This document shows, piece after piece, positions 1 through 40,618 of a stretch of DNA of 40,618 nt. The translations under genes and the position numbers were made by a program. The stretch covers positions 1-40,618 of the forward strand of contig JAJQCD010000007.1 of NCBI GenBank assembly GCA_021202925.1. Direction: 5' to 3'. Numbering within the stretch: position 1 is the stretch's first letter; each line of letters begins with the position of its first letter. This DNA comes from Clostridiales bacterium (GTDB lineage Bacteria; Bacillota; Clostridia; Lachnospirales; Lachnospiraceae). The notes beneath the pieces were generated by a model. The model did no database searches. It saw only the letters and a list, made by a program, of their open reading frames with translations, and had not been told where the DNA came from.

Positions 1-286
1 GCATTTGCAGGGAACCCTGACTATATCTTTCAGTATGGGGGTTCTGAATAGTTACCCATAAAGTAATATTCTGCGGCTCTCTGGCCAGCTGTACGCCACC
101 GTTTTTACCGGCAGTTGCAATCAGCAGGCCGCTGTCAGATAATTCAAGAAACAGATTTCTGACGGTGATAGCATTGGCGCCGGTGCTTTCCGCCACCAGC
201 GTACTGGTTACGCGTTTTTTCGGCGACAGAACCGCGACGAACAGCAGGGAATGAACTGCCAATGGGAAACGTTTACTGACACGCAT
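1..286 (-). CDS. Rrf2 family transcriptional regulator (C-terminus cut by window edge)
   Basis: The first 95 codons of a minus-strand gene are present. The protein opens MRVSKRFPLAVHSLL, the usual start of Rrf2-family winged-helix regulators. A helix-turn-helix segment (about residues 30-50) and a wing with a KNGGVQLARE-type turn (about 65-75) follow, with NITLW where the family normally continues into a short helix. Beyond that the residues no longer resemble the family well, and the Cys-rich C-terminal half, if any, lies outside the window. A second in-frame ATG lies 24 nt upstream (310), but the purine-rich GGAGGAAGAAGG stretch fits ATG 286. The gene diverges from the sirtuin operon and may control it. 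Family assignment is good; ligand and targets are unknown. Confidence 0.8.
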   Translation of the reverse strand, partial: MRVSKRFPLAVHSLLFVAVLSPKKRVTSTLVAESTGANAITVRNLFLELSDSGLLIATAGKNGGVQLAREPQNITLWVTIQNPHTERYSQGSLQM

Positions 287-323
287 ATTACTACCTTCTT
301 CCTCCGACATAAGTACTGAAACG

Positions 324-352
324 AGTATAACAGATTTATCCGGAAAAATCAA
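324..352 (-). promoter_or_regulatory. Promoter of the Rrf2-type gene
   Basis: Reading the minus strand, TTGATT (352-347) and TATACT (329-324) are separated by exactly 17 bp. This is a good sigma-A type promoter about 35-40 bp upstream of the Rrf2-type start. Its -35 box lies only 9 bp from the -35 box of the divergent promoter. Confidence 0.7.
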
Positions 353-361
353 ATGTAGCTC

Positions 362-390
362 TTGACATTACTTTTATGTCGCAATATAAT
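362..390 (+). promoter_or_regulatory. Consensus sigma-A promoter of the sirtuin/PARG operon
   Basis: TTGACA (362-367) and TATAAT (385-390) are separated by 17 bp, a perfect consensus promoter. Transcription should start near 397, leaving a leader of about 160 nt before the sirtuin start codon. So strong a core promoter suggests that control acts through a repressor or the leader RNA. Confidence 0.85.
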
Positions 391-396
391 ATAGTT

Positions 397-549
397 ATTT
401 AAACGACCCATTGAAGATAATACCTTTCTTTGATGGGTTGTTGCTTTTATGCGTGAGGCTGCGCATGGCATTTTCCGGCTGTTGCCTGATAAAGCCCGTG
501 TAGCGGATGGGGGTTTGCGAGGGCTCTCCATCTGATTAGAAAATGGAGG
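397..549 (+). promoter_or_regulatory. Highly structured 5' leader with sequestered ribosome binding site
   Basis: Five hairpins can be drawn one after another. A: 404-416 with 428-440 (13 bp, some G-U pairs). B: ATGCG 449-453 with CGCAT 462-466. C: GGCA 467-470 with TGCC 483-486. D: AGCCC 493-497 with GGGCT 521-525. E: CTCCAT 526-531 with ATGGAG 543-548. B abuts C and D abuts E. Hairpin E pairs with GGAGG (545-549), the Shine-Dalgarno sequence of the sirtuin gene, so translation is probably controlled by opening it. Hairpin A is followed by a weak T-rich stretch and could act as an attenuator. I do not recognise the motif; ligand or protein control is inference. Confidence 0.5.
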
Positions 550-558
550 CAGAGTAAA

Positions 559-1296
559 ATGAAGAGCGAATACAGTCAGTTAAAAGAATATATGGATCAG
601 AGCAGGAAGACCGTTGCTGTAACAGGCGCGGGAATTTCCTATCTTTATGGCGTGAGCAGGCTGAAACAGAGCGTCGGCAGGCTGAATGCCGGACGAATCT
701 TCTCTTCTTCCTATGTCCGCAAACATCCGGAAGAGTTCTACAGGGTCATGAAGAATGCATTTCTGGACGCGACCTTTGTCAAGGGACCAGGTCCTGTTCA
801 TAAGCAACTGGCGGAGTTGGAAAAACAGGGGAAACTCTATGGCATTGTCACCCAGAACCTGGATTGTCTGCATACCATCGCCGACTCCCAGAATGTAATA
901 GAATTCCAGGGAAGCTTCCGGGACAATATCTGTACGGACTGCGGAAGTCGCTATTATGATTATCAGATCTGGAAGGAAGGACACGAACCGCGCTGTGAGA
1001 AATGCGGCGCGCCGCTGATGCCGACAGGCTTCTGCAGGGATTTTAAAACCGGGGAAGAGGTTTCGCGGGAGAGTATGAGAAAAGCCATCGCTATGATTTC
1101 TGAGGCGGATCTGGTGATTGTGATCGGCACCACCGGATTCCGCAGCAATGAATACTTAAGCCGCATGAGGACTGAGACAAAACTGGTGCAGATCAATCCG
1201 TCTGAGACGCAGTTTGACCGGATTGCTGATCTGAATATCCGGGCGGACGCTGCGGAAGTATTGGACGCTGTCATACGGATGCACACAGACGCATGA
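559..1296 (+). CDS. Sir2 family (class M-like) NAD-dependent protein, probable ADP-ribosyltransferase
   Basis: This is a 245-residue Sir2-fold protein. The NAD-binding GAGIS motif is at residues 23-27, TQNLD at 98-102, and the zinc ligands form two pairs, C125/C128 and C146/C149. A second NAD-contact region, VIGTTGF, lies further on. The position that is the catalytic His of deacylating sirtuins (HG) is Gln117 here (EFQGS). Class M sirtuins of streptococci and staphylococci are reported to lack this His, to act as protein ADP-ribosyltransferases, and to sit beside macrodomain hydrolases. The PARG-like neighbour fits that model. Deacylase activity is therefore unlikely. The start is supported by GGAGG 9 nt upstream. 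Substrate is unknown. Confidence 0.85.
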   Translation: MKSEYSQLKEYMDQSRKTVAVTGAGISYLYGVSRLKQSVGRLNAGRIFSSSYVRKHPEEFYRVMKNAFLDATFVKGPGPVHKQLAELEKQGKLYGIVTQNLDCLHTIADSQNVIEFQGSFRDNICTDCGSRYYDYQIWKEGHEPRCEKCGAPLMPTGFCRDFKTGEEVSRESMRKAIAMISEADLVIVIGTTGFRSNEYLSRMRTETKLVQINPSETQFDRIADLNIRADAAEVLDAVIRMHTDA

Positions 1297-1369
1297 GGAA
1301 TGGCGGACTTAAACATCCGTGAGGCGTGCGATGACGTATTTCACAGACTGATAGAAAGGTGGAACGGGA

Positions 1370-2416
1370 ATGCCTGATCTTAAGACAGACAGAGAATTAT
1401 CCGAAGAAGAACGCATGAAGCAGATGGCCGCACAGATGCGGGCTGCGGAATACAAAGGACTTTCCGAAGAAGAAATTCAGGAAAGAGAACGGCAGAAGGA
1501 AATGCGCCGAAAAAAGAATATTGAGATACTGGAGGATACTCTGGGAATTCTGGAAAATGGGAGTTTTGAAAAAGATGGGCAGGAAATCAAATTGCAGTTT
1601 TCCCCGGAACAAATGCGGGCAATACAGGTGTTTCTGCCGGAACAGATTGATGAACTGCGGGCAGAGGATGTAGAAAGCAAGGAAAACCGGACGCAGGCAA
1701 TCCCATCCTGCACATTTGGCTGTGAAAATATTGATGCACTGGTTCTCGCACAGAAAAGGTATCTGGAATTAAAAGAAAGTGGAGAATCTGACCCCAGAGT
1801 TTTAGTCCTGAATCTGGCAAGCTCCACGCATCCCGGCGGTCAGACCAGAAAGGGCGCCAGCGCACAGGAAGAAGATCTCTGCCGCAGGACATCTCTTCTG
1901 CCTTCTCTGGAGAGTGACGAAGCAAAGAACTATTATGCTTACAACAATGCGCGGAAGACACATATGGGCTCGGACGGCGTGATGATTTCTTCCTGTGTGG
2001 AGGTCATCAAGGATGCTGCCTCCGAGACACTTTCTGAGCCATTTCCGATTTCCGTTATGAGCTGCGCAGCGCCAATGATTCGCCTGGGACTGGAAGGAAT
2101 GTCGCAGGAGGAGTATGAGAGGATGCTGTACCGACGCATTCAGGGAATGCTTCTGGTTGCGGCATCGCAGAATTATCGTCACCTGATTCTGGGCGCCTTC
2201 GGCTGCGGTGTGTTCGGGAATGATGCGGCTATTGTTTCCAATCTGTTTTATCGCGCAATACAGAACGTTTCCTATGATGGCAAAGGGAGCGATCAGCTGT
2301 TTGGTTCCATTGATTTTGCTGTGCTCTGCCGCCCGGGAAAGGATTACAACTACAGAGAATTCTGCAGAAATTTCTCACAGGAGGAAGGCTCCTGCACTGC
2401 CGGGAGTGTTGAATAA
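1370..2416 (+). CDS. TIGR02452 family (bacterial PARG-like, DUF2263) ADP-ribose glycohydrolase
   Basis: A 348-residue protein. The first 60 or so residues are rich in Glu, Lys and Arg and probably form a helix. The macrodomain-type PARG fold follows, with NLASSTHPGG leading into the catalytic QEE signature at residues 166-168 and the CRRTSL segment. Phenylalanine- and glycine-rich turns of the phosphate loop (GAFGCGVFGND) lie near residue 280. In classical PARGs the loop before QEE reads GGG; here it is PGGQ, so the third Gly is lost. The expected role is removal of poly- or mono-ADP-ribose, counteracting the upstream sirtuin. It begins 73 bp after the sirtuin stop, behind a GGTGGAACGGG ribosome-binding region. 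Confidence 0.8.
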   Translation: MPDLKTDRELSEEERMKQMAAQMRAAEYKGLSEEEIQERERQKEMRRKKNIEILEDTLGILENGSFEKDGQEIKLQFSPEQMRAIQVFLPEQIDELRAEDVESKENRTQAIPSCTFGCENIDALVLAQKRYLELKESGESDPRVLVLNLASSTHPGGQTRKGASAQEEDLCRRTSLLPSLESDEAKNYYAYNNARKTHMGSDGVMISSCVEVIKDAASETLSEPFPISVMSCAAPMIRLGLEGMSQEEYERMLYRRIQGMLLVAASQNYRHLILGAFGCGVFGNDAAIVSNLFYRAIQNVSYDGKGSDQLFGSIDFAVLCRPGKDYNYREFCRNFSQEEGSCTAGSVE

Positions 2417-2417
2417 A

Positions 2418-2717
2418 ATGTGGATTCGTATTTTGAAAGCCTGGCTCAAATGGCGAAAGGACTGGGACTCGTTGTGCAATCGCTGCGGGAAGTGCTGTTA
2501 TGCCCGCTCTGTCTGGGCAAAGGATCGCGTGTCGATTCACTATGACAGGCCCTGTGAAAATCTGGATGAAGAAACACATCTGTGCAGAGTTTATGAAGAT
2601 CGTTTCCGCAAATGTAATCATTGCGGAAAGGTGAATCTGTACACAGCGCTGTTTAACCCTACACTGCCCAATGACTGTGCGTACAGACGGACATTCCGCT
2701 TATGGGATAAAGAGTAA
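2418..2717 (+). CDS. YkgJ-like CxxCxxxC-cluster protein
   Basis: A 99-residue Cys-rich protein. LCNRCGKCC at residues 19-27, then a Cys in the PCENLD segment, LCRVYEDR and KCNHC reproduce the pattern of the YkgJ/zinc- or iron-sulfur-cluster family (UPF0153). It starts 2 bp after the PARG stop codon, so the two are almost certainly co-translated. The molecular function of the family is not established; metal binding is the reasonable inference. An in-frame open region extends upstream to 2208 inside the PARG gene, but similarity begins only at the ATG at 2418. Confidence 0.75.
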   Translation: MWIRILKAWLKWRKDWDSLCNRCGKCCYARSVWAKDRVSIHYDRPCENLDEETHLCRVYEDRFRKCNHCGKVNLYTALFNPTLPNDCAYRRTFRLWDKE

Positions 2718-2772
2718 AACGGGAAAGCCTTGTAACGGCCGATATGGCCGGGAACCTGTAAAGAGGGATAGT

Positions 2773-3009
2773 ATGCGGATAAAAAAGAAACACATGGTGG
2801 TTACATTTCGGACAACGACGGACGCCATGGCATTTGAGAATTTTTGCAACAAAAACCAGATTCCCGGAAGGCTGATTCCGGTGCCGGGGGAGATTTCAGC
2901 GGGCTGTGGCCTGGCATGGAAATGTCTGCCGGAGGATATGGATTTGGTCTATCTGATTCTGGAAAAAAACGGAGTTTTATGTGAACGAATAACGGAACTG
3001 TTATTATAA
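2773..3009 (+). CDS. DUF3343 family protein (putative Se/S carrier-like)
   Basis: A 78-residue protein starting at the ATG at 2773 behind GAGGG. It has the compact DUF3343 layout: a beta-alpha start (MVVTFRTTTDAMAFEN), a GRLIPVPGEISAGCGLAWK core with the conserved Cys in the SAGCGLA motif, and a short C-terminal helix. DUF3343 proteins occur next to yedF and other selenium-metabolism genes in Clostridia and are suspected Se or S carriers; this is family context, not proven. Here it lies at the end of the sirtuin/PARG operon and about 1.6 kb before yedF, so it bridges the two gene sets. A terminator-like hairpin follows. Confidence 0.75.
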   Translation: MRIKKKHMVVTFRTTTDAMAFENFCNKNQIPGRLIPVPGEISAGCGLAWKCLPEDMDLVYLILEKNGVLCERITELLL

Positions 3010-3325
3010 GGGCGTGCCTGAAAAAATTAAACTCCGGGCAAAAGAAAATGAGAAAAATTTCAAAACAGTCGATTATGCTGTGCTTGTCATGGATCTTAGC
3101 AAAATAGAGACGTTTTGTTTCTATGTGGTTTGGAACCCGTAGATGCAAAACGTCTTTTTTGCGTTGTGGCATTGCATTGTGACGACATTCTTTTGGAACG
3201 ATTGACTATTCCATTTACGAAGAAAAAAATCAACGGAAGCATTGTTACGGTATTCAAAAATGAAAAATGGGTGTATGATAAAGAAGAAATTCATTTGATC
3301 GCGGAACCGATGGAGGGATGAGATT
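3010..3325. other. AT-rich gap between DUF3343 and dpaL, no convincing gene
   Basis: This 316-bp stretch is clearly more A/T-rich than its neighbours. It holds a terminator-like hairpin (3108-3160). Downstream, an open frame ending at 3321 reads ..NGSIVTVFKNEKWVYDKEEIHLIAEPMEG and overlaps the dpaL ribosome binding site. It has no recognisable family. The stretch may be a degraded gene remnant or simply a leader for dpaL. No clear -35/-10 pair was found. Confidence 0.4.
3108..3160 (+). terminator. Intrinsic terminator or attenuator upstream of dpaL
   Basis: AGACGTTTTG (3108-3117) pairs perfectly with CAAAACGTCT (3146-3155) and is followed by T3155-3160. The loop folds further (CTATG/CGTAG and GGTT/AACC around TGG), giving one long interrupted hairpin. 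It would end the sirtuin/PARG/DUF3343 transcript, or attenuate readthrough into dpaL. Confidence 0.65.
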
Positions 3326-4531
3326 ATGAAGGAATATTTGAAACTATATAGAAATCAGAGAAAAAATGACAGGTGTGATGTTGCGTTTCTGTCAGAACAG
3401 GAAGCGGAACATGTCAAAAGCTATCATGAAAGTTTTCCGCCTTACAGGGAAACTCCGCTTGTGGAACTGAGACATCTGTCTGAGAGACTTGGAGTCCGGG
3501 ATTTCTTTGTCAAAGATGAATCCAGTCGTTTTGGACTGAATGCATTTAAAGTACTGGGAGGTTCTTATGCAATCGGAAAACACCTGGCAGCCGCATTGGG
3601 ATTCGCTGAAGAGGATCTGTCCTATCAGACGATAACCTCGTCAGAATGCAGGGAAAAGTCGAGAAATATAACCTTTATCAGCACAACGGATGGGAACCAC
3701 GGAAGAGGAGTTGCCTGGACGGCACACCAGCTTGGCTGCAATTGTATCATACATATGCCGGCGGGCTCTGCTTCTGAACGCCTGGAAAATATCCGCAGGG
3801 AGGGTGCCTGTGCGGATATTACGGCCTATAATTATGATGATTCCGTGCGTATGTCAGCCAGGGAAGCGGAAGAAAATGGATATGTCATGGTGCAGGATAC
3901 GGCCTGGGAGGGCTACGAGGATATTCCGCGATGGATCATGCAGGGCTATCTGACGATGGCATATGAGGCATACCGGCAATTGCAGCGAAAAGGAATGCGC
4001 CCGACACATATTTTTGTACAGGCAGGGGTCGGTTCCCTTGCGGGTGCTGTAACGGGATTCTTTCGCAATGTTTATCCGCAGGATACGCCGGTGATTACGA
4101 TTGTGGAGCCAAATGAAGCGGATTGCATTTATCGTACCGCGAGCGCGGATGACGGAGAACTTCATGCGGTAACGGGCAGGATGAAAACAATGATGGCGGG
4201 GCTGGCCTGCGGAGAGCCATGTACCATCGCCTGGCCGATCCTGTCCGCTTATGCCGATTATTTTGTATCCTGTCCCGATTATATCAGCGCGAAAGGAATG
4301 CGTGTATTATCCAGCCCGCTCGAAGAAGACGCACGGGTTGTGTCGGGAGAGAGTGGAGCCGTTGGCGTTGGTCTTGCGGCGGAAATTCTGCAGAACGAGA
4401 AGCTGGCAGAGATAAAAAAAGAACTCAGATTGGACGAAAAATCGATTATTCTTTGTTTCAGTACGGAAGGGGCGACGGATAAGAAGAATTATTATGATAT
4501 TGTCTGGGACGGATTGGAGCCGAGCTGTTGA
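3326..4531 (+). CDS. dpaL: Diaminopropionate ammonia-lyase
   Basis: A 401-residue fold-type II PLP enzyme that converts 2,3-diaminopropionate to pyruvate and two ammonia in the cytoplasm. The PLP lysine is K75 in RFGLNAFKVLGGSYA, the standard context for this enzyme (YgeX in E. coli). TTDGNHGRGVAW (from about residue 120) contains the phosphate and substrate loop with Asp122, a likely counterpart of a catalytic Asp. VQAGVGSLAG is the glycine loop and FSTEGATDKKNY closes the protein. Length is normal. The ribosome binding site GGAGGG lies 10 nt upstream. In enterobacteria ygeX belongs to the selenium-associated purine cluster, and here it is followed by yedF and xdhC, so the same linkage is kept. 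Confidence 0.9.
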   Translation: MKEYLKLYRNQRKNDRCDVAFLSEQEAEHVKSYHESFPPYRETPLVELRHLSERLGVRDFFVKDESSRFGLNAFKVLGGSYAIGKHLAAALGFAEEDLSYQTITSSECREKSRNITFISTTDGNHGRGVAWTAHQLGCNCIIHMPAGSASERLENIRREGACADITAYNYDDSVRMSAREAEENGYVMVQDTAWEGYEDIPRWIMQGYLTMAYEAYRQLQRKGMRPTHIFVQAGVGSLAGAVTGFFRNVYPQDTPVITIVEPNEADCIYRTASADDGELHAVTGRMKTMMAGLACGEPCTIAWPILSAYADYFVSCPDYISAKGMRVLSSPLEEDARVVSGESGAVGVGLAAEILQNEKLAEIKKELRLDEKSIILCFSTEGATDKKNYYDIVWDGLEPSC

Positions 4532-4588
4532 CAGACAGACGGGCTGAGCGCTGTGGAAACCATGCGGAGAAAGAGAGGAAGGAAACAG

Positions 4589-5236
4589 ATGATTCAGGTA
4601 AATGCGATAGGCGATACCTGCCCGATCCCGGTGATTAAGACCAAGAAGGCGATTGAAGGGCTGGGTGGTTCTGGCGTGGTAAAAACGCTGGTGGATAATG
4701 AGATTGCCGTTCAGAACCTGGCCAAGATGGCAAAGCAAAAGGGATACGGCGTCCAATCGGAGAAGCTTTCGGAAGGGAAGTATGAGGTGACGATGCTGGT
4801 CGGTGTGGCCGATGATGCTGCGGAATCCACAACGCAGGAGAGCGCCGCGACCGGTGAAGAATGCGGGGAGCAGACGTCATGCATGCCGGATGGCAGACGG
4901 AAGGATACCGTGGTTGTCATTTCCTCGGATCGCATGGGAGAGGGAGATGACGAACTGGGGAAGGTACTGATGAAGGGATTTATTTATGCGTTGACGGAAC
5001 AGGAACAGCTGCCTCAGACGATGCTTTTCTATAATGGCGGCGCGAAGCTGACCTGCGAGGAGTCGCCGACGTTGGAAGATTTGAAATCCCTGGAGGCACA
5101 GGGCGTCGAGATCCTGATCTGTGGAACCTGTCTGAATTACTATGGGCTGACAGAGCGGCTGCAGGTGGGAAGTGTATCCAATATGTATGCGATTGCGGAA
5201 AAGCTCACACAGGCCGGACATATTATAAAGCCGTGA
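4589..5236 (+). CDS. yedF: YedF, sulfurtransferase-like selenium metabolism protein
   Basis: A 215-residue two-domain protein. The N-terminal TusA/SirA-like domain carries the CPIP motif (C11-P14). From about residue 105 a DsrE-like domain begins (VVVISSDRMGEGDDELGK) and ends in a NMYAIAEKLTQAGHII helix, with a CGTC segment in between. This fusion is the layout of TIGR03527 YedF, found in selenium-utilising bacteria; a role in passing Se or S to molybdenum hydroxylases is inferred from family context. The start is the ATG at 4589 behind AGAGAGGAAGG; an in-frame GTG at 4553 is less likely. It begins 57 bp after dpaL and 11 bp before xdhC. Confidence 0.85.
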   Translation: MIQVNAIGDTCPIPVIKTKKAIEGLGGSGVVKTLVDNEIAVQNLAKMAKQKGYGVQSEKLSEGKYEVTMLVGVADDAAESTTQESAATGEECGEQTSCMPDGRRKDTVVVISSDRMGEGDDELGKVLMKGFIYALTEQEQLPQTMLFYNGGAKLTCEESPTLEDLKSLEAQGVEILICGTCLNYYGLTERLQVGSVSNMYAIAEKLTQAGHIIKP

Positions 5237-5247
5237 GCAGGAGGTGA

Positions 5248-6225
5248 GTGGCGGATATGCAGGAAATGTTTCAGATATTAGAGAAACGGATCAATGCGGG
5301 CGAGGACGGGATGCTGATTGCAGTCATAGAGAAGAGCGGCTCGGCTCCGCGTCAGGCGGGTGCGTACATGCTTGTCGGTCAGAACGGAAGACTGTGGGGC
5401 ACCATTGGCGGAGGCAATCTTGAATATCAGGCGACCGTCCGTGGAATTAACCTGCTTCAGGAGAAGAGAAGCGAGGTCAGGGAGTATTATCTCGGAGCGG
5501 AGAAATCTGCGGAGCTGGGGATGATCTGCGGCGGAGACGTCCGGGTTTTATTTTATTACATGGACGCATCGGATGAAGATGTGCAGAATTTTGTCGAGCA
5601 GGGAAGCCTGGCCGGGAGAGAACAGGAACCGTACTGGCTGCTGCTTCCTTTGGAGGAAGGGCCTGCGGTCGTTTTAAGAGAATGCAGGGAGGCGCAGAAC
5701 CGGCGGCAAATCGAGTGGAATGGACTGCCATATTATGCGGAGCGGTTTTCTGATGATGGAAAGGTCTATATTTTTGGCGGCGGGCATCTGACGCAGGAGA
5801 CCGTGCCGGTGCTGAGCCATCTGGGATTCCGCTGCGTGGTGATTGATGACCGGGAGGAATTCACACAGCCGGAGCTGTTTCCCGGGGCAGAAGCCGTGTT
5901 ACAGTCGGATTTCCGGAACCTTTTCTCCCTTCTTGATGTGCAGAAGGAGGATTACATTGCGGTGATGACGCGAGGGCATCTCTGTGATACGGAGGCGGAG
6001 CGGTTTGCGCTGCGGACACCAGCCTGTTATGTGGGCGTGGTGGGAAGCAGGAAAAAGACGCAGATTGTCCGCCGGAAACTGATGGAAGAGGGCTTTTCAG
6101 AGGAGGAGCTGGATCGGGTCGTCACGCCGATCGGACTGGATATTCAGGCGGAAACACCGGCGGAAATCGCAATCAGCATCGCTGCGCAGCTGATCCAGGT
6201 GCGTGCGGCAAAACAGAAGCGGTAG
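5248..6225 (+). CDS. XdhC family molybdenum hydroxylase maturation protein
   Basis: A 325-residue XdhC/CoxI-family protein, predicted to bind the molybdenum cofactor, help its sulfuration and deliver it to xanthine dehydrogenase-like enzymes. The N-terminal domain has the family GSAPRQAGAYMLV and GTIGGGNLE motifs and a conserved Cys in ELGMICGGDVRV. A Rossmann domain starts with VYIFGGGHLTQ at about residue 175, followed by MTRGHLCD and YVGVVGSRKK, and ends at PIGLDIQAETPAEIAISI. The start is uncertain: GTG 5248 lies only 3 nt after AGGAGG, while ATG 5257 lies 12 nt after it and gives the more usual N-terminus. No target hydrolase is in the window. Confidence 0.85.
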   Translation: MADMQEMFQILEKRINAGEDGMLIAVIEKSGSAPRQAGAYMLVGQNGRLWGTIGGGNLEYQATVRGINLLQEKRSEVREYYLGAEKSAELGMICGGDVRVLFYYMDASDEDVQNFVEQGSLAGREQEPYWLLLPLEEGPAVVLRECREAQNRRQIEWNGLPYYAERFSDDGKVYIFGGGHLTQETVPVLSHLGFRCVVIDDREEFTQPELFPGAEAVLQSDFRNLFSLLDVQKEDYIAVMTRGHLCDTEAERFALRTPACYVGVVGSRKKTQIVRRKLMEEGFSEEELDRVVTPIGLDIQAETPAEIAISIAAQLIQVRAAKQKR

Positions 6226-6269
6226 CCGTATCGGGCAGACGGCTTGCGGAAGAGACGGAGGATGACGGT

Positions 6270-7418
6270 ATGATTTATCTGGATAATGCCGCAACTACAT
6301 TGAAAAAACCGTCGTGTGTCATCGATGCGGTGACGCGGGCCATGACGACGATTGGAAATGCGGAGCGGGGCGCGCACGGGAGCTCCCTTGGCGCGTCCAG
6401 AATGATTTATCAGACGCGTGCGAAAATTGCGGATTTCTTCGGATGTGAGCGGGCGGATCATGTCATCTTTACGTCCAATGCAACAGAAGCCCTGAATATT
6501 GCGATCTGCGGGGCGATTCCGAATGGAGCGCATGTCATTTCGACGGATCTGGAGCACAATTCGGTGCTGCGTCCGCTTTATTATCTGGAAAGGGAACGAG
6601 ACGTATCGCTTTCTTTCCTTGCGGCCGATGACAAAGGAAATGTAGAATTGGGGAATTTGGAATCATGGATTCGTCCCGGCACGAAAGCGATCGTCTGCAC
6701 GCATGCGTCGAATCTGACGGGGCATGTGCTGGATCTGGAATTCATCGGCGCTATTGCCAGAAAGCATGGTCTGCTGTTCATCGTGGATGCGTCTCAGACA
6801 GCGGGAGAATTTCCAATCGATATGGAGCAAATGCAGATCGATATTCTCTGTTTTACGGGACATAAGGGACTGATGGGTCCGCAGGGGACCGGCGGCCTTT
6901 GTATCCGGCAGGGGGTGGAAATCCGGCCCTGGAAACGCGGCGGTTCCGGAATCCATTCTTACGAGAAGGATCAGCCCGAACCGTATCCCACGCGGCTGGA
7001 GGCGGAGACCCTGAATGCACACGGGATTGCCGGATTATCTGCGGCGATTGATTATATCAGGGACGTGGGCCTGGATGCAATCCGGCAGAGAGAGACGGCG
7101 CTGGCGTGCCAATTCTATGAGGCGCTTCGCGGTACGGAAGGGATTGCATTTTATGGGGATTGTGACGACCGCTCACATGCGGCGATTGTCTCGCTCAATG
7201 TCAGAGATTACGATTCTTCTTATGTGGCGGATATTCTGTCAGAGGATTATGAAATTGCGGTCCGGGCGGGCGCACACTGTGCCCCACGGATGCATCAGGC
7301 GTTGCATACGGTAAAACAGGGAGCGGTTCGCTTCAGCTTTGGATGGTTTAATACGGAAGAAGAAGTGGAGACGGCAGCAGAGGCAGTGAAAGAAATTGCT
7401 GCCGCCGATGGAGAATAG
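6270..7418 (+). CDS. Class V aminotransferase / cysteine desulfurase family protein (Se-Mo hydroxylase cluster type)
   Basis: A 382-residue PLP enzyme opening MIYLDNAATT, the hallmark of the NifS/SufS superfamily. The PLP lysine is K199 in CFTGHKGLMGPQG. The C-terminal region has RAGAHCAPRMHQ with Cys337, the persulfide or perselenide cysteine position, then VRFSFGWFNTEEEV. It matches the cysteine desulfurase-like subfamily that co-occurs with XdhC, YedF and SelD in selenium-dependent molybdenum hydroxylase clusters, so it probably mobilises sulfur or selenium for the Mo cofactor. It follows xdhC by 44 bp and is the last gene before a bidirectional terminator. Confidence 0.85.
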   Translation: MIYLDNAATTLKKPSCVIDAVTRAMTTIGNAERGAHGSSLGASRMIYQTRAKIADFFGCERADHVIFTSNATEALNIAICGAIPNGAHVISTDLEHNSVLRPLYYLERERDVSLSFLAADDKGNVELGNLESWIRPGTKAIVCTHASNLTGHVLDLEFIGAIARKHGLLFIVDASQTAGEFPIDMEQMQIDILCFTGHKGLMGPQGTGGLCIRQGVEIRPWKRGGSGIHSYEKDQPEPYPTRLEAETLNAHGIAGLSAAIDYIRDVGLDAIRQRETALACQFYEALRGTEGIAFYGDCDDRSHAAIVSLNVRDYDSSYVADILSEDYEIAVRAGAHCAPRMHQALHTVKQGAVRFSFGWFNTEEEVETAAEAVKEIAAADGE

Positions 7419-7420
7419 AA

Positions 7421-7464
7421 AAACAGCCGGCAGGCCGATGGATAAACGGTCGCGGCTGTTTTTT
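7421..7464. terminator. Bidirectional intrinsic terminator
   Basis: AAACAGCCG (7421-7429) pairs with CGGCTGTTT (7453-7461). The T-run continues on the plus strand to 7464, and the A-run before the 5' arm gives T residues on the minus strand. It separates the plus-strand selenium-type operon from the convergent MATE gene. Confidence 0.8.
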
Positions 7465-7486
7465 ACGTTATAGGTTGTTATCGCTG

Positions 7487-8908
7487 TTACAGGGCAAAAT
7501 TGGATGCCGGAACCTTCTGGTTCAGCTCTTGATAGGTTTTGATAATAAAGCCAAGCGCGATGAGGAAGGTCAGAGTGTCTGCCAGAGGGAAGGAGCAGAG
7601 CAATCCGTCCAGCCCGAACCAGATCGGCAGCAGAAGGGCGAGCCCGACGCCGAAGATCATCTCGCGGATCAGGGAAATGAGAGTAGAAGCGAAGGCTTTT
7701 CCCATGGCCTGCAGGAAGATAAAGGTTCCCTTGTTCAGGGTAGCCAGGATCATCAGGCACAGGTAAATGCGGAAGCTTTTGACGGCAAATTCCGTGTAGT
7801 AGGCGCTCTCATTGGCCGCACCGAAAATGCCGATCAGCTGCACCGGGAACAGTTCGACAATGAGGGTGCCGGCCAGACCCAGAATCGCTTCACAGGTGAG
7901 CAGGCAGGTAAACAGCTGCTTTGTCCGATCCAGGTGTCCGGCTCCGACATTGTAACCGACCACAGGGATGCAGCCGGCGGCCATGCCGATGGAAATGGAA
8001 ATGACAATCTGGAAAAATTTCATGACAATGCCGAGGACAGCCAGAGGAATCTGCGCAAACTCCGGCTGGCCGAAAACCGGATCCATTGCCCCGTATTTGG
8101 TACACATGCTGTTGATTGCCGCGATGGAAAGCACCAGAGAGGCCTGTGCCAGAAAGCTGGTGATGCCAAGGGGAAGGAAACGGCGCATCAGGCCGCCGAA
8201 CAGTCCGAAACTGCTTCTGGATAATTTCACTACTTTCATTCGTGTGAGATATACGATCGACAGCACCGCTGTCAGAATCTGGCCGATCACGGTGGCGATG
8301 GCTGCGCCGGTCATTCCCCAGTGGAATCCATAGATGAACAGCGGATCCAGAATGATATTGGCTGCTGTGCCGACAAGGGTAGACGCCATGGCGTAGCGGG
8401 GGCTGCCGTCTGAGCGGATAATCGGATTCATGGCCTGGCCGAAAATATAGAAAGGAATGCCTACCGTAATCCAGAAAAAGTATTCTTTTGCCAGGGCAAA
8501 GGTCTCTTCATTGGCTCTGCCGCCGAAAATGGTGAGAATCTGGTCGGCAAAGAGTAAGTAAATGAGCATGATGAGAACGCTGGTCAGAATACACAGGATG
8601 ATGGAATTGCCGATGCTGCGATGCGCATCTTCCGGACGACCGTGTCCCAGGCTGATGCTGACAAAGGCACAGCATCCGTCGCCGATCAGAACGGCGACCG
8701 CGACGGCCAGTACGGTCAGAGGGTATACGACGGTATTGGCTGCGTTTCCATAGGAACCCAGGTAATCGGCGTTTGCGATAAAAATCTGGTCCACAATATT
8801 GTACAGGGCCGCCACCAGAAGCGAAATAATGCAGGGGATGGCGTACATTCTCATCAGTTTGCTTACCTTCTCTGTCTCCAGCAGAGTGATTGATTGTTGT
8901 TGTTCCAT
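7487..8908 (-). CDS. MATE family efflux transporter
   Basis: A 473-residue integral membrane protein with about twelve hydrophobic segments. It has the MATE-family opening IPCIISLLVAALYNIVDQIFIAN in two pieces, PLTVLAVAVAVLIGDGCCA, then the second-half repeat PLGITSFLAQASLVLSIAAINS and GYNVGAGHLDRTKQLF. It should export cationic compounds using a sodium or proton gradient; the substrate cannot be read. The start is supported by AAGGAGG 7 nt upstream. Expression is probably governed by the attenuator in its leader. If that leader is a guanidine-sensing type, guanidine-like compounds would be the cue. Confidence 0.9.
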   Translation of the reverse strand: MEQQQSITLLETEKVSKLMRMYAIPCIISLLVAALYNIVDQIFIANADYLGSYGNAANTVVYPLTVLAVAVAVLIGDGCCAFVSISLGHGRPEDAHRSIGNSIILCILTSVLIMLIYLLFADQILTIFGGRANEETFALAKEYFFWITVGIPFYIFGQAMNPIIRSDGSPRYAMASTLVGTAANIILDPLFIYGFHWGMTGAAIATVIGQILTAVLSIVYLTRMKVVKLSRSSFGLFGGLMRRFLPLGITSFLAQASLVLSIAAINSMCTKYGAMDPVFGQPEFAQIPLAVLGIVMKFFQIVISISIGMAAGCIPVVGYNVGAGHLDRTKQLFTCLLTCEAILGLAGTLIVELFPVQLIGIFGAANESAYYTEFAVKSFRIYLCLMILATLNKGTFIFLQAMGKAFASTLISLIREMIFGVGLALLLPIWFGLDGLLCSFPLADTLTFLIALGFIIKTYQELNQKVPASNFAL

Positions 8909-8929
8909 TGTAAAACCTCCTTCTCAAAC

Positions 8930-8988
8930 ACAAAAAAAAAGAGCAGCCTGACAAACCGGTCTTACGCCTTGGTCAGCTACTCGTTTCA
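8930..8988 (-). promoter_or_regulatory. Transcription attenuator / candidate riboswitch leader of the MATE gene
   Basis: On the minus strand the transcript would begin directly with GAGTAGC-TGAC (8982-8972), which pairs with GTCAGGCTGCTC (8952-8941). Nine T residues (8940-8932) follow, forming a complete intrinsic terminator inside the leader, just before the MATE ribosome binding site. The loop carries ACC and CCGGT segments that could form the competing antiterminator. Short attenuator leaders before MATE genes are the setting of the mepA/guanidine-IV riboswitch class. Membership is my inference from context and layout, not confirmed. Confidence 0.6.
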
Positions 8989-8994
8989 ATCCAT

Positions 8995-9003
8995 ATTATA
9001 GCA
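8995..9003 (-). promoter_or_regulatory. Extended -10 promoter of the MATE gene
   Basis: On the minus strand TGCTATAAT (9003-8995) is an extended -10 box. No good -35 is present 16-18 bp further up, which fits an extended -10 promoter. Transcription would start close to 8988, at the foot of the attenuator hairpin. Confidence 0.6.
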
Positions 9004-9129
9004 TATGAAATTCAATTCGGTAAGATTTTTTGCGGGTCATTTTCTGTACAAAATGAAAGACAAAAATGAAAATGAATTGTGCAAAAATGGCAATTGCGCA
9101 ATTCGGCTATGGAGCTTGTTCCGTCCAGA

Positions 9130-9159
9130 CCGCCCCGGAGCTTTGCAGCTTCGGGGCGG
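9130..9159 (-). terminator. GC-rich hairpin 3' of dapL
   Basis: CCGCCCCGGAGCT (9130-9142) pairs over 13 bp (one G-T) with AGCTTCGGGGCGG (9147-9159) around a 4-nt loop. It sits 25 bp beyond the dapL stop codon. Neither strand has a T-run after it, so it may be a Rho-type or transcript-stabilising 3' hairpin rather than a classical terminator. The sequence from 9010 to 9128 holds nothing else I can name. Confidence 0.5.
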
Positions 9160-9184
9160 ACAGATTCCGAAGAAAAACCATGTG

Positions 9185-10381
9185 TCAGAACAGCTTTTCG
9201 AAGCGCTGCATTGCCTCGATGGTGTTCTCGTGATTGCCGAAGGAGGTCAGGCGGAAGAAGTTCTTTCCGTTCTCACCGAAGCCGGCGCCCGGGGTACCGA
9301 CAACCTGGGCATGATTCAGCAGGTAATCAAAGAACTCCCAGGATTCCATCTGATTCGGGCATTCAAACCAGATATAGGGGGAGTTGACGCCGCCGTAGAA
9401 ACGGATGCCCTTCTTTGCCAGCGTATCGGCGATGATGCGCGCGTTCTCCTGATAGTAGCGAATGTTCTCGTGGCACTGCTTCATGCCTTCTTCCGTGAAC
9501 ACAGCCGCGGCTCCCTTCTGGACGATATAGGAGGTGCCGTTGAATTTTGTGCACTGACGCCGGTTCCACATATTGTGCAGGGAAAGTTCGGCGCCGTTGG
9601 AAGCGGTAAATACCAGCTCCTTCGGGACAATGGTGTAGCCACAGCGGGTTCCGGTGAAACCGGCGGTCTTGGAGAGCGAGCAGAATTCAATGGCGCATTG
9701 CTTCGCGCCTTCGATCGCGTAGATGCTGCGCGGCAGATCCGGTTCTGTGATAAAGGCTTCGTAAGCGGAATCAAAGAGGATTACGGCCTCGTTGGCGAGC
9801 GCGTAATTCACCCAGGCCGTCAGCTGTTCCCTGTTATAGACGGCTCCGGTCGGATTGTTCGGGGAGCACAGATAGATGATGTCCGCATGGACGGACGGAT
9901 CCGGCAGCGGAAGGAACCCGTTCCCGGCATTGCCCGCCAGGTAGGTAATCTGTTTGCCGCTCATGACGTTGGAATCCACATAGACCGGGTAAACCGGATC
10001 CGGGATCAGAATGACATTGTCCCTGTCAAACAATTCGGAGATATTGCCGGTGTCGCTCTTGGCGCCGTCGGAGATGAAGATGTCAGAAGCGTCGACAGAG
10101 ACGCCGTTTCTCGCATAATAAGCGGAGATGGCTTCGCGCAGGAAATCATAACCCTGCTCCGGGCCATAGCCTTTGAACGTTTCGGCGCTCGCCATGGCGT
10201 CAACGCCTTCGTGAAGGCCTTCGATCGCCAGATTTCCGAGCGGTAACGTGACGTCACCAATTCCGAGACGGATGACCTTCTTGTCCGGGTTGGCGGCAGT
10301 GTAGGCTGCCACACGGTGAGCAATTTCCGTGAACAGATAGCTTTCTTTCAGATCCTGATAATGTTCATTTAATTTAGGCAT
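9185..10381 (-). CDS. dapL: LL-diaminopimelate aminotransferase
   Basis: A 398-residue fold-type I PLP enzyme that makes LL-diaminopimelate directly from tetrahydrodipicolinate and glutamate, for lysine and peptidoglycan. The family pattern is complete: RLGIGDVTLPL near residue 44, KGYGPEQGYDFLREAI, ISDGAKSDTGNI, CSPNNPTGAVYN and the PLP lysine K238 in CSLSKTAGFTGTRCG. This DapL variant is typical of Clostridia, Chlamydia and plants. The ATG at 10381 is preceded by AAGGAAA and gives the usual N-terminus; an upstream in-frame ATG is unsupported. It has its own promoter and appears monocistronic. Confidence 0.95.
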   Translation of the reverse strand: MPKLNEHYQDLKESYLFTEIAHRVAAYTAANPDKKVIRLGIGDVTLPLGNLAIEGLHEGVDAMASAETFKGYGPEQGYDFLREAISAYYARNGVSVDASDIFISDGAKSDTGNISELFDRDNVILIPDPVYPVYVDSNVMSGKQITYLAGNAGNGFLPLPDPSVHADIIYLCSPNNPTGAVYNREQLTAWVNYALANEAVILFDSAYEAFITEPDLPRSIYAIEGAKQCAIEFCSLSKTAGFTGTRCGYTIVPKELVFTASNGAELSLHNMWNRRQCTKFNGTSYIVQKGAAAVFTEEGMKQCHENIRYYQENARIIADTLAKKGIRFYGGVNSPYIWFECPNQMESWEFFDYLLNHAQVVGTPGAGFGENGKNFFRLTSFGNHENTIEAMQRFEKLF

Positions 10382-10444
10382 GGGGAATTTCCTTTCTGTA
10401 TGGTAATGGCGCGTCGGGGCCTGAGCTTCGCGCATCCTATGCTG

Positions 10445-10473
10445 ATTGTAGCAGAGAACAAAAATCAAGTCAA
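10445..10473 (-). promoter_or_regulatory. Promoter of dapL
   Basis: On the minus strand TTGACT (10473-10468) and TACAAT (10450-10445) are separated by 17 bp. The leader to the dapL start is about 57 nt. Confidence 0.75.
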
Positions 10474-10499
10474 CAGCCTGAAAAAAATAACGGGATGAA

Positions 10500-10528
10500 T
10501 TGAAAAAAGCATCCGTTTATTGTATGAT
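10500..10528 (+). promoter_or_regulatory. Promoter of the zinc-finger protein gene (and possibly polA)
   Basis: TTGAAA (10500-10505) and TATGAT (10523-10528) with a 17-bp spacer, about 40 bp before the GGAGG-led start at 10568. It diverges from the dapL promoter. Confidence 0.7.
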
Positions 10529-10567
10529 GAAACGGAAGAAATGGAATTCGGATGCGGAGGTGACACG

Positions 10568-10915
10568 ATGACCTGCAGGGAAGCGGAGAAGATGGTAGTC
10601 CCGTTTATCAATCATGAACTGGATGAGCAGAAGCTGGAGCAGTTTCTGAAGCACATTGCGGTCTGCCCGGACTGCAGGGAGGAGCTGGAGATTTATTATA
10701 CCGTGTACCTGGGGCTGCGGCAGCTGGATTTCGGCTCCGGCGGTTATGATATTCCCGGAGCGTTGGAGGAGAACCTGGAGGACGCCTGGATTCAGGTGAG
10801 GGCGGCCTGGCTGCGGCGCATCATCCGCTATGCGGTGGGAACACTGAGTACAGTCGGTGTGCTGACGTTGTTTGTGATGCAGATCTGCATCTGGATGCAG
10901 AACGGATGGATGTGA
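10568..10915 (+). CDS. Small zf-HC2-type membrane protein (anti-sigma-like)
   Basis: A 115-residue protein. The N-terminal 40 residues match a putative zinc finger of the zf-HC2 anti-sigma type: Cys3 near the start, then HIAVCPDC (His-x3-Cys-x2-Cys). A single hydrophobic segment near the C-terminus (IIRYAVGTLSTVGVLTLF) should anchor it with the finger in the cytoplasm. No sigma factor gene is adjacent, so an anti-sigma role is only suggested by the domain. The start is well set by GGAGGTGACACG directly before the ATG. It ends 74 bp before polA, with no terminator seen, so co-transcription is likely. Confidence 0.7.
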   Translation: MTCREAEKMVVPFINHELDEQKLEQFLKHIAVCPDCREELEIYYTVYLGLRQLDFGSGGYDIPGALEENLEDAWIQVRAAWLRRIIRYAVGTLSTVGVLTLFVMQICIWMQNGWM

Positions 10916-10989
10916 ATCAATGGTTGACACATGAAACAGGAGCGGCCGTGCGGCTGACCGTGAATTTTGAGAGAGCGAGGAGTAATTCT

Positions 10990-13695
10990 TTGAGCAGACT
11001 TGTTTTGATCGATGGGCACAGTATTCTGAACCGGGCCTTTTATGGCGTGCCGAATCTGACAAATTCCGAGGGACTTCATACGAATGCGGTGTATGGGTTC
11101 CTCAATATTATGCTGAAAATTCTTGAGGAGGAGGCGGCGGATCATCTGGCGGTGGCGTTTGATGTCCATGCCCCGACCTTCCGGCACAGGCAGTATCCGG
11201 ATTACAAGGGGACGAGGAAGCCCATGCCGGAGGAGCTGAGAGAGCAGGTGCCTCTGATTCAGGAAGTTTTGTGCGCCATGCATATTCCGATTCTGACAAT
11301 GGAAGGATACGAGGCGGATGATATTCTCGGGACGGTCGCGAAGCGATGCCAGGCGCAGGGAGTCGAGGTGTCCGTGGTGTCGGGAGACCGGGATCTGCTG
11401 CAGCTTGCAGATGAGCACATTAAAATCCGGATTCCGAAGACCAGCCGCGCAGGCACGGAGGTGAAGGATTATTACCCGCAGGACGTGAAAAGGGAATATC
11501 TGGTGACGCCGAAAGAATTTATTGACGTGAAGGCGCTGATGGGCGATCAGTCGGACAATATTCCCGGTGTGCCGTCGATTGGGGAGAAGACGGCGACCAA
11601 TCTGATCGTGGCCTATGGCAGTATCGAGAATGTGCATGCGCATCTGGCGGAGGTGAAACCGCCCAGAGCGAAGAAGGCATTGGAAGAGCATTATGACATG
11701 GCGGAGCTGAGCAAGGAGCTGGCGACGATTTGTCTGGACTGCCCGATTGCATTTTCCTATGAGGACGCAGAGGTGGGCAATCTGTATACGCCGGAAGCGT
11801 ATCAATATATGAAACGTCTGGAATTCAAGTCTCTTCTGACTCGTTTTGATGTACGGCAGATGAATGTGAATTCCCTCGAAGAACGGTTCTGGACGGTGGA
11901 AGATGTGTCTGGCGCGGAAGCAATTTTTGCGAAGGCCGGACAGGCGGAACGGGTCGGCTTCCAGCTGATCGCGGAGTCGGGTCAGATTTGCGGGCTGGGG
12001 ATCTGCTTTGGGGAAGAGGACTGTTACGCGATTGTGGCAGGCAGTTCGGTGAGCGGCGCGTATCTTGCGGATCAGGTAAAAAGACTGGTGGAAGCGCGGA
12101 TTGAGACGCCGGAAGAGATGATCGACAGCGGGGCGGATTCCGCAGAGGGCAACCGTGGACTGGCCGGGTATCCGTTCGCGGTTCTGGATCTGAAAGCTCA
12201 GCTTCCGTATCTGGGACTGGAGGAAGAAAGCCCGCTGCTGGACGCCGGTGTGGCCGGATACCTGTTGAACCCGTTGAAGGATACGTATGGGTATGACGAC
12301 CTGGCGAGAGACTATCTTGGCATGACGGTTCCGTCAAAGGCAGACCTCCTTGGAAAGCAGTCGCCTGGCCGTGCGCTGGCAGAAGGAGAAGAGAAGGCGG
12401 CAACGTGTGCCTGTTATATGGGTTACGTTGCATGGAAGGCGATGCCGGAGCTTTGTGAGCAGCTTACCAGTCAGGGCATGTGGAAGCTGTTTCTCGAGAT
12501 GGAAATGCCGTTGATTTACAGTCTGTATCATATGGAGGCGGTCGGTGTCCGTGTGGACCGTGGGCAGCTGAAAAGCTACGGGGACAGGCTGAAGACGCAG
12601 ATGGCGGCTCTGGAGCAGAAAATATATGAACTTGCAGGGGGGCCGTTCAACATCAATTCTCCGAAACAGCTGGGAGAGATTCTGTTTGAACGGATGAAGC
12701 TTCCGCATGGGAAGAAGACAAAAACCGGTTATTCGACGGCGGCGGATGTGCTGGAGAAGCTGGCGCCGGAGTGTCCAATGGTTCAGATGATTCTGGACTA
12801 CCGGCAGCTTACGAAGCTCAATTCGACTTATGCGGATGGGCTTGCGGTCTACATTCAGGATGATGAGCGGATCCATGGCACATTCAATCAGACGATTACG
12901 GCAACCGGGCGCATCAGCAGTACTGAGCCGAATCTTCAGAATATTCCGGTGCGGATGGAGCTGGGCCGGGCGATCCGTAAGGTTTTCGTGCCGGAGGACG
13001 GCTATGTGTTTGTGGACGCGGATTATTCGCAGATTGAACTGCGGATTCTGGCAAGTATGTCGGGAGATGAACGGCTGATTGAAGCTTACCGGGAGGCGCA
13101 GGATATTCATGCGATTACCGCGTCGCAGGTGTTCCATGTACCGCTTGCAGAAGTAACAGCGACGCAGCGGCGCAATGCGAAGGCGGTAAATTTCGGGATT
13201 GTTTACGGGCAGAGTGCGTTCGGTCTGAGCGAGGGTTTAAGCATCAGCCGCAAGGAAGCGACCGAGTATATCAACCGCTATTTTGAAACCTATCCGGGAG
13301 TGAAGGTGTTTCTGGACAACCTGGTACAGCAGGGAAAGAAACAGGGCTATGTAACGACACTGTTCGGTCGCAGACGACCGATTCCGGAGTTTGAGTCGTC
13401 GAATTTTATGACCCGTTCTTTTGCGGAGCGTGCGGCGATGAATTCGCCGATTCAGGGGACAGCGGCGGATATCATGAAGCTGGCGATGATTGCCGTAGAC
13501 CGGGAGCTGCGGAAGCGGAATCTGAAATCGCGGATTGTACTGCAGGTTCACGATGAGCTGCTGGTGGAGACCTGGAAGCCGGAACAGGACGAGGTGATGC
13601 GGATTCTGGAAGAGAAGATGCGCCATGCGGCGGATCTTCGGGTCAGCCTGGAAGTTTCCGCCTGCGTTGGTGAGACCTGGCTGGATGCGAAATGA
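10990..13695 (+). CDS. polA: DNA polymerase I
   Basis: A 901-residue family A polymerase for Okazaki-fragment maturation and repair. Residues 1-300 are the 5'-3' exonuclease domain (LVLIDGHSILNRAFYG, YEADDILG, GDQSDNIPG). The middle region (about 310-500) is a 3'-5' exonuclease-like domain where the DxE metal-binding motif is replaced by GFQLIAES, so proofreading is probably absent, as in many Firmicute Pol I enzymes. The polymerase motifs are intact: A with D676 in DADYSQIELR, B at about 727-740 (RRNAKAVNFGIVYG), and C with H854-D855 in VHDELLVE. The start is TTG at 10990, 7 nt after GAGGAG; upstream in-frame ATG 10906 would add 28 unrelated residues. Confidence 0.95.
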   Translation: MSRLVLIDGHSILNRAFYGVPNLTNSEGLHTNAVYGFLNIMLKILEEEAADHLAVAFDVHAPTFRHRQYPDYKGTRKPMPEELREQVPLIQEVLCAMHIPILTMEGYEADDILGTVAKRCQAQGVEVSVVSGDRDLLQLADEHIKIRIPKTSRAGTEVKDYYPQDVKREYLVTPKEFIDVKALMGDQSDNIPGVPSIGEKTATNLIVAYGSIENVHAHLAEVKPPRAKKALEEHYDMAELSKELATICLDCPIAFSYEDAEVGNLYTPEAYQYMKRLEFKSLLTRFDVRQMNVNSLEERFWTVEDVSGAEAIFAKAGQAERVGFQLIAESGQICGLGICFGEEDCYAIVAGSSVSGAYLADQVKRLVEARIETPEEMIDSGADSAEGNRGLAGYPFAVLDLKAQLPYLGLEEESPLLDAGVAGYLLNPLKDTYGYDDLARDYLGMTVPSKADLLGKQSPGRALAEGEEKAATCACYMGYVAWKAMPELCEQLTSQGMWKLFLEMEMPLIYSLYHMEAVGVRVDRGQLKSYGDRLKTQMAALEQKIYELAGGPFNINSPKQLGEILFERMKLPHGKKTKTGYSTAADVLEKLAPECPMVQMILDYRQLTKLNSTYADGLAVYIQDDERIHGTFNQTITATGRISSTEPNLQNIPVRMELGRAIRKVFVPEDGYVFVDADYSQIELRILASMSGDERLIEAYREAQDIHAITASQVFHVPLAEVTATQRRNAKAVNFGIVYGQSAFGLSEGLSISRKEATEYINRYFETYPGVKVFLDNLVQQGKKQGYVTTLFGRRRPIPEFESSNFMTRSFAERAAMNSPIQGTAADIMKLAMIAVDRELRKRNLKSRIVLQVHDELLVETWKPEQDEVMRILEEKMRHAADLRVSLEVSACVGETWLDAK

Positions 13696-13742
13696 CCTGT
13701 TGTGATTTCATTGAAAATGGGATAGATGAACCGGCGTTTTTG

Positions 13743-13751
13743 TGGTATGAT
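13743..13751 (+). promoter_or_regulatory. Possible extended -10 promoter before the SseB-like gene
   Basis: TG-G-TATGAT (13743-13751) lies 44 bp before the start codon at 13795. The hexamer 17 bp upstream (TAGATG) is a poor -35, so this is a weak candidate. Confidence 0.4.
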
Positions 13752-13794
13752 AAAGAATGAATGTTGAAAGACAGAAAGAGAGGAATTTACTGAC

Positions 13795-14256
13795 ATGAAA
13801 AATCTGTCCGCAGAAGATGTGAAAAACCCAAGACTGGTAGAGACCATGCAGGAGGTTCTCAAACACGACAATGCATATACGCGCGGCAAGATGGCGGCGG
13901 CCCTGATGGAGTCCCGTCTGTTGTCTCCGATTGAGAAACAGACGGTTCTGATGGAGAAGAGCGGTCCATCTACGAGGATTCGTTTTGAAAGTATACAGAA
14001 CACGTCAGGCGATCGGTATTATATGGGATTTACCGATCTGGATGAGTACAATAAGTGGAATGAAGACGCGGATCACAACGAGGCGCTGATCATGTCCATG
14101 GAGGATTACGGGAATATTCTGATCCGCAATATCAATGATCTGCGCGGCTTTGTGATCAACCCGATGGGGGAGAATATCAGCATTTCCAAGGATTTGCTTC
14201 TGTCTCTGCTGAAACAGCAGGAGGCGCGCCGCAACGCGGCGAAGAAGGGGAGCTGA
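13795..14256 (+). CDS. SseB family protein
   Basis: A 153-residue protein resembling the SseB N-terminal domain. It has an N-terminal helical part, a strand-rich middle with YYMGFTDLDEYNKWNED, and a segment reading NDLRGFVINPMGENISISKD, the family pattern of a residue-limited domain with conserved GFVINP. The family is named after a serine-sensitivity phenotype in enterobacteria; its biochemical role is unclear. It is followed by coaE with 5 bp between stop and start, so it is probably in an operon with coaE and the WalJ-like gene. AGAGAGGA precedes the ATG. Confidence 0.65.
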   Translation: MKNLSAEDVKNPRLVETMQEVLKHDNAYTRGKMAAALMESRLLSPIEKQTVLMEKSGPSTRIRFESIQNTSGDRYYMGFTDLDEYNKWNEDADHNEALIMSMEDYGNILIRNINDLRGFVINPMGENISISKDLLLSLLKQQEARRNAAKKGS

Positions 14257-14261
14257 CCGTC

Positions 14262-14936
14262 ATGGTAATCGGGATTACCGGTGGAGTCGGCGCCGGGAAG
14301 AGTCTGGTGCTGTCGGTCCTGAAGGAGCGTTACGGAGCAGAGATCATTCTGGCGGATGAAGTGGCGGCGGACCTGGAACGTCCCGGTCAGCCGGGGCTGA
14401 ATGGCCTTGTAGAGGCGTTTGGAACAGAGATTCTGACTGCGGAGGGGGAACTGGACCGGGCGGCGTTTGCCCGGCGGATTTTTCGCGATGAGGAGACCCG
14501 TCAGCGTGTGAACCGGATCATCCATCCGCTTGCCTGGGCGGCGATCCGGCGCAGGATCAGGCAGGATTCGGACGGGCTATTTGTGGTGGAGTCGGCTCTC
14601 TTTGATGAAGAAAGCCGCTCCATCTGCGATTATCTGGTTTATGTACGCGCTTCGCAGGAGAATCGAATCCGTCGGCTGATGGAGAATCGCGGTTACACCA
14701 GGGAGAAGTGCCTGGATATGATCCGACGGCAGCGGAGCGAGGAAGCATATGCGGGACTGGCGGATTATGTGATGGATAATGATGGGACGCCGGAGCAGGT
14801 GGAGATGGAGATCGACCGAATGCTCCGGACATTTTTGTGGGAGACGTCTCCGGCAGATGACGTCGCCTGCAGGGAGGGTGCCCATGAGAAAGGGAAGGAG
14901 TCTGCAGCCATGACGGTGCAGGAATACGAGCGATGA
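14262..14936 (+). CDS. coaE: Dephospho-CoA kinase
   Basis: A 224-residue P-loop kinase that performs the last step of coenzyme A synthesis. It begins MVIGITGGVGAGKS, with the Walker A at residues 6-13. LADEVAADLERPGQPG is the CoaE substrate region, RIIHPLAW follows, and LFDEESRSICDYLVYV is the second conserved region. The last 25 residues after the kinase fold are charged and not conserved. The stop codon overlaps the next start (ATGA, 14933-14936), indicating translational coupling with the WalJ-like gene. Confidence 0.9.
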   Translation: MVIGITGGVGAGKSLVLSVLKERYGAEIILADEVAADLERPGQPGLNGLVEAFGTEILTAEGELDRAAFARRIFRDEETRQRVNRIIHPLAWAAIRRRIRQDSDGLFVVESALFDEESRSICDYLVYVRASQENRIRRLMENRGYTREKCLDMIRRQRSEEAYAGLADYVMDNDGTPEQVEMEIDRMLRTFLWETSPADDVACREGAHEKGKESAAMTVQEYER

Positions 14937-15730
14937 GACTGGTCAGTATAGCCAGCGGGAGCAGTGGCAATTGTACCTATGTGGGTTCGGAGCGTACCCA
15001 TATTCTGGTGGATGCGGGTGTCAGCAACCGACGCATTGAGCAGGGGCTGAACGAGATTGGCCTCAAAGGCAGTGAACTGGATGGCATTATTCTGACGCAT
15101 GAGCATTCGGATCATGTGAAGGGGCTGGGCGTTCTGGCGCGGCGGCACCATCTGCGTATTTATGGGACGCAGGAGACGCTTAAGGAGATGTCCGGCAGGA
15201 AGGATCTGGGCGAATATCCGCAGGAGCTTCTGACGCCGATCCTGCCCGATGTGGAATTCAGGATCGGAGATCTGGCGATCCAGCCGTTTTCCATTGATCA
15301 TGACGCGGCGAATCCGGTTGCTTACCGGGTGCAGAACGGGACCAGGACGGTTGCGGTTGCCACGGACATGGGGCATTACGATTCATATATTATCGATCAC
15401 CTGCGGGGGCTGGATGCGGTGCTTCTGGAGTCGAATCATGATGTACATATGCTGGAGGTTGGCCCCTATCCGTACTATCTGAAACAGCGGATTATGGGGG
15501 ATCATGGTCATTTGTCGAATGAATCGGCTGGGCGCCTGCTGAATCATATTCTGCATGATGGGCTGAAGCAGATTTTGCTTGGACATTTGAGCAGGGAGAA
15601 TAATTATGCCGAGCTGGCGCGTGAGACAGTCAGACTGGAAATCGAGCAGGGAGAGAACCCGTATCACGCGAATGAGTTCCCCGTTGAGGTGGCCGGGCGT
15701 GACGCGATGTCGATGGTGATTCAGGTGTGA
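14933..15730 (+). CDS. MBL-fold metallo-hydrolase (WalJ/YycJ-like)
   Basis: A 265-residue metallo-beta-lactamase fold protein. The metal-binding HxHxDH motif is H56-E-H58-S-D60-H61 in ILTHEHSDHVKG. The family start MRLVSIASGSSGNCTYV and later ATDMGH and LLESNHDVHML carry further metal ligands. LGHLSRENN is typical of the YycJ/WalJ group, linked in other Firmicutes to the WalRK locus and thought to act on DNA. No walRK genes are nearby. Here it is coupled to coaE by a 4-nt overlap. The exact substrate is unknown. Confidence 0.85.
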   Translation: MRLVSIASGSSGNCTYVGSERTHILVDAGVSNRRIEQGLNEIGLKGSELDGIILTHEHSDHVKGLGVLARRHHLRIYGTQETLKEMSGRKDLGEYPQELLTPILPDVEFRIGDLAIQPFSIDHDAANPVAYRVQNGTRTVAVATDMGHYDSYIIDHLRGLDAVLLESNHDVHMLEVGPYPYYLKQRIMGDHGHLSNESAGRLLNHILHDGLKQILLGHLSRENNYAELARETVRLEIEQGENPYHANEFPVEVAGRDAMSMVIQV

Positions 15731-15804
15731 CAGGCGGCTGTCTGGAAGAAACAGCTGGGAGCAGAGCATTCCGGCAGAAGGATTGAGAGGGAGGCGAAAA
15801 TACG

Positions 15805-16077
15805 ATGGATAAGATTATTATTACCGTGCTGGGAAAGGATACGGTTGGCATTATCGCAAAGGTGTGTACCTATCTGGCAGAAAAGGGCGTGAATATTGAA
15901 GACATATCCCAGACGATTGTGCAGGATTATTTTAATATGATGATGATTGCGGATATCAGCCGTTCGTCCTGTTCTTTTGCGCAGATCGTGACTGATCTGG
16001 ATGCGCTTGGCGAGGAGATCGGCGTCAGAATCAAGTGCCAGAAAGAAGAGATTTTCACGAAGATGCACCGGATTTAA
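15805..16077 (+). CDS. ACT domain protein (UPF0237 family)
   Basis: A 90-residue single ACT domain. It starts [20 protein letters not shown], with the conserved glycine turn of ligand-binding ACT domains, followed by [19 protein letters not shown] domains bind amino acids or similar small ligands; a regulatory role for the PFL-family partner downstream is inferred, because the two genes are a widely conserved adjacent pair in Firmicutes and streptococci. The start follows GAGAGGGAGG, and the stop is 29 bp before the partner gene. Confidence 0.85.
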
Positions 16078-16106
16078 GTGGACGGCCGACGAGGAGGACA
16101 GGACAG

Positions 16107-17471
16107 ATGCTGAATATGTTTGAGGTGATCGAGACCAATAATATGATCGAGCATGAGAAGCTTGATGTGCGGACGATCACGATGGGGATCAGCCTGCTGG
16201 ACTGCTGCGACAGCAGTCTTTCTGCGCTGAATGAGAAGATTTATAACAAGATTACCAGCTATGCGAAGGATCTGGTGGCGACCGGCGAGGAGATTGCCAT
16301 GGATTTTGGCGTGCCGATTGTAAACAAGCGGATTTCGGTGACGCCGATCGCGCTGGTGGGCAGTTCCTGCTGTCAGACGCCGGAGGATTTTGTGACGATT
16401 GCGGAGACGCTCGACCGGGCGGCGAAAGAGGTGGGAGTGAATTTCATCGGCGGTTATTCGGCGTTAGTGTCGAAGGGCATGACTCCGGCGGAGGAGAACC
16501 TGATTCGTTCGATTCCGCAGGCTCTGGCGAAGACGGAACGGGTGTGCAGCTCCATCAATGTCGGTTCGACCAGGACCGGACTGAATATGGATGCGGTGCG
16601 GCTGATGGGAGATATCGTAAAGCAGACTGCGGAGGCGACAAAGGAACAGGATTCCCTGGGCTGTGCGAAGCTGGTCGTGTTCTGTAATGCACCGGATGAC
16701 AACCCGTTTATGGCGGGTGCCTTTCATGGAGTGACGGAAGCGGATGCGATCATCAATGTGGGCGTCAGCGGGCCGGGGGTTGTGAAGGTAGCGCTTGAGA
16801 AAGCACGCGGAGAGAATTTTGAGGTGCTCTGTGAGACGATCAAGAAGACCGCCTTCAAGATCACGCGGGTCGGACAGCTGGTGGCACAGGAGGCGTCCAG
16901 ACGTCTGGGCGTTCCGTTCGGTATCATTGATCTCTCCCTGGCGCCAACGCCCGCGGTGGGAGACAGCGTGGCGGAAATCCTGCAGGAGATCGGACTGGAA
17001 CGCGTGGGTGCGCCGGGGACGACGGCGGCGCTTGCGATGCTGAACGACCAGGTGAAAAAAGGCGGCGTGATGGCGTCTTCGTATGTGGGCGGTCTGAGCG
17101 GCGCGTTCATTCCGGTCAGCGAGGATCAGGGGATGATCGACGCAGTGAATGCAGGTGCACTGACACTGGAAAAGCTGGAGGCGATGACCTGCGTCTGCTC
17201 AGTGGGACTGGATATGATCGCCATTCCGGGAAGCACGACGCCGGAGACCATTGCCGGAATCATTGCAGACGAAGCCGCAATCGGTATGATCAACCAGAAG
17301 ACCACAGCGGTTCGCGTGATCCCGGTCATTGGAAAGACCGTGGGCGATACCGTAGAATTCGGCGGACTGCTCGGCTACGCCCCCGTCATGCCCGTAAACG
17401 AATTTTCCTGCGCTCAATTTGTAAACCGTGGCGGCCGAATCCCCGCCCCAATTCATAGTTTTAAAAACTGA
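16107..17471 (+). CDS. PFL family protein (UPF0210 / DUF711)
   Basis: A 454-residue cytoplasmic protein of the DUF711/UPF0210 family. It opens [21 protein letters not shown] and then [11 protein letters not shown], the family signature. The fold resembles the pyruvate formate-lyase barrel, hence its name, but no catalytic glycyl radical or PFL active-site Cys pair was seen, and the activity is unknown. The start chosen is ATG 16107 behind GAGGAGG. Directly downstream is the multi-hairpin element at 17485. Confidence 0.85.
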
Positions 17472-17484
17472 ACGTAACAATCCA

Positions 17485-17657
17485 GGACGGCGAGCCCACA
17501 ATCATAAAAATCTGCGTCAAGCTTGCTTGTAAGCAGATTTTTATGGTTGTGGGCACATCGGATGGACATCCGATGCTTCTTGAATGGCAAGTGCAGCCAT
17601 TCAAGAAGAGAGCCGTCCGCATTAGCGGAAGCTAAGGAAACGTGCAAGCTTGCTTGC
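17485..17657. repeat. Multi-hairpin intergenic element (cloverleaf-like fold, possible dispersed repeat)
   Basis: An outer stem GGACGGC (17485-17491) with GCCGTCC (17612-17618) encloses three hairpins. H1: 17494-17515 with 17533-17554, 22 bp with a single G-T pair. H2: CATCGGAT 17556-17563 with ATCCGATG 17568-17575. H3: 17576-17588 with 17596-17608, 13 bp. H4 (TCCGC 17616-17620 with GCGGA 17625-17629) competes with the outer stem, and H5 is GCAAGC/GCTTGC at 17644-17657. The string CAAGCTTGCTTG occurs in the H1 loop and again in H5. None is followed by a proper T-run. It could be a structured RNA, a palindromic dispersed repeat (MITE-like), or a processing site. Confidence 0.7.
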
Positions 17658-17696
17658 AAACGGTGCTTTTATCATTTTAAGAGGAGTTACATACGG

Positions 17697-18656
17697 ATGA
17701 CAATTTCAGATTATACCAGACGTCTGGAAGAGGAAACGGAGAAGATCATCGTCGGCAAACGCCGCCAGGTCGATCTGATTCTGATGGCGATTTTTTCCGG
17801 CGGCCATGTGCTGCTCAACGATCTCCCGGGGAGCGGCAAGACGACCCTGGTGAAGACGCTTTCCCTGGCGCTGGGCTGTGATTTCCGGCGCCTTCAGTTT
17901 ACGCCGGACCTGTTGCCGTCGGATATAGTGGGAATGACCGTTTTTAACCAGAAAACGTCCGATTTTGAACTGGTGAAGGGACCGGTTCACACCAATATTC
18001 TGCTCGCGGATGAGATTAATCGGGCGATTCCGAGAACACAGTCGGCGCTGCTGGAAGCAATGGAGGAAAAGCAGACGACGATCGACGGAACGACGCTGCC
18101 TCTGCCGGAGCCATTTGTGGTTCTGGCGACGCAGAATCCGGTTGAACGGGAAAGCACATTTATGCTTCCGGCTGCCCAGATGGATCGCTTTTTTGTCTGC
18201 CTGTCCATGGGTTATCCGACCGCCAGAGAGGAGGAACAGATTCTTCTTTCGCTTGGCGACGGGATACCGTATGAGCAGGTGAAGGCAGTGGTCAGTCCGG
18301 AAATTATCCGGCAGATCCGGGAGGAAACAACGAGTGTGCAGGTTTCGGAGCATTGCCTGCATTACATGGTGGATCTGGTTCAGCGCACAAGGAACTGCGA
18401 ATGGCTGGAGCAGGGCGGAAGCCCGCGCGCATCACGCAGTCTCTATCAGGGCGGAAAGACGTATGCGGCGATGCAGGGACGCGATTATGTAATTCCGGAA
18501 GATATCCAGGCAATCTGGGAGCCGGTGATGGAGCATCGGGTTGTGCTGACCGGCGAGGCGCGTTTTCAGAAGAAGACGCCGAAGCAGATCCTGGCGGAGA
18601 TTCTGGAACAGACTGAGGTTCCGCCGTACCGGAAGGAGCTGTTCCATGACCGATAA
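17697..18656 (+). CDS. MoxR family AAA+ ATPase
   Basis: A 319-residue AAA+ protein. Walker A is LPGSGKTT with K48, Walker B is ILLADEINRAIP, and the sensor region reads VLATQNPVERESTFMLPAAQMDRFF, all typical of MoxR. MoxR ATPases act as chaperones with a DUF58 partner, which is the next gene. The ATG at 17697 lies 10 nt after GAGGAG and gives the usual N-terminus. The open frame continues upstream through the hairpin element, but those residues are an artefact of the repeat. It overlaps the DUF58 gene by 11 nt. Confidence 0.9.
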   Translation: MTISDYTRRLEEETEKIIVGKRRQVDLILMAIFSGGHVLLNDLPGSGKTTLVKTLSLALGCDFRRLQFTPDLLPSDIVGMTVFNQKTSDFELVKGPVHTNILLADEINRAIPRTQSALLEAMEEKQTTIDGTTLPLPEPFVVLATQNPVERESTFMLPAAQMDRFFVCLSMGYPTAREEEQILLSLGDGIPYEQVKAVVSPEIIRQIREETTSVQVSEHCLHYMVDLVQRTRNCEWLEQGGSPRASRSLYQGGKTYAAMQGRDYVIPEDIQAIWEPVMEHRVVLTGEARFQKKTPKQILAEILEQTEVPPYRKELFHDR

Positions 18657-19974
18657 CCGAAGCAGCTGGTTTGTATCGGTTCCGGGGATTGGGTTTCTGC
18701 TGGTGCTGGCTGTTACGGCGATCTACTTCCGGTCATCGGTGATTGCCGTATTTCTTGCGGCAATGACCTTTCTGTGTATGTCTTCCCGTCTGTGGAGCGG
18801 GCGGGTCCTGAAGCGGCTGGAGGTGGGAGCCCATGCGGTTGTACGCTCCGCTCATGTAGGAGAGAGCCTGCGGCTGGACATGCGTGTGCGCAGCCGGAGC
18901 CTTCTGCCGGTGATCTGGATGGACGTGGTGCTTCTGACCGGAGCACGTCCGGTGGTTCGGCCGGAGGGAGAGGAAACCGATTTCTACTATACATGGAAGG
19001 ATGGAGAGAAACCACAGACTGCGGTGAGAGAACGCCTTGTCTGGCTCTGGTGGCAGCAGGAGGTTTCCTGGGAAGAGAAATGGATTGCGCTGCGGCGTGG
19101 AACCGTAGAGACAGGCGGAGTGTTTTTACAGGCAGGAGACGGATTTGGAATGAGTGCAGCGAAGCGGCAGGTGCGTTTTTCCACACCGATTCGCCTGCTG
19201 ATTTATCCGGAAATTGTGCCGGTGCGGGTGCAGCCCTTTTTGCGTGTCATTCAGGAGACGACGGCAGGGCGCCGGGGACAGACGGAGGATATCACGATCC
19301 TGAAAGGCAGCAGGGAATATCGCCCCGGCGATCCGATGAAACGGATCAACTGGAGGCTTCTGGCCGGAAGCGGAAAGATGGAGGTTAATGTATACGAGAC
19401 GATCACGCCCGGCTGTGTGACGTTTGTTCCGGATCTGGAGTCCTTTCGTGAGATTCGTGTGCAGAAGGAATCGGACGGAACGAGAAAGATACGGACATTC
19501 CTGATGGAGCGGGAGCTGGAAGAGATGATCAGCCTGATCGCTTCGTGCCTGCGGGCAATTCAGGAGAGAGGACTTCGGACCGCGCTTGTGATTCCCGGTT
19601 ATGGAAATCATGAAGCAGCGTTTTGTGTGCCGGGGGATGGAGAAAATGATCCGGAGACTGGCATGAATGCGCTGGCCATGATTGATTACCAGGCGGAGAT
19701 ACAGACCTTTCCCTATGAAAGATTCTGGCGGATGAGCCATCGTATGGGAAATGTATATATCTGCACCAGGAAGGACGTACAGACCGGACTGGGCAGTCTG
19801 GCGGAAGGACTCGGACGAAGCAGGGCGCATTTTCTTGCGCGGGAGCGGACGCAGGCGCAGACGGGCGAGTACGACTGCCTCTATGCGGACGATCTGATGC
19901 TGGATCGACCGAAGCTGGACTCTGTGCCGAAGGAGACGTTGATTGAAACAAAGATCGAACTGGGAGGAAAATGA
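18646..19974 (+). CDS. DUF58 domain protein
   Basis: A 442-residue protein with two closely spaced hydrophobic segments at residues 10-45 that anchor it to the membrane. The DUF58 signature GSREYRPGDPMKRINWRLLA lies near residue 225, followed by the VPDLE region of a vWA-like domain. DUF58 proteins pair with MoxR ATPases; the complexes are proposed to remodel or mature membrane and envelope proteins. It overlaps moxR by 11 nt and the next gene by 4 nt, so the three are translationally coupled. Confidence 0.85.
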   Translation: MTDNRSSWFVSVPGIGFLLVLAVTAIYFRSSVIAVFLAAMTFLCMSSRLWSGRVLKRLEVGAHAVVRSAHVGESLRLDMRVRSRSLLPVIWMDVVLLTGARPVVRPEGEETDFYYTWKDGEKPQTAVRERLVWLWWQQEVSWEEKWIALRRGTVETGGVFLQAGDGFGMSAAKRQVRFSTPIRLLIYPEIVPVRVQPFLRVIQETTAGRRGQTEDITILKGSREYRPGDPMKRINWRLLAGSGKMEVNVYETITPGCVTFVPDLESFREIRVQKESDGTRKIRTFLMERELEEMISLIASCLRAIQERGLRTALVIPGYGNHEAAFCVPGDGENDPETGMNALAMIDYQAEIQTFPYERFWRMSHRMGNVYICTRKDVQTGLGSLAEGLGRSRAHFLARERTQAQTGEYDCLYADDLMLDRPKLDSVPKETLIETKIELGGK

Positions 19975-21404
19975 TGGAGGAACGAATCAACCGTATGTTG
20001 AGCGGGCTTTGTGCAGTGACATCGGATCTTGCCGTCGTCTGTCTTCCCGTTGCTTCCATGACGGTTCTTTTTGGCATGGATGCCTCGGTCCGGTATTTTG
20101 TCTGGACGGGTTTTCTGCTCATTCAGCTGCTCGTCAATGAAGGGATGATCTCCATGGGAGCGCCGCTCAATCTCTATCTGGTCTGGAACGCAGTCGTCTC
20201 GGTTGCGGGAGTGTATCTGGCGACGACTGTTTTCACAGCAACTTATGGAGTGCAGGATCTGACCTTTCTCTTTGGAACCTGTGGGCTGGGAATCGCGGTT
20301 CATGGCAGTGTGTGCTCTTATTTCCATCATGGTTCCAACGGATTATCGCGCTATGTCGATATTTTAATTCTGGAGATCGCATTTTATCTGTATTCGGTCA
20401 GCTATCTGGGAAAATCGGGAGACGGAGAGCTGCTTGCTTTTTCCCTGCTCGTTCTTGTGATTGATCTCTTCACGATCAGCAGACTCCGCACGCGCGAGGG
20501 CTGCAAACGGATGATCCGGGGGAGTGGAATCGGCACGGGAATCGTGGCAGCAGCGGCGGTAGGCGTCTGTCTGCTGGCGGCCGGTACAGCGGCCGGTATT
20601 GCGTCCGGACAGATTCACAGCGCGGTCGATGCGATTCTGGTGATTGCATCGTACATCTGGAGGATCGTATCGGCGATCGGTTCTGCAATTGGTTTCGTAC
20701 TGGGGCATCTGATTATGCTTCTGATTCTGCTGATGCCGGCGACGCCTCAGTATGCACGGGAGAATGTGCTGGCCCGGATGGATGAAACGACATCGGAAAT
20801 TCTGGAGGAGACGGAATTTCTGATCCCGGACTGGGTGCTGGCTCTCGTGCTGGCCGTTGGCGCAGCTGTTGGCATTGGCCTGATTCTTTACCGGCTTCGC
20901 GGTGTACGGTTTCGGATACCGGAACCCAAAAAGACCGGAACACGGGTGACGAAAAAGAATCATTTCTTTGAGGAACTGGCCGTGGCTTTTACCAGGCTGA
21001 GGGAAAGGCTGCATTTTGCGTATCTGTGCAGACGCTATCGCCGGACGGCGGCGGGAGTCTTTCTCCTGGCAGAGCGAATTGGACATTCGATAAAAATGAG
21101 CCGAAAACCGTCGGAAAGTCCGGGAGCGTATGTGAGGCGGCTCGCCGGTGTGTGGGAAAATGGTGCGGAGCCGGAGGTCGATGCTGTCTCACGCAGCGAT
21201 GGGACAGCTGGAGGTTCAGAACTGGCCTCGCTTCTGGGGCTGGCGGATATGCTGGAACGCGTGTTTTACGCCGGGCAGAGTATCCGCCTGACCGATGAGG
21301 AGTATCGGAAGTACCGGTCCGTTTTGAAAAGGACAGGAGAGATCGCGAAAAACACGGCGAAGACAAATGAAAAAACAGATGCAAAACGCGGACTCTTGTG
21401 CTAA
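19971..21404 (+). CDS. Multi-pass membrane protein of the MoxR/DUF58 operon
   Basis: A 477-residue protein. Residues 15-200 contain about six hydrophobic segments, further ones lie at about 220-260, and one follows at about residue 285-305. The remaining C-terminal 170 residues are soluble and rich in Arg and Glu, with a DUF4129-like LRERLHFAYLCRRYRR and YVRRL pattern, which is a weak similarity. Many MoxR/DUF58 operons contain a transglutaminase membrane protein in this position; no Cys-His-Asp transglutaminase domain is seen here, so this may be the part without it. It is coupled to DUF58 by an ATGA overlap. Confidence 0.65.
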   Translation: MMEERINRMLSGLCAVTSDLAVVCLPVASMTVLFGMDASVRYFVWTGFLLIQLLVNEGMISMGAPLNLYLVWNAVVSVAGVYLATTVFTATYGVQDLTFLFGTCGLGIAVHGSVCSYFHHGSNGLSRYVDILILEIAFYLYSVSYLGKSGDGELLAFSLLVLVIDLFTISRLRTREGCKRMIRGSGIGTGIVAAAAVGVCLLAAGTAAGIASGQIHSAVDAILVIASYIWRIVSAIGSAIGFVLGHLIMLLILLMPATPQYARENVLARMDETTSEILEETEFLIPDWVLALVLAVGAAVGIGLILYRLRGVRFRIPEPKKTGTRVTKKNHFFEELAVAFTRLRERLHFAYLCRRYRRTAAGVFLLAERIGHSIKMSRKPSESPGAYVRRLAGVWENGAEPEVDAVSRSDGTAGGSELASLLGLADMLERVFYAGQSIRLTDEEYRKYRSVLKRTGEIAKNTAKTNEKTDAKRGLLC

Positions 21405-21453
21405 GATAAGTTACAGTGTGATACAGAACGAACATCGGAGGAAAAGAAGAAAC

Positions 21454-22542
21454 ATGGGCAAGATTATACTGACCGGAGACCGGCCGACCGGCAAGCTGCA
21501 TCTGGGGCATTATGTAGGTTCCCTGAAGCACCGGGTGGAGTTGCAGAATTCCGGGGAATATGAGAAGATTTTTATTATGATAGCGGATGCACAGGCGTTG
21601 ACAGACAACGCAGATAATCCGGAGAAGATACGTCAGAACATCATTGAGGTCGCGCTCGATTATCTGTCGGTAGGACTGGATCCGGACAAGTCGCATCTGT
21701 TTATTCAGTCGCAGATTACAGAACTGACAGAGATGACCTTTTATTTTATGAATCTGGTGACGGTGTCACGGTTGCAGCGCAATCCGACCGTCAAGGCCGA
21801 GATTCAGCTGCGCAACTTCGAGGCCAGCATTCCGGTCGGATTCTTCTGCTATCCGATCAGCCAGGCGTCAGATATCACAGCCTTCCGGGCGACGACGGTG
21901 CCGGTCGGAGAAGATCAGGAGCCGATGATCGAGCAGACGAGAGAGATCGTCCGCAAGTTCAATGCAGTTTACGGCGAGACGCTGGTGGAGCCGGAGATTC
22001 TGCTTCCGGATAATGAAGTCTGTCGGAGACTGCCGGGGACGGATGGCAAGGCGAAGATGAGCAAGTCTCTGGGCAATTGTATTTATCTGTCCGATCCGGA
22101 GAAGGTGGTGCGGGAAAAGGTGATGAGCATGTATACCGATCCGCTTCATATCAAAGTTTCGGATCCGGGACATCTGGAGGGAAATACCGTGTTCACCTAT
22201 CTGGAAGCGTTCTCGCGTCCGGAGCATTTCGCGGAATACCTGCCGGATTATCAGAATCTGCAGGAGCTGAAGGATCACTACACCAGAGGCGGTCTGGGTG
22301 ATATGAAGGTGAAGAAGTTCCTGAACAATGTACTCCAGGAGGAGCTGGCGCCGATTCGCGCAAGACGGCATCAGTTCGAGAAGGACATCCCGGAGGTGTA
22401 CCGCATTCTGAAGGAGGGCTGCGACGCGGCGCGTGAGGTGGCGTCGGTGACCATGGCGGACATGAAACGCGCGATGAAGATCAATTACTTCGAGGATGAG
22501 GCGCTGATCGCCGGGCAGGCAAAGCAGTACGCAGGAGAGTAA
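21454..22542 (+). CDS. trpS: Tryptophan--tRNA ligase
   Basis: A 362-residue class I synthetase that charges tRNA-Trp. The HIGH-type motif is TGKLHLGHYVGS and the KMSKS motif is KAKMSKSLGN. VPVGEDQEPMIEQTREI is the tryptophan/ATP contact region found in TrpS. The open frame extends upstream, but the start at ATG 21454 after CGGAGGAAAAGAAG gives the normal MGKIILTGDRPTG opening. It is 49 bp from the previous gene, too short for a T-box leader, and none is seen. The gene ends in a strong terminator. Confidence 0.95.
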   Translation: MGKIILTGDRPTGKLHLGHYVGSLKHRVELQNSGEYEKIFIMIADAQALTDNADNPEKIRQNIIEVALDYLSVGLDPDKSHLFIQSQITELTEMTFYFMNLVTVSRLQRNPTVKAEIQLRNFEASIPVGFFCYPISQASDITAFRATTVPVGEDQEPMIEQTREIVRKFNAVYGETLVEPEILLPDNEVCRRLPGTDGKAKMSKSLGNCIYLSDPEKVVREKVMSMYTDPLHIKVSDPGHLEGNTVFTYLEAFSRPEHFAEYLPDYQNLQELKDHYTRGGLGDMKVKKFLNNVLQEELAPIRARRHQFEKDIPEVYRILKEGCDAAREVASVTMADMKRAMKINYFEDEALIAGQAKQYAGE

Positions 22543-22556
22543 AAGAACAGAGATAC

Positions 22557-22588
22557 GGGGAATGGTGGAAAGCCGTTCCCTTTTTTTT
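22557..22588 (+). terminator. Intrinsic terminator of trpS
   Basis: GGGAATGG (22558-22565) pairs with CCGTTCCC (22573-22580) around a 7-nt loop, followed by eight T residues (22581-22588). Confidence 0.9.
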
Positions 22589-22622
22589 ATACATTCCGCC
22601 TTTCGTTTTGTAAAAAACCGGG

Positions 22623-22666
22623 TTGACAATCGGATGGATGTGCCGTATAATGTGTAGCACGCTACA
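22623..22666 (+). promoter_or_regulatory. marR promoter with TGTAGC-N2-GCTACA operator
   Basis: TTGACA (22623-22628), 17 bp, TATAAT (22646-22651): a perfect consensus promoter. The perfect inverted repeat TGTAGC-AC-GCTACA (22653-22666) starts 2 bp after the -10 box and covers the transcription start. A repressor bound there would block initiation. The same palindrome recurs before the ABC genes, so the MarR protein is the likely ligand. Confidence 0.85.
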
Positions 22667-22684
22667 GAAAGGAGAGGTGGTGGG

Positions 22685-23116
22685 ATGGGGCAGCTGGAAA
22701 TCGGCATCCTGATCAAGCAGATTCATGACAAGATGAGGGCTTATGGGGATGCGGCGTTAAAGCAACGGGGATTAACCTTTTCTCAGATGCGTGTGATACA
22801 GTTTGTGTCCGGACAGGGCGACCGGACGACGCAGAAGGAGATTGAAGATTACCTCGGAGTTTCTCACCCGACTGTGGTAGGACTGGTCACCAGGCTGAAG
22901 AGGAATGGTTTCCTTTACTGCTATAAGGATGAGACGAATCGTCGTAACAAGCTGGTCTGCAATACCAGGAAGGCCTGCGACATGGAGCGGGAGATGTTCG
23001 AAGAACAGCAGAGCGCCGAGGAGCAACTGCTTCGGGGGCTGTGCGAACAGGAGAGAAAGGAACTGAGCCGGTTCCTGACGGTTCTGAATCAGAATCTGGA
23101 TCAGTGGTATGGCTGA
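22685..23116 (+). CDS. MarR family transcriptional regulator
   Basis: A 143-residue winged-helix repressor. TTQKEIEDYLGVSHPTVVGLV (in residues 50-75) forms the DNA-binding helices, and LKRNGFLYCYKDETNRRNK is the beta wing. The C-terminal helix dimerises. Two identical palindromes, one at its own start site and one before the ABC exporter, indicate autoregulation and control of the exporter genes, probably relieved by a toxic ligand. The start ATG 22685 follows GGAGAGGTGG. Confidence 0.9.
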   Translation: MGQLEIGILIKQIHDKMRAYGDAALKQRGLTFSQMRVIQFVSGQGDRTTQKEIEDYLGVSHPTVVGLVTRLKRNGFLYCYKDETNRRNKLVCNTRKACDMEREMFEEQQSAEEQLLRGLCEQERKELSRFLTVLNQNLDQWYG

Positions 23117-23162
23117 GAAGGAAGTCTGATTATGAACGGGATGTTTGGGGCAGCAATTAAAA

Positions 23163-23176
23163 TGTAGCGGGCTACA
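23163..23176 (+). promoter_or_regulatory. Second MarR operator before the ABC exporter genes
   Basis: TGTAGC-GG-GCTACA, identical in both 6-bp arms to the site at 22653-22666, lies 32 bp before the start of the first ABC gene and 46 bp after the marR stop. No good -35/-10 pair was seen around it. The exporter genes may depend mostly on the marR promoter, with this site as an auxiliary or roadblock operator. Confidence 0.8.
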
Positions 23177-23207
23177 GATTAAAGAAGAGACTGGAGGGAA
23201 TCCATTT

Positions 23208-24944
23208 ATGATTGGAACGTTACTGAAAAGTGTTCGTGAGTACAGGCGTGACGCGATTCTGACGCCGCTTTCTGTGACGATGGAAGTTATCCTTGAATGT
23301 ATTATTCCATTGATTATGGCGCAGCTGATCGATCGGATGACCGGGGAATCGATGGAACCGATCATCCGGTATGGGCTGGTGCTTCTGCTGATGGCACTGG
23401 CATCGCTTTTTTGTGGGACAATGTCCGGAAGATATGCGGCGACTGCGGCCTGCGGTTTTGCAAAGAATCTGCGGCAGGATCTGTATTTCCGGGTGCAGGA
23501 GTTTGCTTTTGCCGATATTGACCAGTTTTCTACGTCTTCGCTGGTGACGCGGATGACAACCGATGTGACCAATGTTCAGATGGCATATCAGATGCTGATC
23601 CGTGTCGCAGTGCGAACGCCGCTGATGCTCATTTTTTCTGTGATCATGAGTCTGACGATTAATGTAAAAATGGCGCTGATTTTCCTGGTCATGATACCGA
23701 TTGTCGGCGCTGCGCTGTTTACCATCAGCGGAACGGTGCACCCGATTTTTAAACGGATTTTCAAGAAGTATGACGCATTGAACGCGTCGGTACAGGAGAA
23801 TGTGGCGGGTATCCGGGTCGTCAAGTCGTTTGTCCGTGAGGATTACGAGATTGAAAAGTTCGGAAAGGCAGCCGAAGAGGTTCGCTCGGATTTTACGAAT
23901 GCAGAGAAGATTCTGGCCTTTAATCAGCCGACGATGATGTTTGCGATTTATATGGCCATGCTTCTGGTCAGCTATTTTGGCTCCCGGATGATCATCAATA
24001 CGGTTTCGACGGAATTGTCGACCGGTGAACTGTCGTCGCTGCTTACCTATGGAATCCAGATTCTGTCATCAATGATGATGCTGTCCATGCTGTTTGTGAT
24101 GACGTCGATGGCGCAGGAGTCGGCATCGCGTATTGCGGAGGTGCTGAAACATGAGAGCAGTCTGACCTCGCCGGAAGATGGGGCGAAGGAAGTCAGTGAC
24201 GGAAGAATCGAATTCGATCATGTTTCCTTTAAATATCGGGCAGAGGGAAAGAAGTATGCGCTTTCCGATATCAATCTTCAGATTCCGTCCGGTGCGACGG
24301 TGGGGATTATCGGCGGAACCGGTTCTTCCAAGACGACGCTGATTCAGCTGATTTCGCGGTTGTATGATGTGACGGAAGGCTGTGTGAAGGTTGGCGGCAA
24401 AGATGTGCGGGAGTATGATCTGGAGACGCTGCGGAGCCAGGTGGCAGTCGTTCTGCAGAAGAATGTTCTGTTTTCCGGAACAATCCGGGAGAATCTGCGA
24501 TGGGGGGATAAGACGGCGAGCGATGCGGAGATCGAACGTGTCTGCCGCCTGGCCCAGGCGGATGAATTTGTGCAGCAGTTCCCGGACAAATACGACACCT
24601 ACATTGAGCGCGGCGGTACGAACGTTTCCGGCGGGCAGAAGCAGAGACTCTGCATCGCCAGAGCACTTTTAAAGAAACCGAAGATTCTGATTCTGGACGA
24701 CTCGACTTCTGCGGTTGATACGAAGACGGATGCGCTGATTCGCCGGGCGTTCCGGGAGGAGATTCCGGAGACGACGAAGATCATCATTGCCCAGCGTGTT
24801 TCCTCGGTGGAAGACGCAGACATTATTCTGGTTATGGACGGCGGACGGATTGTAGAGCAGGGAACCAGCGAAGAACTGCTTGCGAAAAACGGGATTTACC
24901 GGGAAGTTTATGATTCGCAGACCAGAAGCAAGGAGGCGGTATAA
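23208..24944 (+). CDS. ABC exporter half-transporter with degenerate ATP site
   Basis: A 578-residue membrane protein: about six transmembrane segments (residues 15-310) then a nucleotide-binding domain. The Walker A reads GGTGSSKTT with K375, the signature is NVSGGQKQRL, and the Walker B is ILILDDSTSAVD, where the catalytic Glu is replaced by Asp498. With the partner gene this gives a heterodimeric exporter with one degenerate site, like many Firmicute multidrug exporters. The ribosome binding site is GGAGGG. It lies 1 bp before the partner gene and follows the MarR operator. Substrate is unknown. Confidence 0.9.
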   Translation: MIGTLLKSVREYRRDAILTPLSVTMEVILECIIPLIMAQLIDRMTGESMEPIIRYGLVLLLMALASLFCGTMSGRYAATAACGFAKNLRQDLYFRVQEFAFADIDQFSTSSLVTRMTTDVTNVQMAYQMLIRVAVRTPLMLIFSVIMSLTINVKMALIFLVMIPIVGAALFTISGTVHPIFKRIFKKYDALNASVQENVAGIRVVKSFVREDYEIEKFGKAAEEVRSDFTNAEKILAFNQPTMMFAIYMAMLLVSYFGSRMIINTVSTELSTGELSSLLTYGIQILSSMMMLSMLFVMTSMAQESASRIAEVLKHESSLTSPEDGAKEVSDGRIEFDHVSFKYRAEGKKYALSDINLQIPSGATVGIIGGTGSSKTTLIQLISRLYDVTEGCVKVGGKDVREYDLETLRSQVAVVLQKNVLFSGTIRENLRWGDKTASDAEIERVCRLAQADEFVQQFPDKYDTYIERGGTNVSGGQKQRLCIARALLKKPKILILDDSTSAVDTKTDALIRRAFREEIPETTKIIIAQRVSSVEDADIILVMDGGRIVEQGTSEELLAKNGIYREVYDSQTRSKEAV

Positions 24945-24945
24945 C

Positions 24946-26889
24946 ATGGCGGAAGGAAGAAGACTGCGCGGCCCGCGGGGCGCACAGGGCGCAGATTTCA
25001 GCGGGATTAAGAAAGGAACGGCCGGTCGGCTGCTGAAATATATTCTGCGATATTATGGAAAGGAACTGCTTCTGGTGATCTGCTGTATCATCATCATGGC
25101 GTCCTCATCCATGGTCTCCACGGTCTTTTTGCAGAGACTGATTGACCGCTGTATTACGCCGGGAATTTCGGCCGGCCTTAATGCGGTGTGGCCGGAAATG
25201 GTGCGGATTCTTGGGACGATGGCCGGCTTTTATGCGCTGGGTGTCTGCTGTTCCCTGCTCAACACGAGGACGATGGCGAAGGTGACGCAGGGGACATTGA
25301 AACACTTCCGGACGGATATGTTTGACCGGATGCAGACCCTGCCGATCAAATATTTCGATACGCATGCGCATGGCGATATTATGAGTACCTATACGAATGA
25401 TACAGACGCGATCCGGCAGTTTATCGGGCAGAGCATGCCGATGCTGATGCAGTCGTCACTGACGATTGCGGGTATCCTTGTCATCATGCTGTCATACAAT
25501 ATCGGTCTGACGGTCGTGGTACTCCTGTTCATCGGATGTATGCTTCTCGTGAGCCGCAGATTTGCCGGAGCCAGCGCGAAATACATGATGGCGCAGCAGA
25601 GATCTCTGGCAGCGGAGGAAGGCTTCATCGAAGAGATGATGGAGGGACAGAAGGTTGTCCAGGTATTCTGCCATGAGGAAGAGGGAAAACAGCAGTTTAT
25701 GAAACTGAATGAGCAGCTGTTTTTGGATGGCGAGAAGGCGCATCGGAACGGTAATATCCTGATGCCGATTCTGGGCAACATGGGCAATGTGATGTATGTA
25801 CTGCTGGCGGTAATCGGTGGGCTGATGATTTATTTCCACGCGCCGAATCTGAGCCTGGCCGGTATGGGCAGCATCACGGCCGGTATCATTATCTCCTTCC
25901 TCAGTATGTCCAGACAGCTTTCGCAGACCATCGGTCAGGTGTCCAACCAGGTGTCGATGATGGCAATGGCGCTTGCCGGGGCCGGGCGTGTCTTTGAGCT
26001 GATTGATCAGGAGCCGGAACAGGATGATGGCTATGTGGTTCTGGTGAACTGTACGAAGAATGAGAAGGGCGAGATTGTAGAGTCTAAGAAAACGACCGGC
26101 ATGTGGGCATGGCGGCATCCGCACAAGGCGGACGGAACCGTGACCTATACGGAACTGAAGGGCGATATCCAGATGGTTGGCGTTGATTTTGGCTATACGC
26201 CGGAAAAGATGGTTCTTCACGATATTTCCCTGTATGCAAAGCCGGGGCAGAAGATCGCCTTTGTCGGCGCGACCGGCGCCGGTAAGACGACGATCACCAA
26301 TCTGATCAACCGTTTTTATGATATCCCGGATGGAAAGATTCGCTATGACGGGATCAATATTAACAAAATCAAGAAGCCGGAGCTGCGCCGCTCGCTGGGC
26401 ATCGTGCTGCAGGACGTGAACCTGTTTACCGGTACCGTCATGGATAACATCCGTTATGGCAGGCTGGACGCCACGGACGAGGAATGTATTGCCGCGGCGA
26501 AGCTGGCGAATGCAGATGACTTCATCACCCGTCTGCCGAATGGATATCAGACGATGCTGACCGGGAACGGCGCGAGTCTTTCTCAGGGGCAGCGGCAGCT
26601 GATCTCGATTGCCCGGGCGGCGGTTGCCGACCCGCCGGTGATGATTCTGGACGAGGCGACGTCTTCCATCGATACCCGCACCGAGGCACTGGTGCAGGCC
26701 AGTATGGATAACCTGATGCGTGGCCGGACGGTCTTTGTCATCGCGCACCGGCTTTCCACGGTGCGCAACAGCGACGCAATCATGGTTCTCGATCACGGAA
26801 AGATCATTGAGAGAGGCGATCACGATGATCTGATTGCGCAGAAGGGGACCTATTATCAACTGTATACCGGTGCATTTGAACTGGAATAA
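24946..26889 (+). CDS. ABC exporter half-transporter with canonical ATP site
   Basis: A 647-residue partner subunit with about six transmembrane segments (residues 40-330) and a canonical ATPase domain: Walker A GATGAGKTT with K447, signature SLSQGQRQL and Walker B ILDEATSSID with catalytic Glu570. A linker of about 60 residues (DDGYVVLVNCTKNEKG...) separates the membrane part from the ATPase, as is usual in this subunit type. The ATG follows AGGAGG by 8 nt and lies 1 bp after the first subunit stop. It ends at a bidirectional hairpin terminator. Confidence 0.9.
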   Translation: MAEGRRLRGPRGAQGADFSGIKKGTAGRLLKYILRYYGKELLLVICCIIIMASSSMVSTVFLQRLIDRCITPGISAGLNAVWPEMVRILGTMAGFYALGVCCSLLNTRTMAKVTQGTLKHFRTDMFDRMQTLPIKYFDTHAHGDIMSTYTNDTDAIRQFIGQSMPMLMQSSLTIAGILVIMLSYNIGLTVVVLLFIGCMLLVSRRFAGASAKYMMAQQRSLAAEEGFIEEMMEGQKVVQVFCHEEEGKQQFMKLNEQLFLDGEKAHRNGNILMPILGNMGNVMYVLLAVIGGLMIYFHAPNLSLAGMGSITAGIIISFLSMSRQLSQTIGQVSNQVSMMAMALAGAGRVFELIDQEPEQDDGYVVLVNCTKNEKGEIVESKKTTGMWAWRHPHKADGTVTYTELKGDIQMVGVDFGYTPEKMVLHDISLYAKPGQKIAFVGATGAGKTTITNLINRFYDIPDGKIRYDGININKIKKPELRRSLGIVLQDVNLFTGTVMDNIRYGRLDATDEECIAAAKLANADDFITRLPNGYQTMLTGNGASLSQGQRQLISIARAAVADPPVMILDEATSSIDTRTEALVQASMDNLMRGRTVFVIAHRLSTVRNSDAIMVLDHGKIIERGDHDDLIAQKGTYYQLYTGAFELE

Positions 26890-26893
26890 AAAA

Positions 26894-26931
26894 CAGGCCG
26901 GCCGGAGGTGCGATTCCTCCGGACCGGCCTG
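26894..26931. terminator. Bidirectional terminator between ABC genes and nicotinamidase-like gene
   Basis: A strong GC hairpin: CAGGCCGG with CCGGCCTG and CGGAGG with CCTCCG, loop TGCGATT. Minus-strand reading gives TTTTTT right after it (from the A-run 26888-26893), and the plus strand has a weaker AATTGGTTTT tail. It serves the converging nicotinamidase-like gene best and the ABC operon as well. Confidence 0.8.
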
Positions 26932-26999
26932 AATTGGTTTTCGCAGACAGCTGTGCCTGGTATAGTCGTTTCCTGTCAGAGATTCTGACCGGGAAACAG

Positions 27000-27533
27000 T
27001 CAGGGCAGGATTTCGATCTGACAGCTGCGCATGGTTTCAAGCGCTGCCTGGTGTTTCTCCGGCGTGACGCCCGCGCAGCAGGAAGCGTCGACCAGAATGG
27101 GAACTTCCGGCAGGTGTGCTTTGAGCAACAGGGCATTGGAGACGACGCAGATGTCCGTGCAGAGACCAATCAGTTCAATGGAGCCGATCGGATCACTCTG
27201 ACTGCGCTCCAGAAGGTCATGCGCCAGATCAACAGAACCGAAGGTGTTTTTCTCATAGACATCCCAGCTGTTTTCCATCTGCATGCGATCCAGATCGGGG
27301 ATCAGCTGCCAGCCGTCGGAATTGACGATGCAGTGAGGAACGGGCAACTTCTTCCCTTCGCTGGAGGAGAGATAGTTGTCATAATGGGTATCCTTTGTGA
27401 AAATGACGATTCCGTTGAAATCCTGCACTTTTTTGACGACACGTCCGATAATGGCGCGTGCTTCCGGTGTGCCAAGAGAGCCGGTTACAAAGTCATTCTG
27501 CATATCTACTACGATCAGATAGTGATCAGCCAT
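27000..27533 (-). CDS. Cysteine hydrolase, nicotinamidase-like
   Basis: A 177-residue isochorismatase-fold hydrolase. The catalytic triad is readable: D10 in VVDMQNDFVTG, K95 in YEKNTFGS, and the nucleophile C125 in LIGLCTDICVVSN. Asp52 and His67 (VPHC) fit the metal-binding places of nicotinamidases. The likely reaction is nicotinamide to nicotinate in NAD salvage, but related amidases cannot be excluded. A GTG 15 nt upstream is possible, but the GGAGG placement favours ATG 27533. It is monocistronic and ends at the bidirectional hairpin. Confidence 0.8.
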   Translation of the reverse strand: MADHYLIVVDMQNDFVTGSLGTPEARAIIGRVVKKVQDFNGIVIFTKDTHYDNYLSSSEGKKLPVPHCIVNSDGWQLIPDLDRMQMENSWDVYEKNTFGSVDLAHDLLERSQSDPIGSIELIGLCTDICVVSNALLLKAHLPEVPILVDASCCAGVTPEKHQAALETMRSCQIEILP

Positions 27534-27601
27534 GGGTATTTCCTCCACAGATTGCTTGTTTTACGGTAATGAGTTACCATATGATATATGGCGTCTCCTT
27601 T

Positions 27602-27649
27602 ATTATATCAAATATTCAGAAAAATTCCATCCTTGAATTCCATGGAATT
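27602..27649 (-). promoter_or_regulatory. Promoter region of the nicotinamidase-like gene with palindrome
   Basis: On the minus strand TATAAT (27607-27602) forms a -10 box without a clear -35. A perfect 14-bp palindrome AATTCCATGGAATT lies at 27636-27649, about 30-45 bp upstream of the -10, where an activator or repressor might bind. The 5' leader holds another small inverted repeat, GGTAA-TGAG-TTACC (27565-27578). Confidence 0.5.
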
Positions 27650-27690
27650 TAACCTGTCTTTTCCATCCGTGCGATAAAACGGGGAAGGAA

Positions 27691-27719
27691 TTGAAACCGG
27701 GATCGATTCATGGTAGAAT
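27691..27719 (+). promoter_or_regulatory. Promoter of the isoaspartyl dipeptidase gene
   Basis: TTGAAA (27691-27696) and TAGAAT (27714-27719) with a 17-bp spacer, 28 bp before the GTG start at 27748. Confidence 0.7.
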
Positions 27720-27747
27720 GTTAGAACAATAGAGGAAGGACAGGATT

Positions 27748-28923
27748 GTGAGTGAAAAAGAAGTGATGATCAAATTATTAAAAAATGCAAACGTGTACGC
27801 ACCGGCTTTTCTGGGAAGAAAGGACATCCTGATTGTCGGAGAGAAAATCTGCCGGATTGATGAGCGGATCGAAGGGTATGAAGGTTTGCCGGATGTGGAA
27901 ACCTTCGATCTGGAAGGCAGGGTTCTTGTGCCAGGATACATCGATATGCATGTTCATATCACCGGGGGAGGCGGAGAGCAGGGACCGGCTTCGCGCGTCC
28001 CGGAGTCACAGCTGAGCATTTTTGTGAAGAATGGGATTACGACTGTGGTTGGACTGCTTGGTACGGATGGCATTACCCGCAGTGTGGAGAATCTGGTGGC
28101 GAAGGCGAGAGCGCTCACCGAGGAAGGAATGACGGTCTATACGCTGACTGGTTCCTATGGCTATCCGCCGACGACGATCACGGGAAGCGTAGAGAAGGAT
28201 CTGATGATGATTCCACCGATGATCGGGGTGAAGGTAGCCGTCTCCGATCACCGCAGTTCGAACCCGGATGGAGAGGATTTGATCGCTCTGGCCACGGCAG
28301 CCAGGCGGGCGGGACTTCTGAGCAACACGCCAGGACTGGTGACGATGCATATGGGCAGTGGAAAGGGGCGGATGGATCCGATTTTTTATGTACTGGATCA
28401 TGCGGATGTACCGGCAAAGAATCTGCTGCCAACGCATGTGCTGCGATCATCGGAGCTGATCGAGGACGGGGCAAGGCTGGTTCGCCGGGGCGGTTATATT
28501 GACTGTACGGCGGGCAGTGATGAGGCGGAATTAAAACACCATGTGAAATGTTTATACAGGCTCCTTCGGGAAGACGGAGTCAGTGCCGACCATGTGACGC
28601 TTTCAAGTGATGCGTTTGGCAGTCAGCCACGGTTCGATGAGAAGGGCCAGTGTGTCGGCCTGACTTATGCGTCACCGAACTCTCTTCATCGGACGATCAA
28701 AGGTCTGGTGCAGAGCGGAATGCCGTTGGAGGAAGCACTGAAGCTTCTGACTTCCACACCGGCCTTTCTGCTTGCACAGGAAGGCAGAAAGGGGTGCGTG
28801 CAGGCAGGAGCGGACGCCGATCTGCTGGTGCTGGATGCCGATCTGGAGATTGACAGCCTTTTTATGAGAGGAAAGACGGCGCTCTGGCAAGGAGAGCTGC
28901 GAATGAAAGGAAGATTTGAGTGA
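27748..28923 (+). CDS. iadA: Isoaspartyl (beta-aspartyl) dipeptidase
   Basis: A 391-residue amidohydrolase that cleaves beta-aspartyl dipeptides from protein breakdown. The metal ligand motif HVHITGGGGEQGP (near residue 70), the Lys that becomes carboxylated in MIGVKVAVSDH (near 160), HMG and THVLRS, and the late Asp in LSSDAFGSQP form the binuclear site. The start GTG 27748 follows GAGGAAGG; ATG 27766 is an alternative. It overlaps the next gene by 4 nt (GTGA). Confidence 0.9.
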   Translation: MSEKEVMIKLLKNANVYAPAFLGRKDILIVGEKICRIDERIEGYEGLPDVETFDLEGRVLVPGYIDMHVHITGGGGEQGPASRVPESQLSIFVKNGITTVVGLLGTDGITRSVENLVAKARALTEEGMTVYTLTGSYGYPPTTITGSVEKDLMMIPPMIGVKVAVSDHRSSNPDGEDLIALATAARRAGLLSNTPGLVTMHMGSGKGRMDPIFYVLDHADVPAKNLLPTHVLRSSELIEDGARLVRRGGYIDCTAGSDEAELKHHVKCLYRLLREDGVSADHVTLSSDAFGSQPRFDEKGQCVGLTYASPNSLHRTIKGLVQSGMPLEEALKLLTSTPAFLLAQEGRKGCVQAGADADLLVLDADLEIDSLFMRGKTALWQGELRMKGRFE

Positions 28924-29552
28924 AAGTCAATGCCGGGACAATGATTTGTTATGGGGATTCGAATACCTGGGGTTACGATCCGTGTACTCCGTTTGGGAGC
29001 CGATATCCGGAGGAATCCCTCTGGTGTACCATATTAGGACGGAAGATGGGATTGGCGGTCAGAAACGAGAGCCTGAACGGGCGATCAATTCCCAGGAGGG
29101 ATCGGGAAATCGAACGTCTGCTGGAGCGGATCAGCAGAGCAGATGCATTCCTGCCACCGGCCTGGTTCCTGGTGATGCTTGGGAGCAATGATTTGCTGCA
29201 GGGCAGGCTGACGACAGCGGAGGACGTTGCTGCGCGGATGGAGTATTTTCTGATGAAGCTGAAGATGCATCCGCTTGTGATTTCAGGTGCGCTGCGTCTT
29301 TGCCTGATCAGTCCGGCGTGCATGCGGCCGGGGGAATGGGTGCGTGAAGAACGGCTTCTTGCAGAATCCCGACGGCTGGGCGAAGCGTATGATGCGGTCG
29401 CGCAACGGCTGGACATTGATTTTATCGATGCAGGCAAGTGGGAAATTCCGGTCACCTATGACGGCGTTCATTTTACGCAGGAAGGACATGCCGTATTTGC
29501 CCAAAACTGTGCCGCGGCGATGACAGCCATGACTGGCCCTGGCCGTTCATGA
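28920..29552 (+). CDS. SGNH/GDSL hydrolase
   Basis: A 210-residue esterase-like protein. The four SGNH blocks are visible: GDSNTWGYDP (catalytic Ser at about 14), a Gly in the NGRS region, MLGSND (Asn), and DGVHFTQEGH with Asp and His. No signal peptide is seen, so it probably acts in the cytoplasm on an acyl or acetyl ester; the substrate cannot be told. The GTG start overlaps the iadA stop by 4 nt, so both are translated together. Confidence 0.85.
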   Translation: MKVNAGTMICYGDSNTWGYDPCTPFGSRYPEESLWCTILGRKMGLAVRNESLNGRSIPRRDREIERLLERISRADAFLPPAWFLVMLGSNDLLQGRLTTAEDVAARMEYFLMKLKMHPLVISGALRLCLISPACMRPGEWVREERLLAESRRLGEAYDAVAQRLDIDFIDAGKWEIPVTYDGVHFTQEGHAVFAQNCAAAMTAMTGPGRS

Positions 29553-29647
29553 AAACCTCAGGAGCAATGCGGAAAATTGAATGTCCGTTTTTGAGAAGAA
29601 AAAACAGTTTCTGTATGCTATGATGTCGGAAAAGAGAGGTGAATATC

Positions 29648-30160
29648 ATGCAATATACGGCATCCTGTCATTCTCCGCTCGGTGCGATCACCATGGCAGG
29701 GGATGAGATCGGTTTAATCGGACTTTGGTTCGAAGGACAGAAATATTATGGAAAGAATCTGTCGGAATGCCATCAGCAGGGGGATCTTCCTGTTTTTGAC
29801 GATACCAGGAAATGGCTGGATATCTATTTTGCTGGCCGGAATCCAGGGGCGATTCCACGGCTTCATATGATGGGAACAAAATTCCAGCTTCAGGTCTGGG
29901 CGATTCTCAATGAAATCCCATATGGAAAAACCGTTACATATGGAAGCATTGCCAGGACGCTGGAACAGCGATATGGGTATCGCTCGATGTCGGCGCAGGC
30001 GGTGGGAGGCGCGGTGGGACGCAATCCGGTTTCTATCCTTGTTCCGTGTCATCGTGTCGTCGGAAGCAGAGGAAATTTAACCGGATATGCCGGAGGAATT
30101 GAGAAAAAACAGGCCTTACTGGAACTGGAAGGACGGGGAGCCGCAGAATATGGAAATTAG
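29648..30160 (+). CDS. ogt: Methylated-DNA--protein-cysteine methyltransferase
   Basis: A 170-residue O6-alkylguanine repair protein. The acceptor motif is VPCHRVVG with C134, preceded by PYGKTVTYGSIA and VGGAVGRNP, as in Ogt/AGT proteins. It transfers the alkyl group to itself once, and is then inactive. No AraC-type Ada regulatory domain is fused. The start ATG 29648 follows AGAGAGGTGA by 6 nt; an in-frame GTG lies 9 nt upstream. The next gene starts inside it by 11 nt. A weak extended -10 (TGCTATGAT, 29616-29624) may drive it. Confidence 0.9.
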   Translation: MQYTASCHSPLGAITMAGDEIGLIGLWFEGQKYYGKNLSECHQQGDLPVFDDTRKWLDIYFAGRNPGAIPRLHMMGTKFQLQVWAILNEIPYGKTVTYGSIARTLEQRYGYRSMSAQAVGGAVGRNPVSILVPCHRVVGSRGNLTGYAGGIEKKQALLELEGRGAAEYGN

Positions 30161-30878
30161 CAGACTGATGATTCTTGCGGTTATTGGTTCCTATTTTGTA
30201 AAAGGAGTCTGTGGCTTTGCGAATACGATTTTGTTTACATCGATTATGAGTTTTCAGAAAAGCAACATCAATATTACGCCGATCGATTTACTGATCGGTA
30301 TTCCGGCAAATTTTCTTGTGGCGTACCGGGAGCGGAAGGTGGTTCATCTGAGAAATTGGGCGCCGTTGGCAGGGTTGGTTTTCGTTGGCTCTGTTCCGGG
30401 AACGTTTTTTCTGAAGTTTGGAAATGTGGCGGTGATTAAGATTGTTCTTGGCGTCACGATCATTGGAATTGGGACAGAGATGCTTTTGCGGGAGTTTCAT
30501 GCCACTCCAAAACAGGTGTTGCCGAAAAGGATTCTGCTGCTGATCGGACTCGTATCCGGTTTTATCAGCGGTCTGTTTGGAATCGGCGCTTTGCTGGCGG
30601 CTTATATGGAACGCACTACGGATAATAACGATTCGTTTAAGGGAAATCTGTGTATGGTATTTCTGGCGGATAATCTCTTTCGGCTGGTCGTTTATATTTA
30701 TCTGAGTATCGTTACATGGAACACAGTGATTAACGCCTGCAAATTGTTTCCGTTTATGCTCCTGGGACTTGGGGCCGGTATGCTTGCCGGAAAATATCTG
30801 AATGAGAAAAAAGTGAAGCTGTGTGTGATCGTTATGCTGATGATTTCCGGCCTGTCCCTGATTCTTGTGAATATGTAA
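30150..30878 (+). CDS. TauE/SafE-like sulfite exporter family permease
   Basis: A 242-residue integral membrane protein with about eight hydrophobic segments, in two halves. The repeated pattern resembles the TauE/SafE family (GSVPGTFFLKF and LVSGFISGLFGIGALL with a conserved glycine-rich loop). These permeases move small anions or organosulfur compounds; the substrate is not readable. It overlaps ogt by 11 nt, and GGGGAG precedes the ATG, so translation is coupled to ogt. This pairing is unexplained. Confidence 0.7.
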   Translation: MEISRLMILAVIGSYFVKGVCGFANTILFTSIMSFQKSNINITPIDLLIGIPANFLVAYRERKVVHLRNWAPLAGLVFVGSVPGTFFLKFGNVAVIKIVLGVTIIGIGTEMLLREFHATPKQVLPKRILLLIGLVSGFISGLFGIGALLAAYMERTTDNNDSFKGNLCMVFLADNLFRLVVYIYLSIVTWNTVINACKLFPFMLLGLGAGMLAGKYLNEKKVKLCVIVMLMISGLSLILVNM

Positions 30879-30989
30879 GACAGACGGTGCCTGCAAAGAT
30901 ATATTCGGATAAAACGAGCGAATTGTCAATGGAAAGAAACTGTGTTACTGTTATATCAATCGGAACGATTTTGAAGGGAGAATGAAAAT

Positions 30990-31349
30990 ATGTCTGTTTT
31001 ATTTGTAGAGTATCCCAGATGCTCGACCTGTCAGAAGGCGAAAAAGTGGCTGGATGATCACGGTGTGGTTTATGAGGATCGGCATATCAGGGAGCAGAAT
31101 CCTACGGAGGAGGAACTGAAAGCCTGGCATGAAAAGAGCGGCCTTCCGCTGAAGAAATTTTTCAATACCAGCGGCCAGCTTTACAAATCCATGCAGCTGA
31201 AAGACCGGTTGCCGGAAATGTCCGAAGAGGAACAGATTGCGCTGCTGGCCACGGACGGGATGCTGGTCAAACGCCCGATTATTGTGACGGAGGATACTGT
31301 GCTGACCGGATTTCGGGCGGAAGCGTGGGAGAGAGTTATCCGATTATAG
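30990..31349 (+). CDS. ArsC/Spx family protein (arsenate reductase-like)
   Basis: A 119-residue thioredoxin-fold protein with the CSTCQKAKKWL motif (C11, C14) in RCSTCQ and a conserved RPIIVTED segment (residues 94-101). The Cys-x2-Cys pattern and length fit the YffB/ArsC-like branch, which is often annotated arsenate reductase although that activity is unproven for most members. No arsR or arsenite pump gene lies beside it. It converges on trxB, 34 bp away. A possible promoter TTGTCA-N17-TACTGT lies at 30923-30951, with weak fit. Confidence 0.8.
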   Translation: MSVLFVEYPRCSTCQKAKKWLDDHGVVYEDRHIREQNPTEEELKAWHEKSGLPLKKFFNTSGQLYKSMQLKDRLPEMSEEEQIALLATDGMLVKRPIIVTEDTVLTGFRAEAWERVIRL

Positions 31350-31383
31350 CAATTGTAATATTTTATCTTCCGGCCATATTTCA

Positions 31384-32382
31384 TTAGGGAAGATGGAAAT
31401 TTTTTGCCAGATATTCTTCCGCGTAATGCACGGCCACGGCTCCATCGGCTACCGCTGTCACTACCTGCCGCAGCGCTTTGGTGCGGACGTCGCCGACCGC
31501 AAATACGCCGGGAATGTTGGTGCGGGTGCTTTCATCGGCTATGATATAGCCTGACGGGTCGAGGGAGAGCTGTTCTTTTACGGATTCCGTAGCAGGTTTC
31601 CGCCCCACGCTGATGAATACACCGTCGCAGGCCAGTTCGCTTTCCTCGCCGGTTTTTCGGTTTTGCAGCCGGACGCCGGTAATTTTATCATCCGCGAGCA
31701 ATCCGGTTACAACGCTGTTCCAGCAAAATTCCACATTTTTCGCCTGGAAAAGTGGCTCATGGTAGATTTTTGTTGCCCGGAGGGTGTCTCTGCGATGGAT
31801 AAGAATGACCTTTTTGCAGATGCGGGAGAGGATAAGCGCGTCCGCCGCGGCGCTGTTTCCTCCGCCGACAATGACTACAGTTTTTCCTTTGTAGAACATT
31901 CCGTCACAGGCGGCGCAGTAGCTGACGCCTTTTCCGGCTAGCTCTTTCTCACCTTCCACGCCCAGTTCCCGCGGACTGGCGCCGGTTGCCACAACGATTG
32001 TTTTTCCATACAAAGTTCCGTCGCTGGTTTCGATTGTTTTGACTGCGCCGGAGAGGCTGAGGGAGATTACCTCGGTCAGCAGAGACCTGGCGCCGAAGCG
32101 TTCCGCTCCTTTTTTCATTTTCTCTCCCAGGGAATATCCGTCGATTCCGTCTTCAAATCCGGGGTAGTTGTCGATCTGTCCGGTCAGTGCCATCTGCCCG
32201 CCTGCGGACAGTTTCTCCAGCACAATGGTATCCAGGTCGGCTCTTGCGGCGTAGAGAGCCGCGGTGTATCCGCCTGGGCCGCCGCCAATCACGATCATAT
32301 CGTAGAGGTGTAATTCGCTGGCACTTACTTTTTCCTGAATACAGGTTTCGTACATTTCTGTGTTCATATTTAAAATTGACAT
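31384..32382 (-). CDS. trxB: Thioredoxin-disulfide reductase
   Basis: A 332-residue FAD/NADPH flavoprotein. FAD is bound at IVIGGGPGGYTAALYAA, the redox pair is C156-x2-C159 (CAACDG), NADPH is bound at VVIVGGGNSAAADA, and VFAVGDVR is the C-terminal FAD motif. It has about 27 residues before the first strand, longer than usual, but the start is well set by AAAGGAGA 9 nt upstream. No thioredoxin gene is adjacent. Confidence 0.9.
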   Translation of the reverse strand: MSILNMNTEMYETCIQEKVSASELHLYDMIVIGGGPGGYTAALYAARADLDTIVLEKLSAGGQMALTGQIDNYPGFEDGIDGYSLGEKMKKGAERFGARSLLTEVISLSLSGAVKTIETSDGTLYGKTIVVATGASPRELGVEGEKELAGKGVSYCAACDGMFYKGKTVVIVGGGNSAAADALILSRICKKVILIHRRDTLRATKIYHEPLFQAKNVEFCWNSVVTGLLADDKITGVRLQNRKTGEESELACDGVFISVGRKPATESVKEQLSLDPSGYIIADESTRTNIPGVFAVGDVRTKALRQVVTAVADGAVAVHYAEEYLAKNFHLP

Positions 32383-32549
32383 TGATATTTTTCTCCTTTA
32401 TCTGTTGGTAGTATATCCGTTTTTTCATATTTCTTCCGTGATGTTGTCACGCATCAGGTGGCGGAACATGTATGCATAATTTGCTGTGAAATGGAAGGGA
32501 ATCCTTTCTGTCAGGTATAACATGTTACCTTCTTCTTTATCATCTGTGA

Positions 32550-32578
32550 TTGAACTCGAACGGGATGGCTGATATAAT
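32550..32578 (+). promoter_or_regulatory. Promoter of the DUF4317 gene
   Basis: TTGAAC (32550-32555), 17 bp, TATAAT (32573-32578), followed by a 55-nt leader and GAGGTGA before the ATG at 32634. Confidence 0.75.
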
Positions 32579-32633
32579 GAAAAACGGTTCGTTGTAGAGA
32601 AAATCAAAGACAAATGATATGCAGAGGTGAAAA

Positions 32634-33269
32634 ATGCGGCAATATGGAAGAATTAATCGGGAAGATATGCTGGAGCTTACCAGGAGAATGACGCCTGCAA
32701 GAAACTGTTTTGGCAGAATCGCGGGCGCTTATTTTGATGCGGAAGGCTATGTGGATGGAACGTTCAACCGGAATTTCCGGCAACTGACAGCAAAAGAGCA
32801 GCAGAAGAATCTGGAGATAGCCAAGGCCATTCCCTTTTCGGAGACAAATGTAAAGCTGAGAGAGTATCTGCTTGAGGAGACGGACAGGAAAACAGGCAGT
32901 ATGTGGCAGATGCTGATGGCGCTCAGAGAATGTGAACTGAAAAATGACGCGTTGCTGGATATTCTGTACGAGCTCATAGGGGAAACCTTTCATGCGGGCG
33001 TGCCATATGCTTTTTATATGTTCCATGGGAGTTATGACATTCCACGGAAGGGAACGGATCATGAGAGCCAATGGGAATCGGAGGAAGTATATTCCTTCCT
33101 GATTGGCGCATGCTGTAAAGTCAGTGGCGATTATGAGCCGCAAAAGCCGGAGAGCGGTTTTCTTTTTCCGGCCTTCCGGAATCGCAGCGCCGATAGCAGC
33201 AGGATAGAATTGTTCTGTGACGGTGGAATGTCGCTGGCGGATTTGTTTGGAGGCAGGAGCCGCCGGTGA
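32634..33269 (+). CDS. DUF4317 family protein, short form
   Basis: A 211-residue protein resembling the N-terminal half of DUF4317 proteins of Clostridia, which usually are near 400 residues (family knowledge). Common blocks are RMTPARNCFGRIAGAYFD, LLDILYELIGETF, AFYMFHGSYDIPRKG, and SGFLFPAFRNRSADSS. After this the usual second half is missing and the protein stops. The stop lies inside a terminator hairpin, so this is either a naturally short member or a truncated gene. Function is unknown. It has its own consensus promoter and is monocistronic. Confidence 0.65.
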   Translation: MRQYGRINREDMLELTRRMTPARNCFGRIAGAYFDAEGYVDGTFNRNFRQLTAKEQQKNLEIAKAIPFSETNVKLREYLLEETDRKTGSMWQMLMALRECELKNDALLDILYELIGETFHAGVPYAFYMFHGSYDIPRKGTDHESQWESEEVYSFLIGACCKVSGDYEPQKPESGFLFPAFRNRSADSSRIELFCDGGMSLADLFGGRSRR

Positions 33270-33280
33270 CAGCTCCTGCC
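33252..33280 (+). terminator. Hairpin terminator overlapping the DUF4317 stop codon
   Basis: GGCAGGAGC (33252-33260) pairs perfectly with GCTCCTGCC (33272-33280); the stop codon lies in the loop. It is followed by GTTGTTCC, a weak U-tract. Confidence 0.55.
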
Positions 33281-33328
33281 GTTGTTCCAATCCGATACCA
33301 TGCGGCTTACCGGAACCGTTTACATTTT

Positions 33329-34120
33329 TCAGCTTCCGCAGTGCCCGTGCCGGCACCCGTTCGCTTCGTCATGGTGATGTCCGCCGCAGTTTTCTCCGTG
33401 ATGTCCTCCTTCGTGGTGGCTGCACTGAACGTTCGGAATGTAGGCGAGATTGCCGGCGAGCAGAGCTTCCACGGCGGCGTCCGCATCGCCCTGTACGCCG
33501 CCATACAGCCGGATCCCTACGGACGCCAGTGCTGCCTGGGCGCCGCCGCCGATTCCGCCGCAAATCAGAACGTCGGCCTGCAATGCGCCAAGGACCTCTG
33601 CCAGTGCGCCGTGGCCCTGGCCGTTTGTGCTGACGACTTCGGATGAAAGAATCTTCCCGTCTTCTGTATCGTAAACCTTAAACTGCTCCGTATGGCCGAA
33701 ATGCTGGAAGATCTGGCCGTTTTCATAAGTGACTGCGATTCTCATAGTAGTATCCCCTTTCGATTTCTGATAAAGCTGATGAATGTTCTGCTTATAACAA
33801 CCGTCCATTTCACAGAATGGATTTCTGCCGCTGCAGAGACGGTATTCGCCGCCCTCAATTCGGAGCGGAAGCCCCTCTACCAGCGCGTCCGCCAGTTTTT
33901 TGCGGGCGGAATCGTAGATTTTCTGGGCTGTGGTCCGGGCAACCTGCATGATCTGGCTGCACTGTTCCTGGGACAGGCCTTTTTTGTCGATCAGACGAAT
34001 TGCCTCGAATTCGTCGACCGTCAGGATGACGGGGGCTTTCCCGTCTGCGTCTTTTGCCGGAATAAACTCCAGAATCTGTGGGAAACGGCAGATTGTTCTG
34101 CACTTGGTGGGTCTTGCCAT
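33329..34120 (-). CDS. DUF134 DNA-binding domain fused to dinitrogenase iron-molybdenum cofactor (NifX/NifB-like) domain
   Basis: A 263-residue fusion. Residues 1-105 are DUF134: MARPTKCRTICRFP, then VILTVDEFEAIRLIDKKG and the helix-turn-helix LSQEQCSQIMQVARTTAQK, a sigma-region-4-like DNA-binding fold. From about residue 126 a NifX/MTH1175-like domain starts (MRIAVTYENGQIFQHFGHT, later ADVLICGGIGGGAQAAL). The tail is His- and Cys-rich (CSHHEGGHHGENC...GHCGS), a likely metal site. An internal ATG (33745) has its own AAAGGGG, so the second domain may also be made alone. A metal- or cluster-responsive regulator is inferred. The strong palindromic promoter lies directly upstream. Confidence 0.8.
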   Translation of the reverse strand: MARPTKCRTICRFPQILEFIPAKDADGKAPVILTVDEFEAIRLIDKKGLSQEQCSQIMQVARTTAQKIYDSARKKLADALVEGLPLRIEGGEYRLCSGRNPFCEMDGCYKQNIHQLYQKSKGDTTMRIAVTYENGQIFQHFGHTEQFKVYDTEDGKILSSEVVSTNGQGHGALAEVLGALQADVLICGGIGGGAQAALASVGIRLYGGVQGDADAAVEALLAGNLAYIPNVQCSHHEGGHHGENCGGHHHDEANGCRHGHCGS

Positions 34121-34149
34121 TGATTCACCTCATTTTGCTTCTTTTCCGC

Positions 34150-34206
34150 ATCATAGCATGGTTAACGGCATATGTCAAGAATTATTATTGGCATATGCCG
34201 TTAACC
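34150..34206 (-). promoter_or_regulatory. Promoter of the DUF134 fusion gene inside a perfect 15-bp inverted repeat
   Basis: On the minus strand TTGACA (34178-34173) and TATGAT (34155-34150) have a 17-bp spacer and TG-C before the -10. A perfect inverted repeat, GGTTAACGGCATATG (34160-34174) with CATATGCCGTTAACC (34192-34206), has one arm filling the -35/-10 spacer and the other just upstream of the -35 box. The centre-to-centre distance of the arms is 32 bp, about three helical turns, so two protein dimers could bind on one face. Confidence 0.85.
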
Positions 34207-34473
34207 AATAACATACGAATTTGTATGCAATATGAACAAAAGGTCGGATGAATTTAAAACGAAAAAAACATAAAAACAGGTTAAAACGCTGTAAAAGGCT
34301 GATTTTGCCGAAAAATAATTGAAAAAAATGATAAAAATGGGTTTACAAACGTCGTATGTTATGCTATCATAGCAACAGATGAAATGAATATTCACTAACA
34401 AATGGTGAAATCTGGGACTTGCAAGAGGCAAAATGACGAAACAACTGGAGGCTGATTGGGAAGGGAGGCGGCG
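34207..34473. other. AT-rich divergent region before the FadR-type gene
   Basis: The DUF134 promoter lies at its left edge. The region is A/T-rich, with several A-runs. It holds one small inverted repeat, CATAC-N6-GTATG (34212-34227), and the promoter at 34342-34370. No open frame of interest and no other RNA-like structure was found. Confidence 0.5.
34342..34370 (+). promoter_or_regulatory. Promoter of the regulator/sugar transport cassette
   Basis: TTTACA (34342-34347), 17 bp, TATCAT (34365-34370), with TGC just before the -10 box. The leader to the GTG at 34474 is about 95 nt. Confidence 0.7.
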
Positions 34474-35181
34474 GTGAGACACAGAGATGCGAAAGATTGT
34501 CAGCGCGCAGATGTGCTTCCCATGGCAACGGCGCAGAAGGTCAAGACGATGATCATCGAACGGGGGATGAAGCCGGGAGATCGTCTTCCCACGGAGCTGG
34601 AACTGGCGGAAGAGTTCGGAGTCAGCCGTTCGACGCTACGGGAAGCCATGAAGTTTCTGCGGGCGGAGAATGTGGTTGTGATCCGCCAGGGGAGCGGCAC
34701 CTTTGTCAGCGCCGGCACGGGGATCGGGGAAGATCCGCTTGGCCTGAATTTTACCGATCAGAAGAATCTGCTTTCCAATCTGTTTGAGACCAGGATGCTG
34801 ATTGAGCCTCAGATTGCGGGGCTGGCTGCTGAGCGGGCCACCTTGCAGGATATCCAGAATCTCAGGCTGCTGGTAGAAAAGATGTATCAGATTCAGATTG
34901 ACAGTGCGACCAGGGCGGAGATGGATGTCGAGTTTCACACGGCGGTAGCGAAATGTACTCACAATGATGTTCTGACCCGGGTGGTTCCGATTATCAATGA
35001 ATCGATCCGGCGCGGCTACAGGGATACTCTGGATGATAAGGACAGCTTTGAACGTTCCAAGCGGAGTCATGCAGGGATCTGCGAAGCCATTGCGGCGGGC
35101 AATTACATGGAGGCGAGGTTCCAGGCGGAGCGTCATGTGTGGGAAACATTAAATGATGTAAAAGAAACGGAGGAAAGGTAA
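34474..35181 (+). CDS. GntR family transcriptional regulator (FadR subfamily)
   Basis: A 235-residue regulator. The winged helix is MIIERGMKPGDRLPTELEL, EEFGVSRSTLREAMKFL and VVIRQGSGTFV. The C-terminal FCD ligand domain is all-helical with metal-type residues (FETRMLIEPQIAGLAAE, DVEFHTAVAKC and HAGICEAI). It probably senses an acid or sugar acid tied to the cassette. Start: GTG 34474 lies 5 nt after AGGGAGG; TTG 34456 also has GGAGG upstream, adding 6 residues. Its stop overlaps the solute-binding protein start by 1 nt. Confidence 0.85.
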   Translation: MRHRDAKDCQRADVLPMATAQKVKTMIIERGMKPGDRLPTELELAEEFGVSRSTLREAMKFLRAENVVVIRQGSGTFVSAGTGIGEDPLGLNFTDQKNLLSNLFETRMLIEPQIAGLAAERATLQDIQNLRLLVEKMYQIQIDSATRAEMDVEFHTAVAKCTHNDVLTRVVPIINESIRRGYRDTLDDKDSFERSKRSHAGICEAIAAGNYMEARFQAERHVWETLNDVKETEER

Positions 35182-36530
35182 TGAAGAAAAGAAATCTGGC
35201 AAAGAAGACACTGGCGGCATCCATGGCGGCTCTGATGGCGGCCGGAGCCCTGACGGCCTGCTCGTCCGGCAGCAGCACGGCGTCGACGACGGCTGCGGCG
35301 GCAGCGGAGACCGCGGCAGCAGAGACGGAAGCAGCGGCGGATTCCGGAGCGGAAGCAGACACGAGCGCAGAGGCGGTTACGATCAAGTTCCGTTACTGGG
35401 CGGACAATACGGATTATTCCGCGCTGATGCAGGATATCATCGCGAAGTTCAACGAGGAGAACGGCAAGGGAATTACCGTTGTCGGTGAGGAGCAGCCCTG
35501 GGACGGCGGCGCTTATTCCGAGAACCTTTTCACCGCGAAGATGGGCGGCGGAGATATCGACTGCGCAACCTGGAAGCTGACGGCGACGCCGTTGTTTGTC
35601 AACAATGACCTGCTGGCTGATCTGACTCCCTACATTGACGCCTGGGAGAACAAGGATGATATCGACGACAATATTTACAATATCATGAAGGAAGCGGGCG
35701 GCAGCGACGCGATTTATGTGATGCCGTGGAATGTTCAGATCCTGTATGTATACTATCGTCCGTCCATTTTCGAGGCGGCCGGCGTGGAAGTGCCGACGAC
35801 CTATGACGAGTTTTTGACCGCGATCGAGAAGTGCACGATGGATACGGATGGCGACGGCAAGATCGATGTGTACGGTTTTGGCATGAGAGGTTCAACCGGC
35901 GGACAGGAGCCGTGGGGCAGCTTCATCCATGGCCGTGGCGGCAGCTTTGAGGATATGACGACCGCGGAGTCTGTCGCGGGTATGCAGGACTTCATCGACA
36001 TTTATACGAATGGTTATGTGCCGCCGACCGCAGTCAGCGACGGATTCAATGAGATCATCGCGAACTTCAAGTCCGGCCTGACTGCAATGACGATTCATCA
36101 TACCGGTTCTTCCGCGGGTATGGAAGAGACCTTTGGCGATGATGTATCGGCGTTTGCGTTCCCGGCAGGCGATGGCCAGTGGACTTCCATGGGCGATACG
36201 GAGACAGTAATTTTCGAATCCTGTGAGAATAAGGAAGCGGCGTTTGAGTGGGTATCCTACCTGGCATCCGGTGAAGGCCAGAAGATGTGGTGCGAAGGCA
36301 CAGGCAATGTGCCGGTCAGCAAGAGCCTTCAGGAGACTGACTTCTTCCAGAACAATCGTTTCATGGTCGCTTCGATCGAGGGACAGAGCTATGCAGGTAT
36401 CCTGCCGATTCTCGATACGACGACAGAGTGGGTAGCGACGACCTGGCCGAATACCGTTGCGCAGGCGCTGACCGGGCAGATTACGGCCGAGCAGTGTATG
36501 CAGACGCTTCAGGACGGTCTGTATCAGTAG
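35181..36530 (+). CDS. ABC transporter extracellular solute-binding lipoprotein (sugar type)
   Basis: A 449-residue exported lipoprotein. The signal peptide ends in the lipobox LTAC with C27 as the lipid-anchored Cys. A 40-residue linker rich in Ala, Glu and Thr follows. The family 1 sugar-binding fold then starts at VTIKFRYWADN. A DTDGDGKID segment from residue 221 looks like an EF-hand-type Ca site seen in many of these proteins. It captures a carbohydrate for the two permeases downstream. It is coupled to the GntR gene by a TAATG overlap and followed by a protective hairpin. Confidence 0.9.
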   Translation: MKKRNLAKKTLAASMAALMAAGALTACSSGSSTASTTAAAAAETAAAETEAAADSGAEADTSAEAVTIKFRYWADNTDYSALMQDIIAKFNEENGKGITVVGEEQPWDGGAYSENLFTAKMGGGDIDCATWKLTATPLFVNNDLLADLTPYIDAWENKDDIDDNIYNIMKEAGGSDAIYVMPWNVQILYVYYRPSIFEAAGVEVPTTYDEFLTAIEKCTMDTDGDGKIDVYGFGMRGSTGGQEPWGSFIHGRGGSFEDMTTAESVAGMQDFIDIYTNGYVPPTAVSDGFNEIIANFKSGLTAMTIHHTGSSAGMEETFGDDVSAFAFPAGDGQWTSMGDTETVIFESCENKEAAFEWVSYLASGEGQKMWCEGTGNVPVSKSLQETDFFQNNRFMVASIEGQSYAGILPILDTTTEWVATTWPNTVAQALTGQITAEQCMQTLQDGLYQ

Positions 36531-36576
36531 GCTTCATTGCGCCATGTGCTGGCATATATGAGATTCAGACAGAAAA

Positions 36577-36600
36577 CGGGGTCGCCTTCCGGCGACCCCG
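36577..36600 (+). other. Perfect 10-bp hairpin between solute-binding protein and permease genes
   Basis: CGGGGTCGCC (36577-36586) and GGCGACCCCG (36591-36600) around TTCC. No T-run follows. Such hairpins after binding-protein genes stabilise that part of the mRNA or reduce readthrough, giving more binding protein than permease; this is inferred. Confidence 0.75.
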
Positions 36601-36698
36601 GAATAGTAACAGACGCAAAGACACAGCGGAAGAGATGACCGGCGGGGGGTTCACGCGGCTTGCTGTTTCGCGGAAATGAGTAAAGGAGGAATTTGCTG

Positions 36699-37571
36699 AT
36701 GGTCAAGAAACAATCGATATGGCCATATCTGCTGGTGGCCCCGGCAGTCCTGATCATCCTGTGTGTGGTATTTATACCGGTTATCAATGCAATTCTGATG
36801 AGCTTTCAGAGTTATGATCTTCGCCGCCCGAAGGACATCGCCTTTATCGGACTGGGCAATTACATCGAAGCGTTCTCAGACTCCCTGTTCTGGAACGCGC
36901 TGCTGCGGACGATTATCTGGGTTGTCTTCGGCGTGGGCTTCCAGTTCTTCTTCGGATTTGTGCTGGCGCTTCTGCTGAACCAGAGCTTTCGGGGACGTGG
37001 CCCCATCCGTGCGGTCAGCATGATTCCGTGGGTGACGCCCGGCGTTCTGATTGGCCTTATGTGGAGGTGGATTTATGACGGCAACTCCGGCGTCCTCAAT
37101 GACATCCTTCTGAAGCTGCATCTGATTACGGATAAGATCCCGTTTCTGTCCCAGACCTCGACGGCGTTTCCAAGCGTGATTGTAACGATCATCTGGCAGG
37201 GCATTCCGTTCTTTGCGCTGATGATTCTGGCGGCCTTACAGGGCGTGTCTCATGATATGTATGAGGCGGCGGAAATGGACGGTGCGACGCCTTTCCAGAA
37301 GCTGATTTATGTGACGATTCCTTCAATTAAAAATACGATTTTCGTAACCGGGCTTCTGCGCATTATCTGGGTGGCGAATTCGGTGGACGTGATCTTCAAC
37401 ATGACTTCCGGCGGCCCGGCTTATTCGACGCAGACGTTGAGTGTCTATGTTTATAACAAAGGCAATTCGCTCGACCTGGGGTATGCTTCGGCGATGGCCC
37501 TGCTGATGACCTTATTGCTTCTGCTGGTGGTAATTCCTTACCTGAAAATGAACTTTAAGGAGGAAAAATAG
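36699..37571 (+). CDS. ABC sugar transporter permease (MalF/UgpA type)
   Basis: A 290-residue membrane protein with six hydrophobic segments. The cytoplasmic EAA loop, MYEAAEMDGATPFQKLIYVTI (in part), is the coupling helix for the ATPase. The ATG at 36699 lies 9 nt after AGGAGG; a TTG 6 nt upstream is too close to it. It pairs with the next gene. No ATPase gene is nearby, as is common for Firmicute sugar importers that share one ATPase. Confidence 0.9.
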   Translation: MVKKQSIWPYLLVAPAVLIILCVVFIPVINAILMSFQSYDLRRPKDIAFIGLGNYIEAFSDSLFWNALLRTIIWVVFGVGFQFFFGFVLALLLNQSFRGRGPIRAVSMIPWVTPGVLIGLMWRWIYDGNSGVLNDILLKLHLITDKIPFLSQTSTAFPSVIVTIIWQGIPFFALMILAALQGVSHDMYEAAEMDGATPFQKLIYVTIPSIKNTIFVTGLLRIIWVANSVDVIFNMTSGGPAYSTQTLSVYVYNKGNSLDLGYASAMALLMTLLLLLVVIPYLKMNFKEEK

Positions 37572-37574
37572 GAT

Positions 37575-38414
37575 ATGAAGAAAAGACATGATTTGGCGAA
37601 GCGCATTCTGTTTTTGTATCTGCCGCTGTTCGTGCTGATGGTGTTTATCCTGTTTCCTTTTTACTGGACATTTGTTACATCCATCAAGCCGGAAGAAGAG
37701 TTGTACGGGGCGGTTGTCACCTACTGGCCGAGAAGCGTGACCTTTGAGGCGTACAGCAAGCTGTTTACGACGACGGTGAATTTCCTTCAGGCGATGAAGA
37801 ACAGTCTGATCGTGGCGGCGTCGACGACGGTGGTATCCCTGACAGCTTCCACACTTGCCGCTTACGCGTTTTCACGGTACCATTTCGCGGGCAGAAAGGT
37901 GCTGATGAGTATTTTCCTTTGCAATAATATGTTCCCGACGGTTCTGCTGCTGATTCCGCTGTATACGATCATGCGCAGACTCGGTCTGCTGTACCAGCCG
38001 GCGTCGTTGGTGTTGTCCTATACGACGTTCACGATTCCTTTTTCGGTGTGGCTGCTGATCGGTTTCCTGAACGACCTGCCTATGTCGCTGGAGGAGGCGG
38101 CCATGGTTGACGGCTGCAATCGCGGACAGGCATTTGTGAAGATTGTTCTTCCGATTCTGGTCCCCTCGATGGTAGCGACCGGTGTGTACATTTTCATGCA
38201 GTCCTGGAATGAGTACACGTTTGCGATGATGTTTACCAACAATGATACGCGCACGATTCCCGTTGCACTCAAGAGCCTGATCGGCCAGCTGGGCGTCCAG
38301 TGGGATCTGCTGACGGCCGGTGGCATTATCACCATCATTCCTGTCTGCATTATGTTCTTCTTTGCTCAGAAACGTCTGGTGGAAGGCTTGACAGCAGGGG
38401 CAGTGAAGGGGTAA
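37575..38414 (+). CDS. ABC sugar transporter permease (MalG/UgpE type)
   Basis: A 279-residue membrane protein with six hydrophobic segments. The EAA loop is SLEEAAMVDGCNRGQAFVKIV (in part) with LPILVPS following. It starts 3 bp after the first permease stop, using the AAGGAGG that ends that gene. Together they form the transmembrane pore of a carbohydrate importer. Confidence 0.9.
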   Translation: MKKRHDLAKRILFLYLPLFVLMVFILFPFYWTFVTSIKPEEELYGAVVTYWPRSVTFEAYSKLFTTTVNFLQAMKNSLIVAASTTVVSLTASTLAAYAFSRYHFAGRKVLMSIFLCNNMFPTVLLLIPLYTIMRRLGLLYQPASLVLSYTTFTIPFSVWLLIGFLNDLPMSLEEAAMVDGCNRGQAFVKIVLPILVPSMVATGVYIFMQSWNEYTFAMMFTNNDTRTIPVALKSLIGQLGVQWDLLTAGGIITIIPVCIMFFFAQKRLVEGLTAGAVKG

Positions 38415-38434
38415 GATTATGATTTGGATATTTT

Positions 38435-38448
38435 CCTGCGAAAGCAGG
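38435..38448 (+). other. Small GNRA-loop hairpin between permease and transketolase genes
   Basis: CCTGC-GAAA-GCAGG, a perfect 5-bp stem with a GAAA tetraloop, in the 62-bp gap before the transketolase gene. It may help process or stabilise the transcript. Confidence 0.45.
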
Positions 38449-38476
38449 TCTATATGAAAAATATGAGGAGGAAAAA

Positions 38477-39280
38477 ATGATGCAGTACGAAAAGAAAGCA
38501 AAAGAATTGCGGGCAGAAATCTTAAAGATGCTGTATGCCTGCCAGTCGGGACATCCGGGTGGATCTCTGTCCTGTGTGGAGATGCTGATGGCGCTCTACT
38601 ATGAGGTGATGAAGATTGATCCGAAGAATCCGCAGGATCCGGATCGGGATCGTTTTGTACTGAGCAAGGGCCATGCCTGTCCGACCCTGTATGCGATTCT
38701 TGCTGACTTGGGTTACTTCCCGAAGGAGGATCTGGCAAATCTGCGTCAGATTGACAGTCATCTGCAGGGACATCCGGACTGCTGCAAGACGCCCGGTGTG
38801 GATATGAACACCGGTTCTCTGGGACAGGGCGCTGCTCTGGCCATGGGTCTGGCGCTGGCTGCGAAGCACGCGAAGAAGGATTACAAGGTTTACGCGGTGC
38901 TGGGTGATGGCGAGTGCCAGGAAGGTCTGGTCTGGGAGGCTGCGATGGCTTCTGCCCATTACAAGCTGGACAATCTGGTCTTTATGCTGGATCACAACGG
39001 GTTGCAGATTGATGGAAGCAACGATGAAGTGATGGGGCTTGGCGATATTACAAAGAAGTTTGAAGCATTCGGTTTTGAGTGCTTTACGGTAGACGGACAC
39101 GATATCGATACCATTGTGGCGGCGCTGAAGGCTCCGGTATCCGGCAAACCGAAGTTCATCTGCTGTGAGACTGTCAAGGGCAAGGGCGTATCCTTTATGG
39201 AGAACGTGTTTGGCTGGCATGGCAGCCCCATGAATAAAGAACAGTTTGAGAAGGCATTAAGCGAGCAGGAGGTGCAGTAA
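38477..39280 (+). CDS. Transketolase N-terminal subunit
   Basis: A 267-residue thiamine-diphosphate-binding half. The ThDP motif is GDGECQEGLVWEAAMA with a downstream LDHNG. GHPGGSLS and SKGHACPTLYA are the usual active-site His regions. With the next gene it makes a split transketolase that moves two-carbon units between sugar phosphates. Because it follows a sugar importer, it may act on an unusual pentose or tetrose rather than in the general pentose pathway. The ribosome binding site is AGGAGG, and the next gene starts 1 bp after its stop. Confidence 0.9.
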   Translation: MMQYEKKAKELRAEILKMLYACQSGHPGGSLSCVEMLMALYYEVMKIDPKNPQDPDRDRFVLSKGHACPTLYAILADLGYFPKEDLANLRQIDSHLQGHPDCCKTPGVDMNTGSLGQGAALAMGLALAAKHAKKDYKVYAVLGDGECQEGLVWEAAMASAHYKLDNLVFMLDHNGLQIDGSNDEVMGLGDITKKFEAFGFECFTVDGHDIDTIVAALKAPVSGKPKFICCETVKGKGVSFMENVFGWHGSPMNKEQFEKALSEQEVQ

Positions 39281-39281
39281 G

Positions 39282-40205
39282 ATGGGAAAGTCATTGCGTG
39301 TTGCATACGGTGAGGCACTGATTAAATTAGGCAAAGAGAACGAAAAGGTTGTCGTTCTGGACGCGGATCTGGCGCATGCGACTCAGACGGCGATGTTCCA
39401 GGCTGAGTATCCGGACCGCCATTTCAATCTGGGTATTGCGGAAGCGGATATGGTCTGTGCGGCGGTTGGCTTTGCTCACACCGGATTTATTCCCTTTGCC
39501 AGCACGTTTGCTCTGTTTGGGGCCGGACATGCGTATGAGCAGATCCGTAATTCTGTCTGCTATACCAACTGCAATGTGAAGTTTGGTTTTTCGCATTCCG
39601 GTCTCAGCGTGGGCGAGGACGGCGGTAGCCATCAGAGCATCGAAGATATTGCATTGATGAGAGTGTTGCCGCATATGACGATTCTCGTTCCCTGCGATCC
39701 GGCGGAGACAGAGAAGGCTGTTTTTGCGGCGGCGAAGATCGACGGCCCGGTGTACATCCGTGTGGCGAGACCGGTCTGTGAGGATATCACGACGGCAGAT
39801 ACGCCTTTCATTCCGGGTAAGGCGAATGTAATGAAGGAAGGCAGTGACGTCTGCCTGATCGCCTGTGGCCTGATGGTGCCGGTGGCATTGAAGGCTGCAG
39901 AAGAGCTGGAAAGCCAGGGAATCAGCACGGCGGTTGTGAATATGCACACGATCAAGCCGATCGATGAGGATGTGATTCTGAAGATGAACGAGAACTGCAA
40001 GGCGATCGTGACCGTGGAGGAGCATTCCATCATTGGTGGTCTTGGTTCGGCCGTATCCGAGGTTCTGGCCGGACACAACGGCGCGAAGTTCGCCCGTGTT
40101 GGTATCCAGGACAAGTTCGGCAAATCCGGCAAGCCGGATCAGCTGTTTGAGGCTTATGGACTGACTGCGGAGAACGTGGCAGCGACAGCAAAAGGACTTC
40201 TTTAA
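39282..40205 (+). CDS. Transketolase C-terminal subunit
   Basis: A 307-residue partner with the pyrimidine-binding and C-terminal domains. NLGIAEADMVCAAVGFA holds the catalytic Glu that activates thiamine diphosphate, and FSHSGLSVGEDGGSHQSIED is the substrate loop with conserved His. It is coupled to the N-terminal half. The pair totals 574 residues, below the roughly 660 of one-piece transketolases, as usual for split forms. Confidence 0.9.
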   Translation: MGKSLRVAYGEALIKLGKENEKVVVLDADLAHATQTAMFQAEYPDRHFNLGIAEADMVCAAVGFAHTGFIPFASTFALFGAGHAYEQIRNSVCYTNCNVKFGFSHSGLSVGEDGGSHQSIEDIALMRVLPHMTILVPCDPAETEKAVFAAAKIDGPVYIRVARPVCEDITTADTPFIPGKANVMKEGSDVCLIACGLMVPVALKAAEELESQGISTAVVNMHTIKPIDEDVILKMNENCKAIVTVEEHSIIGGLGSAVSEVLAGHNGAKFARVGIQDKFGKSGKPDQLFEAYGLTAENVAATAKGLL

Positions 40206-40227
40206 GAAAACCGGAGGGTAAGACACG

Positions 40228-40618
40228 ATGAAGATTGCAGAATATGAATTTACCGGTGAAGGAATGCATCGGGTATTTGAAAATGAAAAATGGACGGTTG
40301 GCATCAAGAACTGGAAGCCGGCCAATGATGTGACGGGAATTGACTGCCTAGAGCGTCACAATCTGACGGACGAGTTATTTGTCCTGCTGGAAGGTCACTG
40401 CACGCTGATTTACGCCAACGAGACAGATAAGGGTCTGGAATTTTCAGCTGTGAAGATGGAGCCGGACAAGGTCTATAACATTCCGGCAACGTTGTGGCAT
40501 AACACCATTACACAGAAGGATACCAAGATGATTCTCATCGAGGATTCCAGCACATCCATGGAGAACAGCGACATCCTGAATCTTGATGCAGAGCAGATCG
40601 CCGTGGTGAGAAGTCTGG
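40228..40618 (+). CDS. Cupin-like protein, C-terminus cut by window edge
   Basis: 130 codons are visible and the frame is still open at the edge. The pattern is a single small cupin barrel: DELFVLLEGHCTLIYAN, then KVYNIPATLWHNTITQKD with a metal-type His. It lies 22 bp after the transketolase C-terminal gene behind GGAGGG, so it is in the same cassette. An isomerase, epimerase or sugar-binding role is possible; none can be chosen. Confidence 0.65.
   Translation, partial: MKIAEYEFTGEGMHRVFENEKWTVGIKNWKPANDVTGIDCLERHNLTDELFVLLEGHCTLIYANETDKGLEFSAVKMEPDKVYNIPATLWHNTITQKDTKMILIEDSSTSMENSDILNLDAEQIAVVRSL

Follow-up and report, generated by a model that had tools for sequence, protein, structure and literature searches.

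Several described repeat families come close to the element analysed here. In the Bacillus cereus group, bcr1–bcr3 are presented as MITE-like, and bcr10 and bcr18 as repeats with a conserved secondary structure (PMC3446304); likened by the descriptions given there, the bcr1–bcr18 repeats share with the present element an intergenic position and a MITE-like or structured character, but they belong to another host group. A MITE with an inner minisatellite is described in Porphyromonas gingivalis (PMC4596501), and its repeated inner units recall a composite copy and the tandem arrays found in the family studied here, although in the latter the repeated unit is the whole three-hairpin core. The REP repeats of the GTAG and CGTC superfamilies, as characterized in PMC3733652, are likewise dispersed palindromes; they measure 20–40 bp, in contrast to the ~150 bp of the present element with its terminal inverted repeats and 8-bp duplications. 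Closest in its ends is the ISBst12 group of the IS66 family, for which PMC12898284 gives ISDge4 as an element with ends GTGACTACTCAGCA/GTAACTGCTCAGCA, one transposase gene and an 8-bp repeat. The likeness lies in the GTAAC...TCAG ends, the 8-bp duplication and the single IS66-type gene of a presumed helper, L188; the difference is that the repeat has no transposase gene, and that the two core motifs were not found in L188 or L179. A search of the open-licence literature on bacterial MITEs and palindromic repeats, including those of Lachnospiraceae, found no description of this MITE family.

The element lies in the window, by which we mean the whole stretch of DNA analysed, 40,618 nt from a Clostridiales bacterium of the Lachnospiraceae (GenBank assembly GCA_021202925.1, contig JAJQCD010000007.1). 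It is, with high probability, a decayed copy of a ~150 bp non-autonomous MITE that is dispersed among gut bacteria and whose mover appears to be an IS66 transposase of the ISBst12 type. A MITE-like dispersed repeat was among the options of an earlier note on this DNA, and this is the option that the evidence favours, as the repeat is dispersed in several copies, carries inverted repeats at its ends and duplicates 8 bp of target, and as one relative has the site empty and a transposase gene shares the terminal sequences.

The copy in the window

The repeat occupies positions 17474–17672, between a DUF711 (PFL-family) gene and a MoxR-type AAA ATPase gene, and comprises the following parts, listed with the flanking genes and with the basis of each assignment in brackets.

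16035–17471, + strand: upstream DUF711/PFL-family gene, open frame as listed (PF05167, E 2.3e-198; NF003700); the true start is probably further inside the frame
17466–17473, + strand: left-border 8 bp AACTGAAC, place of the target duplication (the duplication length of the family is 8 bp)
17474–17484, + strand: 5′ terminal inverted repeat GTAACAATCCA (common family form GTAACNGTTCAG)
17485–17491, + strand: outer stem, 5′ arm GGACGGC (RNA fold, covariation)
17494–17515, + strand: hairpin 1, 5′ arm, 22 nt (in the family, sequence free and pairing kept)
17516–17532, + strand: hairpin 1, loop GTCAAGCTTGCTTGTAA (conserved in the family, mean column identity 0.91)
17533–17554, + strand: hairpin 1, 3′ arm, 22 nt (RNA fold)
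17556–17575, + strand: hairpin 2, CATCGGATG-GA-CATCCGATG (sequence conserved, 0.91)
17576–17608, + strand: hairpin 3 (base CTTCTTG/CAAGAAG conserved, upper stem covarying)
17612–17618, + strand: outer stem, 3′ arm GCCGTCC (RNA fold)
17617–17628, + strand: competing hairpin CCGC-ATTA-GCGG (sequence)
17619–17672, + strand: tail with probable second-unit relic (hairpin-1 loop variant TGCAAGCTTGCTTGCA at 17643–17658)
17697–18656, + strand: downstream MoxR-type AAA ATPase gene (PF07726, E 6.9e-59)

The outer stem, the three hairpins, the competing fourth hairpin and the repeated CAAGCTTGCTTG string that the earlier note had read from the letters are all present, the second copy of the string at 17645–17656. 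The left boundary has to be moved: the note had begun the element at 17485, and the repeat reaches left to 17474, where the 5′ terminal repeat starts two bases past the DUF711 stop codon (TGA, 17469–17471). The arms of hairpin 1 contain one G-T pair, hairpin 2 has 8 pairs in the predicted fold and complementary arms of 9 nt, and the 13-nt arms of hairpin 3 are 17576–17588 and 17596–17608. The statement that chance cannot explain the fold is borne out by RNA folding of 17485–17657, which gives −94.5 kcal/mol against a mean of −49.75 (sd 3.95) for shuffled sequences, a z of −11.33, and none of the 200 shuffles folded as well.

At the right border, by contrast with the left, the 3′ terminal repeat expected after 17618 is not recognisable, and no right copy matching the left-border 8-mer was recognised, which counts against the MITE reading of this copy. 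The window copy is an old insertion, partly decayed, in which the 3′ end has been lost and the left end, the outer stem and the three hairpins have been kept. Its tail carries at 17643–17658 what is probably the relic of a second hairpin 1: in G014:C35 this loop variant caps an isolated stem resembling hairpin 1, and in G014:C76 a partial second unit stands directly behind a full one.

As the earlier note had observed, there is no terminator tail; a scan for terminator-like sites with a T run gave none on the + strand, and the one on the − strand (17658–17643) compares with 0.6 expected by chance. The open frame that the note saw running from the element into MoxR (17523–18656, TTG start) is read-through, since the MoxR gene has an ATG at 17697 with AGGAG upstream, and the MoxR of G007, a genome of the same genus, is without the extension. 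Behind MoxR, the window frames 18646–19974 and 19971–21404 gave no Pfam or NCBIfam match at 1e-5.

Copies, ends and a candidate helper

The check for copies and target duplications that the earlier note had proposed gave a positive result on both. In the window's own genome a whole-genome search found two diverged relatives and a covariance model added a fourth member, so that there are four copies in all. Across the 24 genomes of the genus, blastn found copies in 12, and the covariance model matched 20 at E≤1e-3, with 333 matches in total, the largest number being the 122 of G019, followed for example by 69 in G022 and 33 in G014. Further afield, at least 49 of 397 genomes of the family matched the model at E≤1e-6, where hits of about 40–60 bits may include chance hairpins, and 398 genomes sampled from the phylum returned the own genome and one weak hit from the same family, with nothing outside the family; both searches used a stricter filter and scored seven candidates per genome, and their counts are lower bounds. 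A sequence pattern that spans hairpin 2 and runs into the first part of hairpin 3 matched at least 120 contig stretches, a figure that is not a census; among the matches listed are Enterocloster, Hungatella, Lachnoclostridium, Eisenbergiella, Caccovicinus, [Clostridium] asparagiforme and [Clostridium] citroniae, as well as unnamed Lachnospiraceae, Clostridiaceae, Eubacteriales and uncultured bacteria. An exact 21-base pattern of the 5′ end, which proved too strict, had no match across the genome contigs. Comparison by blastn with phages and plasmids gave no match; two IMG/VR contigs classed as viral (L164 and L165) carry copies, and prophages may accordingly carry the element.

The element is ~150 bp long, has no transposase gene and occurs in many dispersed copies. 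Both terminal repeats were located at 90 of 160 places, the ends being GTAACNGTTCAG and its reverse complement, with the exact sequence at both ends in 26 of the 90. In 19 of these 90 the 8-mers on the two sides match exactly, against a mean of 0.3 when the right flanks were shuffled (maximum 3 in 500), and 42 have an 8-bp duplication with at most one mismatch. Mean flank identity is 0.67 at 8 bp and 0.22–0.41 at 2–7, 9 and 10 bp, and the target sequence is AT-rich. Counted without a control, gene ends facing the element have their stop within 10 bp in 17 of 48 cases on the left and 5 of 43 on the right, and further gene ends read into the element, 9 on the left and 11 on the right.

DUF711 homologues occur in 24 of 24 genus genomes, and the most similar DUF711 protein found in the genus (93%) is that of G007. 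This genome has the same DUF711–MoxR pair with nothing in between, the distance from stop to start being 17 nt as against 225 in the window, and it provides an empty site. At L163 there is a likely empty site for L030, the flanks being about 70% alike. Relics stand at exactly the window's place behind the DUF711 stop in G010:C195 (L316) and G023:C6 (L317), where the downstream genes differ, so the absence in G007 could reflect loss of a shared old insertion, or the place could be a hot spot.

Units are also found in multiples. L298:740–1051 (genome G022:C68) is a 311-bp composite in which two units lie within one pair of terminal repeats, bordered by the 8-bp duplication AAAAATAA; the covariance model matches it twice, and the pair was apparently transposed as a single piece. 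Tandem arrays of units at about 130–150 bp spacing occur at G019:C3:13530–13972, L020, L048 and L117, and the loci examined include 11 same-strand neighbour pairs less than 400 bp apart.

The search for a helper covered the IS66 family (PF03050), with ends sought within the fetched flanks, and returned 24 rows in 10 of the 24 genus genomes. L188, from a sister genome, is the sole row that has, within those flanks, both perfect ends and a duplication. It is 1812 bp long, runs from GTAACAGTTCAG to CTGAACTGTTAC, has 12-bp ends the same as those of the repeat and is bordered on both sides by AATTTTTT. A single 494-aa frame fills most of it; the protein matches PF03050 (E 5.8e-18) and scores 136.7 bits with NF033517, under the equivalog cut-off of 180, and it has relatives in 3 of the 24 genus genomes, its own included. 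L179 has near-identical ends and no duplication. In neither L188 nor L179 was there a match to loop 1 or hairpin 2 within five mismatches. At a further IS66-type locus, L189:1237 (genome G006:C57), one end, GTTACTATTCACGGGATGGGG, resembles the variant element end GTTACNGTTCACGGGGC, and the other end was not found.

From the matching ends we infer that the repeat would be moved in trans by an ISBst12-type transposase of the IS66 family, encoded as the only gene of its element. No IS66 transposase was detected at E≤1e-10 in the window's own genome, which counts against this mover but also fits the view of the window copy as a relic. The copy-rich genomes G014 and G023 (80 and 83% complete) also have no IS66 match, and another helper is thus possible. 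In the mechanism that we propose, the IS66 transposase would act in trans on GTAAC...TTCAG ends, and insertion would go into AT-rich targets, often at gene ends. The core fold would be held in those lineages in which the element is still moving, and would act, or be kept, in DNA, as a hairpin or cruciform exposed during copying. After insertion a copy, that of the window included, would decay.

Conservation of the fold and its possible causes

Covariation, which the earlier note had named as a further check, was assessed in 77 copies less than 88% alike, drawn from 128 full copies, and it is strong. In this set the structure pairs 91.1% of cells, compared with 76.6% when shuffled and 36–42% when slid; double changes occur at 47 of 62 pairs (670 double-change cells versus 187), and all three hairpins covary strongly. 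The note had held that a single copy without compensatory changes in relatives would make both a repeat family and a selected fold unlikely; the four copies in the own genome and the double changes set out here show the opposite on both counts. Identity is distributed as a mosaic, at 0.60–0.61 in the arms of hairpin 1, 0.91 in its loop, 0.91 in hairpin 2 and 0.97–0.99 in the base of hairpin 3, and 136 of 140 copies have a spacing of 42 nt between loop 1 and hairpin 2. Hairpin 1 is therefore an arm of nearly fixed length in which the pairing is kept and the letters are free. Watson–Crick pairing reaches 89.7% in hairpin 1 and 57.8% in the ends of the terminal repeats. It should be stressed that pairing between the terminal repeats is no evidence for a fold, because both ends must fit one transposase.

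Whether the fold works as RNA or as DNA can be approached through the mismatches that it tolerates. In hairpin 1, G-U exceeds A-C by 55:37 in a first count, by 107:96 in 154 copies all placed in one register (summed from the table), an arrangement that inflates the mismatches of shifted copies, by 42:24 within clusters after correction of the register, in which 175 of 200 copies are in register 0 (27:16 and 52:38 at other cut-offs), and by 45:30 between close copies. These four counts draw on overlapping sets, and the lead of G-U in them is 1.1- to 1.75-fold. For hairpins 1–3 together the figures are 120 and 49, much of the difference coming from one hairpin-3 position that is U-G in 32 of the 77 copies; when states seen in few rows are counted, the ratios are 44:29, 61:49 and 71:49. 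The consensuses of eight clusters contain no G-U among 144 pairs (cut-off 6), and they differ from one another by 210 full Watson–Crick exchanges versus 34 one-sided changes. Among 109 copies with both neighbouring genes called, 34 have both genes on the strand of the element and 29 both on the opposite strand, 32 lie between divergent and 14 between convergent genes. There is thus no orientation bias in this count. The underlying gene calls are crude open frames, made at 112 of the 140 loop-bearing places, and the element was masked by artificial stops, so that genes reading into it have distances between −3 and −11.

It could be argued that the element is a structured RNA, transcribed and spread by the MITE, with the fold acting as a processing site, a stability element or a small RNA. 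The strong covariation would suit such a role, the excess of G-U over A-C in every hairpin-1 count, together with the pooled excess in hairpins 1–3, is a mild sign that the + strand is transcribed, and bcr repeats of B. cereus are reported in mRNAs in two strains (84 of 165 and 62 of 155; PMC3446304). We nevertheless consider this explanation improbable in view of the even orientation of the copies, 32 of which lie between divergent genes, and of the consensuses devoid of G-U. In addition, no Rfam family reached its gathering score in the window, the best weak matches being microRNA models far below gathering, and no promoter-like match was found within 17474–17672, while the one on the − strand at 17703–17674 is directed into the element from the right. 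The small RNA and the RNase III site proposed by the earlier note gained no support, and neither did a switch acting on MoxR, given the unbiased orientation and the gene pair of G007. Such a switch or processing site on a MoxR operon, for which the close spacing of the two genes in G007 (so that they are perhaps co-transcribed) could be cited, is very unlikely, as the element is missing from the pair in G007 and the family's copies elsewhere are flanked by different genes; our results demonstrate no role for either flanking gene, DUF711 or MoxR. A REP/REPIN-type repeat moved by a tyrosine transposase (RAYT) would also be palindromic, intergenic and present in many copies. Transposition of that type is not known to make a target-site duplication, however, and the terminal inverted repeats and 8-bp duplications leave this explanation with next to no probability. 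On balance we lean towards a fold that acts or is maintained in DNA, a preference that rests on the mildness of the G-U lead, the lack of orientation bias, the absence of G-U from the consensuses and two observations on close copies and on loop 1 that are given below.

Against selection on the fold stands, as its chief rival in our view, a mutational explanation: template-switch (quasipalindrome) correction during replication would copy changes from arm to arm, and the arms would pair as a side effect, under no selection of their own, with function confined to loop 1, hairpin 2 and the hairpin-3 base. We regard this as possible, if somewhat short of probable. Between close copies (61 pairs) there are 37 coincident changes versus 8.4 expected (maximum 17 in 2000), of which 31 are compensated, and template-switch correction could account for these as well as for the consensuses without G-U. 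The close arms of hairpin 1 pair better than the distant terminal arms, as correction would predict, but arms kept alike by a transposase are an unfair control. In one copy (L235:1488–1635, − strand, genome G419:C23) the loop of hairpin 1 is inverted between intact arms, and PMC8604942 attributes to template switching between inverted repeats both the homogenisation of the arms and the inversion of the spacer. The inversion is rare, however, being seen in 1 of 204 readable loops (20 further places have no readable loop), and correction would need either to homogenise without inverting or to have its inverted loops selected out. The nearly constant 42-nt spacing and the conserved loop suggest, moreover, that hairpin 1 gets read. 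Selection on the fold itself can be put forward tentatively, as a reading that falls short of even likelihood: the MITE would be a fold-dependent mobile element that requires for its multiplication, besides its ends, the three-hairpin core in single-stranded or cruciform DNA (or RNA). Hairpin 1 would then be an arm of fixed length and free sequence presenting a conserved loop to a protein, and selection on the fold would operate only in lineages in which the element moves.

Significance for the family

In the usual view, a bacterial MITE consists of two ends with filler between them. In this MITE the filler is the most constrained part, and one arm of it keeps its pairing but not its letters. 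The family carries a warning against taking covariation by itself as proof of a functional RNA. Selection on a fold and template-switch correction in DNA are two easily confused causes of perfect hairpins, and the 333 matches in 24 genomes of one genus offer a natural data set for separating them.
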